A DNA stretch of 64,000 nt. It comes from Clostridia bacterium (lineage in GTDB: Bacteria; Bacillota; Clostridia; Christensenellales; Borkfalkiaceae). Below the pieces are notes generated by a model. It made no database searches. It had not been told where the DNA came from and was given only the letters and a program-made list of their open reading frames with translations. The DNA is taken from contig JAJQDC010000062.1 of the NCBI GenBank assembly GCA_021202395.1, forward strand, positions 124,001 through 188,000, read 5' to 3'. Positions within the stretch are counted from its first letter, which is position 1, and each line of letters begins with the position of its first letter. A program made the position numbers and the translations under genes. Below, one piece after another: positions 1 to 64,000 of the stretch.

Positions 1-2013
1 CCTTGGGGTGCCTGCCCCGAATGTTCAGGGTTGGGCTTTAAACAGGTGGTAGACCCCGACCTGATTTGCCAGGATAAAAACAAAACCCTGCGCGAAGGGG
101 CAATAAAAGCTACCGGCTGGATGTTAGATCCTCCGCAAGTTACACAGATGTATATTTCTTCGCTTGCCAAGACATACAACTTTTCTATGGACGTGCCTGT
201 AAAAGATTTACCGGAGGAAGTGTACAACCTGCTTATGTACGGCAACGGCGGCGAAGAGATTGATTTAGATTACAACGCTTACCACTACAAGGGAACGTAT
301 AAAACGGCATGGGAAGGTTTTGTAAACCATCTGCAGCGCAGGTACAACAACACTTCTTCTGAAGGGGTAAAGTGGGACATAGAGCGCTATATGCGCACAA
401 CCGACTGCCCCGTATGCCACGGCAAAAGGCTTAAAAAAGAAGCGTTAGCCGTAACAGTGGGCGGTAAAAATATTGCTCAGATTTGCGATATGTCTATAGA
501 TGATTTATCTGATTTTGCAGACTTTTCTTTCTTTACTCCCACAGAGCATATGATTGCCGACAGCATAATAAAAGAGATAGACAGCCGTATGAACTTTTTA
601 AAGAACGTGGGGCTTGGATATCTTACTTTGTCGCGGAACGCAGCTACCCTTTCTGGCGGGGAAAGCCAGCGTATAAGGCTGGCTACCCAGATCGGCAGTG
701 CGCTTACTGGTGTGTTATATATCCTTGACGAGCCGTCTATAGGTCTTCATCAGCGTGATAACGAAAAATTGCTCAATTCATTAAAGGGCTTAAGGGATAT
801 CGGCAACACGCTCATCGTGGTGGAACACGACGAAGATACCATGCGCGCTGCTGATTATATAGTGGATATCGGACCTATGGCAGGCGTACACGGCGGCGAA
901 GTTGTAGCCTGCGGCACGGTAGAAGATATTATGGCGGAACCGCGCTCCATTACGGGTGATTTTCTTGCCGGCAGAAGAAAAATTGAAGTGCCCGCCGTAA
1001 GGTCTGTACCCGACGGCAGATATTTAAAAGTCAAAGGCGGCAGGCAGAATAATCTTAAAAATATAGACGTGGAAGTTCCCGCAGGGCTTATTACGGCGGT
1101 AACAGGTGTCTCCGGTTCGGGTAAATCAAGCCTTGTAAACGAGATTATTTACCCTTACCTTGCAAATAATTTAAACGGCGCAAAGCAGGCTTTGGGCAAG
1201 TTTGACAACATAGAAGGGCTTGAATATTTTGATAAGGTAATAGCTATAGACCAACAGCCGATAGGCAGAACTCCCCGAAGCAACCCTGCAACGTATACGG
1301 GTGTGTTCACGATGATACGCGATCTTTTTGCTGCAACGCCTGACGCCAAAGAAAGGGGTTACAAGAGCGGAAGATTCTCTTTTAACGTAAAGGGCGGCAG
1401 ATGCGAACACTGCGAAGGCGACGGCATTTTAAAGATAGAGATGCACTTTTTGCCCGATATTTATGTTCCCTGCGAAGTGTGCGGCGGCAAGCGGTACAAC
1501 AGGGAGACGTTAGAAGTTAAATATAAAGGTAAGTCTATAGCCGACGTGTTGGATATGACGGTAGAAGACGCTGCCGAATTTTTCAAGCCGATATCTACAA
1601 TTTACTCAAAACTTTCTACTTTGGTAGATGTAGGGCTCGGCTATATAAAACTTGGGCAGAGCGCAACTACCCTTTCGGGCGGCGAAGCGCAAAGGGTAAA
1701 GCTTGCAACCGAACTTTCTAAACGCAGCACGGGGAAGACGTTTTATATATTGGACGAGCCTACCACAGGACTGCATAGTTACGACGTGGATAAGCTTATT
1801 AAAATACTTTCCCGTCTGCGTGAAGGCGGCAATACAGTGCTTGTTATTGAGCACAACCTTGACGTTATAAAAAATGCCGACTGGATAATAGATTTAGGTC
1901 CCGAAGGGGGCGACAAGGGCGGTACAATAGTTGCAACAGGCTCACCCGAAGACGTAGCTCAAAACCCCGCCAGCAGCACGGGATTATTCCTTAAAAAGGT
2001 TTTAAATATATAA
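1..2013 (+). CDS. uvrA: Excinuclease ABC subunit A, 3' part (5' end outside window)
   Basis: UvrA is the damage-sensing ATPase of nucleotide excision repair; it loads UvrB on lesions. The reading frame is open from base 1, so the first ~270 residues of a ~940-residue protein are missing. The fragment opens on the first zinc-finger half (CPECSGLG). It then shows an ABC signature (TLSGGESQRIRLATQ) with Walker B ILDEPSIGLH, the second Walker A (GVSGSGKSS, near base 1110), the second zinc module CEHC...CEVC (near 1400-1490), and the second signature TLSGGEAQRVKLATE with ILDEPTTGLH. Both ATP sites in view look intact. The DUF1848 gene starts 12 bases after the stop. uvrC lies separately at 18.96 kb; uvrB is not in the window. 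Confidence 0.98.
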   Translation, partial: PWGACPECSGLGFKQVVDPDLICQDKNKTLREGAIKATGWMLDPPQVTQMYISSLAKTYNFSMDVPVKDLPEEVYNLLMYGNGGEEIDLDYNAYHYKGTYKTAWEGFVNHLQRRYNNTSSEGVKWDIERYMRTTDCPVCHGKRLKKEALAVTVGGKNIAQICDMSIDDLSDFADFSFFTPTEHMIADSIIKEIDSRMNFLKNVGLGYLTLSRNAATLSGGESQRIRLATQIGSALTGVLYILDEPSIGLHQRDNEKLLNSLKGLRDIGNTLIVVEHDEDTMRAADYIVDIGPMAGVHGGEVVACGTVEDIMAEPRSITGDFLAGRRKIEVPAVRSVPDGRYLKVKGGRQNNLKNIDVEVPAGLITAVTGVSGSGKSSLVNEIIYPYLANNLNGAKQALGKFDNIEGLEYFDKVIAIDQQPIGRTPRSNPATYTGVFTMIRDLFAATPDAKERGYKSGRFSFNVKGGRCEHCEGDGILKIEMHFLPDIYVPCEVCGGKRYNRETLEVKYKGKSIADVLDMTVEDAAEFFKPISTIYSKLSTLVDVGLGYIKLGQSATTLSGGEAQRVKLATELSKRSTGKTFYILDEPTTGLHSYDVDKLIKILSRLREGGNTVLVIEHNLDVIKNADWIIDLGPEGGDKGGTIVATGSPEDVAQNPASSTGLFLKKVLNI

Positions 2014-2025
2014 GGCGATATTAAT

Positions 2026-2949
2026 ATGATAATAAATACAGGCGGGCGTACAGATACCGTACAATACTACACCGACTGGCTGTTAAAGCGTTTTTCAGAA
2101 GGGTATGTATTAACGCGCAATCCGCTGTTTCCCAACAAAGTAAACAGGTATGAATTGACTCCCGATAAGGTAGACTGCGTTGTTTTTTGCTCAAAAAACT
2201 ATAAGCCGATTTTACCGCGCCTTAACGAAATAACCGATAAATTTAATACCTATTTTCATTACACGATAACGGCATATGGCAAGGACGTAGAACCTGGGGT
2301 ACCGTCTACAGAAGAGAGTATTCAGACGCTTATACAGCTTAGCAAAATTGTAGGTAAAAACCGTATCGCATGGAGATACGACCCTGTTCTTTTGACAGAA
2401 AAGTATACAATTTCACGCCATTTGCAGACCTTTGAAAGTATGGCAAAGGTTTTAAGCCCCTACATAGACCGCTGTATTTTCAGCTTTGTAGAAATGTATA
2501 AAAAGCTTGAATATAATATGCCAGAACTTATTGCCATGACTGATGATAATAAAGAAGAACTTGCAAAGGGGTTGGGCGATATTGCGAAAAAGTACGGCAT
2601 TTATTTGCAGACCTGCGGTACAAACGTCGATTACAGCCGCTATAATATTCACCCTTCCGGCTGTATGACTCTTGATATGTTGGGTAATGCAAACGGCGTT
2701 GCTTTTAAAAATTTAAAGCATAAGGGTATGAGACAAGGGTGCCACTGCATAGAAAGCCGTGATATAGGCGCTTACGATACATGTTTAAACGGCTGTAAGT
2801 ACTGTTATGCAAATAAGAACCCGCATAAAGCGTATGAAAACTATAAATACCATAACCCTGATTCGCCGCTGCTGCTTGGCGAAGTAAAACCGACGGATAC
2901 CATAACGCAGGGCGCGCAGAAAAGCTTTTTGATTACAAATAAAGACTAA
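2026..2949 (+). CDS. DUF1848 family protein
   Basis: A 307-residue protein matching the DUF1848 family, whose function is unknown. The N-terminus begins MIINTGGRTDT and continues with the NPLFP and CSKN elements usual for the family. The C-terminal quarter holds a cysteine cluster (CHC about residue 240, then C-x3-C-x2-C in the stretch ending CKYCYANKNP). Such a cluster would suit an iron-sulfur or zinc centre; the CxYCYAN ending recalls radical-SAM-like enzymes, but the classic CxxxCxxC is not at the N-terminus, so radical chemistry is only an inference. It lies 12 bases behind uvrA with a weak AAGG site and is probably co-transcribed; the transcript ends at the hairpin just downstream. Confidence 0.85.
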   Translation: MIINTGGRTDTVQYYTDWLLKRFSEGYVLTRNPLFPNKVNRYELTPDKVDCVVFCSKNYKPILPRLNEITDKFNTYFHYTITAYGKDVEPGVPSTEESIQTLIQLSKIVGKNRIAWRYDPVLLTEKYTISRHLQTFESMAKVLSPYIDRCIFSFVEMYKKLEYNMPELIAMTDDNKEELAKGLGDIAKKYGIYLQTCGTNVDYSRYNIHPSGCMTLDMLGNANGVAFKNLKHKGMRQGCHCIESRDIGAYDTCLNGCKYCYANKNPHKAYENYKYHNPDSPLLLGEVKPTDTITQGAQKSFLITNKD

Positions 2950-2953
2950 TAAA

Positions 2954-2985
2954 AAAATACCGTGGCAGCCACGGTATTTTTTAAG
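2954..2985. terminator. Bidirectional intrinsic terminator
   Basis: A 12-bp perfect stem (2954-2965 with 2969-2980) with a 3-nt loop, A-rich on the left and T-rich on the right. It lies between the convergent DUF1848 (+) and lipoprotein (-) genes and can serve both. Confidence 0.85.
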
Positions 2986-2997
2986 TTTTTAATTCAA

Positions 2998-3981
2998 TCA
3001 GCCCCTGTTTTTGTTGTAGGTGTTGCCGTTGTTAAGCGTATAAACGTAATAGCAGTTTCCGCTTTCGTCAGTTTCTATGCTTACGGTGTAGGTAGCGGCA
3101 GAAGTGTTGCTGCCAACCTTTATTTTAATAACTTCTTTGCCGTATTCGGTTTCTTTTTCAAAATAGAAGGTTTGCGTTTCAAGCACGCCGTTTGCATTGC
3201 GTGTGCTTTGCTTCATTTCTATTTCGGTTTCGCCCTTTTCCTGTTCGTATTCAAACGAGCAGCTTTCGGTAAGAACGTTATTTTCGTAGATTGAATATTT
3301 GTATTCCTGTTCGCTTTCACCGTCTTCTTCGCTTACTTCCTGTTCAACTTTCATATAAGATGTTTCGCTTAAAGTAATGGTAAGCTGGTGTTCCGTTTCA
3401 GTTTCGGTGCTGAATAAATCTGATTCGGTAGAAGTTTGCTTTCTGCCGTTTAAGCTGTAGGATATACCATCTATGTAAATCAAGCCTTCTACAGAATAAA
3501 TTTGTTCTGTCTCGGTTTCGGTGCCGTCTTTTTCTGTAATTTCGCTTACAAGCGTTTCGTTGTAATACATTACATACTCAAAGTTTTCTCCCGATAAATT
3601 ACCGCAGGATATGGTAAGTTTTACTGCGTAGTTTGAATTGTCAGAAGTGCCTTCGGTAAAAGTGTAACCGCCCGAACCTAAAAGGTTTTCTACTAAGGTC
3701 ATATAGCTGTTAAGGGTGTTAATTGTTTCTTCGTCGGTTACTGTTGTCCCTGCCGTAAGCTGGTTTTTTGCAAGGTTTGCAGTCTGCGCTTCGGCGGTCT
3801 GGCTGCCGTTCATAGAAGAGATAATCATTGCGGCGGACGCTGCAGAAAATCCGTAAACTTCTGTGTCGGTGTCAAGGCTTGCAAAGCCTTTTTGTGAATT
3901 GTTACCGGAACAAGCGGCAAGTCCGCCTATTCCTAATGCCATTATAGCGGCGATAGAAAGGGTAGCAAGAATTTTTTTCAT
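2998..3981 (-). CDS. Secreted lipoprotein sharing the anti-sigma ectodomain
   Basis: A 327-residue protein with a lipoprotein signal: charged MKK start, hydrophobic core, and lipobox LAAC with Cys24 as the predicted lipidated residue. The strong site AAGGAGA precedes the ATG. No catalytic family is recognised. The exported part (residues ~35-325) aligns by eye along its whole length with the C-terminal part of the neighbouring anti-sigma protein: both have an Ala-rich AASA helix, a LVENLLG/FVEEMLG segment, a G(E)NxxYVMYYNET/YVMYFNET strand, a V(N/D)G(I/V)xYxxxGR strand, a YEN.LTES strand and acidic Glu/Thr-rich linkers. The two genes are therefore paralogues in this region. A 127-base gap containing a terminator separates them, so it probably has its own transcript. 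A role as ligand, decoy or effector of the anti-sigma sensor is inference. Confidence 0.8.
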   Translation of the reverse strand: MKKILATLSIAAIMALGIGGLAACSGNNSQKGFASLDTDTEVYGFSAASAAMIISSMNGSQTAEAQTANLAKNQLTAGTTVTDEETINTLNSYMTLVENLLGSGGYTFTEGTSDNSNYAVKLTISCGNLSGENFEYVMYYNETLVSEITEKDGTETETEQIYSVEGLIYIDGISYSLNGRKQTSTESDLFSTETETEHQLTITLSETSYMKVEQEVSEEDGESEQEYKYSIYENNVLTESCSFEYEQEKGETEIEMKQSTRNANGVLETQTFYFEKETEYGKEVIKIKVGSNTSAATYTVSIETDESGNCYYVYTLNNGNTYNKNRG

Positions 3982-4059
3982 TTTAATTTTTCTCCTTGTC
4001 GTTTATTTGTACTTATAAAACAATCGTGATTTTCTTTTTGTTGGTAAAATTTAAAAATT

Positions 4060-4095
4060 TTTAAAAAAATTTACGGTGTGGGTATAACCACACCG
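4060..4095 (-). terminator. Terminator of the sigma/anti-sigma operon
   Basis: On the minus strand an 8-bp G+C-rich stem (4088-4095 with 4074-4081, 6-nt loop) is followed by TAAATTTTTTT. It lies 14 bases after the anti-sigma stop codon. Confidence 0.85.
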
Positions 4096-4108
4096 CAAAA
4101 GCTGATTT

Positions 4109-5206
4109 TTATTTTCGGTTTGAACTGTATTCACCGTCGCTGAAAACGTATCTGTAATTGCCGTTTTCTACATAAATTTTTAATGAATATTTTTGTCCGT
4201 TTATTTCTGCTTTTACCTGAATAACCGTATCGCCGCTGCCTTGCTTATAAACAAATTCTATTGTGTTTTTAACGCCGTTTTTTGTTATTACAAGTTCAAG
4301 CTCTGTTTCGCCGTCTTCATTTTCCATTTCGGCGACAACGCTTTCGGTAAGTTTACCGTTTTCGTAAATGTATATTTCTGTAGTTTTTTCTGTTTCATTT
4401 TCGCCGTCTTCGGTTTCTTCTTCGTATTCCTGCTTGATTATTATATAAGAATTATCCGCAGTATAAGCTTTAAACCAAAGCTCGCTTTCTGTTTCGCCCG
4501 TTTCGGTCTCTTCACTTCTGCCGCCAGTAACGGGATACTGTACGCCGTTTACAACAAGTATTCCGCTTATGTCGTAATTGTCTTCCGTTTCGTCCCCGTC
4601 CGTTTTGCTTGAAGTCTGTGTTTCGTTAAAATACATTACGTAAGACACATTTTCACCCAACAGGTCGCTGTAAGATACAGTCATTGTATAAGTGTAATCG
4701 CCGTCTCCGTCGGCACTTGTAATGGTAGTGTGGGTTATTCCGCTGTTGCCAAGCATTTCTTCTACAAAGGAGATATATTCTTCTATAAGGGTTACAGCCT
4801 GCTGTTCGCTGTCTGTAATACCGTCTGCCGCAAGCTTAGCTTTAGCCAGCGATGCGCTGCCCGTTTGCGTCTGCATTGCAAGTATAGAGCCTGCCGATGC
4901 TGCGCAGTATGCGTAAAAATCTTCTGAATCGACAGTAGTGGAGATAATGCCGCCCGGTATTATTGAAGAAGGTTTATTTTTACCCAAAGTGATGGGAAGT
5001 ATAATGCAAAGGGCTATAACTACCGCAAGAGCGGCGGCAATAATGGCGTACATAGTTTTGCGGTTGCCTTTTGCTTTTGTTCCGCCGTGGGCGTAAGCTT
5101 CAACTCCGCCCTGCCCGTAAAGTTCTGCCCGTATATCTTCTTTAATTTTGTCGTCGGGCAGTATGGCGTTTGCCTGTTTGCTTAAAAGTTTTTTAACGTC
5201 TTTCAT
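4109..5206 (-). CDS. Transmembrane anti-sigma factor with large ectodomain
   Basis: A 365-residue membrane protein. Residues 1-50 are a short cytoplasmic part, residues ~52-74 form one membrane helix, and the remaining ~290 residues should face outside (N-in topology). The gene starts inside the stop of the sigma-factor gene (ATGA overlap, 5203-5206), the classic arrangement of a sigma factor and its regulator, and this is the main reason for the call. No zinc HxxxCxxC anti-sigma motif is present; the short cytoplasmic tail is more like RsgI/DUF4179-type regulators than ZAS-domain proteins, but I do not recognise a named family. The ectodomain is acidic, rich in Glu/Thr repeats, and matches the adjacent lipoprotein (2998-3981) over its length. 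It may sense an envelope or extracellular signal; that is inference. Confidence 0.75.
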   Translation of the reverse strand: MKDVKKLLSKQANAILPDDKIKEDIRAELYGQGGVEAYAHGGTKAKGNRKTMYAIIAAALAVVIALCIILPITLGKNKPSSIIPGGIISTTVDSEDFYAYCAASAGSILAMQTQTGSASLAKAKLAADGITDSEQQAVTLIEEYISFVEEMLGNSGITHTTITSADGDGDYTYTMTVSYSDLLGENVSYVMYFNETQTSSKTDGDETEDNYDISGILVVNGVQYPVTGGRSEETETGETESELWFKAYTADNSYIIIKQEYEEETEDGENETEKTTEIYIYENGKLTESVVAEMENEDGETELELVITKNGVKNTIEFVYKQGSGDTVIQVKAEINGQKYSLKIYVENGNYRYVFSDGEYSSNRK

Positions 5207-5730
5207 TGTCTGCCCTCCTTTTCAAGTTCTTTTCTCAATTTTTTTAACGCTTCGTTATTTTTCCACGTAACGGTGCCAATCGGCATGCCAAGCATGGCAG
5301 AAACTTCACGGCGCTTGTAGCCCGCAACGTGGCAAAGCATAAGTATTTCGTATTCGTCTTCCGCAAGAATCTTTGCTGCAATGTCAAATATAAAGGGAGT
5401 ATCCGTTTCGTGCGAGCCGTATTTCCATGCGTCAGCGTCAAAGTCGGTAGATATTTCACGCTTTTTTCGCTCTATAAAATTTAATGCAAGATTTTTACCT
5501 ATCTTTATCAGCCAGGCTGTAAAGTTTGTATTCGGCTCGTATGTAGATATTGCTTTAAGCGCCCTTATGTAAGTGTCGTGCAAAATATCTTCGGCGTCAG
5601 GTTTATTTTTTACTATATATAAAATAGCAAAGTAGGCAGGTTTATAGGTGTGCCCGTAAATATAATCAAACGCCTTTTTATCCCCTGCAGCAAAGTCTGC
5701 AATCTTGCGTTCAAGTTTATCTTTATCCAT
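5203..5730 (-). CDS. ECF-type RNA polymerase sigma factor
   Basis: A 175-residue sigma-70 family factor of the extracytoplasmic-function size class. Region 2 (residues ~10-90) carries the conserved PDAEDILHDTYIRA helix and the FTAWLIKIGKNLALN element that bind core polymerase and the -10 region. Region 4 (residues ~115-170) has the helix-turn-helix GYKRREVSAMLGMPIGTV. There is no region 3, as expected. The gene is read from a good SigA-type promoter and overlaps the anti-sigma gene by ATGA, giving translational coupling. The target regulon cannot be read from the window; the nearby lipoprotein is a candidate member. Confidence 0.93.
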   Translation of the reverse strand: MDKDKLERKIADFAAGDKKAFDYIYGHTYKPAYFAILYIVKNKPDAEDILHDTYIRALKAISTYEPNTNFTAWLIKIGKNLALNFIERKKREISTDFDADAWKYGSHETDTPFIFDIAAKILAEDEYEILMLCHVAGYKRREVSAMLGMPIGTVTWKNNEALKKLRKELEKEGRQ

Positions 5731-5780
5731 TATTTTTCCATAATATCAAACAATTTAAAAATTCATTTTGTTGGAGATTT

Positions 5781-5840
5781 TACATTTTTATTACATTTAA
5801 TTATACAATCAAAAATGCAATCGGTCAACATAAAAATGTA
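5781..5840 (-). promoter_or_regulatory. Promoter of the sigma operon inside an 11-bp inverted repeat
   Basis: On the minus strand TTGACC (5823-5828) and TATAAT (5800-5805) are 17 bases apart. Arms TACATTTTTAT (5781-5791) and ATAAAAATGTA (5830-5840) are perfect inverted repeats that flank the promoter on both sides. This could be an operator; the A+T richness lowers its weight. Confidence 0.7.
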
Positions 5841-5902
5841 ATGGCAAAATTGCACTTTAAAGAATATGCTGATAATGAATTATTTTAAAGGAGTATAAAT
5901 TT

Positions 5903-6412
5903 ATGTCCGTTCCGCTTACAGCAAATAAACCATTTCCTTCAACAAAAAATATTACGTCGGACGCTTACAGTTTAAGGGTAATTTCTTCTGCATACGCAAC
6001 GCCTACCGGGGAACTGAACACAATTTTACAATATATTTACCAGACGTATTTTTTTAAAGCAAAGGGGTATAAAGATATTGCAGACAGCATACAGGGCATT
6101 GCCATTGCAGAGATGACTCATTTAAGCGCATTGGGCGAATGTATGCTTGCCCTTGGCGGTGCTCCCGTTTATACGTCCTGCCCGCCTGCGGCTTATAATT
6201 TTTATTCAACAAAGTATGTTACATATTCACGCAGCCTTATTATGATGGCGGAAGATGACATCCGTGCAGAAAAACATGCCATACGTACATATGAGCGCAT
6301 GTTATGCCTTCTGAAAAATGAGAACGTGAAAGAGCTTATAGAGCGCATTGCAGAAGACGAAAGACTGCATTTAAAGGAGTTTGAAAATATTTTATGTAAA
6401 CTTAAAAGTTGA
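5903..6412 (+). CDS. Ferritin-like diiron/dimanganese domain protein
   Basis: A 169-residue all-helical protein of the ferritin-like superfamily. Metal-ligand motifs are visible in order: E in GELNTILQY (about residue 38), E-x-x-H in AEMTHL (about 73-76), E-x-x-H in RAEKHAI (about 120-123) and D/E-x-x-H in EDERLHLKEF. The pattern fits a dinuclear metal site as in rubrerythrin, manganese catalase or the spore-coat CotJC group. It lacks the rubredoxin-like Cys4 domain of rubrerythrin. The site AAAGGAG precedes the ATG. It stands alone, divergent from the sigma factor. A role in peroxide protection or iron handling is inference. Confidence 0.8.
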   Translation: MSVPLTANKPFPSTKNITSDAYSLRVISSAYATPTGELNTILQYIYQTYFFKAKGYKDIADSIQGIAIAEMTHLSALGECMLALGGAPVYTSCPPAAYNFYSTKYVTYSRSLIMMAEDDIRAEKHAIRTYERMLCLLKNENVKELIERIAEDERLHLKEFENILCKLKS

Positions 6413-6467
6413 CAGTTTGCTGCGTTTGATATAAAATCTATATAAATAACATAAGCTGGATATTATT

Positions 6468-7634
6468 ATGATGGAATGCGACGTTGCTGTAGTGGGCGGC
6501 GGTGCCTGCGGGCTTGCTCTTGCAACCCTTTTAAGCAGCAGAACAAAACTGAATATTATTGTTATAGAAGGTAACCCCAGGGCTGGCAAAAAGCTTGCCG
6601 CAAGCGGCAACGGCCAGGGCAATATTTCTAACACACAGATGTCCGCTGATAAATATTTTGGCGGCGGCGCAGCGCTTGCGGGTGAAATTATTTCCCGCTA
6701 CGGTAATGTATGGCGCGATCTTTTTTACGGTAAATTTGTAACCGATTCATCGGGCAGAATCTATCCCGCAGGCAGGCAGGCTTCTGCCCTTTCTGATTGC
6801 CTTATAAAGCGGATAAGCGGCTGCGGCGCAACAATAATTACAGGCGAAAGGGTAACGGATATAAATAAATCTTTCGGTTTTGTTTTAAATTTATCAGGCG
6901 GCGGTAAAATAAAAGCAAAATACGTTGCACTGTGTACCGGCGGCAAAGCGCAAAAGCAGTTCGGCACCGACGGCTTTTCTTATGCTTTAGCGCAGAAATT
7001 CGGTCATAAAATTACAAATCTGTACCCGTCGCTTGTGCAGTTAAAAACTGATACTGCTTATATAAAAACACTGCGCGGTCTGCGTGCCGATTGCGTTGTT
7101 ACGGCGCTTTGCGAAGGACAAGAAATTGCCCGTTCGCGCGGAGACGTTATTTTTACCGAGTACGGCGTTTCGGGCAACGCAATTTTTAACGTTTCTGCTT
7201 ACGTGGCTGATAAAAGCAATGTAACTTTAAATATTGAGTTCGCTCCCGATTTTACGCAGGAAGAAATTGAATGGGACGTCATATTAAAAAAATCTAACGG
7301 GTACGAAGACAGCGAGCTTTTGGCTTGCACGCTTAATAACCAGATAGGCAGGGCGGTAATAAAGCGCAGCGGCAGCAACGCCAAAAAAATTGCCTATACG
7401 GTAAAGTATTTTACTCTGCCCGTAACGGGCACGCTTGGCTTTGACTATGCGCAGGTTACAAAGGGCGGTATAGATATCAGCGGCGTTAAAAACAATCTTG
7501 AAAGTAAGTTAGCGGACAACCTTTTCTTTGGCGGTGAAATACTTGACGTAGACGGTGCGTGCGGCGGATTCAACCTTACGTGGGCTTTTGCAAGCGGAGC
7601 GGCAATAGCGGCGGAGATAGAAAGCAGGCTATGA
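6468..7634 (+). CDS. HI0933/YhiN-family flavoprotein (aminoacetone oxidase-like)
   Basis: A 388-residue FAD-binding protein. The N-terminal Rossmann motif is VAVVGGGACGLALA, followed by the GNGQGNISN segment characteristic of the HI0933 family. The C-terminus has the second FAD contact (FFGGEILDVDGACGG). The family is annotated as NAD(P)/FAD-dependent oxidoreductase; the true substrate is not settled. The gene overlaps the next FAD protein by ATGA (7631-7634), so both are translated from one message. The Shine-Dalgarno site is weak (GGAT). Confidence 0.88.
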   Translation: MMECDVAVVGGGACGLALATLLSSRTKLNIIVIEGNPRAGKKLAASGNGQGNISNTQMSADKYFGGGAALAGEIISRYGNVWRDLFYGKFVTDSSGRIYPAGRQASALSDCLIKRISGCGATIITGERVTDINKSFGFVLNLSGGGKIKAKYVALCTGGKAQKQFGTDGFSYALAQKFGHKITNLYPSLVQLKTDTAYIKTLRGLRADCVVTALCEGQEIARSRGDVIFTEYGVSGNAIFNVSAYVADKSNVTLNIEFAPDFTQEEIEWDVILKKSNGYEDSELLACTLNNQIGRAVIKRSGSNAKKIAYTVKYFTLPVTGTLGFDYAQVTKGGIDISGVKNNLESKLADNLFFGGEILDVDGACGGFNLTWAFASGAAIAAEIESRL

Positions 7635-9169
7635 TTATACGGCAGGATAACGTAAAATTAAATATTTCGGAAAGCGAAAGCCGCCTTGTGGATATTGCAA
7701 AACGCAAACTTAAAAGGCAGCCGAAGTACTTTAAGATATTAAAAAAATCGCTTGACGCGAGAGACAAAAATAACATACATTGGGTGTATTCCATTGCATT
7801 TTCCGCCGACGAAGAAAGGGAGAACAAGCCCCCTTTGCAAAAGGTAACAAATCCGCCTGTCGTTTGTGTGGTAGGTGCCGGCCCCGCAGGGCTTTGCTGT
7901 GCCGTAAGGCTTGCCGACAGGGGCTTTTATCCTGTTGTAATAGAGCGCGGCGGCGATGTAGAAAGCCGTTCGGCGGCGGTAGATTTGTTCTGCACGCAAA
8001 AAATTTTAAATGAAAATTGTAACGTGCAGTTCGGCGAAGGCGGTGCAGGTACTTTTTCTGACGGTAAATTAAACACGCAGACGCATGACGGTTACAACCG
8101 CGATGTGCTTGAAACATTTTACCGCTTTGGCGCACCCGAAGAAATTTTGTATTACAATAAACCGCATATCGGCAGCGATAAGCTAAAGGGCGTTGTTAAG
8201 GCAATGCGTCAATATATTATCTCCTGCGGCGGTAAATTTTTATTTGATACGGTTTTTACCGGTTTTGTACAAAGGGACGGAGCACTTAAATCTGTAATAG
8301 TAAAAAATGTTCTTACTGGGCAGGAGAGCGAAATAATTACCGACATAGCTGTTCTTGCATTGGGGCATTCTGCGCGCGATACATTTAAAATGCTCAATGA
8401 AAACGGTGTTTATATGCAGCCGCGTGATTTTGCCGTAGGCGTACGCATAGAGCATCTTGCTTCAGAAATCAACAGGGCGCAATACGGCTCGGCGGCACAT
8501 CTGCTGCCTGCTGCAGATTACAAGCTTGTATCTCATGCACACGAAAGAACGGTGTTTACCTTTTGTATGTGCCCGGGCGGCGTGGTTATACCTGCTGCAA
8601 GCGAACAGGGCGGGGTGGTAGTAAACGGCATGAGCAATTACGACCGCGGCGGCGTTAATTCAAACAGTGCGCTTATGGTCCAGCTAAAAAAGCAAGACTT
8701 CGGCGAAGGACTGTTCGACGGTATGGATTTTCAGCGTAAAATTGAACAAGCCGCTTACCGCATCGCAGGCAGCAATTACGGTGCGCCCTGCCAGCTATAC
8801 GGCGATTTTGCTTCGGGCAGGGTATCGGATAAATTTGGTGAAGTTTCGTCTTCCTATGCGGCTGGTACTACTTTTGCTCCGCTTGACAAGGTTTTACCTA
8901 ATGTGGCGGCAGATGCGTTAAGGGTTGCAATACCCGATATGGACAGGCGGCTTAAAGGTTTTGCTAACCCTTATGCGGTAATGACGGGTGTGGAATCACG
9001 CTTTTCTTCCCCGGTGCGTATAGAGCGCGGCAGTGATTTGCAGAGCGTAAGCGTAAAAGGGCTTTACCCCTGCGGTGAAGGCAGCGGCTATTCGGGCGGC
9101 ATTACAAGCTCTGCGGCAGACGGTATAAAAGTTGCAGATTTTATTTGCGGTTTGCACATAAACAGCTGA
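7631..9169 (+). CDS. FAD-dependent dehydrogenase, COG2509 type
   Basis: A 512-residue flavoprotein. The start at 7631 is chosen because it gives the usual N-terminal region (MIIRQDNVKL...) and an ATGA overlap with the previous gene; a longer reading from 7559 has no support. Residues ~1-75 form the small N-terminal domain typical of COG2509. The FAD motif VCVVGAGPAGLCCAVRLA follows near residue 78, then the FGEGGAGTFSDGKLNT stretch that marks the group. The C-terminus LYPCGEGSGYSGGI is the second FAD-binding element. The biochemical role of the family is unknown. Pairing with an HI0933 protein suggests a shared redox process, but this is inference. Confidence 0.88.
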   Translation: MIIRQDNVKLNISESESRLVDIAKRKLKRQPKYFKILKKSLDARDKNNIHWVYSIAFSADEERENKPPLQKVTNPPVVCVVGAGPAGLCCAVRLADRGFYPVVIERGGDVESRSAAVDLFCTQKILNENCNVQFGEGGAGTFSDGKLNTQTHDGYNRDVLETFYRFGAPEEILYYNKPHIGSDKLKGVVKAMRQYIISCGGKFLFDTVFTGFVQRDGALKSVIVKNVLTGQESEIITDIAVLALGHSARDTFKMLNENGVYMQPRDFAVGVRIEHLASEINRAQYGSAAHLLPAADYKLVSHAHERTVFTFCMCPGGVVIPAASEQGGVVVNGMSNYDRGGVNSNSALMVQLKKQDFGEGLFDGMDFQRKIEQAAYRIAGSNYGAPCQLYGDFASGRVSDKFGEVSSSYAAGTTFAPLDKVLPNVAADALRVAIPDMDRRLKGFANPYAVMTGVESRFSSPVRIERGSDLQSVSVKGLYPCGEGSGYSGGITSSAADGIKVADFICGLHINS

Positions 9170-9293
9170 ATAAATCATTAAATAAATATCTTATTTTCAT
9201 ACGGCTGACACAAAACCGTTCTATAATTAAGCCATAATTTCGTTAAGAAATTTTTAATTTAACCATTCTAACTTTTTTCATATTCTCTCGATT

Positions 9294-9327
9294 ACTAACC
9301 CATGTTGCATCTGCAACATGGGTTAGT
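9294..9327. repeat. 15-bp perfect palindrome in intergenic DNA
   Basis: Arms 9294-9308 and 9313-9327 are perfectly complementary with a 4-nt ATCT loop. It is 125 bases after the FAD gene. No T-run follows on either strand, so it is a poor intrinsic terminator. It may be the end of a lost mobile element or a solitary palindrome. Confidence 0.75.
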
Positions 9328-9339
9328 ATCGTTTATAAA

Positions 9340-9374
9340 CAAAAAAACCAGACCAAAAATTTTTCGGTCTGGTT
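9340..9374 (-). terminator. Terminator of pyk
   Basis: On the minus strand the 9-bp stem (9366-9374 with 9346-9354) is followed by TTTTTTTG. It lies 18 bases after the pyk stop. Confidence 0.9.
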
Positions 9375-9391
9375 TTAAGAATTACTGTAAT

Positions 9392-10810
9392 TTACATTGT
9401 TTCTACGTTGATAAGGTTAGAGTTGCCGCTCTTGCCGTTGGGCGTACCGCCTGTTAAAACTATCCTGTCGCCTTTTTGTACAAGACCGGTATCCATAGCG
9501 GCGCGCTTGCCGTAGTGGAACAGTACGTCTACCGAATAGAATTCTTCGCTCATAACGGGTATAACGCCCCAGCTTAACGCAAGTTTGCGGTAAGCCCTTT
9601 CGTCGGTAGTCATACCGATAATATCAATCATGGGGCGGAAGCGTGATACAAGTTTAGCCGTATGTCCTGTTCTTGTGCAGGCCACTATAAGCTTAGCGCC
9701 GATATCGGTTGCAAGAGTGCAGGCAGAATGGGAAAGCGCTTCAGAAAGAGTTTGTATATGGTAATCGTCGGGGTCTATATAAGATATATAGTTTGTATTA
9801 AGTTCTGCTTGCGCAGCAATGCGAGCCATAGCCTTAACGGCTTCTACGGGATATTCACCTGCAGCCGTTTCGCCGGAAAGCATTACGGCAGAAGATCCGT
9901 CGTAAACAGCGTTAGCAACGTCAGAAATTTCTGCCCTGGTGGGGCGGGGCTGGTGAATCATAGATTCAAGCATCTCGGTAGCGGTTACGCTGCGCTTGCC
10001 GTGCACACGGCATTCGTGAATAATTTTCTTTTGTATGCTGGGCAGCTCTTCAAAGGGAACTTCTACGCCAAGGTCGCCGCGGGCAACCATTATGCCGTCG
10101 CTTACTTCCAATATCTCGTCAAGGTTATTTACGCCCGCACGGCTCTCTATCTTAGCTATAATTTCTACATCGCCGGCAGGGGAGCCGCATTTTTCAAGCC
10201 ACTTTCTTACGTCTATAATGTCCTGTGCCTTGGATACAAAAGAGCAGGCTATAAAGTCTATCCCCTGTTCAACGCCGAACTTGATGTCGTCTTTATCCTG
10301 GTCAGAAAGGTAAACCATATCAAGTTCTTTGTCGGGGAAGAACATAGACTTCCTGTTGGAAAGAACGCCGCCGATAACCGTTTTGCAGATAACTTCGGGT
10401 GCTTCTACTTTAACAACTTCAAAAACCATAAGCCCGTTATTCAAAAGAATTTTATCGCCGGGTTTCATCTGTTCGCAAAGCTGGCCGAAAGAAACTGAAA
10501 CGTGCTTTTCGTCGCCGACAATCTGTTCTGTTGTAAAGGTAAAGGTAGAGCCTTCTTTTAAAGTTACCTTGCCGTCTGCAAAAGTACCGATTCTGAATTC
10601 CGGACCCTTTGTGTCAAGCATAATGGCAATGGGTGCCTTTTTCCGTTCTCTTACCTTTTTAACTCTTGCAATTTTTTCTGCATGTTCGGCGTGAGTGCCG
10701 TGAGAAAAGTTAAGCCTTGCAACATTCATGCCTGCGTCTATAAGATCGCTTAATACATCCTCGGTCTCGCTGGCGGGCCCAAGGGTACAAATAATTTTTG
10801 TCTTTTTCAT
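9392..10810 (-). CDS. pyk: Pyruvate kinase
   Basis: A 472-residue enzyme that makes pyruvate and ATP from phosphoenolpyruvate and ADP, the last step of glycolysis. Visible hallmarks are the N-terminal KIICTLGP, the substrate arginine loop MNVARLNFSHG, the K+/phosphate segment MLDTKGPEFR, the catalytic lysine region IIAKIES, the metal loop GIMVARGDLGVE and the MLESM helix. The length corresponds to the form without the extra C-terminal PEP-utiliser domain of many Bacilli. It is a single-gene unit with its own promoter (10841-10869) and terminator, divergent from the RNase P RNA gene. Confidence 0.98.
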   Translation of the reverse strand: MKKTKIICTLGPASETEDVLSDLIDAGMNVARLNFSHGTHAEHAEKIARVKKVRERKKAPIAIMLDTKGPEFRIGTFADGKVTLKEGSTFTFTTEQIVGDEKHVSVSFGQLCEQMKPGDKILLNNGLMVFEVVKVEAPEVICKTVIGGVLSNRKSMFFPDKELDMVYLSDQDKDDIKFGVEQGIDFIACSFVSKAQDIIDVRKWLEKCGSPAGDVEIIAKIESRAGVNNLDEILEVSDGIMVARGDLGVEVPFEELPSIQKKIIHECRVHGKRSVTATEMLESMIHQPRPTRAEISDVANAVYDGSSAVMLSGETAAGEYPVEAVKAMARIAAQAELNTNYISYIDPDDYHIQTLSEALSHSACTLATDIGAKLIVACTRTGHTAKLVSRFRPMIDIIGMTTDERAYRKLALSWGVIPVMSEEFYSVDVLFHYGKRAAMDTGLVQKGDRIVLTGGTPNGKSGNSNLINVETM

Positions 10811-10840
10811 TTTACCGCTCCTGAAATGTTCTTCCTTTAT

Positions 10841-10869
10841 ATTCTAAATTAAAATCAGTAAAAAATCAA
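10841..10869 (-). promoter_or_regulatory. Promoter of pyk
   Basis: Minus-strand TTGATT (10864-10869), 17-base spacer, TAGAAT (10841-10846); about 30 bases upstream of the ATG, with a GGAG site between. Confidence 0.75.
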
Positions 10870-10887
10870 TATCATTGCTAAAAATAG

Positions 10888-10916
10888 TTTATAAAATTTT
10901 TAAATTATGTTACAAT
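10888..10916 (+). promoter_or_regulatory. Promoter of the RNase P RNA gene
   Basis: TTTATA (10888-10893), 17-base spacer, TACAAT (10911-10916). The predicted start, about 7 bases later, falls on the first base of the RNA's P1 helix, which supports both calls. Confidence 0.75.
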
Positions 10917-10922
10917 AAACGC

Positions 10923-11282
10923 GGTTCCGAGTTAATTATACGGTCGCGGGCTGCTTTTTGCAGCGTGAGGAAAGTCCGAGCATCGCAGGGCAGGGTGCCT
11001 GCTAACGGCAGGAGGAGGCGACTTCAAGGAAAGTGAACAGAAATATACCGCGGCTTTGCGCCGTAAGGTTGGAATGGCGAGGTAAGAGCTCACCGTCGCT
11101 TTGGTAACAAGGCGAGCCAATTAAACCCCACCCGATGCAAGATTGGGGTAAAGACCGGCTTTAATGCCAAGGGCTGCCCGTCCGTCTTTACCCGTTAATA
11201 TCGCTTTAGCTTGCAGGCGACTGTAAGCATAGATAGATGACCGTACACGACAGAACTCGGCTTACAGATTAATCTCGGAACC
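10923..11282 (+). ncRNA. rnpB: RNase P RNA, class A
   Basis: This is the catalytic RNA that trims the 5' ends of tRNA precursors. Ends pair as helix P1 (GGTTCCGAG 10923-10931 with CTCGGAACC 11274-11282). The universal core is present: GAGGAAAGTCCGAGC, GGGCAGGGTGCC, ACAGAAATATACCG, GGTAAGAGCTCACCG, AAACCCCACCCG and near the 3' end ACAGAACTCGGCTTACAG. The ancestral (class A) layout, rather than Bacillus class B, fits Clostridia. A strong hairpin follows directly. Confidence 0.96.
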
Positions 11283-11318
11283 CAAACAGCGGCGCAAATT
11301 GCGCCGCTGTTTGGGTTT
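11281..11318 (+). terminator. Terminator of RNase P RNA
   Basis: A 15-bp perfect stem (11281-11295 with 11301-11315) is followed by TTTATACAGTTTTTA. Its 3' edge reaches the last codon of tmcAL on the other strand, so the convergent gene may use the same hairpin although its minus-strand tail is not T-rich. Confidence 0.85.
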
Positions 11319-12492
11319 ATACAGTTTTTAAAGTATAATTGTAAATCTGTTCCCCGCAGATAATCGCCCTTGTTTCGTCGGCAAAGTCATCTTTGCCAAG
11401 ACATTTTAAAGCTGGTTCGCTTAATGCCCGTGTATCGTTCTTTCTTATTACAACAGGGTAAGGGGAGCGGGACAGGGCAGAAAGTATTTCGTCAGCTTTT
11501 TCTATCTTTACCGCAAGCGGTTTTAAATAAAGCTCCGCGTCAAGAAACGCTTTGCTGTCATCCTGGTAAAGTTCAAGAAGATTAGCGCACAAAATGCGTT
11601 TTATGCGTGCTGAAGTATACCTTTTGTTTGTAGCTGCCGCAATAATTTCATCTGCACTTTTGCATTTTGAAGCTTCGTTTTTCAGCTTGTTTTCCAGCCC
11701 TTCGGTGCAGCCGAATGTGCGTTTAATGTTATCCGCAGTATTCTTAATTACTGCAAAATGTAAAAAATCACCGTAAGTTTTTTCTATCCCTTTAAAGTTG
11801 TTTCCAGTTTTTATATCTTTGTAAACGTAATCGGGTACGTTTTTCTTAATTTTTCTGCTGCCGATATTTTCGCGTATGGCGTGTGCAGAAGAATAATCGT
11901 TTTTAATTTTGCTTTCTGAATAAGTGCTTCCTTGTCTTTTTACAGGTAAAATATCAATGCCGCTGCCGTACTTTAATAATGCTTTAATGTATTCAAGCGC
12001 AAGAATGTTGTTTGGGCTGCTTAAAAGCGTTCCGTCGCCGCCGCAACCAGATAATGCCGACTGGCAGCTTTTTGCATAGCTTTCGCCGCCACAAGAATAA
12101 TTTTTTAACAGAGCTTTATATTCACTTTCTTCTTTATAAAGTATTTCTGCATTTTTAAAAAGCAGTTCTTTGTCGGCATTTTCGCAGCCGAAGGTAAGGC
12201 AGCACACGCCCGGTACAGAAGATAAAATTTTTATGGCACCCAAAGCAAAAATTTCTGCAGGCGCTACCGAAAAGTTAACGGGCAGCTGCAGCACGCAGTC
12301 GGCGCCGCCCTTTACGGCGTGTACTGCACGTGTAAATTTATCCATCACGGAAATATCGCCGCGCTGGGTAAAGCTGCCGCTCATAAGACATAGCACGCTG
12401 TCGCAGCCCGAAAGGCGCTTTGCTTCGCTAATAAGGTATTTATGCCCGTTGTGAAAGGGGTTGTATTCGCATATAATGGCGCAGATTTTCAT
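11317..12492 (-). CDS. tmcAL: tRNA(Met) cytidine acetate ligase
   Basis: A 391-residue nucleotidyltransferase-fold enzyme, formerly YlbM/DUF795. TmcAL uses acetate and ATP to form N4-acetylcytidine at the wobble base of elongator tRNA-Met. The N-terminal signature is ICEYNPFHNGHKYLI with the HxGH nucleotide motif, then SGSFTQRGDISVMDKF and the GADCVLQLP element. In Bacillus subtilis ylbM adjoins ylbN (DUF177) and rpmF; here the same set is found, but pta-ackA lies between, and tmcAL is divergent from pta. The direct consumer of acetate thus sits next to the acetate-producing genes. Confidence 0.93.
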   Translation of the reverse strand: MKICAIICEYNPFHNGHKYLISEAKRLSGCDSVLCLMSGSFTQRGDISVMDKFTRAVHAVKGGADCVLQLPVNFSVAPAEIFALGAIKILSSVPGVCCLTFGCENADKELLFKNAEILYKEESEYKALLKNYSCGGESYAKSCQSALSGCGGDGTLLSSPNNILALEYIKALLKYGSGIDILPVKRQGSTYSESKIKNDYSSAHAIRENIGSRKIKKNVPDYVYKDIKTGNNFKGIEKTYGDFLHFAVIKNTADNIKRTFGCTEGLENKLKNEASKCKSADEIIAAATNKRYTSARIKRILCANLLELYQDDSKAFLDAELYLKPLAVKIEKADEILSALSRSPYPVVIRKNDTRALSEPALKCLGKDDFADETRAIICGEQIYNYTLKTV

Positions 12493-12521
12493 TTTACGTT
12501 CAATAAATGTTAATTTTAGTC

Positions 12522-12550
12522 TTTACATTTGCAAAATTTTGTTATATAAT
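12522..12550 (+). promoter_or_regulatory. Promoter of pta-ackA
   Basis: TTTACA (12522-12527), 17-base spacer, TATAAT (12545-12550). The leader to the pta ATG is about 80 bases long and A+T rich, with no clear folded element. Confidence 0.8.
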
Positions 12551-12639
12551 AGAATACGGTGTTATGTATTAAATTTTATAACGAATTAATTATAACCCAA
12601 AATCTTTAATAAATAAAGTGTTTTAAGGAGAAATTTGAC

Positions 12640-13644
12640 ATGGCATTACTCGATCAAATCAAAAGTAAAGCAGCAGCTCTCAAAAAAACTATCGTTCTTT
12701 GCGAAGGAGAGGACAAGCGTGTTGTAGAAGCAGCCGCCCAGATTACCAAAGAAGGGATAGCTAAAATAGTGCTTATCGGCAACGAAGAAGAAGCTAAAAG
12801 GGTTGCCCCCGGCGTAGACCTTACAGGCATCACGCTTGTAGATCCGCTTACTTCTGAAAAAACTGAAGAATATGCAAAAATTCTGTATGAAGCCCGCAAA
12901 GCTAAGGGTATGACAGAAGAACAGGCTGCACAGCAGGCAAAGGATAGAACAATGTTCGGTGCGCTTATGCTTAAAGCCGGCGATGTAGACGGCTACGTTT
13001 CGGGTGCCTGCCATTCAACGGCTAACACTCTTCGTCCCGGTCTTCAGGTTATTAAAACCGCTCCCGGAATTAAAACAGTTTCAAGCTGCTTTGTTATGAT
13101 TGCTCCCGAAGGTGAAAATAAATATAATCCCGACGGCGTTGCCGTATTTGCAGACTGCGCCATAAACATTGAACCCGACGCCCAGCAGCTTGCCGATATA
13201 GCTATTTCTTCAGCAAAAACTGCAAAGGCTATAGCAGGGATAGAACCCAGAGTGGCTATGCTTTCATTCTCTACCAAAGGTTCCGGTAACGACGACAAAT
13301 TCTTTAAGTCAGTGCCCAAGGTACAGGAAGCTACCGCTCTTGCAAAAGAAATGGCACCCGACCTTGCGCTTGACGGCGAATTCCAGTTTGACGCAGCCGT
13401 AGCACCCGAAGTAGGCCAGCTTAAAGCTCCCGGTTCAACGGTTGCAGGCCATGCAAACGTATTTGTATTCCCCAACATTAACGCAGGCAATATCGGTTAT
13501 AAAATTGCACAGCGCTTTGGCGGATATATGGCTATAGGTCCCGTTTGCCAGGGTTTTGCAAAACCTTTAAACGATCTTTCTCGCGGCTGCAATGTAGACG
13601 ATATAGTTGCAACAGTAGCAGTTACCGCACTTCAGGCGGAATAA
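12640..13644 (+). CDS. pta: Phosphate acetyltransferase
   Basis: A 334-residue enzyme that converts acetyl-CoA and phosphate to acetyl phosphate. It is the short single-domain form, without the N-terminal regulatory domain of enteric Pta. Family stretches include VVLCEGEDKRVVEAA near the N-terminus, GDVDGYVSGACHSTANTLRP in the middle, and the C-terminal NINAGNIGYKIAQR followed by GPVCQGFAKPLNDLSRG, which line the CoA site. The site AAGGAG lies upstream. ackA follows after 24 bases in the same transcript; together they give ATP by substrate-level phosphorylation with acetate as product. Confidence 0.97.
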   Translation: MALLDQIKSKAAALKKTIVLCEGEDKRVVEAAAQITKEGIAKIVLIGNEEEAKRVAPGVDLTGITLVDPLTSEKTEEYAKILYEARKAKGMTEEQAAQQAKDRTMFGALMLKAGDVDGYVSGACHSTANTLRPGLQVIKTAPGIKTVSSCFVMIAPEGENKYNPDGVAVFADCAINIEPDAQQLADIAISSAKTAKAIAGIEPRVAMLSFSTKGSGNDDKFFKSVPKVQEATALAKEMAPDLALDGEFQFDAAVAPEVGQLKAPGSTVAGHANVFVFPNINAGNIGYKIAQRFGGYMAIGPVCQGFAKPLNDLSRGCNVDDIVATVAVTALQAE

Positions 13645-13668
13645 AATATAAGGGGAAATTGAATTATT

Positions 13669-14865
13669 ATGAAAATACTTGTTATCAACGCAGGAAGCTC
13701 TTCGCTTAAATATCAGCTTATAGATATGGAAACAGAGGGCGTTTTAGCCAAAGGTACTTGCGAAAGGATAGGCATAGACGGTTCTGTTCTTAAAGCTAAA
13801 GGTAACGGCAAAGAAAAGGTTTACAACCAGGATATGCCCAACCACAAGGTTGCAATTAAACTTGTGTTAAGCGCGCTCACCGATAAAGAAATAGGCGTTA
13901 TTAAGCATATGGATGAAATCGGCGCGGTAGGCCACCGTGTTGTTGCCAGCGGCGAATTCTTTAAAAAGACTACGCTTGTAACCCCCGAAGTATTACAGAC
14001 TCTTAAAGATAAAACCTTTGAGCTTGCACCTTTACATAACCCTGCAGCGTATACGGGGCTCACTGCTTGTATAGACGTAATGCCCAAGACGCCTATGGCT
14101 CTTGTATTCGATACGTCTTTCCATGCAACCATGCCCGAAAAGGCTTACCTTTACGGCATTGATTACGAAGATTACAAAAAGTACGGCGTAAGAAAGTACG
14201 GCGCACACGGCACTAGCCACAAATTCGTTTCGCAGGAAGCAGCTAAATATTTAGGTAAAGACCCTTCTGAAGTTAAAATTGTAACCTGCCACCTTGGCAA
14301 CGGCTCTTCTATATCAGCAGTAGACGGCGGCAAATGCGTAGATACATCTATGGGCTTTACGCCCCTTGCAGGCGTGCTTATGGGTACCCGTTCGGGAGAT
14401 ATAGACGCATCCGCAGTTGAATTCCTTGCACGTAAAAAGGGTATGAGCCATTCAGAAATTATCACTTATTTAAATAAAAAGTGCGGCGTAGCTGGTATTT
14501 CCGGCGTTTCAAGCGACTTCCGTGATTTAATTGCCGGTGCAGATGCAGGCAACGAAAGGTGCAAACTTGCGCTTGATATGTTTGCTTACCAGACAAAGAG
14601 ATTTATCGGCTCTTACGCAGCTGCAATGGGCGGGCTTGACTGCATAGTATTTACCGCTGGTATCGGCGAAAATACACCTGTTATACGTGCCGGCGCTTGC
14701 GAAGGTCTTGAATTCTTAGGTGTAAAACTTGACGCTGCAAAGAATGCAGGCAAGAACGACGGTTCTATAAGGGAAATTTCCACTGCAGACAGCAAGGTTA
14801 AAGTTCTTGTTATACCTACCAACGAAGAGCTTGTTATTGCAAGAGAAACAGCCGAACTTTTGTAA
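13669..14865 (+). CDS. ackA: Acetate kinase
   Basis: A 398-residue ASKHA-fold kinase that makes ATP and acetate from acetyl phosphate and ADP. The first phosphate loop is MKILVINAGSSSLKYQ. Further conserved parts are VGHRVVASGE, FDTSFHATMP with the catalytic region, KYGAHGTSHKFV, CHLGNGSSI (second phosphate loop), MGTRSGDID and the C-terminal FTAGIGEN adenosine loop. AAGGGGA precedes the start. It is the second gene of the pta operon; the next gene has its own promoter. Confidence 0.98.
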   Translation: MKILVINAGSSSLKYQLIDMETEGVLAKGTCERIGIDGSVLKAKGNGKEKVYNQDMPNHKVAIKLVLSALTDKEIGVIKHMDEIGAVGHRVVASGEFFKKTTLVTPEVLQTLKDKTFELAPLHNPAAYTGLTACIDVMPKTPMALVFDTSFHATMPEKAYLYGIDYEDYKKYGVRKYGAHGTSHKFVSQEAAKYLGKDPSEVKIVTCHLGNGSSISAVDGGKCVDTSMGFTPLAGVLMGTRSGDIDASAVEFLARKKGMSHSEIITYLNKKCGVAGISGVSSDFRDLIAGADAGNERCKLALDMFAYQTKRFIGSYAAAMGGLDCIVFTAGIGENTPVIRAGACEGLEFLGVKLDAAKNAGKNDGSIREISTADSKVKVLVIPTNEELVIARETAELL

Positions 14866-14892
14866 AAAAGTTTTTACCTTTTATAAAATAAG

Positions 14893-14921
14893 TTGACAAA
14901 AATTCTGCTATATAATATAAT
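14893..14921 (+). promoter_or_regulatory. Promoter of DUF177-rpmF
   Basis: TTGACA (14893-14898), 17-base spacer, TATAAT (14916-14921). The predicted start is only about 11-12 bases before the ATG at 14940. Confidence 0.85.
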
Positions 14922-14939
14922 TGCATAGTCGGTTCGGTT

Positions 14940-15341
14940 ATGATTATAGACGTACGCAGGCAATTAGCCCTTAAAAACTATACAGGCGGGTTTTCTTTCC
15001 GCTATAACTGCCCGCAAGACCTTGTTTTGCTGCCCGCGGCAGCCATTTGCGGCGAGGTAGAAGTAAGCGGCAGTTACGAAATATATGAAGATGATTCCGT
15101 AGGGGTAAAGCTTAACTTAAGCTACCTTATAAAGGGAGAGTGTTCGTATTGCTTGGAAGCAGCCCAAAAGAAAATAGAGTATAGTGCAGACGTTCTTTTT
15201 GTAATCGGGGACGACGGTGAAAATTATTCGTATGACGGCTTGACGATAGATCTGACTACTGCCGTAAACGATACTGTGCTTTTCAGCCAGCCGCAGATTC
15301 TTCTGTGTAAGCCCGACTGCAAAGGTATAGAGATAAAATAA
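14940..15341 (+). CDS. YceD/DUF177 family protein
   Basis: A 133-residue member of the YceD (DUF177) family, which is nearly always found before rpmF; a role linked to 23S rRNA or large-subunit assembly has been proposed for the family. The start MIIDVRRQL agrees with relatives. The cysteine pattern is visible (CSYCLE about residue 61, and CKPDC near the C-terminus). No Shine-Dalgarno site lies before the ATG, and the promoter leaves a leader of about a dozen bases, so translation may be close to leaderless. rpmF follows after 19 bases. Confidence 0.85.
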   Translation: MIIDVRRQLALKNYTGGFSFRYNCPQDLVLLPAAAICGEVEVSGSYEIYEDDSVGVKLNLSYLIKGECSYCLEAAQKKIEYSADVLFVIGDDGENYSYDGLTIDLTTAVNDTVLFSQPQILLCKPDCKGIEIK

Positions 15342-15360
15342 TGTAAAAAGAGGTGTTAAG

Positions 15361-15549
15361 ATGGCAGTACCCAAGAGTAAACAGTCAAAAAGCAGAACAA
15401 ACAGCAGATTTGCTAATTATAAGGCTACGGCTCCCACGCTTGTGGAGTGTCCCCATTGCCATTCTATGATGCAAGCCCACAGGGTTTGCGGCAACTGCGG
15501 TTACTATAATAAGACTGAAGTCGTTGCAGAAAAAGAAAAGAAAGACTAA
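15361..15549 (+). CDS. rpmF: 50S ribosomal protein L32
   Basis: A 62-residue ribosomal protein. The N-terminus MAVPKSKQSKSRTN is diagnostic, and a four-cysteine zinc ribbon (CPHC ... CGNC) follows. This is the zinc-binding form. An AGAGGTG site precedes the start. It is the last gene of the DUF177 transcript and is followed by a terminator hairpin. Confidence 0.97.
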   Translation: MAVPKSKQSKSRTNSRFANYKATAPTLVECPHCHSMMQAHRVCGNCGYYNKTEVVAEKEKKD

Positions 15550-15565
15550 TTACAAACAAAACCGT

Positions 15566-15591
15566 TACGGGGCGCAATTTTGCGCCCCGTA
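15566..15591 (+). terminator. Terminator of rpmF
   Basis: An 11-bp G+C-rich stem (15566-15576 with 15581-15591) with a 4-nt loop follows the rpmF stop by 16 bases. The tail is only partly T-rich. Confidence 0.7.
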
Positions 15592-15641
15592 TTGCTTTGC
15601 CAAAAACAACTTAATCGTGTTTAATTTTTTTGATATTTTTG

Positions 15642-15682
15642 TTGACAAAGGGGCGGGTAGTATGTATAATAAAATCATACTA
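15642..15682 (+). promoter_or_regulatory. Promoter of the copper ATPase with overlapping inverted repeat
   Basis: TTGACA (15642-15647), 17-base spacer, TATAAT (15665-15670). TAGTATG (15658-15664) and CATACTA (15676-15682) form a perfect 7-bp inverted repeat with an 11-base centre that contains the -10 box; this is well placed for a metal-responsive repressor. Confidence 0.75.
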
Positions 15683-15703
15683 AATTTATAGGAATTAATT
15701 ATA

Positions 15704-18184
15704 TTGAAAAAGACTTATGTAGTAACGGGAATGACCTGCTCTGCCTGCTCTTCAGGGATTGAGCGCACCGTAGGCAAAATGGCGGGGGTGGAACACGCCG
15801 AAGTCAGTCTTATGGCAAAGTCTATGAATGTTGACTTTGACGAAACCGCTGTATCAGAAGAACAGATTTTTGAAGCTGTCCGTTCGCTGGGCTACGGCAT
15901 CTACCGCGAAGGCGAACAGCCGCAGGAAAAAAAGTTACCGCATGATAAAAAACTGTTTATCCGCTTTATTATATCAATCTGTTTGCTTGTGCCCCTTATG
16001 TACGTTTCTATGGGGCATATGTTCGGCGCTCCGCTGCCCTTCTTTCTTGACCCTGAAAAGGGATATGCGCAGTGGTTCTGCTTATACCAGTTTGTATTGA
16101 CTACGGCTGTAATAGGCGTTAACTTTGCTTACTATAAAAACGGCTTTATGGCGGTAATACACAAAGTACCCAATATGGATACGCTGGTCGCGCTCGGTTC
16201 GGGCGTTTCCTACTTGTATTCAACGGTATCTTCCGTACTTGTCTTTATAGGCGTATATAACGGCAATGAAGCGTGGGTAGAGCTGCATATGTCGCTCTAC
16301 TTTGAATCGGCGGCAATGATTCTTGCCCTTGTAGATATCGGCAAGTGGCTGGAAGAAAAGTCTAAACGTAAAACCGGGGAAGAGGTAGAAAAACTTTTAC
16401 GCCTTGCGCCCGATAACGTTACTATAGAAGAAGACGGCGTTCAAAGGGTAGTATCGCTTAAAGACGTAAAGGTCGGCGATATACTTGTAGTAAAACAGGG
16501 TGAATATATTCCTGCCGACGGTACAATTATTAAAGGTAGCTCTTTCGTTGATAAATCGGCTATAACGGGTGAAAGCCTGCCCGTGGAAGTTACCTGCGGA
16601 GATATGGTAACAAGCGCAGCGCTCAATAAAAGCGGCATAATAAAGATTCGTGCAGAAAAGGTCGGTGAAGAAACTACTTTATCTAAGATTGTAAAAATGG
16701 TAAAGGAAGCAGGTGCATCAAAAGCGCCTATCCAGAAATTTGCTGATAAAGTTGCGGGGGTGTTTGTTCCCGTAGTTACTGCTATAGCCGTTCTTACATT
16801 CCTTATATGGATATTGGTAGACGGCGGTTTTGTGGCTTCGCACTGCGTTACGTATGCAATAAGCGTTCTTGTTGTGTCCTGCCCGTGTGCGCTGGGGCTG
16901 GCAACGCCGGTTGCAATTATGACGGCAACGGGCAAGGGAGCGTCGCTCGGCATACTATATAAAGATGCCGAAAGTTTACAAAAAGTATGCGATATAAATG
17001 CTGTGCTTTTAGATAAAACAGCAACCCTTACCGAAGGCAAGCCCAGGGTAACAGATGTGGTTACTTTCGGCGTAAGCCAAGATGAAGTTTTAAAAATTGC
17101 CTGCGGCATAGAAAAAAATTCCAACCATCCGCTTGCAAAGTGTATAGTTGACTATGCGCAAGAAGGTTATACCGTAAATAACTTTGAATATATAGTAGGC
17201 AAAGGTGCAAAAGCAGAATACGGCGGTAAGGTATATTTGCTTGGCAACGAAAAGCTTATCGGCAGTATAAACGGCGAAGCAAGAAAAGCCGCTTATAACC
17301 TTTCGGTACAGGGTAAAACGGTAATGTACCTGGCACAAAGCGGAAAGGTAATTGCCCTTATAGCCGTTGCCGATACGCTTAAACAGGGCAGCAAAGAAGC
17401 CGTAGCCATGCTTAAAGAACGCAAAATAAGGGTTGCAATGCTCACCGGCGACGAAAAGAATACAGCGCAGGCTATAGCTGACGAAGTTGGCATTGATGAC
17501 TTTATGTCAGAAGTTATGCCCGAAGATAAGCTTAAAGCTGTAACCAATCTGCAGCAGGTGGGCGGTTTTGTCGCGATGGTAGGCGACGGCATCAACGATT
17601 CACCTGCATTAAAGCAGGCTGACGTGGGTATTGCGATGGGAACGGGTACCGACGTTGCAATAGATTCAGCAGACGTTGTACTTGTACGTGAAGACCTGCG
17701 TACACTTGACGATATGTTTGCCCTTTCGCATGCAACGGTACGTAACATAAAAGAAAATCTTTTCTGGGCGTTCTTTTATAACATTATAATGATTCCCGTT
17801 GCGGCAGGCGTGTTCTCTTTCTGCGGGTTTACGTTCGGTACTTACGGACCAATGATAGCCGCAGCCTGCATGAGTTTAAGTTCACTGTTTGTTGTTTGCA
17901 ATGCCTTAAGACTTTTAAGGTTTAAAAATAAACGTAATAAAAATAATCAAAGCGAGGTAGATAACTATATGAAAACTATTGTTACTGTAGAAGGTATGAG
18001 CTGTGAGCACTGCGCAAAGCGCGTTAAAGACGCTATAACGGCTGTAAACGGCGTAGAAGACTGCGAAGTTAAATTAAAGAAAAAGGTTGCAGTAATTAAA
18101 AGCAGCCAGCCCGTTTCGGCGGATGAAATTACCAAAGCTGTAACAGATGCAGGCTACACGGTAAAATCGGTAGAAACCAAATAA
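15704..18184 (+). CDS. copA: Copper-type P1B ATPase with HMA domains at both ends
   Basis: An 826-residue exporter starting at TTG after an AGGA site. Residues 1-66 are a metal-binding HMA domain (GMTCSACSS, Cys12/Cys15). Eight membrane helices follow, with the TGES actuator loop, the CPC metal gate (Cys393-Pro-Cys395), HP in the nucleotide domain and GDGINDSP. TM7 YN and TM8 MSLSS agree with Cu(I) specificity. The phosphorylation motif reads DKTATLT (Asp437, Ala440) where nearly all P-type ATPases have DKTGT. After TM8 the frame continues into a second HMA domain (residues 756-826, Cys767/Cys770), which has its own in-frame ATG at 17969 behind GAGGT. A separate HMA gene and an ArsR gene follow. 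Confidence 0.95.
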   Translation: MKKTYVVTGMTCSACSSGIERTVGKMAGVEHAEVSLMAKSMNVDFDETAVSEEQIFEAVRSLGYGIYREGEQPQEKKLPHDKKLFIRFIISICLLVPLMYVSMGHMFGAPLPFFLDPEKGYAQWFCLYQFVLTTAVIGVNFAYYKNGFMAVIHKVPNMDTLVALGSGVSYLYSTVSSVLVFIGVYNGNEAWVELHMSLYFESAAMILALVDIGKWLEEKSKRKTGEEVEKLLRLAPDNVTIEEDGVQRVVSLKDVKVGDILVVKQGEYIPADGTIIKGSSFVDKSAITGESLPVEVTCGDMVTSAALNKSGIIKIRAEKVGEETTLSKIVKMVKEAGASKAPIQKFADKVAGVFVPVVTAIAVLTFLIWILVDGGFVASHCVTYAISVLVVSCPCALGLATPVAIMTATGKGASLGILYKDAESLQKVCDINAVLLDKTATLTEGKPRVTDVVTFGVSQDEVLKIACGIEKNSNHPLAKCIVDYAQEGYTVNNFEYIVGKGAKAEYGGKVYLLGNEKLIGSINGEARKAAYNLSVQGKTVMYLAQSGKVIALIAVADTLKQGSKEAVAMLKERKIRVAMLTGDEKNTAQAIADEVGIDDFMSEVMPEDKLKAVTNLQQVGGFVAMVGDGINDSPALKQADVGIAMGTGTDVAIDSADVVLVREDLRTLDDMFALSHATVRNIKENLFWAFFYNIIMIPVAAGVFSFCGFTFGTYGPMIAAACMSLSSLFVVCNALRLLRFKNKRNKNNQSEVDNYMKTIVTVEGMSCEHCAKRVKDAITAVNGVEDCEVKLKKKVAVIKSSQPVSADEITKAVTDAGYTVKSVETK

Positions 18185-18188
18185 GGTT

Positions 18189-18404
18189 ATGAAAACTATA
18201 ATCACGATAGAAGGTATGTGCTGCGATAAATGCGCAAAGCGTGCAGAAAACGCTTTGTCTGCGGTAAAGGGCGTTGTTAATTGCGACGTTAAATTTAAAA
18301 AGAACGCCGCCGTTATACGCAGCCGTGAACCTGTTTCTGAAGAAGAGATTAAAAAAGTTATATCTGACGCTGGCTTTACCGTAACTGAAATTACTGTTAA
18401 ATGA
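18189..18404 (+). CDS. Small heavy-metal-binding (HMA) chaperone, CopZ-like
   Basis: A 71-residue single HMA domain with GMCCDKCAKR (Cys12/Cys15, extra Cys11). It is close in sequence to the C-terminal HMA of the ATPase just upstream (same length, same start MKTI, same VSxxEIxK..xDAG(Y/F)TV ending), so the two are a tandem duplication. Only four bases separate the genes; AAGG in this gap is the only ribosome-binding hint. Expected role: carry Cu(I) to the ATPase. Confidence 0.9.
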   Translation: MKTIITIEGMCCDKCAKRAENALSAVKGVVNCDVKFKKNAAVIRSREPVSEEEIKKVISDAGFTVTEITVK

Positions 18405-18446
18405 CAAAGTTAAATAACATAAGACACAAAACGCCATAATAACATT

Positions 18447-18476
18447 TTGACATATTCGCATACGTCAAGTTATAAT
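18447..18476 (+). promoter_or_regulatory. Promoter/operator of the ArsR gene
   Basis: TTGACA (18447-18452), 18-base spacer, TATAAT (18471-18476). The -35 box is part of an imperfect inverted repeat TTGACATAT (18447-18455) / ATACGTCAA (18460-18468) with one mismatch, in the position expected for autorepression by an ArsR/SmtB protein. Confidence 0.7.
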
Positions 18477-18495
18477 AATAACAGGAGGCAGCGTT

Positions 18496-18855
18496 ATGCA
18501 AGATTTATTGGTACGAGATACTATGTTATTAGACAAACGCACAAAAGATTTGATTACGGAATATGTGCCTGACGGAGACGTTCTTGAAAGTATTGTGTGT
18601 TTCTTTTCTGTTTTTGCCGACTGTACAAGGGTAAGGATGCTATCTGCCCTGGCGATATCAGAAATGTGTGTAACCGACCTTTCCCGTGTGTTAAATATTA
18701 ACCAGACAACCGTTTCGCACCAGCTAAGGCTATTAAAAAACCTTGGCATAGTAAAAAGCGAACGGCAGGGCAAAATTATATTTTACAGCCTGGTAAACGA
18801 TACTGTAAACGACATTATGCTTAAAGGTGTAGAATTTTTGGGCAGTTCATTTTAA
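18496..18855 (+). CDS. ArsR/SmtB-family metal-responsive repressor
   Basis: A 119-residue winged-helix protein. Residues ~35-100 hold the fold: FADCTRVRMLSAL, the alpha-3 segment SEMCVTDLS, the recognition helix NQTTVSHQLRLLKNLGIV and the wing ERQGKIIFYSL. Only one Cys is in the alpha-3 position, not the CxC of ArsR or CadC. The C-terminal helix (NDTVNDIMLKG) resembles alpha-5 sensing sites but lacks the usual His ligands, so the inducer cannot be named. It has a strong AGGAGG site and its own promoter with an inverted repeat. Its position behind the copper genes suggests it controls them. Confidence 0.88.
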   Translation: MQDLLVRDTMLLDKRTKDLITEYVPDGDVLESIVCFFSVFADCTRVRMLSALAISEMCVTDLSRVLNINQTTVSHQLRLLKNLGIVKSERQGKIIFYSLVNDTVNDIMLKGVEFLGSSF

Positions 18856-18864
18856 AAATTACTT

Positions 18865-18892
18865 AAAGGGGCAAATAATTTGTCCCTTTTTT
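18865..18892 (+). terminator. Terminator of the ArsR gene
   Basis: An 11-bp stem with one G-T pair (18865-18875 with 18879-18889), 3-nt loop and a T-run; 10 bases after the stop codon. Confidence 0.85.
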
Positions 18893-18906
18893 GCTGCCGC
18901 AAGCTA

Positions 18907-18935
18907 TTGCAATGGCTGCTGTTTTATGATATAAT
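18907..18935 (+). promoter_or_regulatory. Promoter of uvrC
   Basis: TTGCAA (18907-18912), 17-base spacer, TATAAT (18930-18935). It leaves a leader of about 19 bases without a Shine-Dalgarno site. Confidence 0.75.
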
Positions 18936-18960
18936 ATTTATTGGTCTTGTATAAATAATT

Positions 18961-20772
18961 ATGGATATTATAAGGGAAAAATTAAAACTTTTGCCGGATA
19001 ATCCCGGTGTTTATATTATGCTGGATAAGTATTCTAACGTTATATACGTAGGTAAAGCAAGAATACTTAAAAACAGGGTAAGGCAGTATTTTCATTCATC
19101 GTCGAAGCCAGATAAAGTTATGCGAATGGTAGAAAATATCGCCGATTTCAATTATATTATTACCAAGTCGGAATCAGACGCCCTTGCCCTTGAAAACAAT
19201 CTTATAAAAAAATACAAGCCGAAATATAACATTTTATTAAAAGACGATAAAACTTACCCATATATAAAGGTAGATATTAAAGAAGACTTTCCCACTTTTT
19301 ATGTTACCCGCAGGGTAAAAAAAGACGGTGCAAAGTACTACGGCCCTTATATGGGCGGAGTAAACTGTAAAGATATTCTTGATATTTTGCAGCTTACCTT
19401 TCAGGTAAGGCTTTGCCATACGGCTGTTGCAGAAAAGCCAAAAAGGGAATGTTTAAACTACCATATAGGCAGGTGCCCCGCCCCGTGTGCGCATAAGTGC
19501 ACTAAAGAAGCGTACGCACAAAACGTAAAAAACGCGGTAAATTTTCTTGAAGGCGATTATAAAAAGGCACAAGAGCTTTTAAAAACAAAAATGCTTGCTG
19601 CCGCCGCCAACGAAAATTTTGAACTTGCGCTTGATTACCGCAACAAGACAGAGATGTTATCCCGTATGGAAGCACGACGTATTACTTCTTTAAGTAATTT
19701 TCTTGATGCTGATGTGATTGCGTACACAACAAACGGTTTGTACTCTGCCGTAAATGTGCTTATAACCCGTAAAGGCATTATGCAGGGCGGTACAAGCTAC
19801 GCTTTAGAAGACGCCCATTCAGACGACGGCGAAGCGCTTACACAGTTTATTACGCAGTATTATGCCAACCATTTTCCGCCGTCAGAAATTATTACGTCTG
19901 ACTGCTGTGAACAGGAACTGTTAGAGGAGTTTTTCAGGCAGAAATTTGATAAAGCGGTAAAACTTACTTTTGCAAAACAGGGCGTTAAAGCACAGCTTTA
20001 CAGCATGGCGCATGACAATGCTGCCGAATATCTTGAAAAGACTATAGACAAAATCAGGCATAAAGACGATATGACTGTTAACGCCTGCAAGCGTCTGCAG
20101 GATATACTGGGGCTTGAACGGTATCCGCGCAGGATGGAATGCTACGATATATCTAACGTAAGCGGCGTAGATAAAGTCGGCTCTATGGTTGTTTTTATAG
20201 ACGGTGAAGCAGACAAAAGCAGTTACCGAAGGTTTAAAATTAAAACCGTAGAAGGTGCAAACGACTTTGCTTCTTTACAGGAAGTGTTAAAAAGGCGTTT
20301 AGCTAAGCTTGGAACAGATGAAGAAGACCGTTTCTCCAAGCCGGATCTTATAATAATAGACGGCGGCAAAGGGCAATTATCTGCAGTAAAAACCATTTTT
20401 GATGAAATGGATATAAAGGATATAGAGCTTATTTCTCTTGCAAAGCGCGAAGAAGAAGTTTTTACGCTATATAACGAAGACAGCGTTATTATAGACAAGC
20501 GTGATTATTCTTTAAAAATGCTGCAGCGTATCCGCGATGAAGCGCACAGGTTTGCGATAACATATTTCAGAAATCTGCATTCTAAGCGCAATCTTGAAAG
20601 CGTATTAACCGAAATAGACGGCATCGGCAAAAAGAAGCGTGCAGCGCTGTTAGAAAAATTTAAATCTTTAGATAGAATTATAGGTGCAAGTGAAGAAGAA
20701 CTTGCCGAAACGCAAGGTATAGGAAGCGCTCTTGCAAAAACAATAAAACAATATTTTGAAGAAAATTTATGA
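18961..20772 (+). CDS. uvrC: Excinuclease ABC subunit C
   Basis: A 603-residue dual-incision nuclease of nucleotide excision repair. The N-terminal GIY-YIG domain is clear (PGVYIML ... VIYVGKARILKNRVRQYF). A four-cysteine patch (C-x5-11-CPAPC...C, residues ~160-180) may hold a metal. The UvrB-binding helix pair lies around residue 200-235, then the RNase H-like domain (MECYDISNVSG, IDGGKGQLSA, HRFAITYFR) and a C-terminal helix-hairpin-helix (IDGIGKKKRAALLEKF). It heads a tight unit: the next gene overlaps it by ATGA (20769-20772). No ribosome-binding site precedes the ATG. Confidence 0.97.
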   Translation: MDIIREKLKLLPDNPGVYIMLDKYSNVIYVGKARILKNRVRQYFHSSSKPDKVMRMVENIADFNYIITKSESDALALENNLIKKYKPKYNILLKDDKTYPYIKVDIKEDFPTFYVTRRVKKDGAKYYGPYMGGVNCKDILDILQLTFQVRLCHTAVAEKPKRECLNYHIGRCPAPCAHKCTKEAYAQNVKNAVNFLEGDYKKAQELLKTKMLAAAANENFELALDYRNKTEMLSRMEARRITSLSNFLDADVIAYTTNGLYSAVNVLITRKGIMQGGTSYALEDAHSDDGEALTQFITQYYANHFPPSEIITSDCCEQELLEEFFRQKFDKAVKLTFAKQGVKAQLYSMAHDNAAEYLEKTIDKIRHKDDMTVNACKRLQDILGLERYPRRMECYDISNVSGVDKVGSMVVFIDGEADKSSYRRFKIKTVEGANDFASLQEVLKRRLAKLGTDEEDRFSKPDLIIIDGGKGQLSAVKTIFDEMDIKDIELISLAKREEEVFTLYNEDSVIIDKRDYSLKMLQRIRDEAHRFAITYFRNLHSKRNLESVLTEIDGIGKKKRAALLEKFKSLDRIIGASEEELAETQGIGSALAKTIKQYFEENL

Positions 20773-21593
20773 AAAAGATTAACTACGGCCTTATAATGTC
20801 TGACTTTGACGGCACACTTGTAACCCGAGGCGGTACTGTACCCCAAGCTGTACGCCAGGCTGTAAACGAATATGTTGACGCAGGCGGTATATTTACCGTA
20901 TGTACTGGCAGAATGACAGCTTCTATTTTACCCCGGGTGCGGGAACTTGGCTTAAAGGGACTGGTTGCGGCGTACCAGGGTACGGTTATTGCCGATATAC
21001 AAAGCGGAAAAATAATTAAAAACGGCGGACTGACAACTGCTCATGGGCAGGAGATTTGCCGTGTTATAGAAAGTAAGGGTAAAACAATAAACGCTTACTG
21101 CGGCGATACGCTATATACCACAGCAGGAAGCAGCGACAGGCTTATAAAAAAATATGAAGAAGTTACAGGTATTACCGCAGAGCATATACAGGGGCTGATG
21201 TCAGATTTTGTTGTAAAAAATAATTTAGTCTGCCAAAAAATAATAAGCGTTGTTATGCCTGATGAAAAATTGCCGCTGTATGAATTTATGCGTGAAACAC
21301 TGGGCTGCAAATACGAAGTTACATACAGCTCAGATATTTTGGTGGAGGTGTCGCCTTTGGGCGACGACAAGGGTAATGCACTTAATTTTATTGCAGACTA
21401 CTATAAAATACCTTTACAAAAAACTGTAGCCATAGGCGACAATTTAAATGACCTTCCTATGATTCTTAAAGCAGGCGTAGGGGTAGCAGTAGATAACGCT
21501 ACACAGGAACTTAAAGAAAAATCTTGCTTTATCTGCCCTTCGTGTGAAGACGGCGGGGTGGCAGAAGTTATCAATAAATACGGTTTTGCGTAG
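20769..21593 (+). CDS. Cof-type HAD-superfamily phosphatase
   Basis: A 274-residue HAD phosphatase. Motif I is SDFDGTLV (nucleophile Asp near residue 12), motif II is CTGRM, and motif IV is GDNLNDLPMI with the metal-binding aspartates; a type IIB cap lies between (residues ~85-190). Such enzymes remove phosphate from sugar phosphates, flavin precursors or nucleotides; the substrate is unknown. Translationally coupled to uvrC by a four-base overlap. Confidence 0.92.
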   Translation: MKKINYGLIMSDFDGTLVTRGGTVPQAVRQAVNEYVDAGGIFTVCTGRMTASILPRVRELGLKGLVAAYQGTVIADIQSGKIIKNGGLTTAHGQEICRVIESKGKTINAYCGDTLYTTAGSSDRLIKKYEEVTGITAEHIQGLMSDFVVKNNLVCQKIISVVMPDEKLPLYEFMRETLGCKYEVTYSSDILVEVSPLGDDKGNALNFIADYYKIPLQKTVAIGDNLNDLPMILKAGVGVAVDNATQELKEKSCFICPSCEDGGVAEVINKYGFA

Positions 21594-21597
21594 TACT

Positions 21598-23727
21598 ATG
21601 TGTGAAATATTAGCCCCTTGCGGTGATAAAAATACGGCTTTTACAGCCATAAATAGCGGTGCGGATGCAATTTACCTTGGTCTTACGGAATTTTCTGCAA
21701 GGGATAGCGCGGTAAATTTCAGCTTTGAAGATTTACGGGAAACTATAAATTTTGCTTCGTATTTCGGCGTTAAAGTTTATGTCGCAATGAACACTCTCGT
21801 AAAAAACGGAGAACTTAAAAGTTTTTTTGATACTGTATGCAAGGTGTGGGGGTGTGGTGCCGACGCAATAATTTTACAGGATATATTTTTAGGTAAATAT
21901 ATTAAAGAGCGCTGCCCGCAGATAGTTTTGCATTTATCTACCCAGGCGGGAGTGTGCAATGAGTACGCCGCTCTGGTTGCAAAAGAATATGGCTTCAGCC
22001 GCGTGATTTTATCACGTGAAACATCTTTGTGCGACATTGCAAAAATTACAAAAATTATAGAAACTGAAGTTTTTGTGCAGGGGGCGCTGTGCACTTGTTT
22101 TTCAGGTCAATGCTATTTTTCTTCGTTTGTGGGCGGTAACAGCGGCAACCGCGGCAGGTGTAAACAGCCTTGCCGTAAGCTTTATTCTATAGACAGAAAG
22201 GGGTATGAAAATCCTGCTTACAGACTTTCTTTATCAGATTTATTCGTCAGCAATAGAATTAAAGACCTTATTGTTGCAGGTGTAAAATCGTTTAAGATAG
22301 AAGGCAGGATGAGACGGCCGGAATATGTTGCCGCCGCAGTAAATTATTACCGCAACATTATTGACGGCAAAGACGGTAATTTATCTGATTTAAAGCGTAC
22401 TTACAACCGCGGCAACTATACATGCGGGCTTGCCTTTGGGCAGGATAAAAATTTTATTTCTTCCGTCGTTCAAGGGCATTTGGGTGAATTTATCGGCGTA
22501 ATTAGCGTAAAAAATGGTAATTATGTCTGTCATAGTAGTTCTTATAAGCCTGTAAACGGCGATTGCTTTAAGATTTTGCGCTGTGGTAAAGAAGTTTGCG
22601 GCGCTACATTTGCTAAAACATTGCACGATGGATTTACCGTATCCTGCGATAAAAAGCTTTACAACGGCGATAAAGTTTTTATTACAACAGATGTTCGCCT
22701 TAAAGATAAATTACTTTCGCAAAAGCGTTATATTGATGTCAATCTTTCTGCTGAGTTTATTGCAGGGGAAAGGGCGCGTGTTACGGTTAACGGCAATAAA
22801 TACTACAGCGATGATGTTTTGCAGGTTGCGCAGAACAGAGCCTTATCTTTTGATGACGTAACTGCATGCTTTGACAAGGTCGACGGCAGACCGTTTAAAA
22901 TTATTTATGGCGATATTGTTATAAAAGGCAGCCCTTATATAGGTATGGCTGCGCTTAATGCCTTCAGGCGCGATGTATATAACAAATTTTCTTCAGCATT
23001 GAATAACAAGAGCGGCAGAAGTACAGAAATAGATTTTGCATTTCCTGCCATAGATGCGGTAAATAATTGTAAAAAAGCTGTAATTGCACAAAATTTAAAT
23101 GGCGTTTCGGCGGATATAGGTATACTTAAACCTTACGATTATTTTGCCGATTTATCTGCTTTGATTAAAGATTTTAACGGGGAAAAGTATTTGTATCTTC
23201 CGCCTTATTTAAGCGGTGCCGAGACAGAAAAACTTAAACAATCGCTTAAGATTTTTGACGGTATTTACTGCGAAGGTATTTACGGTATTTCGCTTGCAAA
23301 AGAGTTAGGCATGCCGCTTTTTGCGGGCGTCGGGTTTAATATAACAAACAGTATTTCGGCAAGCCTTGTGCCTGCAAAATATTACTGTATTTCTAAAGAG
23401 CTTACGGTAAAAGAATCAGAGCCGCTGTATGCAGACAAAGCTTTTTACCTTGCCGGCGGCGGTATTAAGGTTATGGACCTGGTTTATTGTCCGTTTTCCC
23501 GTACGTGCAATTCCTGCGATAAGCGCAATGTTTATACCCTTACCGATGAAGAAAACAGGCAGTTCCCGCTTAAAAGGTATAAAACAAGCGAATGCCGTTT
23601 TGAACTTTACAACTGTGCTGAGCTTAATTGTGCAGAAGATGTTGCCTGCGGCAGTTTATATGATTATACGTTGCAGTTTAAGGCTGATAATTTTACCCGC
23701 GGCCATACTCGTACAGGGGTAAAATAG
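21598..23727 (+). CDS. U32-family protein, RlhA/YdcP-like (rRNA/tRNA hydroxylation group)
   Basis: A 709-residue protein of the peptidase-U32 family. The start at 21598 (MCEILAPCGDKNTAF) fits the family; a longer start at 21544 would overlap the upstream gene. Residues ~1-300 are the U32 barrel with AIYLGLTEFSAR and the diagnostic SGQCYFSS ... GRCKQPCRKLY stretch, whose cysteines may bind an iron-sulfur cluster. A second half of DUF3656/beta-barrel type follows, and a CPFSRTCNSC cluster lies near the C-terminus. Long members of this family (E. coli RlhA) take part in hydroxylation of 23S rRNA; peptidase activity is doubtful. The spacing to the HAD gene is four bases, and mutS2 follows. Confidence 0.88.
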   Translation: MCEILAPCGDKNTAFTAINSGADAIYLGLTEFSARDSAVNFSFEDLRETINFASYFGVKVYVAMNTLVKNGELKSFFDTVCKVWGCGADAIILQDIFLGKYIKERCPQIVLHLSTQAGVCNEYAALVAKEYGFSRVILSRETSLCDIAKITKIIETEVFVQGALCTCFSGQCYFSSFVGGNSGNRGRCKQPCRKLYSIDRKGYENPAYRLSLSDLFVSNRIKDLIVAGVKSFKIEGRMRRPEYVAAAVNYYRNIIDGKDGNLSDLKRTYNRGNYTCGLAFGQDKNFISSVVQGHLGEFIGVISVKNGNYVCHSSSYKPVNGDCFKILRCGKEVCGATFAKTLHDGFTVSCDKKLYNGDKVFITTDVRLKDKLLSQKRYIDVNLSAEFIAGERARVTVNGNKYYSDDVLQVAQNRALSFDDVTACFDKVDGRPFKIIYGDIVIKGSPYIGMAALNAFRRDVYNKFSSALNNKSGRSTEIDFAFPAIDAVNNCKKAVIAQNLNGVSADIGILKPYDYFADLSALIKDFNGEKYLYLPPYLSGAETEKLKQSLKIFDGIYCEGIYGISLAKELGMPLFAGVGFNITNSISASLVPAKYYCISKELTVKESEPLYADKAFYLAGGGIKVMDLVYCPFSRTCNSCDKRNVYTLTDEENRQFPLKRYKTSECRFELYNCAELNCAEDVACGSLYDYTLQFKADNFTRGHTRTGVK

Positions 23728-23740
23728 ATAGAGAGTTATT

Positions 23741-26104
23741 ATGGACTATAAAAGTTGCGAAAAGCTTGAACTTAATAAAGTGCTTGCCATTTGTGCGGAG
23801 TACGCCGTTCTTGACGGCACAAAGGAAGGGCTGCTTGCATTAAAACCCAGCGGCGATCTGGCTGAAGTGCGTGAGCGGCTTGCAAGAACTGCCGAAGCAG
23901 AAAATCTTTTGTATAACTACGGTGTAAGCGGCATTGAATTTTTTGACGATGTAAAAGATCTTTTGGTGCGCGCTAAAAAGGGGTCGGTATTGTCCTGCGC
24001 AGAACTTATGCAGGTAAATGCTTTAAACCGTTCGGCAAGAATAGCATTTAGTTCCGTTTCTGCCGTAAAAGCAGAAGAAATACCTTTAACTTCAGAAAAA
24101 TTAAACAAAATATATTACGACAGGGCGCTTGAAGACGATATATCAACAAAAATTATATCCGATACCGAAGTGAGTGATTTTGCAAGTACCCGTCTTTATG
24201 AAATACGAACAAAAATTAAATCTTTAAATGCAAGGATACGCTCTAAACTTGGTGAATATCTTACGGGAGATACTGCAAAATATTTGCAGGATAATTCTGT
24301 AACTATCCGTAACGACCGCTTTGTTATTCCCGTAAGGGCAGAATATAAAAGCAAGGTTCGTGGTCTTGTGCACGACCGTTCGCAGTCGGGTGCAACGTTT
24401 TTTATAGAGCCCGAATATGTGCTTGAACTTAATAACGAACTTATAGCCCTTACTATAGACGAAAAGGAAGAGGTGGAAAGGATATTAAAAAGTCTCTCTT
24501 CCCGCGTGGGGGCAGACAGCGAAAGGCTTATTGCTGACGCTGAAATTTTGTATGACATAGATGGATTTTATGCCCGTGCGCACTATGCTTACGCCACAAA
24601 AAGCACTCAGCCGCAGGTGAACGGCAGGGGCTATATAAATATAGTAAAGGGCAGGCATCCGCTTATAGACAAAAATAAAATTGTACCCGTAAGCATTGAA
24701 CTTGGCGGCAGTTATAACTTTTTATTATTGAGCGGTGCAAACACCGGCGGCAAGACGGTAACATTAAAAATGACCGGTTTGTTTTGCCTTATGGCGGCTT
24801 GCGGGCTGTTTATTCCCTGTGCTTCAGGCAGCAGCGTTGCTGTATTCAAGCAGGTTTTTTGCGACCTTGGCGACAGCCAGAGTATAGAAGAGAGTCTTTC
24901 AACTTTTTCTTCGCACGTAAAAAATCTTATTGAAATTGTAAACGGTGTAAATGCAGACAGTCTTGTGCTTATAGACGAACTGGGCGGCGGTACCAACCCC
25001 GACGAAGGGCAGGCTCTTGCAAGAGCAATTACAGAAAAACTTTTGTCTTGCGGCTGTAAGGGTATAATAACTACGCACTTTACTCCGCTTAAAGAGTTTG
25101 CTTACTCGGCAGAAGGAATAGAAAACGCCAGTATGGAGTTTGACTCTGCAACGTTAAAGCCCCTTTACAGTATTAAAATTGGTATGCCCGGTGCAAGTAA
25201 CGCTTTTGCCATTTGCCGCAGAATGGGGCTGGATGAAAGTATTTTGAATAACGCAGTGAACTATTTGTCAGAAGGCGGCAGAACTTTTGAAAATATAGTG
25301 CGGCGTGCCGAAGACAGCAGGGTTTATGCAGATTCTGTTGCGGCTGAAAATGAAAAACTTCGTACAGAACTTAAAGAAAAACTTGACGAAGCCGATAAAA
25401 AAGTTAAAGCTTTAGATAAAGAAAGGGAAAAACTTTTTGCCAATGCAAAGGCAGAAAGCCGCCGTATAGTTAACGAGCGGTCGCAAGAAGCAGAAGAACT
25501 TTTAACTGAAATCGAAAAGATTTTCAGTAAAGAAGTAATATACGAGAGCGACCTTATAAAGGCAAGAACGCTTAAAAACAAGATAAAAGATGCCGCATTC
25601 AGCGAAGAAGACGCCGTAGTCCGCCCCGTGCAATACGTAAAAGCAGATGCAAAAACATTAAAACCCGGTGCAAGGGTATATGTAGAAAAGATGCAGACGG
25701 CAGGCGAAGTTGTTAACATATCGCTTGCAAAAGGTGAAGCTGAAGTGCTTTGCGGCAGTATAAAAGTCCGTTGTAAAATTGCCGAACTGATGGTTATTAA
25801 TAACGGCGGACAAAGCGCAAAGTCAGAAGTAAAGGTGGTAAGGAAGTTACCGCAGTCTACCCCAAAACTTGAAATTAATGTAATAGGCTTGTCGGTAGAA
25901 GAAGCCCTTGCCGAAGTAGAAAATTTTATAGATAAAGCGGTAACCGACAATCTTGAAGAGATAAAAATAATTCACGGCGTTGGTACGGGTAAACTGCGCT
26001 CTGCCATAGCAAACAGGCTGCGTTTGCATAAAAATGTAAAGTCTTTCCGTTCGGGCGTGTATGGAGAAGGCGAAACGGGCGTTACAATTATAAAACTGAA
26101 ATAG
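23741..26104 (+). CDS. mutS2: MutS2 with C-terminal Smr domain
   Basis: A 787-residue MutS-type ATPase that lacks the mismatch-recognition domain. The family acts on recombination intermediates and, in Bacillus subtilis, on collided ribosomes. The ATPase core shows LLLSGANTGGKTVTLK (Walker A), LVLIDELGGGTNPDEG (Walker B) and TTHFTPLKEFA. A long coiled coil covers residues ~510-630. The Smr domain at residues ~710-787 keeps the HGVGTGKLR loop, but the usual LDLRG start of the nuclease motif reads INVIG. It sits in the uvrC-HAD-U32 transcript after 13 bases. Confidence 0.96.
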   Translation: MDYKSCEKLELNKVLAICAEYAVLDGTKEGLLALKPSGDLAEVRERLARTAEAENLLYNYGVSGIEFFDDVKDLLVRAKKGSVLSCAELMQVNALNRSARIAFSSVSAVKAEEIPLTSEKLNKIYYDRALEDDISTKIISDTEVSDFASTRLYEIRTKIKSLNARIRSKLGEYLTGDTAKYLQDNSVTIRNDRFVIPVRAEYKSKVRGLVHDRSQSGATFFIEPEYVLELNNELIALTIDEKEEVERILKSLSSRVGADSERLIADAEILYDIDGFYARAHYAYATKSTQPQVNGRGYINIVKGRHPLIDKNKIVPVSIELGGSYNFLLLSGANTGGKTVTLKMTGLFCLMAACGLFIPCASGSSVAVFKQVFCDLGDSQSIEESLSTFSSHVKNLIEIVNGVNADSLVLIDELGGGTNPDEGQALARAITEKLLSCGCKGIITTHFTPLKEFAYSAEGIENASMEFDSATLKPLYSIKIGMPGASNAFAICRRMGLDESILNNAVNYLSEGGRTFENIVRRAEDSRVYADSVAAENEKLRTELKEKLDEADKKVKALDKEREKLFANAKAESRRIVNERSQEAEELLTEIEKIFSKEVIYESDLIKARTLKNKIKDAAFSEEDAVVRPVQYVKADAKTLKPGARVYVEKMQTAGEVVNISLAKGEAEVLCGSIKVRCKIAELMVINNGGQSAKSEVKVVRKLPQSTPKLEINVIGLSVEEALAEVENFIDKAVTDNLEEIKIIHGVGTGKLRSAIANRLRLHKNVKSFRSGVYGEGETGVTIIKLK

Positions 26105-26111
26105 GAAAGAA

Positions 26112-26162
26112 TTTACCCCTAAGGTAATATTATATAAATAGTATTCAAAAAACAGGGGTAAA
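26112..26162 (+). promoter_or_regulatory. Inverted repeat that covers the ribosome-binding site of the YlxY-like gene
   Basis: TTTACCCCT (26112-26120) and AGGGGTAAA (26154-26162) pair perfectly over 9 bp with a 33-base A+T-rich loop. The right arm contains the Shine-Dalgarno-like AGGGG, 7 bases before the TTG start at 26166, so the hairpin would hide the site in the mRNA. Confidence 0.55.
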
Positions 26163-26165
26163 CTA

Positions 26166-26870
26166 TTGAAGAATAAGATTATTGCCGCGGTTACCAATCT
26201 GGTAATATGTACCGTTATTGTTGCAACGGCGGTGGTTGGTTTATACAGCGGCAGAACGGTAACCGTTTCTGACAACGGTGATAACGTTTATTATGGCTCG
26301 CAGGCAGGCACAAGCGGTGTAAGTCTGATGTTTAACGTTTACCAGAATACAGAAATTGTTTACAGTATTTTAGACGTATTGGACGAATACGGCGCAAAAT
26401 GCACGTTTTTTATAGGCGGCAGCTGGGCAGACGACAATGTAGACTGCGTGCGTGAAATTTATAACCGCGGGCACGAAATTGCCAGCCATGGGTACTTCCA
26501 TAAAGACCATTCGGCAATGTCTTACGAAGAAAATATTGCAGAAATTGAGCCGAGCGTGCGCCTTTTGACCATGATTTGCGGAACAGAAATTACGTTGTTT
26601 GCGCCGCCTTCAGGTGCGTATAACGATTATACGGTAAACGCTTGCGTTTCGCTTGGGTTAAAGGTTATAATGTGGAGCAGAGATACGATAGACTGGCGGG
26701 ATGCCGATACAGACCTTATTGTATCGCGCGCTACAAATAATCTGCAGGCAGGCGAGTTTGTGCTTATGCACCCCACGCAGAGTACCCTTGCGGCACTGCC
26801 TTTGGTTTTGTCTTACATAGGAAATACACAGCTTGAAGCCGTAACGGTTTCGCAGTGTTTAGGAGAATAA
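26166..26870 (+). CDS. YlxY-like polysaccharide deacetylase homologue with degenerate metal site
   Basis: A 234-residue protein with a short N-terminal membrane anchor (residues ~5-27) and a NodB-type fold. The TTG start is supported by the AGGGG site. The usual first motif TFDDG is absent; residues 53-60 read SLMFNVYQ, so the metal-binding Asp is missing, as in the YlxY subgroup. The second motif H-x3-H is kept (His108, His112), as are APPSGAYN and the LMHP strand. In Bacillus subtilis ylxY precedes the M16 peptidase gene mlpA, and the same pair occurs here with the next gene 2 bases away. A cell-wall or sporulation role is likely by family; catalysis is doubtful. Confidence 0.85.
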   Translation: MKNKIIAAVTNLVICTVIVATAVVGLYSGRTVTVSDNGDNVYYGSQAGTSGVSLMFNVYQNTEIVYSILDVLDEYGAKCTFFIGGSWADDNVDCVREIYNRGHEIASHGYFHKDHSAMSYEENIAEIEPSVRLLTMICGTEITLFAPPSGAYNDYTVNACVSLGLKVIMWSRDTIDWRDADTDLIVSRATNNLQAGEFVLMHPTQSTLAALPLVLSYIGNTQLEAVTVSQCLGE

Positions 26871-26872
26871 AA

Positions 26873-28111
26873 ATGGTTCATTTAAAAAGTTTTGATAACG
26901 GCATAAGGCTTGTAGTAAGGCCTATGGAAGGGTTAATGTCTGTAACTATGGGTATACTGGTTGGTACCGGAGCCTGCGTAGAGACAGATGAAGAAGACGG
27001 TATATCGCACTTTATTGAACATATGATGTTTAAGGGTACAGATAAAAGGAATGCTTTTCAGATTTCTGACGAAATGGACAGGATAGGTGCGCAGGTGAAC
27101 GCATTTACGGGCAAAGATCTTACCTGTTATTACGCAAAATCTATAACCGAAAATGCCCCTAAGGCATTTGAAATACTTGCAGACCTGTTCCTTAACAGCA
27201 AGTTCCCCGAACACGAAATGGTAAGGGAAAAGGGTGTAGTTGTAGAAGAAATTAACATGACCGAAGACACACCCGACGATTTATGTCTTGATTTGTTCGG
27301 GGAAGCCTATTACGGTAAGTGCGGCTATGGCAGGAATATTTTGGGCACACCCGAAAACGTTAACGGCTTTACCCGCAAAGATATTAAAAATTATATGGCT
27401 AAGCGGTACACCACAGATAATATAGTTATAGCAATGGCTGGCAACATAGATATTTCTCTTGCAGAAGATCTGGTAGAAAAATATTTTGGTTCGCTTGCCG
27501 CTACCCATAAAGAAAAGAGATTGATTCCCGCAAAAGGCATTCATAATTCACTTGTAAGGAATAAAGATATAGAGCAGGTGCACATAGCAATAGGTTATCC
27601 TTCCGTCTGCAGGGGGGCAGACCTTTATGAAGCCACCCAGCTGATGAATTCCGTTTTGGGCGGTTCTATGAGCTCAAGGCTCTTTCAGACGGTGCGTGAA
27701 AAACTTGGTCTTGCATATACGGTATATTCTTATCTTTCCCCTTATGCCGAAACGGGAACTTTAACCGTTTATGCAGGCGTAAACGCCAAAAGCTATAAAA
27801 AATCGGTAAACGCCGTTTATAAATGTATAGAAGAGCTTAAAAAGAAGTATTTGACTGAAGAAGAATTTTTGCGCGGCAAAGAACAGATGAAATCTTCCTT
27901 TGTGTTTGCAAAAGAAAGTTCAAGCTCCCAGATGCTTCTTTACGGAAAGGAGCTTATTTATAACGACAAGCTTTTTGATTTTGATGAAAAAATGAATAAG
28001 ATTAACGCCGTAACAAGGGAAGACGTTATAAAAGCTATAGATGAAAACTTTGACGAAAAGGGCATGGCTGCGGCAATAGTGGGCAAGCTTGACGAGCCGT
28101 TACCTTTATGA
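26873..28111 (+). CDS. M16 family zinc peptidase (YmxG/MlpA type)
   Basis: A 412-residue processing-peptidase-like protein. The start at 26873 follows AGGAG by a normal gap. The inverted zinc motif H-x-x-E-H is visible (SHFIEHMMFKGT), with the downstream glutamate in VVVEEINMTED. The C-terminal half has the R-Y pair region (SSRLFQTVREKLGLAYTVYSY) that binds substrate. It follows the YlxY-like gene as in Bacilli. The next gene overlaps by ATGA (28108-28111). The natural substrate is unknown. Confidence 0.94.
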   Translation: MVHLKSFDNGIRLVVRPMEGLMSVTMGILVGTGACVETDEEDGISHFIEHMMFKGTDKRNAFQISDEMDRIGAQVNAFTGKDLTCYYAKSITENAPKAFEILADLFLNSKFPEHEMVREKGVVVEEINMTEDTPDDLCLDLFGEAYYGKCGYGRNILGTPENVNGFTRKDIKNYMAKRYTTDNIVIAMAGNIDISLAEDLVEKYFGSLAATHKEKRLIPAKGIHNSLVRNKDIEQVHIAIGYPSVCRGADLYEATQLMNSVLGGSMSSRLFQTVREKLGLAYTVYSYLSPYAETGTLTVYAGVNAKSYKKSVNAVYKCIEELKKKYLTEEEFLRGKEQMKSSFVFAKESSSSQMLLYGKELIYNDKLFDFDEKMNKINAVTREDVIKAIDENFDEKGMAAAIVGKLDEPLPL

Positions 28112-28596
28112 GTAAAATAAAACACGGCTTTGCGCCCGTTTACGATAAAAACAGCAAAGTGCTTATATTGGGCAGTTTCCCTTCGGTAAAAAGCAGAGAG
28201 ATTGACTTTTATTACGGCAATAAACAAAACCGTTTCTGGAAGATGTTGTGCGGCTACTTTAATTATGCTATCCCTGTAGCAAAGGATGGCAAAATAAATT
28301 TTCTGCTGAAAAATAATGTAGCCCTATGGGATATTGTAACCGAATGTGAAATAGAAGGTTCTAAAGACGCAACAATAAAAAATTACAGTATCGCCGATCT
28401 TGATACCGTTTTGTCCTGTTCAGACATAAAACTTATTATTTTAAACGGCGGCACGTCGTACGATATATTTGAAAAGGCTTATAAGGGGATAGGCATTGAA
28501 TACATAAAATTGCCTTCTACAAGTCCTGCCAATACACGGTATGATGAAGCGCTGTGGGTAAATACGCTTGATAAGGTGTTTAAGGATAGATTATGA
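28108..28596 (+). CDS. DNA-deoxyinosine (hypoxanthine) glycosylase, UDG superfamily
   Basis: A 162-residue uracil-DNA-glycosylase-fold protein. Motif 1 is LILGSFPSVKSRE followed by YYGNKQNRFWKML; motif 2 is LPSTSPANTRYD. These correspond to family 6 (HDG) enzymes, which remove hypoxanthine (deaminated adenine) from DNA. The gene overlaps both neighbours by ATGA and is co-translated with a second DNA-repair protein. Confidence 0.88.
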   Translation: MSKIKHGFAPVYDKNSKVLILGSFPSVKSREIDFYYGNKQNRFWKMLCGYFNYAIPVAKDGKINFLLKNNVALWDIVTECEIEGSKDATIKNYSIADLDTVLSCSDIKLIILNGGTSYDIFEKAYKGIGIEYIKLPSTSPANTRYDEALWVNTLDKVFKDRL

Positions 28597-29273
28597 CATA
28601 CGAAGAACTGCTTGCTGAGCTTAAAAGTTTTTCAGAAGAAAAATTTGCCGAAGGCAATAAAAGGATAGTGAACGACCCCGCTCTTAAATTTATAGGGGTT
28701 AGAACGCCGCTTTTACGTAAAATCACAAAAAAGTATTTAAGTAATGAAGAAATATTTTCTTTCCCTGATGAGTATTACGAAGTTGTTTTTATAAAGCTTG
28801 CTATTGCTTCAGCTTTCAGTTACGAAAAACTTATTAACCGGCTGGGCGGGCTTGTTCCGCTTATAACAAATTGGGCGCTGTGCGACAGCGTATTTAAGCC
28901 CGTTTGCATTAAAAAGAATAAGCAGGCATTTGTACCTTACATAAAAAAGTATATTGCAAAGGAAGGGGAGTTTGAACAGCGGTTCGCCCTTATATCGCTT
29001 TTAAATTTTTATGTAGAAAAAGAGTGGTTTTGCCTGATAAAAGAATGTGTAGAGCGCTGTAATGCTGATTTATATTACACCATGATGGGTGCCGCTTGGC
29101 TTGTTGCCGAGGTGCTTGTTAAAGATTATGAGTACGGTTTGACAATTTTAAAAAGTACTATGTGTGATATAAAAGTAAAAAAGAAAGCAATTTCTAAGGC
29201 ATGCGACAGCTTCAGAATAACAGATTTACAAAAAAATGAGCTTAAAGCGATGAGATTAAATTTTAACGGTTAA
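28593..29273 (+). CDS. DNA alkylation repair protein, AlkD-like HEAT-repeat glycosylase
   Basis: A 226-residue all-helical protein of the DNA alkylation repair family. The N-terminal IGVRTPLLRKITKKYL and the central ITNWALCDSVFK segment, with the Trp and Asp that contact the damaged nucleotide in AlkD, support the call. AlkD-type enzymes excise bulky or cationic alkyl bases. It ends the M16-glycosylase unit. The lack of other alkylation genes nearby gives no further clue. Confidence 0.88.
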   Translation: MTYEELLAELKSFSEEKFAEGNKRIVNDPALKFIGVRTPLLRKITKKYLSNEEIFSFPDEYYEVVFIKLAIASAFSYEKLINRLGGLVPLITNWALCDSVFKPVCIKKNKQAFVPYIKKYIAKEGEFEQRFALISLLNFYVEKEWFCLIKECVERCNADLYYTMMGAAWLVAEVLVKDYEYGLTILKSTMCDIKVKKKAISKACDSFRITDLQKNELKAMRLNFNG

Positions 29274-29287
29274 AACGGTAAAAAGCA

Positions 29288-29316
29288 TTGACTTAAATTT
29301 ATTTTTTATTTAAAAT
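29288..29316 (+). promoter_or_regulatory. Promoter of tex
   Basis: TTGACT (29288-29293), 17-base spacer, TAAAAT (29311-29316); leader about 48 bases with an AGGAA site before the ATG at 29372. Confidence 0.75.
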
Positions 29317-29371
29317 ATTACGGTAGTAAAAATAAGGTTTTTATTAATTAACTTTACAGGAACGAAAGAAT

Positions 29372-31528
29372 ATGGATATTTTAGCCCAGCTTACGACAGA
29401 ATTTAATTTAAAGCCAGAACACACGGCAAACGTGGTTTCGCTTTTGGATGAAGGCAACACCGTGCCCTTTATAGCGCGTTACCGCAAAGAGATGACGGGT
29501 GCCATAGACGACCAGGTTTTACGCAACTTTGTAGACAGATACGAATACCTTAAAAATCTTGAAAAGCGTAAAGACGAAGTCCGCAAGTCCATTACCGAAC
29601 AGGGCAAAATGACAGAAGAGATAGAAACGGCTATTTCTGCCTGCGTAACCCTTACCGAAGTAGAAGACGTTTATCGCCCGTTCAAACAAAAGAAAAAGAC
29701 AAGGGCTTCTGTTGCAACAGAGCGCGGTCTTAAGGGGCTTGCAGATTTTATTCTTGATCAGCAGGGCGATCCTTATAAAGAAGCAGAAAAATACATAAAC
29801 CCCGAAAAAGAAGTGTCCGACGTTCAGTCGGCAATTAACGGTGCAAAAGATATAATTGCAGAAGTTATTTCTGATAACGCAGAATTGCGTAAAAAATTGC
29901 GTAATCTGTTTGAAAACCACGGCGAAATGCAGGTTAAAATGGTGAAAGACGACGGCAAGGGTACGTATGCAATGTACGCAGACTATGCCGAACTTGTACC
30001 TGAAATTAAAAACCACAGGATACTTGCGATAAACAGGGGAGAAAAAGAAGAGTGCCTTAAGGTAAAGCTTTATTTTAACCCCGACCTTGCAAAAAGGGTT
30101 TGTGCAGCAAAATATGTAACTTCTGACGGGGAGTGTGCTAAACTTATAACCGAAGCGGCAGACGACGGTTACGACAGACTTATTGAACCTTCTATAGAGC
30201 GTGAAGTGCGTGCCGCACTTACGGAACGTGCAGGCGAGCAGGCTATAAAAATGTTTGAAGTAAACCTTAAGCCGCTTTTGCTTCAGCCGCCCGTAAAGGG
30301 CAAGGTAACGCTTGGGCTTGACCCCGGTTACCGCACCGGCTGTAAAGTTGCCGTGGTAGACGAAACGGGCAAGGTGCTTGCAACATCGGTTATTTACCCC
30401 GTACCGCCCCACAACAAGATAGAAGAGAGCAAAGCCACAATAAAAAAACTTATTAAAGATTGTAATGTAGACGTTATTTCTATAGGTAACGGCACGGCAA
30501 GCAAAGAGACTGAAATTTTTGTTGCCGACCTTTTAAAGGAAGTGGATCGCGACGTAAGCTACGCAGTGGTAAACGAAGCGGGCGCAAGCGTTTATTCTGC
30601 AAGCCCCCTTGCGGTAGAAGAGTTCCCCGATTTTGACCTTACCCTGCGTTCGGCTGTTTCTATTGCCCGCCGCCTGCAGGATCCGCTTTCAGAGCTTATA
30701 AAAATAGATCCCAAGTCTATAGGGGTAGGCCAGTACCAGCACGATATGGATAAAAAGCGTTTGGATACCGTGCTTGGCGGCGTGCTTGAAGACTGCGTCA
30801 ACAGTGTGGGCGTAGACCTTAATACGGCAAGCTACTCGCTATTAAAGTACGTTTCAGGGCTCAATTCTGGCATAGCAAAAAATATTGTTGCTTACAGGGA
30901 AGAAAACGGTAAATTTACCAGCCGTTCCCAGCTTTTAAAGGTAAGCAAACTTGGCGCTAAAGCATATGAACAGTGTGCTGGCTTCCTTAGGATACCCGAC
31001 GGCAAGAACATTCTTGACAATACCGCAGTACACCCCGAATCGTATAAAAAGGCAGAAAAATTATTGTCCCTTTTCGGCTATACCGAAGAAGACGTTAAAA
31101 ACGGCAACATCGGCGAACTTATGGCAAAAGTCAAAGCCTTTGGTGAAGATAAAGCAGCAGAGTATGCCGAACTTGACAAGGCTACAATGTACGACATTAT
31201 AATAGAGCTTACCAAACCGGGCAGGGATATAAGAGATTCTTTACCCGCACCCAAACTGCGTAAAGATATAATGGGGCTTGAAGACCTTTCTGTCGGAATG
31301 GTGGTAGACGGCGTGGTAAGGAACGTAATAGACTTTGGTGCGTTTATAGATATCGGTGTGCATCAGGACGGGCTTGTGCACGTATCTGAAATTACCGACA
31401 GGTATATAAAACACCCTTCTGACGTTTTAAAGGTCGGCCAGCAGGTAAAAGCTGTTATAATAAGCGTAGACGTAAAAAAGCAGCGTATTGGTTTATCTTT
31501 AAAGCAGCTGAAAAAAATGAGTAATTGA
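29372..31528 (+). CDS. tex: Tex-family RNA-binding transcription accessory protein
   Basis: A 718-residue nucleic-acid-binding protein. The N-terminal part begins with the usual PFIARYRKEMTGAIDD; a YqgF/RNase H-like domain follows (TLGLDPGYRTGCKVAVVD, residues ~310-440), then tandem helix-hairpin-helix motifs (LNTASYSLLKYVSGLNSGIA) and a C-terminal S1 RNA-binding domain (GMVVDGVVRNVIDFGAFID). Tex proteins act in transcription and ribosome-related quality control in several bacteria; the exact role is open. It has its own promoter and stands alone; the promoter of acpP begins at its stop codon. Confidence 0.96.
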   Translation: MDILAQLTTEFNLKPEHTANVVSLLDEGNTVPFIARYRKEMTGAIDDQVLRNFVDRYEYLKNLEKRKDEVRKSITEQGKMTEEIETAISACVTLTEVEDVYRPFKQKKKTRASVATERGLKGLADFILDQQGDPYKEAEKYINPEKEVSDVQSAINGAKDIIAEVISDNAELRKKLRNLFENHGEMQVKMVKDDGKGTYAMYADYAELVPEIKNHRILAINRGEKEECLKVKLYFNPDLAKRVCAAKYVTSDGECAKLITEAADDGYDRLIEPSIEREVRAALTERAGEQAIKMFEVNLKPLLLQPPVKGKVTLGLDPGYRTGCKVAVVDETGKVLATSVIYPVPPHNKIEESKATIKKLIKDCNVDVISIGNGTASKETEIFVADLLKEVDRDVSYAVVNEAGASVYSASPLAVEEFPDFDLTLRSAVSIARRLQDPLSELIKIDPKSIGVGQYQHDMDKKRLDTVLGGVLEDCVNSVGVDLNTASYSLLKYVSGLNSGIAKNIVAYREENGKFTSRSQLLKVSKLGAKAYEQCAGFLRIPDGKNILDNTAVHPESYKKAEKLLSLFGYTEEDVKNGNIGELMAKVKAFGEDKAAEYAELDKATMYDIIIELTKPGRDIRDSLPAPKLRKDIMGLEDLSVGMVVDGVVRNVIDFGAFIDIGVHQDGLVHVSEITDRYIKHPSDVLKVGQQVKAVIISVDVKKQRIGLSLKQLKKMSN

Positions 31529-31529
31529 C

Positions 31530-31558
31530 TTGACAAAGCACTTGTGTTATTGTAAAAT
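31530..31558 (+). promoter_or_regulatory. Promoter of acpP
   Basis: TTGACA (31530-31535), 17-base spacer, TAAAAT (31553-31558). The -35 box starts 2 bases after the tex stop codon. Confidence 0.8.
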
Positions 31559-31592
31559 TTAATAAATACCAAGGGTGTGGAGAACATTTAAT

Positions 31593-31814
31593 ATGTTAGA
31601 AAAAGTAAAAGAAATGCTTGCCGACCAGCTCGGCATAGACGTTAATACAATTACGGCAGACAGCGATATTACCAAAGATCTTGGCGCAGATTCGCTTGAC
31701 GTTGTAGAACTTCTTATGGGGCTTGAAGACCAGACCGGCAAAACTATCCCCGAAGATAAAATTGCCGAAATCAAAACAGTAGGCGATGTCGTAAAAGTAT
31801 TAGAGAGCTTATAA
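31593..31814 (+). CDS. acpP: Acyl carrier protein
   Basis: A 73-residue carrier for growing acyl chains in fatty-acid synthesis. The phosphopantetheine attachment serine is Ser34 in LGADSLDVVELLM. The ATG at 31593 follows a GGAG-like site; an upstream frame extension from 31575 is not needed. The gene is monocistronic. Unlike in many Firmicutes, no fab or plsX gene and no rnc gene is next to it. Confidence 0.96.
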   Translation: MLEKVKEMLADQLGIDVNTITADSDITKDLGADSLDVVELLMGLEDQTGKTIPEDKIAEIKTVGDVVKVLESL

Positions 31815-31824
31815 TTTTTTCAGT

Positions 31825-31874
31825 AAAAAAAACGCCGTTTACCGCATTCACATACGGAATTTTTGTAAACGGCG
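31825..31874 (-). terminator. Terminator of the GNAT gene
   Basis: On the minus strand a 10-bp stem (31865-31874 with 31833-31842, long loop that itself can pair CCG/CGG) is followed by eight T residues. Confidence 0.75.
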
Positions 31875-31891
31875 CCGTAAAATTTAGTATT

Positions 31892-31920
31892 AAAGGGCGT
31901 GGTGTGAAGCCATGCCCTTT
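31892..31920 (+). terminator. Hairpin between acpP and the GNAT gene
   Basis: An 11-bp stem with one G-T pair (31892-31902 with 31910-31920, 7-nt loop) is followed by AATTATATT. It is a possible acpP terminator, though the T tail is poor. Confidence 0.5.
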
Positions 31921-31947
31921 AATTATATTATGTTAAGAATTTCAAAA

Positions 31948-32436
31948 TTAGTTTTCTTCAATTTTTTCGTAAGCTATTCGCGGGGTGTTATCGGTAGTAT
32001 AAATTATTCCGCATTTTTTAAAACCGTGTTTAGAAATTAAATGTTGCATTATTTTGTTATCTTTGTGGGTATCTATCCGCAAATGCTTTATAACAAACTT
32101 ACAATAGCTGATAACGGTTGAAAATACGCCTTTTGCTTTACCGTTACTTGCTATCCTGTGAATGGTGCCGTAAATTTCGTCCGAAAGCCATTCACCGTTT
32201 TCTATGTAACTGTAAGTCGTGTCGTAGCCTATAATAAACGCAAACACCGCTACAATTTCGTTTTCTTCTATAACATAAAGATTTTTATTTTCAATGTCGT
32301 TTATCAGCGTTTTTTTCGACGGCTCGCTATCTTTCCATTGCGTCGGATTACCCGTATTTTTCATAAATTCACGGGCGTAGTCATAAATTTTAAGTATTTT
32401 ATCCAAATCAGATAATTTTGCTAATCTTATTTCCAT
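31948..32436 (-). CDS. GNAT-family N-acetyltransferase
   Basis: A 162-residue acetyltransferase. The start is set at the ATG at 32436 (MEIRLAKLSDLDKIL); a TTG five codons upstream is possible, and neither has a clear ribosome-binding site. The beta-strand NLYVIEENEIVAVFAF, the central acetyl-CoA loop region with GKAKGVFSTVI and the C-terminal HGFKKCGIIY strand fit the GNAT fold; the typical Q/RxxGxG/A loop is modified to NGKAKG. The substrate is unknown. It is a single gene, next to the insertion element. Confidence 0.8.
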   Translation of the reverse strand: MEIRLAKLSDLDKILKIYDYAREFMKNTGNPTQWKDSEPSKKTLINDIENKNLYVIEENEIVAVFAFIIGYDTTYSYIENGEWLSDEIYGTIHRIASNGKAKGVFSTVISYCKFVIKHLRIDTHKDNKIMQHLISKHGFKKCGIIYTTDNTPRIAYEKIEEN

Positions 32437-32526
32437 TTTTGTAACTTTCAAAATCTAAATATTTTTGTTTATTATAAAACTCTTACATTAAAAACGCAAC
32501 AATATGAAGTTTTAAATTAAGGCAAT

Positions 32527-32551
32527 AAACGCCCGCAAAAAGCGGGCGTTT
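32527..32551. terminator. G+C-rich hairpin outside the insertion element
   Basis: A 10-bp perfect stem AAACGCCCGC/GCGGGCGTTT with an AAAAA loop; 14 bases before the left-end hairpin of the IS. It may insulate the element from outside transcription. Confidence 0.55.
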
Positions 32552-32564
32552 AAATTGTAAAAAG

Positions 32565-32587
32565 TTAACCACCCGCTAAGCGGGTGG
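32565..32587 (+). repeat. Left-end hairpin of the IS200/IS605 element
   Basis: TTAACCA leads into an 8-bp stem CCACCCGC/GCGGGTGG with a TAA loop. A near copy with compensating base changes exists at 41109-41128. Confidence 0.7.
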
Positions 32588-32679
32588 CAAAAAGGAAGCG
32601 GAAGCGTTGCAAAAAAAACTCCTATGATATAATAAATGTGGCTACCAACCGCAAATAAAAATCACAGGAGGATCCAAAA

Positions 32680-33144
32680 ATGGATGAATTAAGTTTAGCA
32701 CATTGTAAATACGAATGCAAGTACCATATAGTTTTTGCACCAAAATTTCGTAGGCAAGTTATATATGGGAAGTTAAAGAGAGAGATAGGTCAAATACTCC
32801 GCAAGTTGTGTGAATATAAGGGCATAGAAATATTGGAGGCAAATGCGTGTAAAGATCACATACATATGCTTTTGTCAATACCGCCCAAGTATAGCGTAGC
32901 GCAAGTCATGGGATACCTGAAAGGCAAAAGCAGCCTGATGATATTTGATAAGTTTGCGAATCTGAAGTACAAATACGGGAATCGACACTTTTTGTGTAAA
33001 GGATACTATGTAAGTACGGTAGGGCGCAACGAAAAAAAGATAGCGGAATATATACAAAACCAGTTGCAAGAAGATATGGCAAACGAGCAACTGACGATGA
33101 AAGAGTATATAGACCCGTTTGGTGAAGATGAAGGCAAAAAATAA
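32680..33144 (+). CDS. tnpA: IS200/IS605 family transposase TnpA
   Basis: A 154-residue Y1 single-strand transposase. The HUH metal motif is His60-Ile-His62 in CKDHIHMLLSIPP. The catalytic tyrosine is most likely Tyr124 in AEYIQNQ, after the conserved GYYVSTVGRNE. The N-terminal YHIVFAPKFRR is typical. Nothing is interrupted, and an AGGAGG site lies before the ATG, so the element may be active. It cuts and joins single-stranded DNA ends at hairpins, usually during replication. Confidence 0.95.
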   Translation: MDELSLAHCKYECKYHIVFAPKFRRQVIYGKLKREIGQILRKLCEYKGIEILEANACKDHIHMLLSIPPKYSVAQVMGYLKGKSSLMIFDKFANLKYKYGNRHFLCKGYYVSTVGRNEKKIAEYIQNQLQEDMANEQLTMKEYIDPFGEDEGKK

Positions 33145-33164
33145 GGCTGCTTTAGCAGCAGCCT
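33144..33164 (-). terminator. Hairpin after tnpA, terminator-like on the minus strand
   Basis: An 8-bp stem AGGCTGCT/AGCAGCCT (33144-33151 with 33157-33164). On the minus strand it is followed by TATTTTTT, so it would stop readthrough from leuS into the antisense of tnpA; on the plus strand the tail is A-rich. Confidence 0.6.
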
Positions 33165-33219
33165 GAAAAAATATGCGGTTGGCGGCTACTTAACCACGCG
33201 AATAGCGTCGCCGGTACCA

Positions 33220-33263
33220 TGCCCTTATAGGGCAAGTGCAAACTACGCGTTGAACGCGTAGTT
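33220..33263. repeat. Right-end palindromes of the IS and possible leuS terminator
   Basis: TGCCCT/AGGGCA with a TAT loop (33220-33234) and a 10-bp stem AACTACGCGT/ACGCGTAGTT with a TGA loop (33241-33263). The second lies five bases beyond the leuS stop and could end its transcript. Confidence 0.6.
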
Positions 33264-33268
33264 GTGAT

Positions 33269-35677
33269 TTATAAAATTATATTAATAAGGCGTTTGGGTA
33301 CTATAATAAATTTTTTAATCGGCTTGCCTTCTATAAGCGGTTTGATATTGCCGTCAGATTTAACAATCTCTTCTATTTCTGCATTGGTAATGTCTACGGG
33401 AATGTTTATTTTAGCTTTTATTTTGCTGTTAATCTGTACTGCATATTCAAAGGTATCGTCGCCGCACTTGCTTTCATCGTACTCGGGCCATTTTTCGTAA
33501 GAGATAGTCCCGTTGTGCCCCAGTACGGTATTCCATATTTCTTCGGTAATGAAGGGGATAACGGGGTTAATAAGCTTTATAAATCCTTCGGCGTATTCCC
33601 TGGGGAACTTTCTGCCGTCGCCGATTTCTTTGTAAACGGCATTAATAAACACCATCATCTGCGAAATAGCGGTGTTAACCTTCATATTAAGGTAATCTTC
33701 ACCGACTTTCTTTACCGTCTGGTTATAAATTTTTTCAAGATTTTTGTTGGGCTCCCCGCTTATTGCGTCAAGCTCGAAATACAGCCTGTGAATCCTGTCT
33801 ATAAACTTTTTTACGCCTTCTATGTTTTTGGTGTTCCAGGGTTTGGTGTCAGCAACGGGGCCCATAAACATTTCGTACATACGCAAAACGTCGGCGCCGT
33901 AATCACGCACTACGTCGTTGGGGTTAATTACGTTACCCAAAGATTTAGACATCTTTTGTCCGTCTTCGCCTAAAATCATACCCTGGTGAAAGAGCTTTTT
34001 AAAAGGTTCTTTATAAGGGACGTACCCTTTTTCGTAAAGGAAGTTATTCCAGAAGCGGGAATAGAGCAGGTGCCCTACAAGGTGTTCCTTGCCGCCGCAG
34101 TAAAAATCAACGGGCATCCAGTGCTTTAACAGGTCGTAATTAGCAAATTCCTTGTCGTTGTGGGGGTCGCAGTAGCGCAAAAAGTACCAGCTTGAACCTG
34201 CCGAACCGGGCATTGTTGCTGTTTCGCGCTTGCCTTTTACGCCGTTAACGGTTACGTTAACCCAGTCTTGCGCATTGTCAAGCGGAGCCTTGCCGCCGTG
34301 AGCCTTGTAGTCATCCATTTCAGGAAGAGTAAGGGGAAGCTCGCTGTCGGGTAAAACTACGTCTTCGCCGTTTTCAAGATGGACAACGGGAACAGGCTCG
34401 CCCCAGTAGCGCTGTCTTGCAAATATCCATTCACGCAGTTTGTAAGAAACTGTCTTTTTGCCGCAGTTGTGCTCGGTGAGCCACTGCGCCATTTTATCTA
34501 TCGCATCCTGTTTATTTAAACCGTTAAGGAAGCCTGAATTGATGTGGGTTCCGTCGCCCGTGTAGGCTTCTTTTGATATATTGCCGCCTTCAAGCACCTG
34601 TATAATGGGTATATTGAATTTTTTAGCAAATTCGTAGTCCCTTGTGTCGTGTGCGGGCACAGCCATAATGGCGCCCGTGCCGTAAGACGTTAAAACGTAA
34701 TCGCTGATATAAACGGGAATCTTGCTGCCGTTTACGGGGTTGACTGCATAAGCACCGGTAAACGCACCAGTCTTTTCTTTATTTAATTCGGTGCGTTCCA
34801 GTTCAGATTTGCTTGCACAAACTTTTTTATATTCGTCTACAATATTTTTCTGTTCAGGAGTAGTAATCTCGTCTATAAGTTTGTGTTCGGGTGCAAGAAC
34901 GCAGTAGGTAGCGCCAAAAAGGGTATCGCAGCGTGTGGTGAATACCGTAAAGCTTTTATCCGTTCCGTCAATTTTAAAATCTACGTTTGCACCTACAGAT
35001 TTACCTATCCAGTTGCGCTGTGCCGTTTTTGAAGCTTCAGGCCAGTCAAGATCGTCAAGCCCCTGCAAAAGCACTTCGGCGTATTTGTTTATGTCAATTA
35101 CCCATTGCTTCATGTTTTTGCGTACAACGGGGTAGCCGCCGCGCTCGCTCTTGCCGTCTATAATTTCGTCGTTTGCAAGCACGGTACCAAGCTCTTCGCA
35201 CCAGTTTACGGGTACGTCTGCATATCTTGCAAGGCCAGCTTCGTAAAGCTGCTTGAATATCCACTGCGTCCATTTGTAGTACGAAGGGTCGCAGGTAGAA
35301 ACTGTCTGCGTATAGTCGTACGAAAGACCCAACATCTTTAACTGGGAAGTAAATGTTTCTATATTCTTTTGAGTAAATTCACCGGGATGGTTGCCCGTTT
35401 TTATTGCGTATTGTTCCGCAGGCAGACCAAATGAGTCAAAACCGATGGGGTGCAGAACGTTGTAGCCCTGCATCCTTTTCATGCGGGCAATTATATCCGT
35501 TGCCGTGTAACCTTCCGGGTGCCCTACGTGCAAGCCCGCACCCGAAGGGTAGGGGAACATATCAAGAACATAATATTTAGGTTTAGAAAAATCGTGAAGG
35601 TCGGTATGGAAAGTCTGGTTGTCATCCCAATACTTAGACCATTTTTTTTCTACGTCGTTAAAATTTGTGTAAGCCAT
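33269..35677 (-). CDS. leuS: Leucyl-tRNA synthetase
   Basis: An 802-residue class I synthetase that charges tRNA-Leu. The HIGH motif reads HVGH in [17 protein letters not shown]. The editing (CP1) domain lies between residues ~220 and 410 ([27 protein letters not shown]). The KMSKS loop is complete ([15 protein letters not shown]). The anticodon-binding domain covers the C-terminal third. It has a short leader with a SigA promoter and, unlike divergent thrS, no T-box. It is transcribed alone. Confidence 0.98.
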
Positions 35678-35715
35678 AATAAAAATAACCCGTCAAAATT
35701 AAATTATTCTTAATA

Positions 35716-35744
35716 ATTATACTAAAAAAGCTTTACATTAGCAA
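35716..35744 (-). promoter_or_regulatory. Promoter of leuS
   Basis: Minus-strand TTGCTA (35739-35744), 17-base spacer, TATAAT (35716-35721); leader about 32 bases. Confidence 0.75.
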
Positions 35745-35822
35745 ATAAATCAAACGCTTTTGCTGTAAAAAAATATAAGATAAAATGGTACGGTTTTATT
35801 AAATAAAAATGCTTAAAAGCAG

Positions 35823-35851
35823 TTGACAAATCAAATATAAAATATTAATAT
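35823..35851 (+). promoter_or_regulatory. Promoter of the T-box/thrS transcript
   Basis: TTGACA (35823-35828), 17-base spacer, TAATAT (35846-35851). Confidence 0.8.
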
Positions 35852-35861
35852 ATTAAATACC

Positions 35862-36076
35862 GAAGCAAAAGACAAGTAGCTTTGCCTTTAAGTATTTTCA
35901 GAGAGCGGAACCTTTGGCTGCAAGTTCCGTAATGCACGGCAAATGTGAAACCACTTTTAACATGTTACGGCGACAACATAAAGCGGTCTTTAAGACAATT
36001 AAGGTGGAACCGCGCAAACAAAAATTTTGCGTCCTTAAACTTAGCCTGTACGGCGGTTTAAGGCGTTTTTATTTTT
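35862..36076 (+). promoter_or_regulatory. T-box leader, tRNA-Thr responsive
   Basis: The leader has the order of a T-box riboswitch. Stem I begins around GACAAGTAG, with the AGAGAGCGG segment (35901-35909) and the GGCTGCAAG distal loop. The specifier candidate is ACC (Thr) at 35950-35952, in GTGAA-ACC-A. The T-box sequence AAGGTGGAACCGCG lies at 36001-36014. A terminator follows (stem 36033-36040 with 36056-36063, then a T-run). Uncharged tRNA-Thr should pair with the specifier and T-box, block the terminator and switch on thrS. The tRNA-Thr with GGT anticodon at 51.4 kb reads ACC and is the likely ligand. Confidence 0.93.
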
Positions 36077-36090
36077 TCAGGAGTATTATT

Positions 36091-38046
36091 ATGAAAGTTT
36101 ATTTGAAGAACGGGGAAGAGTTATCTTTAGACGACGGTGCAAATTGCATCGCCGCAGCAAAAGCAGTAAGCGATAGCCTTGCCCGCAATGCGGTAGCTGC
36201 AAAAATCAACGGCAGGCTTTGCGACCTTGCTTCGCCGCTTACGTCGGGCGACAAGGTAGAATTTGTTACGTTAAAGGATAAAGAAGGGCTGGAAGTTTAC
36301 CGTCACACCTGCGCACATGTGCTTGCACAGGCTGTTAAAACAATTTACCCTACCTGTAACCTTGCAATAGGACCTGTAATAGACAACGGCTTTTACTACG
36401 ATATAGATTTCAACACGCCTATTACTCAGGAAGATTTTGAAAAAATAGAGGCAGAGATGGCAAAAATTATAAAAGCCAACACCCCTATAGAAAGGTTTGT
36501 TCTGCCCAAAAAAGAAGCTATAGAGCTCATGACTTCTTATAAAGAAAAGTACAAGGTAGAGCTTATTAACGACCTTCCCGACGACGCAGTAATTTCCTTC
36601 TACAAACAGGGCAGTTTTACCGACCTTTGCCGCGGGCCGCACCTTCCTTCTACTGGCAGGATAAAGGCATTCCGCCTTACTTCGCTTACGGGCGCTTACT
36701 GGCGCGGAAACGAAAATAACAAAATGCTTACCCGTATTTATGGTACCGCATTTGAAAAGAAGAGCCAGTTAGAAGAATACCTTGCCGCCGTAGAAGAAGC
36801 TAAAAAACGCGATCACAACAAACTCGGCAGAGATTTAGGTATTTTTATGACGAGCGAAGTGGTAGGGCAGGGCTTACCCATCCTTATGCCCAAAGGCGCA
36901 AAAATACTGCAGATACTTACCCGCTTTGTAGAAGATGAAGAACAAAAGCGCGGTTTTATGCTTACTAAAACCCCCAATATGGCAAAGTCTGACCTGTACA
37001 AAATTTCAGGACACTGGGACCATTACCGCGACAAGATGTTTGTTCTTGGCGATGTGGACGAAAACGGTGAATCTCCTACGGGCGACGAAATTATGGCGCT
37101 TCGCCCCATGACCTGCCCGTTCCAGTACCAGGTTTATAAAAACGGTCTTAAATCGTACCGGGATCTTCCCTGCCGCTATGCAGAAACTGCTACCGAATTC
37201 CGCAAAGAAGCTTCAGGCGAAATGCACGGTCTTATCCGCATAAGGCAGTTTACACTTTCTGACGGACATATAATTTGTTCCAAAGAGCAGGTAGAAGGGG
37301 AATTCAAGCGCTGCCTTGACCTTTCGTACTACATCCTTGACTGCCTTGGCATGCGAGATGACGTAACTTTCCGTTTTTCAAAAAGGGGTGCGTCCAAGTC
37401 TGATAAGTACATCGATAACGACGAAGCGTGGAACAATACCGAAGCAATGATGAAGGTCATACTTGACGACCTTGGTCTTGACTATGTAGAAGCTGACGAC
37501 GAAGCGGCATTCTACGGACCTAAGCTTGACGTACAGATCAGAAACGTATTCGGCAAAGAAGACACGCTTATTACAATACAGATAGACTTTGCAGCAGGCG
37601 AAAGCTTTAATATGGTTTATGTAGACGAAAACGGCGTACGCCAGCATCCTTACGTAATACACCGCAGCTCTATAGGTTGTTACGAACGTACCCTTGCATT
37701 CCTTATAGAAAAGTATGCAGGCGCATTCCCCTTATGGATTTGCCCTACGCAGGTTAAAATTCTTCCTATTACCGACAGGACAAAAGATTATGCAGACAAA
37801 GTTTGCGATAAGCTTATTTCTTTAGGTATCCGCTGCGAAGTAGACAGCCGAAACGAAAAGGTTGGCTACAAGATAAGGGAAGCAAAGATGGATAAAATTC
37901 CCTACATTCTTGTTGTTGGCGATGCCGAAGAGCAGACGGGTACGGTTAACGTCAATGTGCGCGGTAAAGAAGAAAAGCTTTCAATGAGTCTTGATGAATT
38001 TGCCGAAAAGGTTGTTTACGAAGATAAAAACAAAGTTATTTTTTAA
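36091..38046 (+). CDS. thrS: Threonyl-tRNA synthetase
   Basis: A 651-residue class II synthetase. The start is the ATG at 36091, with AGGAG at 36079-36083; a longer open frame to 35914 runs through the T-box leader and is not coding. Residues ~1-60 are the TGS domain (MKVYLKNGEELSL). The editing domain (HTCAHVLAQAVK, residues ~65-220) removes mischarged serine. The catalytic core shows MRPMTCPFQYQVYK with the zinc Cys, RYAETATEFRKE (motif 2) and HRSSIGCYERTLAFLIE (motif 3). The anticodon domain is C-terminal. Expression is controlled by the T-box ahead of it. Confidence 0.98.
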   Translation: MKVYLKNGEELSLDDGANCIAAAKAVSDSLARNAVAAKINGRLCDLASPLTSGDKVEFVTLKDKEGLEVYRHTCAHVLAQAVKTIYPTCNLAIGPVIDNGFYYDIDFNTPITQEDFEKIEAEMAKIIKANTPIERFVLPKKEAIELMTSYKEKYKVELINDLPDDAVISFYKQGSFTDLCRGPHLPSTGRIKAFRLTSLTGAYWRGNENNKMLTRIYGTAFEKKSQLEEYLAAVEEAKKRDHNKLGRDLGIFMTSEVVGQGLPILMPKGAKILQILTRFVEDEEQKRGFMLTKTPNMAKSDLYKISGHWDHYRDKMFVLGDVDENGESPTGDEIMALRPMTCPFQYQVYKNGLKSYRDLPCRYAETATEFRKEASGEMHGLIRIRQFTLSDGHIICSKEQVEGEFKRCLDLSYYILDCLGMRDDVTFRFSKRGASKSDKYIDNDEAWNNTEAMMKVILDDLGLDYVEADDEAAFYGPKLDVQIRNVFGKEDTLITIQIDFAAGESFNMVYVDENGVRQHPYVIHRSSIGCYERTLAFLIEKYAGAFPLWICPTQVKILPITDRTKDYADKVCDKLISLGIRCEVDSRNEKVGYKIREAKMDKIPYILVVGDAEEQTGTVNVNVRGKEEKLSMSLDEFAEKVVYEDKNKVIF

Positions 38047-38062
38047 AACTGCATAAAAAAAG

Positions 38063-38091
38063 TTGACATTAAAAATAAATTAAGTTATTAT
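38063..38091 (+). promoter_or_regulatory. Promoter of the infC-rpmI-rplT operon
   Basis: TTGACA (38063-38068), 17-base spacer, TATTAT (38086-38091); 17 bases after the thrS stop. Confidence 0.8.
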
Positions 38092-38097
38092 TGTTAG

Positions 38098-38258
38098 GTA
38101 AAGCAAAGGCGAACCCTTTCGCCGTACGGAATACCGTTTCGGCACAATAATGTTAACTTATTGCATTAAGATTTTTTCTTATGTGTTTTTAATGGCATTG
38201 TTTATCGGGTTGCTTTTGCAGCCCGATTTCTTTTAATCGGAAATAACAGGAGAGGTAA
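38098..38258 (+). promoter_or_regulatory. Structured leader of infC with intrinsic terminator (attenuator)
   Basis: About 160 transcribed bases without a gene. Several short hairpins are visible (GGCGAA/TTCGCC near 38110-38125; CAATAA/TTATTG near 38143-38164). A full terminator follows at 38204-38234: a 10-bp stem (38204-38213 with 38218-38227), TTTT loop, then TTCTTTT. A complete terminator before the first gene points to attenuation, as in the ribosomal-protein L20 leaders of Firmicutes. Which molecule controls it cannot be read. Confidence 0.7.
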
Positions 38259-38777
38259 ATTATTATCAAAGATTCTTATTCTATCAACGAAGATATACGC
38301 GACAGGGAAGTAAGGGTAATAGCAGCCGACGGCTCTATGCTTGGTATTGTGCCCACGCAGCAGGCTCTGCGCTCCGCATACGAGCAGGAGCTTGACCTTG
38401 TAAAAATATCTCCTACGGCAAATCCGCCCGTATGCAAAATTATGGACTATTCCAAATTTAAGTACGAGCAGTCTAAAAAAGATAAGGAAAACCGCAGAAA
38501 CCAGACCGTTGTAGAACTTAAAGAAATAAGGCTTTCCATGACCATAGACGTAGGCGACATTGCGGTAAAGACCAAACAGTGCCTTAAATTTTTAGAGGCT
38601 GGCAACAAGGTTAAAGTTTCTATCCGTATGAAGGGCAGGGAAAATTCCCGTTCTTACCAGGGCGTTAAAGTAATGGAAGACTTTTTTGAAGGGCTTGAAG
38701 GCAAAGCGGCAATGGATAAAAAACCCGCTACCGAAGGAAGGAATATTATAATGATTCTTTCCCCCGTAAAAGCCTGA
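38259..38777 (+). CDS. infC: Translation initiation factor IF-3, AUU start
   Basis: About 171-172 residues. IF-3 binds the 30S subunit and checks start codons. The N-domain (INEDIRDREVRVI) and C-domain (ARSMxx-type RGR surface, KVSIRMKGRENS) are typical. The start is unusual: an in-frame TAA lies at 38256-38258, and between it and the first ATG (38337, in the middle of the N-domain) there is no ATG, GTG or TTG. The codons after TAA are ATT ATT ATC AAA, and AGGAGAGG (38248-38255) is correctly placed for one of the ATT codons (38259 or 38262). An AUU start, which IF-3 itself discriminates against, is the known basis of infC autoregulation in E. coli. Confidence 0.93.
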   Translation: MIIKDSYSINEDIRDREVRVIAADGSMLGIVPTQQALRSAYEQELDLVKISPTANPPVCKIMDYSKFKYEQSKKDKENRRNQTVVELKEIRLSMTIDVGDIAVKTKQCLKFLEAGNKVKVSIRMKGRENSRSYQGVKVMEDFFEGLEGKAAMDKKPATEGRNIIMILSPVKA

Positions 38778-38843
38778 CACTGCTTTATCATAGGCGGCTT
38801 TGTGCCGTTTAATAAATTCAAAAATATATCGGAGGTTTAACAT

Positions 38844-39044
38844 ATGCCTAAGCAGAAATCACATAGCAGCACAAAAAAGCGTTTCTGGCTTACAGCTTCC
38901 GGCAGAGTTAAAAGGGCTCACGGCGGCAAGAACCACAAAGCAGAAACCAAAAACAGAAAGAGAAAAAGAAATTTACGTACAAATACGTTTGTTTCAAAAA
39001 CGCAGGAATCTACAGTTAAGTCGATGATTCCTTACAAAGATTAA
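38844..39044 (+). CDS. rpmI: 50S ribosomal protein L35
   Basis: A 66-residue, very basic protein starting MPKQKSHSSTKKRF, with the family stretch RVKRAHGGKNH. A GGAGG site precedes the ATG. It is the middle gene of the conserved infC-rpmI-rplT order, 66 bases behind infC and 19 before rplT. Confidence 0.98.
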   Translation: MPKQKSHSSTKKRFWLTASGRVKRAHGGKNHKAETKNRKRKRNLRTNTFVSKTQESTVKSMIPYKD

Positions 39045-39063
39045 GGAGGAGGTATAAAATCAT

Positions 39064-39414
39064 ATGCGTATTAAAAGAAGTGTTAACGCGCTTAAAAAGC
39101 GCAGAAAGATTCTCCGTCTTTCAAAGGGATACTACGGCAATAAATCAAAGTCTTACAGAATAGCACGTGAAGCGGTTATGAAGTCGCTTAACTACGCTTA
39201 TGTAGGCAGAAGGTTAAGAAAGCGCGACATGCGCAGCCTTTGGATTGCAAGGATCAACGCTGCTGCAAGGCAGAACGGTCTTTCTTATTCTAAATTTATG
39301 CACGGTCTTAAAGTTGCAGGTATCAACCTTAACAGGAAGGTTCTTGCAGATATAGCTGTAAACGATTCAGCTGCTTTTACCGCGCTTGCAGAAAAGGCTA
39401 AGGCAGCCGAATAA
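39064..39414 (+). CDS. rplT: 50S ribosomal protein L20
   Basis: A 116-residue ribosomal protein that binds 23S rRNA early in assembly. The start [17 protein letters not shown], the helix [24 protein letters not shown] and the [11 protein letters not shown] block identify it. In many bacteria L20 represses its own operon by binding the leader. A GGAGGAGG site lies upstream. A terminator follows. Confidence 0.98.
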
Positions 39415-39443
39415 TAAAATCACAGCCTTGAAACACAGGCTTT

Positions 39444-39485
39444 AAGGCAATACAACATACATCATTGTTAAGTATTGCCTTATTT
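39444..39485 (+). terminator. Terminator of the infC-rpmI-rplT operon
   Basis: A 10-bp stem AAGGCAATAC/GTATTGCCTT (39444-39453 with 39472-39481), 18-base loop with further pairing, and a T-rich tail ending just before the next gene's ATG. Confidence 0.75.
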
Positions 39486-39491
39486 ATTTTT

Positions 39492-40220
39492 ATGATAATA
39501 ACTTCTAAATCTAACCCAAAAGTAAAGGCTTTTGCTTCGCTTAAAGAAAAAAAGTTCCGTAAAGAAAGCGGTGAGTATTTAATAGAAGGCGTAAAGATGG
39601 TTAAAGAATGCCTTGCAGCAGGCAAGGGCGTAACCGCCATAGCCTGTACCGAAGAATATGCACAAACTTTCCAGGACGCTTTGCTCGTTTCTGAAGAGGT
39701 ATTCCATTATATATCGGATGAAAAAAGCCCGCAGGGTGTTTGTGCTTCGGTAAAGATTCCCGATTCAGCGCCCCGACCGCCAAAGGGCAGCTGCATCTTA
39801 TTGGACGGCTTGCAGGATCCGGGCAACGTCGGAACAATAATACGTACCGCCAATGCGGCAGGCTACAGCGAAATATATCTTATAAATTGTGCCGACCCTT
39901 TTTCTCCAAAGGCGGTAAGGGCAAGCATGAGCGGCATCTTTTTTGCTGATGTTATGAGCGGCACTGCAGAAGAAGTATTAACTGCATTATCAGGTATTCC
40001 GCTTGTCTGTGCAGATATGGGCGGGCAGAATGTGTTTGATTTTGCAAAGCCGCAAAAGTTTTGTATTTGTATCGGCAACGAGGGTAACGGCATAAGTAAA
40101 ACGGTAAAAAGTAAATGCATTTACACTGTAGCCATTCCCATGCGGCACACATGCGAAAGCCTTAATGCTGCCGTTTCGGCAGGAATACTTATGTATCTTC
40201 TGGGTTCAGGTAACATGTAA
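39492..40220 (+). CDS. TrmH/SpoU-family RNA 2'-O-methyltransferase
   Basis: A 242-residue SPOUT methyltransferase. The ATG at 39492 (MIITSKSNPKVKAFASLKEK) gives the usual N-terminus; the earlier TTG lies in the operon terminator. Residues ~1-90 are the RNA-binding L30e-like substrate domain. The SPOUT motifs follow: LQDPGNVGTIIRTANAAG (motif 1), CICIGNEGNGIS (motif 2) and CESLNAAVSAGILMY (motif 3, knot). Position downstream of rplT is common for this group. The target nucleotide is unknown. No Shine-Dalgarno site is seen. Confidence 0.93.
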   Translation: MIITSKSNPKVKAFASLKEKKFRKESGEYLIEGVKMVKECLAAGKGVTAIACTEEYAQTFQDALLVSEEVFHYISDEKSPQGVCASVKIPDSAPRPPKGSCILLDGLQDPGNVGTIIRTANAAGYSEIYLINCADPFSPKAVRASMSGIFFADVMSGTAEEVLTALSGIPLVCADMGGQNVFDFAKPQKFCICIGNEGNGISKTVKSKCIYTVAIPMRHTCESLNAAVSAGILMYLLGSGNM

Positions 40221-40243
40221 AATAATTATAAAGAGGTATAAAA

Positions 40244-40984
40244 ATGTCAGGACATTCTAAATGGCATAATATAGCGGCTAAAAAGGGCAAGACAGACGCA
40301 GCCCGCGGCGCAATTTTTACTAAAATAGGAAGGGAACTTGCCGTTGCAGCAAAAAACAACCCCAATCCCGAAACCAACAGCAAACTTGCCGACGTAATAG
40401 CCAAAGCAAAAGCGGCAAATATGCCTAACGAAAATATTAAACGCTCTATCGCAAAAGCTTCTGGCGAACTTGGCGATAAAGATTACAAGGAACTTACTTA
40501 CGAAGGTTACGGCGTTGGCGGCTCCGCCGTTATAGTAACAACGCTTACCGATAATGTAAACAGGACGGCTGGCGACGTGCGCTCAACAATGTCTCGCTGC
40601 GGCGGCCAGCTTGGCAACAACGGCTGCGTATCATATATGTTCGATAAAAAAGGATACATCGTTGCAGAACGCACACCTTCGCTTGACGAAGATACAATGA
40701 TGGAGTATTGCCTTGAAGCCGGTGCCGACGATTATGTTGTGCAGGAAGACGCTTATGAAATTTTCTGCTCTCCAGACAGCTTTTCTGATGTACGCAAATA
40801 TCTTGAAGAAAAGGGCGTAAACTTCCTTCAAGCGGAAGTAAAGATGATTCCCCAGAACTACGTAACGCTTGACAGCGACAAGCTTTCTACATTTATAAAG
40901 ATGATAGACAAGCTTCAGGAACTTGACGACGTGCAGGATGTTTACCACAACGTAGAAATTCCCGAAGAAGACGAAGAAGACTGA
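40244..40984 (+). CDS. yebC: YebC/PmpR family protein
   Basis: A 246-residue protein with the family start MSGHSKWHNIAAKKGKTDA and the helix NMPNENIKRSIAKASGE. The family is described as a transcription regulator, and recent work on relatives links it to translation of proline-rich stretches. The C-terminal end is strongly acidic. A GAGG site precedes the start. A strong terminator follows. Confidence 0.97.
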   Translation: MSGHSKWHNIAAKKGKTDAARGAIFTKIGRELAVAAKNNPNPETNSKLADVIAKAKAANMPNENIKRSIAKASGELGDKDYKELTYEGYGVGGSAVIVTTLTDNVNRTAGDVRSTMSRCGGQLGNNGCVSYMFDKKGYIVAERTPSLDEDTMMEYCLEAGADDYVVQEDAYEIFCSPDSFSDVRKYLEEKGVNFLQAEVKMIPQNYVTLDSDKLSTFIKMIDKLQELDDVQDVYHNVEIPEEDEED

Positions 40985-41002
40985 TAACAACAAAATTTTT
41001 AC

Positions 41003-41031
41003 AGGCGTTCCTTTTTGTGGAACGCCTTTTT
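41003..41031 (+). terminator. Terminator of yebC
   Basis: A 9-bp stem AGGCGTTCC/GGAACGCCT (41003-41011 with 41019-41027) followed by TTTT. Confidence 0.9.
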
Positions 41032-41108
41032 GCTGTATAAAAACTGTTATTATGCCTAAAATATTATTACAAGCGGAAACGCTTTATTATATAGCTTATT
41101 TTTAAATT

Positions 41109-41128
41109 GCCGCTTAGCGGCTGGTTAA
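41109..41128 (-). repeat. Solitary copy of the IS200/IS605 left-end hairpin
   Basis: Read on the minus strand: TTAACCA then GCCGC-TAA-GCGGC. The left end of the IS at 32565 reads TTAACCA then CCCGC-TAA-GCGGG. The two differ at two positions that compensate each other, so the stem is kept. No transposase is adjacent. A further weak hairpin lies at 41143-41171; otherwise the 41032-41208 gap shows no gene. Confidence 0.6.
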
Positions 41129-41208
41129 AAGTAAGCAAACGGGGAGCGCTCTGCACAATAAGGGCGCTTCCTATGTATTTTTGACGTTTTAGCGCAGTAA
41201 GATATTAT

Positions 41209-42129
41209 ATGAAAAATATAAAAATGACCTTAAGCGCAGTGTGTGCCGTACTTTGTATAGCAACGATAGCTGGTGCGGCTTTATGCGTAAAAAGCGAAAA
41301 TAAAGAAAGTCTTGCAGAAGAAAGCAGTTTACAGGTAATAAATATATGGCAGATAGATACATTTGAAGGCGGTAAAGGTTCACGTGCGGAATATTTACGT
41401 TCTTTGGGGCAAAAGTTTGCAGCAGAAAATTACACTTATATTAACGTTACTTCGCTTAATCTTGCAGCGGCAGAAGAAAATCTTGCAAACGGAGTTATAC
41501 CCGATATAATATCTTACGGTTCTGGTACCTGCGGGTTAGAAAGTTATATCAACGAAAATTATACTACAAAAGTATGGTGCCATGGAAGCTACTGCCTGAT
41601 AAGCCTTACAAACGATTTCAGCGATGTTAATCCAGAAAATACTATAATTAATAAAGGTAAAGATAACCTTACGGCGGCAGCCGCTTTGTTCAGCGGCTTA
41701 CAGCAAGCCGTATACGAAAAACCTACCGCCGCATACGTTAAATTAATAAACGGCAAATATAAATATCTTTTAGGCACACAGCGCGATGTGGTAAGAATGA
41801 TTACCCGCGGCGAGCAGTTTTACGTAAAGCCAATAACGGTATTTAACGATTTATATCAAAATATCTCCGTAACAGCACAAAATAGTTCAAAGGCAGATTT
41901 GTGTTATAAATTTATAAATTACATTTTAGATAACAGTGCAAGTCTTACGTCTGTTTGCATGCTTTACGGCGGAATGAAGTTATACGATAACCGGCTTGCC
42001 GATTTAGAGGGGCTGTCGTATGAGTACACAGTACCTGCCATAGTAAGTAAAGACTGGAAAGCAAGCATGCAGCAGGCAATAAATAACTGCGATACAGATA
42101 TGTTAAAAAGTTTGCTTAAATCATTGTAA
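41209..42129 (+). CDS. Secreted solute-binding-protein-like protein
   Basis: A 306-residue protein with an N-terminal signal segment (residues ~5-27). A Cys lies at its end, but the sequence before it (GAAL-C) is a poor lipobox. After it, VINIWQIDTFEGGKGSRAEY and GVIPDIISYGSG resemble the first lobe of bacterial type 1 extracellular solute-binding proteins, and the SKADLCYKFINYILD segment resembles their second lobe. It is shorter than usual (~400 residues) and no permease gene is nearby, so it may be an orphan binder or sensor. No clear ribosome-binding site. Confidence 0.65.
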   Translation: MKNIKMTLSAVCAVLCIATIAGAALCVKSENKESLAEESSLQVINIWQIDTFEGGKGSRAEYLRSLGQKFAAENYTYINVTSLNLAAAEENLANGVIPDIISYGSGTCGLESYINENYTTKVWCHGSYCLISLTNDFSDVNPENTIINKGKDNLTAAAALFSGLQQAVYEKPTAAYVKLINGKYKYLLGTQRDVVRMITRGEQFYVKPITVFNDLYQNISVTAQNSSKADLCYKFINYILDNSASLTSVCMLYGGMKLYDNRLADLEGLSYEYTVPAIVSKDWKASMQQAINNCDTDMLKSLLKSL

Positions 42130-42166
42130 AAACTTTAAAAAAATGTTATTATATAAAGGAGCGCAA

Positions 42167-43027
42167 ATGGACGTAAAAAAAGTAGAAGATTTTACGTTTG
42201 CAAAATACAGTACATACGGCTGCGGCGGCAAAGCAAAAAGTGCATTTATGCCAGTGTCGGCAGAAGAAGCAATTTTCTTGTTTGACGATATAACAAAAAA
42301 TAAAGAAAATTTTTGTATATTGGGCAACGGCTCTGACGTGCTTGCAAGCGATAAGTTTTATGACGGCAGCGTAATTTTAACAAAAGGGATAGGCGGTATT
42401 AAACTTTTACCAAACGGAAATCTGTATTGCGGCTGCGGTGTAAATGTTTCTGTTGTCCTTAAGTACTGCTTGCAGAACAATCTGGGCGGGCTGGAATTTC
42501 TAACAGGAATACCGGCAACCATTGGCGGAGCCTGCTATATGAATGCAGGGGCAGCACAAAAATACATAGGCGACAGAATTATAAGCGTAACCATTTACGA
42601 TGGTAAAATACGTAAATTAAGCAACAAAGACTGTTATTTTACCTATAAACATAGTACTATGCGTGGCATAAAATGTATAATTTTGGGCTGTGAACTGGCA
42701 GTTGACCGCGTAAACAGGCATAAATTAGAAGAACTTTGCCGTTACTATTTAAGCAGACGCAAGGGGCTGCCGCAAGGCAAAAGCTGCGGCTGCGTGTTTA
42801 AAAACCCGCAGGGTGAAAGCGCCGGAGGGCTTATTCAGGCGGCAGGGCTAAAAGGTAAAAGAATAGGCAACGCTTATGTCAGCGAAGAACATGCCAATTT
42901 TATTATAAACGGCGGCGGCAGCGCCAAAGATGTTTATAATTTAATTGCTTACGTAAAGCAAACTGTTTACGATAAATTTGCAACGGAACTTGAAGAAGAG
43001 GTCTGTTACATCGGAGATTTTAAATGA
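42167..43027 (+). CDS. murB: UDP-N-acetylenolpyruvoylglucosamine reductase
   Basis: A 286-residue flavoenzyme that reduces UDP-GlcNAc-enolpyruvate to UDP-MurNAc for peptidoglycan. The ATG at 42167 follows AAAGGAG. FAD contacts are visible as STYGCGGKAK, ILGNGSDVLASD and GLEFLTGIPATIGGACYMNAG; the catalytic serine segment is PQGKSCGCVFKNP. It is the type II (MurB2) size class. The next gene overlaps by ATGA (43024-43027). Confidence 0.96.
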   Translation: MDVKKVEDFTFAKYSTYGCGGKAKSAFMPVSAEEAIFLFDDITKNKENFCILGNGSDVLASDKFYDGSVILTKGIGGIKLLPNGNLYCGCGVNVSVVLKYCLQNNLGGLEFLTGIPATIGGACYMNAGAAQKYIGDRIISVTIYDGKIRKLSNKDCYFTYKHSTMRGIKCIILGCELAVDRVNRHKLEELCRYYLSRRKGLPQGKSCGCVFKNPQGESAGGLIQAAGLKGKRIGNAYVSEEHANFIINGGGSAKDVYNLIAYVKQTVYDKFATELEEEVCYIGDFK

Positions 43028-43800
43028 TTTTAACGGGAGATTATCATACACACACGCCGTATTCCCACGGCAAAAATTCCGTAATGGAAAATACTCTTGC
43101 GGCTAAAGAAAAAGGTATGAAACAAATCGGCATTACCGACCATGGTTTCAATCACGTAATTTTTGGCTTAAAGCGCAAAGAATTACCTTCTTTACGTGCA
43201 GATTGCACCGAAGCGGAAAAGGCTACGGGCGTTAAAGTGTTTATGGGCATGGAAAGCAATTTAACTTCTATAAACGGCGATACCGACATGAAGCAATCTG
43301 ACCTGCAGTATTTTGATTTATATTTATGCGGATTACACGAGGTGTTGTGGTATAAGGGGATAAAAGATTTTTATTACCTTGTAGCAAAAAATTATATGGC
43401 ATATAAACTTGGTAAAAAACCTGCGCAAAAGGTTATAGATTTAACCACAAAAGCGTATATAAACGCCATAAAAAACAACCCGATAGACATTATAACTCAT
43501 ATAAATTATAAGTGTTTTTGTAATCTTACCGAAGTTGCAAAGTGTTGTGCGGACTATGGCACATATATAGAAATCAATACAAAAAAGTACCATATTACGC
43601 CTGAAGAGCTTAACGAAATTGCCGAAACGGGGGTAAGGTTTGTAATAGATTCAGATGCACATTCGGCAGACAGGGTGGGCGACACCAAGATAGCAGAAGA
43701 ACTTTTGTCTGACGCATCCGTCCCCTTAGACCGAATAGACAACATAGACGGCAGGACGCCTTGTTTCCGCTTTGCTGAATACAAGAAAAAAAATCTTTAA
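43024..43800 (+). CDS. PHP-domain phosphoesterase
   Basis: A 258-residue PHP metalloenzyme of the YcdX/histidinol-phosphatase-like group. Metal ligands are seen in order: DYHTHTPYSHG near the N-terminus, ITDHGFNH, the glutamate of MGMESN, H in LCGLHEV, ITHINYK and DSDAHSADRVGD. Substrate unknown; in Clostridia a PHP gene often stands between murB and the rapZ-yvcK-whiA group. Start coupled to murB by overlap. Confidence 0.9.
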   Translation: MILTGDYHTHTPYSHGKNSVMENTLAAKEKGMKQIGITDHGFNHVIFGLKRKELPSLRADCTEAEKATGVKVFMGMESNLTSINGDTDMKQSDLQYFDLYLCGLHEVLWYKGIKDFYYLVAKNYMAYKLGKKPAQKVIDLTTKAYINAIKNNPIDIITHINYKCFCNLTEVAKCCADYGTYIEINTKKYHITPEELNEIAETGVRFVIDSDAHSADRVGDTKIAEELLSDASVPLDRIDNIDGRTPCFRFAEYKKKNL

Positions 43801-43823
43801 ATTCACCTTTTTAGTGATGTTTT

Positions 43824-44786
43824 ATGAATATTTCTAATTTTACCGAAGAAATTAAAACTGAAATTATAAAAAATTTTGCCGGCGGCAGGGACAACAGTCT
43901 TTCTGCCCTTTCGGCATTTATAAGAACAAGCGGTTCGCTTTTGGTAGAAAATGGCGTATACGGGTTTGAACTTTCTACCGAAAGTGAGATTACCGCACAC
44001 TTTTTTGCTGAAATTACAGAGCGTTATCTTGGCGTTGCGGTGGACGGGTTCCGTTCAAGTTCAGACGTAGCCAGCGGCAAAGACCGCCTTGTATTCACCT
44101 GCGTTAACGAAAGTACCGAAGAGCTTTTAAAAGAACTTGGTATTTTAAACGAAGAAGACGGCAGTCTGTTTCTTGATTTTACCATAAAAAGCGAACTTAC
44201 TGAAAGTGAACAGGGCAGGTCTTCTTATCTTATAGGTGCCTTTCTGGGGGGCGGCAGCTGCACGGTGCCCGATATAAATTCTCACAGCACAACCGGTTAC
44301 CACTTTGAAATAGTTTTCAGAAACAGGGTTACGGCAGAAGAGTTTGCCGGTGTGTTGTGCTCCTTTGATTTTTTACCTAAGCTTGTAATGCGTAAAGACA
44401 GCGCTGTTGTTTATTTTAAAAGTAGGGACGCAATAGCCGATATTTTAAATGCGATGGGGGCGGACGGCTGCCTTGAAAAGCTTGATAAGATTGCCGAGCT
44501 GAAGGAAGAAAACAACAACGCAAACAGGGTAAATAACTGTTCTGTTTCTAACATAGATAAGGCTGTTACCGCATCAGTAAAGCAGGTGTGCGCGATAGAA
44601 GTAATAAATTCTACCGTGGGGCTGCAGAGCCTTGACGAACCATTATTTGTTGTTGCCGAAAGCAGGCTTGCCGATAAAAACGCTTCTATGCAGGAACTTG
44701 CCGACAGGCTCAATATTTCTAAAAGCTGCATTAACCACCGCATGCGTAAGATAATAGAAATTGCAAATTCACTATCACAAGATTAA
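43824..44786 (+). CDS. whiA: WhiA, LAGLIDADG-like DNA-binding protein
   Basis: A 320-residue protein with an N-terminal LAGLIDADG-homing-endonuclease-like domain (FIRTSGSLLVENG; SYLIGAFLGGGSCTVP) and a C-terminal helix-turn-helix (LADKNASMQELADRLNISKS). In actinomycetes WhiA controls sporulation division; in Bacillus it affects division and chromosome segregation. rapZ and yvcK, the usual upstream partners, are missing: only 23 bases lie between the PHP gene and whiA. dnaE follows. Confidence 0.95.
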   Translation: MNISNFTEEIKTEIIKNFAGGRDNSLSALSAFIRTSGSLLVENGVYGFELSTESEITAHFFAEITERYLGVAVDGFRSSSDVASGKDRLVFTCVNESTEELLKELGILNEEDGSLFLDFTIKSELTESEQGRSSYLIGAFLGGGSCTVPDINSHSTTGYHFEIVFRNRVTAEEFAGVLCSFDFLPKLVMRKDSAVVYFKSRDAIADILNAMGADGCLEKLDKIAELKEENNNANRVNNCSVSNIDKAVTASVKQVCAIEVINSTVGLQSLDEPLFVVAESRLADKNASMQELADRLNISKSCINHRMRKIIEIANSLSQD

Positions 44787-44814
44787 AATTTTATTATAAC
44801 TACATAAGGAATTT

Positions 44815-47800
44815 ATGACAGATTTTATTCATTTACATCTTCACACCGAATATTCGCTTCTTGACGGTGCCTGCAAGATAGATAACCTTATAGATTACTG
44901 TAAAGAAAACGGTATAGACACCGTATGTATGACCGACCATGGCAATATGTACGGTACGCTTCATTTTGCTGAAAAAGCTGCCATTGCCGGCTTAAAATAC
45001 ATAATCGGGTGCGAGTTCTATTTAACAAAAGATATGCACGATAAAACGGGCAACACGGCTGAACATCTTATACTTTTGGCAAAAAACAAAGCGGGGTATA
45101 AGAACCTTATTCAGCTTGATTCTATGGCGTTTGTAGACGGGTTTTATTACAAACCGAAGATAGATTATAAAGTTTTGAAGGAACATTCCGAAGGGGTAAT
45201 CTGCCTTTCTGCCTGCATTGCGGGCGGCATTCCAAGGCGGCTGCTTGCTGGCGACTACGACGGTGCTAAGAATATGGCGCTCGATTTAAAAGCAACGTTC
45301 GGTGATGATTTTTACATAGAAATACAGAACCACGGCATAGAAGAAGAAAAACGTGTTTTGCCTTTGCTTGTAAGCCTTGCGCAGGAGATCGGTGTAGAAC
45401 TTGTTGCTACAAACGACGTCCACTACCTTAAAAAAGAAGACGCCGAAATGCAGGACGTTTTAATGTGTATCCAGATGAAAAAGACGCTTGACGACACCAA
45501 GCGTATGAAGTTTGAAACACAGGAATTTTACTTTAAGAGCGGCGACGAAATGGCGGAGCTGTTCCCTACTTTGCCAAAAGCAATTTCCAATACAAGGGTT
45601 ATAGCAGATAAAGTTACGGAACCTGCTTTTAATCTTGATAAAAAGGGGTACCCTGTAAGGGATACTTCGCTTATTCCCGGCTATGAACCGCCCGACGGCA
45701 GCACGCCCGAAGAGTATTTAAGGCGGCTTACCGACGAAGGGCTAGTAAGGCGTTACGGCACGGTTACCGAAAGGGAGCGATCCCGTGCTGAGTACGAGCT
45801 TAAAGTAATCTGCGGTATGGGCTATGCGGAATATTACCTTATCGTGTGGGACTTTATAAACTGGTCAAGGGAACAAGGTATCCCCGTTGGGCCCGGGCGT
45901 GGATCGGGCGTTAGTTCTATAGTTGCCTATTCGATAGGTATTACCGACGTCGAACCGCTGCAATACGACCTTCTGTTTGAAAGATTTTTAAACCCCGACC
46001 GTGTTTCTATGCCCGACTTTGATATAGACTTCTGTACAGAGCGAAGGGAAGAAACTATAGAATACGTAAGGCAGAAATATCACCCCGAAAACGTTTGCCA
46101 GATAGTAACATTCGGTACAATGGCGGCAAAAAACTCCATTAAAGACGTAGGCAGGGTTATGCGTGTGCCCTATTCCGAAACGGACAGGCTTACAAAGATA
46201 ATGGACGGCAAGACATCCATAAGCGACCTTCTGGGGCTTAACATAGAAAAGACCAAAAAGAAGATGGATGCCGAAACAGACGAAGACAAAAAATCTATGC
46301 TTGCAGGCAAGCTCAGCGATTTGCAGAATGTAAAAAACAATGAATTCTGTAATCTTTATGAGCAGGACAAGACCTTGCATGACGTTATTGATACGGCGAT
46401 GAAAATAGAAGGCATGCCCCGCCAGACGGGTATGCACGCAGCAGGCGTTGTAATCTGCCGCAAAAAAATATCAGATAACGTTCCCTTGTCTCGCAACGGG
46501 GACGATATCACCACGCAGTTTGTAGCCAAAGAGATAGAAGCGCTTGGCATGCTGAAGATGGACTTCCTTGCGCTTGTAACCCTTACGGATATTAAAAAGT
46601 GCCTTGACTACATAAAAGAAGATTACGGCATAGATATAGACTTCAACAAAATAGGCTACACCGACAGGGGTGCATATGAACTTATATCCGAAGGCGACAC
46701 CGACGGCGTGTTCCAGCTTGAAGCCGGCGGCATGAAAAAATTTATGCGCCAGCTTAAACCGGATACCCTTGAAGACCTTATAGCGGGTGTTGCGCTTTAC
46801 CGCCCCGGTCCCATGAGATTTATAGACAGCTTCTGTGCAAGGAAACACGGCCTTGAGCCAATTAGCTACGACTGCCCCGAAGAAGAAAAGATACTTAAAG
46901 TAACCTACGGCATACCCGTTTACCAGGAACAGGTTATGCAGATTTTCCAGTATCTTGCAGGTTTCTCTCTCGGCGAAGCCGACCTTGTGCGCAGAGCCAT
47001 GGGTAAAAAAGACAAAAAGACTCTGCTTGCCCAGCGTGAAAAGTTTATTTACGGCGGCGTAAGCGACGTTAACGGTTCTCATATCAACGGGTGCGTAGCA
47101 AATGGTATTTCGGCGGAAATTGCTGCAGAAATATTCTCTAAAATGGAAGGCTTTGCTTCTTACGCTTTCAACAAATCCCATGCGGCGGCGTATGCAACAT
47201 TGGCGTACCAGACGGCGTGGCTGAAAAAATATTATATAAAAGAATTTATCTGCGGTCTTTTGAACGACAGATTAAACAAAATAGACGAAATTACTAAGTA
47301 CGTTCTATATTTAAAGGAAAAGGGGTTAAAGGTTTTTCCGCCCGACATCAACCGAAGCAAAACGGTATTTTCGGTAGAAAACGACGGTGTGCGGTTCGGC
47401 CTTTCTGCAATGAAGGGTACGGGTGTTGCCGCTATAGACCAGATAATACAGGAACGCAACGAAAACGGACTGTTTAAAGATTTTCCTGATTTTATATCGC
47501 GCTGTGCGCACCTTCTTAATAAAAGGATGATAGAAGGGCTCATTTATGCAGGTGCGTTTGATTCAATGGATGTAAAGCGCTCTCAGCTTATTGCCGTTTA
47601 CGAAAATCTTTACGCCCGTGCATCTGCAATAAACAAGCAGAAAAACAGCAGCCAGATGAGCCTTTTCGGCAGCATAATAGAAGAAGAAAAACTTACCGTA
47701 AATTACCCTGACATTCCTGAATACGAGCTTAACGAAAAGCTTGCCAAAGAAAAGGAAGTGCTTGGCGTTTATGTTAGCGGACATCCATTTGAAAAATACG

Positions 47801-48402
47801 TAGATAAATTTGCTGACTGCAACTTTAACTGCGGGCTGATGGATGATTATACCGAAGACGAAGACGGCGAAAAGACATACAATTCTGTTTCTGACGGAAT
47901 GGAAATTTCTATGGGCGGTATAATTACCAACGTCAAAAAAACCGTTACAAAGCGCACCGGTGCATACATGGCATTTGTTACGGTAGAAGACGTTTACGGC
48001 AGCATAGAATGCCTTGCCTTTCCTAAATTTTATGAAAAATTCAAGGACGTGTTAATTAACGATAAAATAGTAAGATTATCGGGTAAGCTTGACCTTGATA
48101 ACGGAAAGGAACCAACCGTTATTTTAGACGGCGTTGCTGAATTTGCCGCAGAAGAAAAGGCGGAAGAGCGCCCCAAAGAAAGGGAAGCGTTAAAAAATAT
48201 TTTGTGGCTTAACGCAACGGCGCTTACAGACGGCGATTTTGACGAGCTTGTAGATATGCTTAACAACTACCCAGGCGAAACGCAGTGTGCCATAAAGCGC
48301 GGTCAAAAAAAGTATAAGCTCGAAGGCGGTGTAAATTACTGTAAAGGGCTGCTTGCCGAACTTATGACTTTTTTAAATGAAAGCGATGTTGTACTTGTTT
48401 AA
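44815..48402 (+). CDS. dnaE: DNA polymerase III alpha subunit
   Basis: A 1195-residue C-family polymerase. The N-terminal PHP domain starts FIHLHLHTEYSLLDGA with MTDHGNMYG. The polymerase core holds GPGRGSGVSSIVAYS and the catalytic PDFDIDF motif, with the third aspartate further on. Fingers and tandem HhH follow; near the C-terminus an OB-fold (ISMGGIITNVKKTVTKRTG) is visible. An AAGGA site precedes the ATG. The order whiA-dnaE-pfkA is common in Clostridia. A separate PolC is expected elsewhere. Confidence 0.98.
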   Translation: MTDFIHLHLHTEYSLLDGACKIDNLIDYCKENGIDTVCMTDHGNMYGTLHFAEKAAIAGLKYIIGCEFYLTKDMHDKTGNTAEHLILLAKNKAGYKNLIQLDSMAFVDGFYYKPKIDYKVLKEHSEGVICLSACIAGGIPRRLLAGDYDGAKNMALDLKATFGDDFYIEIQNHGIEEEKRVLPLLVSLAQEIGVELVATNDVHYLKKEDAEMQDVLMCIQMKKTLDDTKRMKFETQEFYFKSGDEMAELFPTLPKAISNTRVIADKVTEPAFNLDKKGYPVRDTSLIPGYEPPDGSTPEEYLRRLTDEGLVRRYGTVTERERSRAEYELKVICGMGYAEYYLIVWDFINWSREQGIPVGPGRGSGVSSIVAYSIGITDVEPLQYDLLFERFLNPDRVSMPDFDIDFCTERREETIEYVRQKYHPENVCQIVTFGTMAAKNSIKDVGRVMRVPYSETDRLTKIMDGKTSISDLLGLNIEKTKKKMDAETDEDKKSMLAGKLSDLQNVKNNEFCNLYEQDKTLHDVIDTAMKIEGMPRQTGMHAAGVVICRKKISDNVPLSRNGDDITTQFVAKEIEALGMLKMDFLALVTLTDIKKCLDYIKEDYGIDIDFNKIGYTDRGAYELISEGDTDGVFQLEAGGMKKFMRQLKPDTLEDLIAGVALYRPGPMRFIDSFCARKHGLEPISYDCPEEEKILKVTYGIPVYQEQVMQIFQYLAGFSLGEADLVRRAMGKKDKKTLLAQREKFIYGGVSDVNGSHINGCVANGISAEIAAEIFSKMEGFASYAFNKSHAAAYATLAYQTAWLKKYYIKEFICGLLNDRLNKIDEITKYVLYLKEKGLKVFPPDINRSKTVFSVENDGVRFGLSAMKGTGVAAIDQIIQERNENGLFKDFPDFISRCAHLLNKRMIEGLIYAGAFDSMDVKRSQLIAVYENLYARASAINKQKNSSQMSLFGSIIEEEKLTVNYPDIPEYELNEKLAKEKEVLGVYVSGHPFEKYVDKFADCNFNCGLMDDYTEDEDGEKTYNSVSDGMEISMGGIITNVKKTVTKRTGAYMAFVTVEDVYGSIECLAFPKFYEKFKDVLINDKIVRLSGKLDLDNGKEPTVILDGVAEFAAEEKAEERPKEREALKNILWLNATALTDGDFDELVDMLNNYPGETQCAIKRGQKKYKLEGGVNYCKGLLAELMTFLNESDVVLV

Positions 48403-48486
48403 CGGTACATATAAGGCAAATTTTACTTTAAAATATTTTTTAAAAGAACATTTAAACAAAATATCGTGAATAGTTGGTAAAATCTA

Positions 48487-48515
48487 TTGAAATTTTTTTC
48501 AACAGATGATATAAT
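48487..48515 (+). promoter_or_regulatory. Promoter of pfkA with small inverted repeat
   Basis: TTGAAA (48487-48492), 17-base spacer, TATAAT (48510-48515). TTGAAA-TTTT-TTTCAA overlaps the -35 box and could be an operator. The ~100-base leader to the ATG holds one hairpin (48563-48569 with 48573-48579). Confidence 0.75.
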
Positions 48516-48623
48516 ATGTAATTGGAAATGATAAACAGTGATTGACGCATTTAAGGGGGCTTTTGCGGCGGTGCCGCAATTTACAGCGTAATCAGTTCAG
48601 TAATTTTTTTACGGAGGAACTTT

Positions 48624-49586
48624 ATGAAAAGAATAGGCTTGCTTACCAGTGGCGGCGATGCCCCCGGCATGAATGCGTGTATAAGGGCTGTTGTGCGCAG
48701 CGCGCTTTATTTCGGTATAGAAGTATACGGTATAGAGCGCGGTTACCAGGGACTTATAGATGACGAAATGGTATCTATGGATATGCGTTCCGTTTCTGAT
48801 ATAGTCCAGCGCGGCGGCACAAAACTTCGTACTGCGCGTTGCCTTGAAATGCTTACCAAAGAAGGGCAAAAAAAGGCGGTAAAAACACTTGAAGCGCACG
48901 GTATAGAAGGGCTTGTCGTTATCGGCGGCGACGGTTCGTTCCGCGGCGCAAAGTGCCTTTCAGAAGAATACGGCATTCCAACAATAGGTATTCCCGGCAC
49001 AATAGACAACGACCTTGAATATACTGATTATACTTTAGGTTTTGACACGGCGGTTAATACCTGTATAGACGTTATTAACAAACTCCGCGACACAATGACT
49101 TCGCACGAAAGAATTTCTGTAGTAGAAGTTATGGGAAGGCGTTGCGGCGATATAGCGCTTTACGCAGGCATTGCCAGCGGTGCAGAAATTATTGTTGTAC
49201 CGGAAGTTGTTTTTGACCTTGACGACATTGTTATGAAAATTAACCGTTCAAGGGCAAACGGCAAGCATTCAAATATTATAGTAGTGGCAGAAGGCGTTTG
49301 CACCGCAGAAGAATTTGCTAAGCAGCTTCAGTCGGTAACAACTTATTCTGTCCGCCCCACAACAATAGGGCATATACAGCGCGGCGGCTCGCCTTCTATG
49401 GCAGACAGGATGCTTGCCGCACAGTTCGGCAACAAGGCGGTTCGCCTTTTAAACGACGGCATTGGCAACAGGGTAGTAGGCATACATAAAAACGAGATCA
49501 TCGATATGGATATTATCGAAGCCGTAAACATGAAAAAGAAATTCAACTACGAGCTTTACGAAACTTTACAGGTGATTTCTATGTAA
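48624..49586 (+). CDS. pfkA: ATP-dependent 6-phosphofructokinase
   Basis: A 320-residue glycolytic kinase (fructose-6-phosphate to fructose-1,6-bisphosphate). Conserved parts are the start MKRIGLLTSGGDAPGMN, VVIGGDGSFRGA, GIPGTIDNDL with the catalytic Asp, and ISVVEVMGRRCGDIAL. The glycine in GGDGS and PGTIDND marks the ATP-using rather than pyrophosphate-using type. A GGAGGA site precedes the ATG. A terminator separates it from the second sugar kinase. Confidence 0.98.
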   Translation: MKRIGLLTSGGDAPGMNACIRAVVRSALYFGIEVYGIERGYQGLIDDEMVSMDMRSVSDIVQRGGTKLRTARCLEMLTKEGQKKAVKTLEAHGIEGLVVIGGDGSFRGAKCLSEEYGIPTIGIPGTIDNDLEYTDYTLGFDTAVNTCIDVINKLRDTMTSHERISVVEVMGRRCGDIALYAGIASGAEIIVVPEVVFDLDDIVMKINRSRANGKHSNIIVVAEGVCTAEEFAKQLQSVTTYSVRPTTIGHIQRGGSPSMADRMLAAQFGNKAVRLLNDGIGNRVVGIHKNEIIDMDIIEAVNMKKKFNYELYETLQVISM

Positions 49587-49590
49587 AAGA

Positions 49591-49618
49591 AAAAGCCGTT
49601 TGTAAAATAACGGCTTTT
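49591..49618 (+). terminator. Terminator of pfkA
   Basis: A 10-bp stem AAAAGCCGTT/AACGGCTTTT (49591-49600 with 49609-49618), 8-base loop, A-rich left and T-rich right; 4 bases after the stop codon. Confidence 0.85.
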
Positions 49619-49648
49619 ATGTTGTAAAATCGGTTAATTTATAGTAAA

Positions 49649-50572
49649 ATGATATTAAGCATCTGTTTAAGTCCGTGCATAGACGTAAATATTGAAGTTG
49701 ACAGCCTTAGCGTCGGCAGGACAAATAAAATACTGAATAAGCGTATTTTTTATACGGGTAAAGCAATTAACGCCGCACGCGGCCTTAAACGGCTGGGCGC
49801 CGACGTGTACGCAACAGGCTTTATGTACGAAGATAACGGCAGGCTGTTCGAGCAGGAACTGCATTACGAACAGGTACCTTATAAATTTGTATGGTGCGAA
49901 GGCAGGGTGCGCGAAAATTACAAATTCGTAGATAACAAATCGATGCTTACCGAAGTAAACGATATCAGCCCTGAAATTTCAGAAGAAAAAAAGCTGGAAC
50001 TTCTGGATGTGGTAGAAAACCTTTCAAAAAATTGTGAAGCCATGGTTTTATCCGGCGGGCTTTCCAAAGATATGAAGGCTTCTTACTACGGCGACATTTT
50101 ACGCAGGGCGGGAAGTAATACCTTAAAAGTTGTAGACAGCTACGGCGACCGTCTTTTAGAAGCTTTAAAGTGCGGGGTAGATCTTGTTAAACCCAACCTT
50201 GACGAATTGCAGAGCACGTTGGGAATAAAGGTAACTTCTAAAGAAGAAGCTTTGGCAGGCTGTTACGAACTTTTAAATATGGGTGCTAAGCGCGTTCTTT
50301 TGTCTCTGGGCAAAAAGGGAGCGATAATTACTAACGGCACCAATAATTATTATTGTAAAAGTAACAATGTAGCGATGAATTCTACCGTAGGTGCGGGCGA
50401 CGGAATGGTGGCGGCGGCAACCAATGCTCTTGCCAAGGGCGCCCCATTAGAAGAAGTTTTGCGCTGTGGCGTTGCGGGCGGAACGGCAGCCGTAACTACG
50501 CCCGACAGCATTACGTTTATAAAAGAAAAATACGACGAAATTTTATCGGAAATATCAGTCGTAAAGATATAA
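49649..50572 (+). CDS. PfkB-family sugar kinase, 1-phosphofructokinase/tagatose-6-phosphate kinase type
   Basis: A 307-residue ribokinase-fold kinase. The start MILSICLSPCIDVNIEVD is typical of the FruK/LacC group. The anion hole and catalytic Asp lie in STVGAGDGMVAAATN; VKPNLDEL is the family loop. The usual PGGK(G/A)xN substrate motif reads TGKAINAAR, i.e. the second of two glycines is replaced. No fructose PTS gene is near. The ATG is only 30 bases behind the pfkA terminator and has no ribosome-binding site; an overlapping TAAAAT looks like a -10 box but would start inside the gene. It could provide a second phosphofructokinase activity. Confidence 0.88.
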   Translation: MILSICLSPCIDVNIEVDSLSVGRTNKILNKRIFYTGKAINAARGLKRLGADVYATGFMYEDNGRLFEQELHYEQVPYKFVWCEGRVRENYKFVDNKSMLTEVNDISPEISEEKKLELLDVVENLSKNCEAMVLSGGLSKDMKASYYGDILRRAGSNTLKVVDSYGDRLLEALKCGVDLVKPNLDELQSTLGIKVTSKEEALAGCYELLNMGAKRVLLSLGKKGAIITNGTNNYYCKSNNVAMNSTVGAGDGMVAAATNALAKGAPLEEVLRCGVAGGTAAVTTPDSITFIKEKYDEILSEISVVKI

Positions 50573-50598
50573 AAAGTTTATACATAGGAGTTTTAAAA

Positions 50599-51063
50599 AT
50601 GTGGAATAAAGACAGCGTTTTAGGTATGCTTGAAGGCATCCCTGCAGAAGATAAACAGGCTATACAGAATACTATAGACAGCGACAAATACATAAACAGC
50701 GAAATATTAAACTGCGACCTTTGCGGCAGCTACGCATCGTTTTGCGAGTGCTGCCCTTTGCACAGCCCTACTATCTGTGCACAGATGTATGCAGAGTACA
50801 GAACAGCATATAAAGGGGGCAGGGTTCCCGCATTAAGCCGTTATTCCTTCAGGGATGAAAAAGCCATGCAGCAGGCTATTGACGAAGATAAATATAAAAA
50901 GAGCGTAGAAGCTGACAGCGACCTTTGCGGCAGTTACGAAGCCTTTTGTGAAAACTGCGTTAAAAACAGTGCTACGCCCTGTGCAGACGCTTACTTAAAG
51001 TACATAAGTTCAAAAAGAAATATAAGGCTTTGCACAGTAAAATATACAAAAAAAGCTGATTAA
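50599..51063 (+). CDS. Small cysteine-rich protein with two copies of a C-x6-C-x2-C-x7-C motif
   Basis: A 154-residue protein that I do not recognise. It consists of two similar halves. Each has an acidic-basic helix start (IDSDKY / IDEDKY) and then DLCGSY-x2-FCE-x-C-x5-(T)-x-CA-x2-Y-x2-Y. The shared cysteines are Cys42, 49, 52, 60 and Cys110, 117, 120, 128; both copies also keep Gly, Tyr, Phe and Glu between them. Four spaced cysteines per copy suggest one metal site each (zinc or iron-sulfur); this is inference. Cys39, Cys51 and Cys145 are extra. No signal peptide, so it should be cytosolic. A GGAG site precedes the start, 26 bases after the sugar kinase gene, and a terminator follows. Confidence 0.8.
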   Translation: MWNKDSVLGMLEGIPAEDKQAIQNTIDSDKYINSEILNCDLCGSYASFCECCPLHSPTICAQMYAEYRTAYKGGRVPALSRYSFRDEKAMQQAIDEDKYKKSVEADSDLCGSYEAFCENCVKNSATPCADAYLKYISSKRNIRLCTVKYTKKAD

Positions 51064-51076
51064 AATTTATTACGTT

Positions 51077-51114
51077 AAAACAGCGCAGCAAAAATATAGC
51101 TACGCTGTTTTTTT
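51077..51114 (+). terminator. Terminator of the Cys-rich gene
   Basis: AAAACAGCG (51077-51085) pairs with CGCTGTTTT (51103-51111) and runs into a T tract; inside the loop AGC/GCT can extend it. Confidence 0.8.
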
Positions 51115-51131
51115 GTTATAAAAAAATTAAT

Positions 51132-51152
51132 ACCGTAATTGAAAATTACGGT
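51132..51152 (-). terminator. Terminator-like hairpin after the distal tRNA-like repeat
   Basis: A 9-bp stem ACCGTAATT/AATTACGGT with a 3-base loop; on the minus strand it is followed by ATTAATTTTTTT. Confidence 0.75.
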
Positions 51153-51159
51153 GTCTTAA

Positions 51160-51255
51160 TGGAGCTGCTAACCGAGATTTGTAAGGAGCAAAGCGACGGA
51201 ATAGCAAGAGGGCGCAGCCATCGCAGCGTCCATATTTCGGTGATACGGTTAGCAG
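51160..51255 (-). repeat. tRNA-Thr-derived, CCA-ended repeat, copy B
   Basis: 96 bases, reading on the minus strand from CTGCTAACCG to CGGTTAGCAG plus CTCCA. These ends form a perfect 10-bp stem. The last ~23 bases repeat the 3' end of the adjacent tRNA-Thr (T loop, 3' T stem, acceptor strand and CCA) with one inserted base. The middle ~70 bases are not tRNA-like. It differs from copy A at only one base within the unit (51211 region, G versus A). Confidence 0.8.
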
Positions 51256-51265
51256 ATAAAAACAG

Positions 51266-51293
51266 CTGCCGCTACATTTTAATGTAGCGGCAG
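51266..51293 (-). terminator. Terminator-like hairpin between copies A and B
   Basis: CTGCCGCTACATT pairs with AATGTAGCGGCAG (51266-51278 with 51281-51293); minus-strand tail TGTTTTTATC. Confidence 0.75.
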
Positions 51294-51298
51294 TAAAA

Positions 51299-51394
51299 TG
51301 GAGCTGCTAACCGAGATTTGTAAGGAGCAAAGCGACGGAATAGCAAGAAGGCGCAGCCATCGCAGCGTCCATATTTCGGTGATACGGTTAGCAG
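51299..51394 (-). repeat. tRNA-Thr-derived, CCA-ended repeat, copy A
   Basis: Second 96-base unit, same ends and middle as copy B, 139 bases from it (unit plus terminator hairpin). The 3' end sequence TGGAGCTGCTAACCG (plus strand) is shared by both copies and the tRNA gene, which follows 138 bases further on. A short open frame on each strand runs through the repeats but has no coding character. Confidence 0.8.
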
Positions 51395-51404
51395 ATAAAA
51401 TATT

Positions 51405-51430
51405 TGCCGCTACATTAAAATGTAGCGGCA
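51405..51430 (-). terminator. Terminator of tRNA-Thr
   Basis: TGCCGCTACATT/AATGTAGCGGCA stem six bases after the CCA of the tRNA; minus-strand tail AATATTTTATC. The stem is the same as that at 51266-51293, with the loop in reverse sense. Confidence 0.8.
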
Positions 51431-51436
51431 GTAAAA

Positions 51437-51512
<76 letters not shown>

Positions 51513-51609
51513 AGTTCCAAAGCGAACTTACTTGATTATTATATGAAAAACGGCGTTTAATGTCAATCAATTTACAACGCAATAAAAATAAATTTATAAA
51601 AAATAAAAA

Positions 51610-53325
51610 TTAAATTCCTTTGTATTCATCAATAAATTTTTTCAGGCAGCGGCATTGCCTGCCGTTGGCGTCGTAACCGGTATCGCCGCATATGGCGCAG
51701 CTGTACTGCGGGGTAAAACTTTGCTTGTTTATTCCCAATACGGCAAGGCGGCTGTCTGCCTTTTTCTGCGTTTCAGCAAGCTGATTTCTTATTTCTTCTG
51801 TATTGCCGTCGCCTTTGCTCTCGGCAAAAATAAGCTGTATATTCAGTTTGTCTATTGTTTTATTCAGTTCGCCGTATTCACTGTCTGCAAGCGCGCCGTT
51901 AAGTGCGGCTTCAGCATTGCTTTCGGCAAGCTGGCGAAGTTCCGCATAGTGCCGTTCTATAGTAGCCCTGTCAGGTCCGTCAGAGCGGGCGGCAGCAGTG
52001 GTATGTACGTTTTCTATTTTGTCCGGCGTATAAATACCTTCATTTTTCCATGATGAAAGTATGCCGTTCATATAAGCTACGGGGTTGCTCTTGCCCTGGG
52101 CAAGCTCTGCGGCTTTTAACAGCATTTCGTCAGTAAAATTCCAACCCTTCCAGCGGGCAAGACATTCCCTGTCCCAATTAATAATTTTACGGGAAAGTCC
52201 GCAAGCCGAAAGTATATTTTTAATAAGTTCGTCGTCTGCGTTCCTTTGCGCTATGTAAGAATTTATTGCCTGTTCTGTAATTATTCCTTCGTTATAAAGC
52301 CCCTGCAAAAAGCCGTTCATTCCTTCAAAAGAGTTGTTGCCGTGCGTAAAGCAGTATGCGGCAAGCTTTTTAAGAGAATCAAAATCGTACCCCCAGTCGC
52401 ACCATACGTTTACGTAAGTTTCTATATAAGGGGCGGAATTTTGCATATAAACGCCTAAAGAGCGGGCGATTTCTATCGTGGCGTTATAAACGGAATTTTT
52501 ATTTTTGCAATAAAATTCTATTTCTTTAACGTCAAACTTTTTGTTTTTATAAAGTTCGGTAAGAGCATCGTCAAGCTTAGCTACATTTTTTGTTTTAAAG
52601 TATTTGCTTGCGGCGATAATAGCTTCTTCTGAAAAGCCCATTTCGCCGTTCCATTTTTTGTAAAGCTTGTCGTCTTCTATATCCGGACTGCGCTTTATGC
52701 CGGCGGCAGCAAAAATTCTTATCAGGGCGGGGGTAGAAGAGGTGTAAGCAGAAAGTTTTTCATCTACCTGGCGGGCGGTAACAGCGCCTTCTGCTGCAAA
52801 ACTTTGTGCAACTTTTTTTATGTACTGAGACCTTATATTGTCCCCTTTAAGGGATATGCAATAGTTTATAATCATTAACAGGGCAGACTGTTCAAAGCCG
52901 TATTCTTCTAACAAATAAAAATATTCCTGGTATTCGCTTGTAGAAATCATTCTGCCCTTAATGATGCTCTGTACGCTCTTTGCAAAATCGCCGTACTTTT
53001 CGGGCTTGTACTTTTTAGGCGTTCCGCGTACGTTTTCTGCTTCACAGTAAGTAACTTCAAACGGGGAAAGGCTTGTAATTTTTACAAGCTCAAATTCTTC
53101 CAGATATTCGTAACAGCTTACAGCCTGGTCTTCGGTAATGGAAAGTGCGGTCGCAAGGTCTGTTATTGTATACAAATTTTGACCGTTAGAGCAAAGGTAA
53201 AGCCCGTAAAGGTATACTTTTACCGACAGAGCGTCTAATACCGGCATATACTTTGTTATAAATTTATTTTCTACGCCCGTGAACGAACGACCCGAAAGTT
53301 CGGGCGAAAGGGATATAAAAGCCAT
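51610..53325 (-). CDS. DnaD-domain replication protein fused to a DnaC-type N-terminal zinc domain
   Basis: A 571-residue protein. Residues ~1-110 resemble the winged-helix N-domain of DnaD/DnaB primosome proteins. Several DnaB_2/DnaD-type helical repeats follow (about 205-290, 300-365 and 375-445); the clearest is ARWKGWNFTDEMLLKAAELA with YMNGILSSWKNEGI. Residues ~455-571 look like the N-terminal region of the clostridial helicase loader DnaC/DnaI: RHYAELRQLAE, a coiled segment, then CAICGDTGYDANGRQCRCLK, a zinc-binding CxxC...CxC. The protein stops just there; the AAA+ ATPase domain of DnaC is not present, nor is a dnaC gene downstream. It should act in loading DnaB at oriC or at stalled forks. 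The ATG has only a weak ribosome-binding site. Confidence 0.85.
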   Translation of the reverse strand: MAFISLSPELSGRSFTGVENKFITKYMPVLDALSVKVYLYGLYLCSNGQNLYTITDLATALSITEDQAVSCYEYLEEFELVKITSLSPFEVTYCEAENVRGTPKKYKPEKYGDFAKSVQSIIKGRMISTSEYQEYFYLLEEYGFEQSALLMIINYCISLKGDNIRSQYIKKVAQSFAAEGAVTARQVDEKLSAYTSSTPALIRIFAAAGIKRSPDIEDDKLYKKWNGEMGFSEEAIIAASKYFKTKNVAKLDDALTELYKNKKFDVKEIEFYCKNKNSVYNATIEIARSLGVYMQNSAPYIETYVNVWCDWGYDFDSLKKLAAYCFTHGNNSFEGMNGFLQGLYNEGIITEQAINSYIAQRNADDELIKNILSACGLSRKIINWDRECLARWKGWNFTDEMLLKAAELAQGKSNPVAYMNGILSSWKNEGIYTPDKIENVHTTAAARSDGPDRATIERHYAELRQLAESNAEAALNGALADSEYGELNKTIDKLNIQLIFAESKGDGNTEEIRNQLAETQKKADSRLAVLGINKQSFTPQYSCAICGDTGYDANGRQCRCLKKFIDEYKGI

Positions 53326-53462
53326 TACAAAAACCCGCTTTAATGCTTGATTTATTTACTTAAAAGGAATATAATTAAAGTAAGCGTAAAAATACGTTAA
53401 CGGCACATACTTGCCTGCGTATTAATCGCTGTAGTAAAAGATATTTCTTCCGCTTGACAATC

Positions 53463-53491
53463 ATTATACATTTTCTGTCGGAAAAAATCAA
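53463..53491 (-). promoter_or_regulatory. Promoter of the DnaD-family gene
   Basis: Minus-strand TTGATT (53486-53491), 17-base spacer, TATAAT (53463-53468). The leader is about 130 bases long; I see no clear structured element in it. Confidence 0.7.
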
Positions 53492-53526
53492 TCTATTTGT
53501 TGTAATAAGCGTAATTTACAGGTGAT

Positions 53527-54678
53527 ATGAAAGTAGCTCATACGTCCGATTGGCATATCGGCAAAAAACTTATGGGCAGGGACCGCGGAGAAGAATTTAA
53601 AGCCGTCCTTGCAGAAATAGGAAACATTTGCAAGGAAAGGGGTGTGGAGCTTCTGCTTGTAGCCGGTGATGTGTTTGATACTTATACGCCGTCGGCCGAG
53701 GCTGAAGAGATATTTTATAACGCTGTAAAAGAGATATCAAAGACCTGCACAGTACTTATAATAAGCGGCAATCACGACGATTATGTAAGGCTTTCCGCTG
53801 CAGGCGCGCTTGCGCAGGAACTTAATATATATATAATAGGTAACAACCTTAAAGCATTGCCGTGCAAAAATAAAGGCGTATGCTACCCCGTAGAATCAGA
53901 CAGCGGCTACGCCGTTTTTGAAAATGCGAAGGGCGAAAGGATTTACATAAACGCATTGCCGTACCCCAACGAGGCACGGTTTAAAGAAGGCAAAACGGAA
54001 GAAAGTTTTTCTGATAAAATGAAGCGCTGGATAGATTACGGCCAGCGCGGCAATACAGATAACAAATATCCTTCTATATTTCTTTCGCATATATTTGCCG
54101 CAGGCGGCATAGCCGGCGACAGCGAAAGGGAGATTGACCTTGGCGGAGCAAGGGCGGTAGCGCCCGCTTTGTTCCCCGAATGTGTTTACGCTGCTTTGGG
54201 GCATTTACACAAAAGGCAAAAAATAAGTGATAAGATTTATTACAGCGGCGCAATAATGCGTTTTACGTTTGATGAAGCAGGCAGTAAAAAATCAATAAAT
54301 ATTTTTGACGTAACAAAAAACGGAACGGAAAATTTTGAACAGGTGGAACTTACCTGCGCAAAGCAGCTTGTGCGCCTGCAGGCAAACAGTGCGCAAGACG
54401 GGGCAGAGTTTCTTGCAGCCAACAAAGACGCTTATGCAGAACTTACTCTTAATTTATCTGCACCGCTTACGCCAACTGAACTATCTATGCTGCGCGCCAA
54501 CGATAACTTTGTATCGCTTAAAGTAAACATGCAGGACAATGCAGAAAGGGTATACGGTATTTCCAACGCAGAAAAGAGTGCATCACAGCTGTTTACAGAG
54601 TACTATGCGTCGCAATACGGGCAAAAACCTTCGGATAAATTGCTTGGATTTTTTTTGTCGCTTACGGAGGAAGAATGA
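53527..54678 (+). CDS. sbcD: SbcD, nuclease subunit of SbcCD (Mre11 homologue)
   Basis: A 383-residue metallophosphoesterase. Metal and catalytic motifs occur in order: HTSDWHIGKKL, VAGDVFDTY, ISGNHDDYVRL, LSHIF and ALGHLHKRQ. With SbcC it opens hairpins and processes protein-blocked or double-strand DNA ends. AGGTG lies before the ATG. It overlaps sbcC by ATGA (54675-54678), as usual. Confidence 0.97.
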   Translation: MKVAHTSDWHIGKKLMGRDRGEEFKAVLAEIGNICKERGVELLLVAGDVFDTYTPSAEAEEIFYNAVKEISKTCTVLIISGNHDDYVRLSAAGALAQELNIYIIGNNLKALPCKNKGVCYPVESDSGYAVFENAKGERIYINALPYPNEARFKEGKTEESFSDKMKRWIDYGQRGNTDNKYPSIFLSHIFAAGGIAGDSEREIDLGGARAVAPALFPECVYAALGHLHKRQKISDKIYYSGAIMRFTFDEAGSKKSINIFDVTKNGTENFEQVELTCAKQLVRLQANSAQDGAEFLAANKDAYAELTLNLSAPLTPTELSMLRANDNFVSLKVNMQDNAERVYGISNAEKSASQLFTEYYASQYGQKPSDKLLGFFLSLTEEE

Positions 54679-57353
54679 GACCTCTGTTTTTGGAATTTAA
54701 AGGGCTTAACAGCTTTTCAGAAAATACGCAGATAGATTTTGCCCCTTTGCTCAGCGGCGGAATATTTGGCATATTCGGCGAAACGGGCAGCGGCAAGAGT
54801 ACCATATTAGACGCAATAAATTTTGCTCTTTTCGGCGATATAGGCAGAAGCACGGTAAAAACTGATAAGATTAACGATAAATGCGAAAGTTTAGACGTAA
54901 AGTTTACATTTGACATCTATAAAGAAGGCAGTCGCCGCAAGTATTATGTAGAAAGGAGCATAAAACGGAAAAGCGGCACGCACAAGGCAATGCTTTACGA
55001 ATTGCCCGAATCGGGCAGCGAAGGCGGTAAATGCCTTGCCGATAACGTAAAGACCGTTGATGCATGTATAGTAGATATTATCGGCATAAGCGAAGAAGAT
55101 TTTAAAAAATGTATCGCACTGCCGCAGGGTGAATTTGCCCAGTTTGTAAAATCAGCCCCTTCTGAACGTACCGAACTTATAGAAAGACTTTTTTCTCTGC
55201 AAAAATACGGAGAAAATCTTAAAGGCAAACTATTTAAATTAAAGTACCAGAAAGAAAACGAATTCAACCAACTGAGCGGAAAACTATCTGCCTTTGAAGG
55301 CGTTACCAAAGAAAAGCTTAAAGAATTAGAAAACGAAGCCGCTGATTTAAAAGATAAAGAACTGCTTTTAAAGGAAAATGCAAAACAGGCGGCAGATAAT
55401 TTCGTTGCGCAAAAAAAGAAGCTTGACGATAAAAATATATATCTGTCTGCCCTGCAAAAGTTAGAAAGGTTAAAAGCTGATAAGCCCTATTACGACGGAC
55501 TTTTTAAAGTGCTTTCTGTTTTGCCAGATTGTACTGCAGCGGCAGAACTTGACAAAGAAATTAAACAGCTTGAAAATAAAATCACCCTTGCAAAAAAAGA
55601 AGAAGAGCATCTTGATTTAATATCAGCAAATAAAAATGCACTTCTTGCAAACCTTAACGATAAGATTATAAAAAGCAATTACGACGGCGAATACCAAAGG
55701 TTAAGCAGTTTATACGGTAAAATGTATGCTCTGCTGCCCGATGCAGAAAAATATGAAAACAAAGCTGCAGACCTTGCCGTTTGCCGCAATAAATACAAAC
55801 AGCGTCAAAGGGAACTTGAAGAGCTTGAAAAAGCAGTAACTTTGTTGCGCACAAAGCTTGAAAATGCTAAAAAAATGCTTGAAAAAACCCCCGAACCGGA
55901 TATTGTAGATTACTTCGGCAAGCAGATAAAGGGGAGTATTTTAAGGGAACAGTACGCAAAAAATTTGTGCTATATAAAAGATTTGCAGGACGGCGTCAAC
56001 TTTTTTGCAGACGGCTCTGCCTTGTACGACTACATTTCAGAAGAATTAAAAAACAAGGCAGAAGAATATAAACAGCTTATTATCTCTGTAAACGACGCCA
56101 AGGTAGACGTTTACGGGCAGTTAAAGCTTTTTAACGATAAATTAAAAGAGCGGCGGGATGCAGAAAACCAGGTAAAAAGCTGCCAGTCGGAACTTGAAGT
56201 TGCATTACAAAAAGTACAAAGCGCACGGCCTGCGCTTGACGATACCGCTGCCGAAGGCAACCGCATTAAAAAAGAATGGGATGAACTTTCGGCAAAGCTT
56301 GCCGACGTATTCGGCGAAAATAAAAATTACCGCCAGGAAACAGTGCGGATAGCCGAACTTGCAGAAGATGTAAAAAAACGGCAGAAAGCCGACAGCGAAG
56401 AACTTAAAAAGGCGGAGAGCGAAATTTCTGCCTGTGCGGTAAAACTTTCTGCAGTGCGGCAGTCTTTGCAGTCAGACGAAGAACGGCTTGCCGCTGCAAA
56501 AAATTCACTTGAACAGCGCCTAAAAAACGCAGGTGCAGGCAGTGCGCAGGAGTGCAGCGAAACTGTAAACAAATACGGCGACTATAACGCCGCATTAGAA
56601 AAATTCAATAAATTCACCGCAGATTACGCTTCGGCAGAAGGTGAAGTTGCCCGCACAAAAGAACTGTACGGCGGCGTAGAAATTACCGAACAGGCGGTAA
56701 AAGAAAGCGAAGAGCAAAAAATTGCAGCAGAAAAAGAATACTACACTTCGTTCCAGGACAGGGCGGTAAAAGAAAGCGAGATTAAGAATTTTACCCAAAG
56801 GCTTAACGAAAAGAAGGCTCTTGACAAAGATATAGAAAAATTAAACGGCGAAAGGGACCTTATAGCCCAGCTTGACAAGCTGTTGCGCGACAACCGCTTT
56901 ATGAAGTATATTGCCAACGAACACCTTGAAAATATTTCTAAAACCGCATCTAAAACGCTGTTACAGCTTACCGACGGAAGATATTTTCTTGAATATGCAG
57001 ATAATAATTTTTGCGTTGGCGATAACTACAACGGCGGCAATCTGCGCAGGGTAAACACTCTTTCGGGCGGGGAAACGTTTCTTGTATCGCTATCGCTTGC
57101 GTTAGCGCTTTCTGACACGATTTGCAGGAGGTCGCTTAAATCTATAGAATTCTTCTTTCTTGACGAAGGGTTCGGAACGCTTGACGGCGACCTTATAGAT
57201 ACTGTTATAGACGCACTTGAAAAACTTAAAAGTTCAGATTTTACCATTGGTTTAATAAGCCATGTAGATGAACTTAAACACAGGATAAACAATAAAATTT
57301 TAGTAAGCAAAGCAACAGAAAGCCACGGTTCTACCGTGCGCATAAGCTGCTGA
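54675..57353 (+). CDS. sbcC: SbcC, ATPase subunit of SbcCD (Rad50 homologue)
   Basis: An 892-residue SMC-like ATPase. Walker A is FGETGSGKSTILDAINFALFGD-like at residues ~32-52 and the Q loop LPQGEFAQFVKS lies near 155. Two long coiled coils take up residues ~190-750. The C-terminal lobe has the signature TLSGGETFLVSLSLALALSD and Walker B FFLDEGFGTLD. No C-x-x-C occurs anywhere in the protein, so the zinc hook at the coiled-coil tip of standard SbcC/Rad50 is lacking. The length is shorter than the ~1050 residues of E. coli SbcC. Confidence 0.96.
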   Translation: MRPLFLEFKGLNSFSENTQIDFAPLLSGGIFGIFGETGSGKSTILDAINFALFGDIGRSTVKTDKINDKCESLDVKFTFDIYKEGSRRKYYVERSIKRKSGTHKAMLYELPESGSEGGKCLADNVKTVDACIVDIIGISEEDFKKCIALPQGEFAQFVKSAPSERTELIERLFSLQKYGENLKGKLFKLKYQKENEFNQLSGKLSAFEGVTKEKLKELENEAADLKDKELLLKENAKQAADNFVAQKKKLDDKNIYLSALQKLERLKADKPYYDGLFKVLSVLPDCTAAAELDKEIKQLENKITLAKKEEEHLDLISANKNALLANLNDKIIKSNYDGEYQRLSSLYGKMYALLPDAEKYENKAADLAVCRNKYKQRQRELEELEKAVTLLRTKLENAKKMLEKTPEPDIVDYFGKQIKGSILREQYAKNLCYIKDLQDGVNFFADGSALYDYISEELKNKAEEYKQLIISVNDAKVDVYGQLKLFNDKLKERRDAENQVKSCQSELEVALQKVQSARPALDDTAAEGNRIKKEWDELSAKLADVFGENKNYRQETVRIAELAEDVKKRQKADSEELKKAESEISACAVKLSAVRQSLQSDEERLAAAKNSLEQRLKNAGAGSAQECSETVNKYGDYNAALEKFNKFTADYASAEGEVARTKELYGGVEITEQAVKESEEQKIAAEKEYYTSFQDRAVKESEIKNFTQRLNEKKALDKDIEKLNGERDLIAQLDKLLRDNRFMKYIANEHLENISKTASKTLLQLTDGRYFLEYADNNFCVGDNYNGGNLRRVNTLSGGETFLVSLSLALALSDTICRRSLKSIEFFFLDEGFGTLDGDLIDTVIDALEKLKSSDFTIGLISHVDELKHRINNKILVSKATESHGSTVRISC

Positions 57354-57364
57354 AGGAGTATGAT

Positions 57365-59044
57365 TTGTCTACCATATTAACCCCTTTATCTCTCTGGAAA
57401 AATTTTGATTGCAGCCTTGACTGTAACGCCCAGACACTTTCTGAAAAAAGTGAAGACGGCATTAAGTTTGAACGGCTGAATTTTTACGGCAGGCGTACCG
57501 CAAAAGGCAGGGTAAAAGTGTACGCTGTTTTTGCATGCAGTGAATCTGCCCCTGCCGAAAGTACAATACTGCTTTTTCCCGAGAGCTCGGCAACGGTAGA
57601 CGAAGAACTTTTAAAACTTTTTGTAAAAAACGGTTATTCCGTCCTTATGCCCGATTACCGCGGCAAAGTTGACGGTTTAGACAATTATACGGTTTACCCC
57701 GAAGACGTAGCTTACGCCAATTACTTTCAGGCGGGCAGGCATAAAGATTTTGTGGATGACGACGCCGCCCACACAAGCTGGTACGAATGGGTAGGGGTTG
57801 CAAGGTATGCTTATAAATATCTTGAAGAAAGAAACGGCGTAGGCAGAATTGGTGCCGCAGGCATACGCGACGGCGGCGATATAGTATGGCAGCTTATCAC
57901 TATGGTAGACGCAGCCTGCGCGGTAACAGTGTGTTCCGTCGGCTGGAAGGCATATTCGGGATATTCCAAATTCAGCACTGCTGAACCTGCGCTTGACGGA
58001 GAACGTTACCGCTACATTGCGGGGGTAGATTCGCAGGCTTATGCGCCCTTTGTACGCTGCCCCGTGCTAATGCTTTGTTCTACCAACGACGCCCATTTTG
58101 ATTACGACAGGGCATACGACACATTTTCACGCATCAACGAGCAGTATGCAGATCTGAGCGTAATAGCTTACTCTGTGCATTGCGGCGGAGGCATAAGCGT
58201 TGGCAGTACGCGCGATATGTTTATGTTCTTTGATAAATTTGTTAAACAGCGCCATGTGTTTTTACCCAAACCTGCAGAAATAACCGTGCTTGCCGACGAG
58301 CAGCAAAATCTTGTTGCACAGGTTATTATAGATAAAAACGGCGAAGTGGAAGATACCGGGTTTTATCTTGCAGAAGACTGCATAGATTCTTCTTTAAGGG
58401 AGTGGACTTCTGCGCAGATGAAAGGTAAACCTGCCGACGGTGCATACCAGTATTATCTTGACATTTATGAAAAAACTTCTTTAATTTTTGCGCTCTGCTA
58501 CGTAACGTACACCAACGGCTTTACGGTATGGTCTAAAATAGTTGCAAAAAAAGTAAAGGGTACCTTTAAAAATATGTGTAAAAAGAGCCGTATCTTATAT
58601 TCTTCTAACGACGGCAACGAAAGTTTTTCCGTGGCAGACTGCTCTTCTTATGCCGTAGGCGGAGTGTTCTTTACAGACAGCCTTGCACTGCCCAAACTTG
58701 TTAAAAAGGACGGCGGGCTTAAAGGTCTTTATTCCGAATGCGGGCTTATGACTATGCGCTCTAACGATTTACGCTATTCTGCACCGGAACCCAAAAGTAT
58801 TTTAAAGCTTGACGTCTATTGCGATAAAGCTTCTAAGGTAACTTTTTGTATGCAGGATATGAAAAGCGGGGACGTTTACACTACCGTATTTGACGCAGTA
58901 GGCGGCTTGTGGCAGGGCGTTTTGCTCGACTGCAAAAACTTTAAAACAAAGCAGGGTGCGTCCTTGCCCGGCTATGATGAAAAATTAAAATTCGTAATTA
59001 ATTGCGACGGTCCGTACGCAGTTAATAACATTATGTGGCTGTAA
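57365..59044 (+). CDS. Alpha/beta-hydrolase-fold protein lacking the nucleophile serine
   Basis: A 559-residue cytosolic protein starting at TTG with AGGAG five bases upstream. Residues ~45-280 look like an alpha/beta hydrolase of the acetyl-xylan-esterase/prolyl-peptidase type: LLFPESS, VLMPDYRGKVDG, WVGVARYAYKYLEE, then RIGAAGIRDGGDIVWQL at the nucleophile elbow, VLMLCSTNDAHFDYD with the acid, and SVHCGGGI at the histidine position. The elbow normally reads G-x-S-x-G; here it is Gly166-Ile-Arg168-Asp-Gly170, so the Ser is replaced. Residues ~300-559 are a beta-rich domain that I do not recognise. It may be a binding protein or use another residue. Encoded between sbcC and lepB, with 11 and 3-base gaps. 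Confidence 0.7.
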   Translation: MSTILTPLSLWKNFDCSLDCNAQTLSEKSEDGIKFERLNFYGRRTAKGRVKVYAVFACSESAPAESTILLFPESSATVDEELLKLFVKNGYSVLMPDYRGKVDGLDNYTVYPEDVAYANYFQAGRHKDFVDDDAAHTSWYEWVGVARYAYKYLEERNGVGRIGAAGIRDGGDIVWQLITMVDAACAVTVCSVGWKAYSGYSKFSTAEPALDGERYRYIAGVDSQAYAPFVRCPVLMLCSTNDAHFDYDRAYDTFSRINEQYADLSVIAYSVHCGGGISVGSTRDMFMFFDKFVKQRHVFLPKPAEITVLADEQQNLVAQVIIDKNGEVEDTGFYLAEDCIDSSLREWTSAQMKGKPADGAYQYYLDIYEKTSLIFALCYVTYTNGFTVWSKIVAKKVKGTFKNMCKKSRILYSSNDGNESFSVADCSSYAVGGVFFTDSLALPKLVKKDGGLKGLYSECGLMTMRSNDLRYSAPEPKSILKLDVYCDKASKVTFCMQDMKSGDVYTTVFDAVGGLWQGVLLDCKNFKTKQGASLPGYDEKLKFVINCDGPYAVNNIMWL

Positions 59045-59047
59045 TAA

Positions 59048-59611
59048 ATGGCAATAGCATTATATAAAAAGCAGAAGCCGCTATACAAAGATCCGCTGGT
59101 TATAATAATAATCGTGCTTGCATTTTTGCTCGTTTGCAGAATACTTTTTGCGGTAAACTACCGCGGAGTGGTAGTAGACGGCAGGTCGATGCAGCCAACG
59201 CTTGAAGACGGTGATTATTTGTATATATCTTTAAACGCCGAACCCGATTACGGCGATATTGTGGTTTTGGAAAAGGATAACGGCGATAAAATAATAAAGC
59301 GCGTTATAGCAATGGGCGGCGACAGCGTTTATATGCAAAACGGCACCGTTTACGTAATGTATTCTGATTCAACGGAATATGTTGCATTAACAGAAGATTA
59401 CGTTGCAGAAGAAAATAACAGCCCTTATAACGCAGATAATACTTTAAGTACGGTGTACGTTCCCGAAGGGTATTTGTTTGTATTAGGCGACAACCGCGAC
59501 AACAGCAACGACAGCAGGTTTTACGGTTGCTTTAAACTTTCTGCATTGACGGGTGTTGTAACCGACTGGTCGCTTAAGTATAAAAGCTTTTTTACGGCAA
59601 TACATTTTTAA
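59048..59611 (+). CDS. lepB: Signal peptidase I
   Basis: A 187-residue membrane peptidase that removes signal peptides. One N-terminal membrane anchor (residues ~16-36) precedes the catalytic domain. Box B VDGRSMQPTLEDGD gives Ser47; box D KIIKRVIAMGGD gives Lys84; box E is VLGDNRDNSNDSRFYG. The short single-anchor form is typical of Gram-positives. It begins 3 bases after the hydrolase-like gene and no ribosome-binding site is seen, so it is probably translated by coupling. Confidence 0.95.
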   Translation: MAIALYKKQKPLYKDPLVIIIIVLAFLLVCRILFAVNYRGVVVDGRSMQPTLEDGDYLYISLNAEPDYGDIVVLEKDNGDKIIKRVIAMGGDSVYMQNGTVYVMYSDSTEYVALTEDYVAEENNSPYNADNTLSTVYVPEGYLFVLGDNRDNSNDSRFYGCFKLSALTGVVTDWSLKYKSFFTAIHF

Positions 59612-59656
59612 ATAAAAGCGCATAAAGCGCAATTTTATATACAGGAGAAAATATTT

Positions 59657-59926
59657 ATGCGTGCAGTAGTAACCGTTATAGGTAAAGATAAAACGGGTAT
59701 AATTGCCAAAGTAAGCGCTTTTTTAGCAGAAAAAGGCGTAAACATTCTTGATATCAGCCAGACTATCTTGCAGGAATATTTTGCAATGATAATGCTTGTA
59801 GATATGTCTGGTGCAAACGAACAGCTTTCTGTACTGGCAACCGAGTGCAGGGAAATGGGCGAAAAAATAGGTATGAGCATACACCTTCAGCACGAAGAAA
59901 TTTTTAACGCGATGCACAGTATTTAA
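59657..59926 (+). CDS. ACT-domain protein (UPF0237)
   Basis: An 89-residue ACT domain (MRAVVTVIGKDKTGIIAKVSAF...), the ligand-binding module of many amino-acid-responsive proteins. It is always found beside the UPF0210/DUF711 gene, as here (8-base gap), and may regulate it. An AGGAGA site precedes the ATG. Confidence 0.93.
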   Translation: MRAVVTVIGKDKTGIIAKVSAFLAEKGVNILDISQTILQEYFAMIMLVDMSGANEQLSVLATECREMGEKIGMSIHLQHEEIFNAMHSI

Positions 59927-59934
59927 GGTGAAGC

Positions 59935-61290
59935 ATGTTCAACAATAACGACGTATTAGAAACTATTAATATGGTAGAAAGGGAACACCTGGATATACGC
60001 ACTATAACCATGGGTATTTCCCTTTTGCCGTGCATAAGAAAAACGGCCGATAAAACGGCTTCAGCCGTATACGATACGGTATGCTTTAAAGCGCAAAATC
60101 TTGTAAACGTTGCCGACGAGCTTGCAAAAGAATACGGCTTGCCCATAGTAAATAAAAGGGTTTCGGTAACGCCTGCAAGCATAATCTGCGCACCCTTTGC
60201 CGCCCGCTCTGCAAAAATAGGCAAAGCGCTTGACGACGCCGCAAAAAACCTTGGCATAGACTTCCTAGGCGGGTATTCCGCCCTGGTGCATAAAGGTATG
60301 GCAGACTACGAAAAGACCTTTATAGAAACGATACCCGAAGTGTTGGCAACAACCGACAGGTTATGTTCTTCGGTAAATATCGGCTCATCAAAATCGGGAA
60401 TAAATATGGATGCCGTTAAGCTGATGGGTGAAATCGTTAAAAAGACAGCGGCGGCTACAGCCGATAAAGACGGCTTCGGCTGCGCTAAGCTTGTAGTATT
60501 TTGCAATGCGGTGGAAGATAATCCCTTTATGGCCGGTGCATTCCACGGCATCGGCGAAAGCGATACTGTAATAAACGTAGGCGTATCCGGTCCGGGTGTG
60601 GTACAGCATGCAATAGAAGCAATACCTGAAGCTGATCTTACCGAACTTGCAGAGATGATTAAACGTACCGCTTTTAAAATTACAAGAGCGGGGCAGCTTG
60701 TTGCCCGCGAAGCGGCAAAAAGGCTGGGCGCAGAATTCGGCATAGTAGATTTATCTCTTGCTCCTACGCCTGCAAGGGGAGATTCTGTAGCCCAGATTCT
60801 TGAAGAAATGGGGCTTGAATGCGTGGGAACGCACGGCACCACAGCCTGCCTGGCTATGTTAAACGACGCCGTTAAAAAGGGCGGTGTAATGGCAAGCTCG
60901 CGCGTGGGCGGTCTTTCAGGCGCTTTTATACCTGTATCTGAAGATATCGGCATGATAGAAGCGGCAGAAAGGGGGCAGCTTACCATAGACAAGCTTGAAG
61001 CTATGACAGCCGTATGCTCGGTGGGGCTTGATATGATTGCCGTACCTGGTGATACTACGGCAACCACCATAAGCGCAATTATAGCGGATGAAGCGGCTAT
61101 CGGCATGATAAATAATAAAACTACGGCGGTAAGGGTTATTCCTGCACCAGGTAAAGGCGTTGGCGACAGCGTAGACTTTGGCGGGCTTTTAGGCAGAGCG
61201 CCCGTTATGCCCGTACACAATATGTCATCGGCTAAATTTATAAACAGGGGCGGGCTTATTCCTGCACCCATTCACTCAAATAAAAATTAG
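59935..61290 (+). CDS. UPF0210/DUF711 (PFL-like) protein
   Basis: A 451-residue protein of the UPF0210 family, described as PFL-like in fold (pyruvate formate-lyase-like barrel) with unknown activity. Typical stretches are the N-terminal [28 protein letters not shown]-type [31 protein letters not shown] and [13 protein letters not shown]. The C-terminus ends with [15 protein letters not shown]. It forms an operon with the ACT gene and pepF; AAGGTGA is the ribosome-binding site. Confidence 0.93.
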
Positions 61291-61299
61291 GAGATAATA

Positions 61300-63075
61300 A
61301 TGCAAAGAGATCAGGTTAAAGAAAATCGCAAATGGAAAACAGAAGATATATATTCTTCAGACGAAGAGTGGGAAAAATCTTTTGAACAGCTCAGCGCACA
61401 GCTCAACTTTTCGCAATATGCGGGCAAGCTATCAGACAAAAAGACGCTTCTAAAATTTTTAAAGGAAAGCGACAAATTTTCTGAACAGTTTATGAAGCTC
61501 GGCACGTATGCACATATGAAACACGATGAAGACACCCGTGTTTCTAAATATACTGCATACTATTCTAAGATATATTCCCTTGACAGCGCTTACAATACCG
61601 AAGTTGCATTTTTTGAACCTGAAATGGCAGGACTAGACGAAGAATACCTTAACAGCCTTTTAAATGACAGCGATTTTTCTGATTATGACTATATGATCAA
61701 AAGCATCATTAAGGGTAAACCGCACGTTATATCAGAAGAGCAGGAAAAGATTGTTGCTCTTGCAGGGGAATCTTTAAATACTTTCAGCGAAATTTTTTCT
61801 ATGATAGACAGCGCCGACCTGCCGCTTGGCGAAGTTACCTATAACGGTAAAAAAGAAAAACTTACCCACGGGCTGTACAGTATAGCCCTTCATACAGGCA
61901 CAAGGGAAGACCGCAAAGAAGTTTACGAAAAATACTATGCCGCTTACCAGAGCTTGCTTAATACAATTACGGCAAACTATTACGGCAGTATAAAAAGCGA
62001 CGTGTTTTTAAGCAAAGTATATAAATTTGACAGCTGCCTTGAACATGCTTTATTTGCAGAAGACGTAGATAAAAAAGTTTACGATAATCTTATACATTCC
62101 GTTAAATCAAATTTATCTTCTATGCACAGATACATCGCAGACAGAAAAAAGATTTTAGGTTACGATAAACTTTATTTTTACGACGTTTATACACCCTTGG
62201 TAAGCGATGCCGACGTTAAAATGGACTATGATGAAGCGTACGATTACGTAATAAAAGGGCTTGCACCTTTGGGCAAAGAGTACCAGGCTCTGCTTAAAAA
62301 GGGGCACGACGAAAGGTGGATAGACGTAGAAGAAACCGAAGGAAAAAAGAGCGGGGCATACAGCATAGGCAGTTACGGCGTTCACCCTTACGTACTTTTA
62401 AATTATCAGCAGACAACAAACGATATTTTTACCATAGCGCATGAAATGGGGCATTCTTTGCACACATATTTTTCCTGCAACAACCAGCCCTATGCTAAAA
62501 GTTCATACAAAATTTTTGTAGCGGAAGTGGCAAGCACGGTAAACGAAGTTCTTTTGTTAAAGTATATGCTTGCCGATGCAAAGGACGAACAGCTTAAAAA
62601 ATATCTTTTGAATTACTATCTTGATACAATACGTGCAACGCTTCACAGGCAGACAATGTTTGCCGAATTTGAATACAAAGCCCACACCATGGCAGAAAAG
62701 GGGCAACCTTTAACAACAGAAAATCTGTGTGAAATGTATGCAGAGCTCGGCAAAGAATATTACGGCAACGACATTGAGCACGATTACAACATATCCTGCG
62801 AGTGGATGAGAGTACCCCATTTTTACAGAGCTTTCTACGTATATAAATATGCTACGGGTATAACCGCTGCAATTAATATAGCAAAGCGCATTTTAACGGA
62901 AGGGCAGCCTGCTGTAGATGATTACTTTAAATTTTTATCAGCCGGCTCTTCTGATGACCCTGTATCGCTGTTAAAGCTTGCGGGGGTAGACCTTTCCTGC
63001 GAAGAGCCCTTTGCTGTAGCAATGGCAGAATTTGATGAAACACTAAATGAATTTGAAAAATTAATGGGAATATAA
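61300..63075 (+). CDS. pepF: Oligoendopeptidase F
   Basis: A 591-residue M3B metallopeptidase that cleaves small peptides in the cytosol. The zinc motif is IAHEMGHSLHTYF (HExxH type), with the third ligand Glu in FVAEVASTVNE about 25 residues later. The C-terminal YKYATGITAAI and SAGSSDDPVSLLKLAGVD stretches are standard. AGGAG lies before the ATG. It is the third gene of the ACT-DUF711 unit; dnaB follows six bases later. Confidence 0.96.
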   Translation: MQRDQVKENRKWKTEDIYSSDEEWEKSFEQLSAQLNFSQYAGKLSDKKTLLKFLKESDKFSEQFMKLGTYAHMKHDEDTRVSKYTAYYSKIYSLDSAYNTEVAFFEPEMAGLDEEYLNSLLNDSDFSDYDYMIKSIIKGKPHVISEEQEKIVALAGESLNTFSEIFSMIDSADLPLGEVTYNGKKEKLTHGLYSIALHTGTREDRKEVYEKYYAAYQSLLNTITANYYGSIKSDVFLSKVYKFDSCLEHALFAEDVDKKVYDNLIHSVKSNLSSMHRYIADRKKILGYDKLYFYDVYTPLVSDADVKMDYDEAYDYVIKGLAPLGKEYQALLKKGHDERWIDVEETEGKKSGAYSIGSYGVHPYVLLNYQQTTNDIFTIAHEMGHSLHTYFSCNNQPYAKSSYKIFVAEVASTVNEVLLLKYMLADAKDEQLKKYLLNYYLDTIRATLHRQTMFAEFEYKAHTMAEKGQPLTTENLCEMYAELGKEYYGNDIEHDYNISCEWMRVPHFYRAFYVYKYATGITAAINIAKRILTEGQPAVDDYFKFLSAGSSDDPVSLLKLAGVDLSCEEPFAVAMAEFDETLNEFEKLMGI

Positions 63076-63081
63076 AGTACT

Positions 63082-64000
63082 ATGTCAGACAAAACTACCG
63101 TTTTACCTAACAATTTAGAGGCTGAACAGGCGCTTTTAGGCTGTATGTTTATAGATAACGACATTTTAGCCGAAGTTATTGACAAGCTTGACGAAAACGA
63201 TTTTTACCAGGAATCGCACAAGCTTATAATGGCTGCAGTACAGCGTGTGTTCAACCGCCGTAAGCCTATTGATATGGTAACGCTTACCGACGACCTTGAA
63301 AAAGAAGGCAACCTTGCAAAAGTAGGCGGTATAGAATATCTTATCGAGCTTACGCAAAAAACGCCAACCGCTGCAAATTTCAGGTATTATCTTGATATTG
63401 TTAAAAGGGACAGCATCAACCGTGAGCTTATTCGTGCCGCCAGAAACATTATAGAAAATTCGTCTTCCAGCGACGACGGGCTGAAAAGCATACAATATGC
63501 CGAAAAACTTGTTTACGATATATCCAAAACAGGCGACAGTTCTACTATGCACGACATCCGCGAAAGCAACGTAGTAGAAGAAGTTTTAGATAAATTCCAG
63601 ACCATTGCAACCGATAAAGACGCATTGCGCGGCATTACAACCGGCATACCGTTTTTAAATAAACTTACCAACGGTTTGCAGCGCTCTGACCTTATAGTAA
63701 TAGCAGCCCGCCCCGGCATGGGCAAAACTTCGCTTGCGATGAACATAGTAGAAGCCGCTGCCTACCAGGGCAACGTTTGTGCCGTATTTTCGCTTGAAAT
63801 GCCTGAAAACCAGATTGTCCAAAGATTGTTGTGCAGTGCTGCAAACGTAAGTATGACAAACGCCCTTTCGGGAAAACTTACGCCAAACGACTGGAAGGCG
63901 CTTATAAGAACAAGCGAAGAACTTAAAAAATTAAGCATAACAATAGACGATTCCGCCCGCATAACTCCTGCCGAAATACTTTCTAAATGCAGGCGTATAA
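63082..64000 (+). CDS. dnaB: Replicative DNA helicase DnaB, 5' part (runs off the window)
   Basis: 306 codons of a ~440-residue protein are present. The N-terminal domain is clear (NLEAEQALLGCMFIDNDIL ... HKLIMAAVQRVF), followed by the linker helix and the RecA-like domain with GLQRSDLIVIAARPGMGKTSLA (Walker A) and VFSLEMP. It is the replication-fork helicase. The ATG is six bases behind pepF without a Shine-Dalgarno site. Its loader would be expected to include DnaC; see the DnaD/DnaC-N-terminal hybrid at 51.6 kb. Confidence 0.96.
   Translation, partial: MSDKTTVLPNNLEAEQALLGCMFIDNDILAEVIDKLDENDFYQESHKLIMAAVQRVFNRRKPIDMVTLTDDLEKEGNLAKVGGIEYLIELTQKTPTAANFRYYLDIVKRDSINRELIRAARNIIENSSSSDDGLKSIQYAEKLVYDISKTGDSSTMHDIRESNVVEEVLDKFQTIATDKDALRGITTGIPFLNKLTNGLQRSDLIVIAARPGMGKTSLAMNIVEAAAYQGNVCAVFSLEMPENQIVQRLLCSAANVSMTNALSGKLTPNDWKALIRTSEELKKLSITIDDSARITPAEILSKCRRI

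Follow-up and report, generated by a model that had tools for sequence, protein, structure and literature searches.

At the 3' end of a phosphofructokinase gene group in a 64,000-nucleotide stretch of Clostridia DNA (the whole stretch analysed, referred to as the window), a short open reading frame, gene X, encodes a protein that carries a four-cysteine motif twice. The locus raises the question of whether this is a real gene, whether its product belongs to a described family, and what such a protein could do next to genes of sugar metabolism. The features concerned are the following.

48487..48515, + strand: candidate promoter ahead of pfkA, TTGAAA-17-TATAAT with TG before the -10 element (consensus scan only)
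48624..49586, + strand: pfkA, ATP-dependent 6-phosphofructokinase
49649..50572, + strand: pfkB-type hexose kinase (1-phosphofructokinase-like), with a 26-nt gap to X
50587..50590 (approximate), + strand: probable RBS, GGAG (by eye)
50599..51063, + strand: gene X, two-repeat four-cysteine protein of 154 aa (open reading frame, self-comparison and relatives)
50599..50646, + strand: N-terminal segment of X, MWNKDSVLGMLEGIPA, with the MW[ND]...LL motif of the genus
50647..50826, + strand: repeat 1, helix-like Q-x3-ID-x-DKY-x2-S followed by the core C-x6-C-x2-C-x7-C
50851..51030, + strand: repeat 2, laid out as repeat 1 (60-residue alignment to repeat 1); its end overlaps the tail
51019..51060, + strand: basic tail at the C-terminus, NIRLCTVKYTKKAD; divergent version of (K)xIRIAVARRK (loose motif only)
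51066..51122, + strand: inverted repeat followed by T7, just 3' of X; likely terminator (repeat search and sequence)

The open reading frame of X is a real gene. It begins with ATG, with GGAG ahead of it, and its product is 65% identical to the G032 protein and 58% identical to the L001 protein. Since pS was 0.86, with synonymous differences saturated, compared to pN values of 0.23 (X and G032) and 0.27 (X and L001), X is under purifying selection. The inverted repeat that follows the gene is absent from the output of the terminator scan, which had a loop limit of 8.

The two halves of X (repeat 1, DLCGSYASFCECCPLHSPTICAQMYAEY; repeat 2, DLCGSYEAFCENCVKNSATPCADAYLKY) are 43% identical across 60 residues (E 5e-16), and their local alignment score of 132 compares to a maximum of 48 in 2000 shuffles. 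The motifs D-L-C-G-S-Y-x2-F-C-E-x-C and C-A-x2-Y-x2-Y and the spacing C-x6-C-x2-C-x7-C are present in both halves exactly as reported in the initial annotation of this DNA. The likeness continues about 25 residues upstream of the first cysteine (Q-x3-ID-x-DKY-x2-S), a part of the repeat absent from that annotation. Compared as DNA, the 60-codon halves share 62% identity, and the duplication is thus not a recent one.

Strict retention of Gly, Tyr, Phe and Glu between the cysteines had been taken to suggest a defined metal-binding fold that is present twice. Comparison with relatives upholds this for the glycine and the aromatic residues, but the glutamate varies, as does the serine (CGxYAPFCxxC). 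The positions kept in relatives are the aspartate before the first cysteine, the glycine after it, the aromatics and the four cysteines. A defined, probably metal-binding Cys4 domain occurring twice fits this conservation; however, the duplication is a late trait of one clade and not part of the fold. Single-repeat forms, which the initial annotation had proposed to look for, exist and are the majority: 26 of the 35 proteins in the first set have one core (25 in the genus and that of G041), and nine have two. All nine doubled forms fall in one clade, with a support of 1.0 in a concatenated dnaE+pfkA+pfkB tree of 34 genomes (the doubled forms G1107, G1109, G1137 and G1136 were left off this tree), so that a single internal duplication is the simplest history. 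The X proteins of L001 and G312 are identical, and the two are probably the same genome. The duplication is the least important feature of the X family.

The core is conserved in eight families of the order. The 42 repeats aligned (alignment A2: 8 genus repeats and 34 of the 42 order repeats) share the pattern Q-x3-[LI]D-x2-K[WYF]-x2-S-x5-D-x-C-G-x4/5-C-x2-C-x7-C-A-x-A. Every one of the 42 rows has the four Cys, one Lys and one Asp, an invariance that applies to the rows used only; Gln, Ser, Gly, Pro, Ala and the first Asp each occur in at least 90% of rows. A second alignment, A1, holds 30 of 44 repeats and omits G041 and 13 others; repeat 1 of G003, which has N for D before the first cysteine, was omitted from A1 and A2, as was repeat 2 of L001, which has no Gly. 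The four-cysteine motif itself is missing from none of the 35 proteins of the first set and from none of the 42 order hits inspected. A regular expression for C-x5-C-x2-C-x7-C matched 36 of those 42; G232, G346, G166 and G409:C30 were off-spacing merely through an extra neighbouring cysteine, and the true deviants, both in the last spacing, are G095 (x8) and G154 (x6). The first spacing is one residue longer in the genus (x6) than in the rest of the order. The domain as a whole is about 45–55 residues long.

Relatives of X were found in 34 of the 61 genomes of the first set and in 75 of the 93 genus genomes (53 of the 61 that are at least 90% complete with low contamination). Using a profile of 30 repeats, we detected the core in 98 of 396 genomes of the order, representing 27 of 142 genera and families f1, f3, f6, f10, f19, f24, f28 and f32. 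Of the 391 genomes in a class sample, a wider profile matched six: that of the window, another four from the order (two with a shortened form, in family f31), and one in which the match is a 22-residue stretch with an in-frame stop. The same profile matched three of the 299 genomes in a phylum sample, namely the window's own genome and two with chance-like stretches of 22–26 residues. No credible member beyond the order was seen in the class (391 genomes) and phylum (299 genomes) samples, and the domain appears to be restricted to one order of Clostridia, as far as sampled.

The initial annotation had not recognised a family, and database searches agree: X has no credible match in Pfam, NCBIfam, PHROGs or PDB sequences. 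Profiles built from the genus and order alignments, as well as the members themselves, gave chance-level matches only against the same four libraries. The best PHROG match (E 0.0062, in 1 of 42 members) is not credible, and no phage, plasmid or viral-contig relatives of X were found. A clear match to a zinc-ribbon or iron-sulfur family had been named as the result that would speak against a new family; none was over the cut-off in the Pfam scans. When X and the sets of 30 and 42 repeats were scanned, the matches to Pfam zinc-finger models all stayed below threshold, and each was confined to between one and three members. Among the entries listed by literature searches for the cysteine spacing and the family peptides, nothing was relevant and the exact peptide was not found; one listed entry, PMC7295025, concerns fungal Zn2Cys6 proteins, whose six-cysteine motif differs from that of X. 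AlphaFold models were uninformative: the window protein with L001 (2-row alignment) reached a pLDDT of 43.3, too low to use, and four repeats (4-row alignment) reached 51.5, with a helix, a cysteine loop and a helix predicted at a confidence that carries no weight.

The domain family is real and previously uncatalogued. Its general kind, a small Cys4 module, is familiar, and its modular tail is unusual. The family is missing from the large libraries searched and is spread through a Clostridia order with small genomes; with this order-wide distribution, many unannotated proteins gain a common core.

Within the genus, the position of X is fixed. Each of the 34 Cys-domain loci examined in the genus has X immediately behind pfkB and in the same orientation, 19–111 nt away (median 64 for 37 genes, including three without the Cys domain). 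The block dnaE-pfkA-pfkB-X is visible in most of these loci; in G002, G013 and G015, spurious longer antisense ORFs cover pfkA/pfkB, and both genes are present by tblastn. Outside the genus, the neighbours of the X domain are not conserved (40 loci examined). Separately, we observed a steep gradient of identity inside the pfkA-pfkB-X gene group: across the genus, pfkA is 93–98% identical to the window copy, pfkB 54–86%, and X far less.

Most genus copies of X end in the basic peptide (K)xIRIAVARRK. A strict form of this tail, R-[IV]-[AG]-x-A-[RK]-[RK] near the C-terminus, is found in 30 of 35 proteins, and a looser motif in 34 of 35, the tail of the window protein included. An extra acidic stretch extends beyond the motif in G015, G016 and G025. 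In most genus members, core and tail are joined by a variable, acidic, often Pro-rich linker, and only the last ~12 residues are basic; the window's subgroup (G000, G032 and L001) has almost no linker. A profile of the tail (E <= 1) matched in 70 of the 93 genus genomes, mostly in X frames, with a few of the weakest matches in other frames. The profile misses copies whose tail is divergent or missing, among them those of the window, G312 and G032, and at least five more genomes (G1096, G1097, G1111, G1118 and G1129) have the Cys domain without a tail match at E <= 1. A second tail match in G031 (contig C34) was discarded, since it lies at a contig edge and is a truncated, near-identical duplicate of the X of the same genome.

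To follow the slot behind pfkB in genomes without the Cys domain, we searched eight genus genomes lacking a Cys-domain match for pfkB, and five had a close pfkB. In G1099, the gene right after pfkB encodes a 60-aa protein that is linker and tail alone. In G035 and G229, the corresponding gene encodes a protein of 214–216 aa with an N-terminal hydrophobic helix (by eye) and the same tail. None of the three proteins has a Pfam match above the cut-off. In G194, pfkB is kept while the Cys domain and the tail are both gone, indicating that the X gene is dispensable. In G1101, the contig edge is reached at the end of pfkB. The remaining genomes have distant pfkB-like matches only (G017 and G005) or none (G1093). 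Thus, the tail occupies the slot without the Cys domain in at least 3 of 93 genus genomes. Because it is kept behind pfkB in these three, the tail is the constant part and the N-terminal module the exchangeable one, and a constant tail with swapped heads at one locus offers a direct, cheap handle on its putative partner.

Other architectures are found elsewhere in the order, and across the order what follows the core carries a net positive charge in 40 of 42 hits. A K/A/P-rich basic tail follows the core in f6, f32, f28, f10, parts of f24, and one member each of f1, f3 and f19. A fused domain of roughly 130–160 residues follows it in most of f3, most of f19, parts of f24, and G331 and G409 of f1. 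G401, G392, G409:C30 and G154, from other f1 genera, have a short end peptide that resembles the genus tail by eye. Since tails outside the genus mostly differ from the genus peptide, a single docking partner is not general. The fused domain also occurs in large Glu-rich proteins of the order that have no Cys core (open frames of 5 of 10 loci), so it says little about X. The relatives' copies of this domain matched no Pfam or NCBIfam family over the cut-off; an assignment to DUF5655 (PF18899) was rejected, as the match was found in 1 of 10 genomes with E 0.129, below the cut-off, and on a contig other than that of the core. The window's own genome has the fused domain as well (L175, G000:C8:7603-8058), without the core and behind a Glu/Ala/Pro-rich stretch.

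From these comparisons, we tentatively favour, as a possibility, a metal-binding core carried on a tethered basic docking tail; metal binding, linker disorder, tail docking and the partner are the parts of this proposal that we infer. X would be a small cytoplasmic module made from the gene behind pfkA and pfkB. Its four cysteines would most likely hold one structural Zn2+, with a [4Fe-4S] cluster as the alternative. Three points favour zinc: the tiny size of the domain, its CxxC and the lack of a match to Fe-S profiles; an Fe-S centre is possible, the organism presumably being an anaerobe. In the genus, the module would sit on an acidic, probably disordered linker ending in (K)xIRIAVARRK, and this C-terminal peptide would dock onto a constant partner. 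That partner may be a protein, plausibly one encoded in the same gene group, or a polyanion; a nucleic acid or a ribosome could fill this role. The N-terminal module would supply a second activity. This module is a single Cys domain in most relatives and a doubled one in the window's clade, in which the window's own subgroup has lost the linker; it is missing in G1099 and replaced by a putative membrane helix in G035 and G229. FtsZ and SSB likewise combine a folded module, a variable acidic linker and a conserved short C-terminal peptide. However, the X peptide is not known to be related to theirs, and in X the folded module itself is swapped between species. Zinc ribbons and treble clefs resemble X in having four cysteines within ~20 residues and a conserved Gly beside the first, but they have two knuckles whereas X has one CxxC pair.

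Several other explanations overlap in part with a metal-binding core on a docking tail. X could bind nucleic acid or the ribosome: a metal-stabilised core would recognise RNA or DNA, and non-specific affinity would come from the basic tail. The net basic segments after the core, often K/A/P-rich and histone H1-like, point in this direction, and one short form weakly resembles the histone H1-like nucleoproteins (HC2) through its tail (E 0.0044, below the cut-off). However, that likeness is one of tail composition, the window protein has no such tail, and low-complexity basic stretches are also found on unrelated proteins of these genomes, such as a glycogen synthase-like ORF. Furthermore, the genus linker is mostly acidic, with basic residues confined to its end. 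We regard nucleic-acid or ribosome binding as somewhat unlikely. A [4Fe-4S] domain like the C-terminal cluster loop of EndIII/MutY, which could serve an anaerobe as a sensor of redox state or iron, is suggested by the spacing: the loop of endonuclease III has C-x6-C-x2-C-x5-C, also with four cysteines and the same start, to which C-x5/6-C-x2-C-x7-C is close, and CPL follows the third cysteine in repeat 1 of the window protein. The last spacing is 7 in X, not 5, and X has neither a match to the EndIII_4Fe-2S profile (PF10576), which spans 17 loop positions, nor an attached glycosylase domain. With this profile (E <= 1), places were listed in 25 of 31 genomes and none was the X locus, the place in the window's own genome being on another contig, C14; PF10576 was also not among the listed Pfam matches of X or of the 30 and 42 repeats. 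On balance, a domain of this type is unlikely. The exact cluster-loop spacing did not occur in the entries listed by a literature search for it.

X could also regulate the two phosphofructokinases encoded just upstream, or be a subunit of them; in favour of this is its constant slot behind pfkB, shared by the 34 loci of the genus and the three replaced forms. However, the slot may be a mere operon end, and since the pfkB link is absent outside the genus, the Cys domain is no general Pfk partner; we consider this role very doubtful. The eight regularly spaced cysteines of the window protein might also recall a disulfide-rich surface or spore protein, but the N-terminus (MWNKDSVLGM...) has no signal sequence by eye and X sits among genes for cytoplasmic enzymes. 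The combination of a CxxC and invariant charged residues is commoner in metal sites, and a disulfide-rich protein is hardly credible here. In its most far-reaching form, the docking-tail proposal would have a new metal-binding domain family of one bacterial order mounted, in this genus, on a new C-terminal docking peptide. The peptide would bring exchangeable modules to one constant partner, which might be the phosphofructokinases. The modules would be a Cys domain, a doubled Cys domain, nothing, or a membrane anchor, and together they would form a modular scaffold that responds to metal or redox state and is linked to glycolysis. We rate this picture as quite improbable.

Additional observations were made around these loci. 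The glycogen synthase-like protein mentioned above (L041 of G024, cluster 15) has a long K/A/T/P-rich N-terminal extension, which suggests that such stretches are common on unrelated proteins in the lineage. A second small Cys-rich protein, CxxCMxCExCDxDPxKICDNCGKC, distinct from X, recurs near the pfk region in several members of the genus; it is found at L214 on the reverse strand (5867-6058, flipped coordinates) and downstream of X in L047 (G025), L056 (G006) and L063 (G014). In the window, two direct repeats of 104 nt (51158-51261 and 51297-51400; 99% identical) lie downstream of X. Each includes the 3'-terminal 15 nt of the neighbouring tRNA-Thr (TGGAGCTGCTAACCG, at 51160 and 51299), and the tRNA-Thr (51437-51512) has its own copy at 51437. 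The 104-nt repeats look like remnants of an insertion or duplication at the end of the tRNA.
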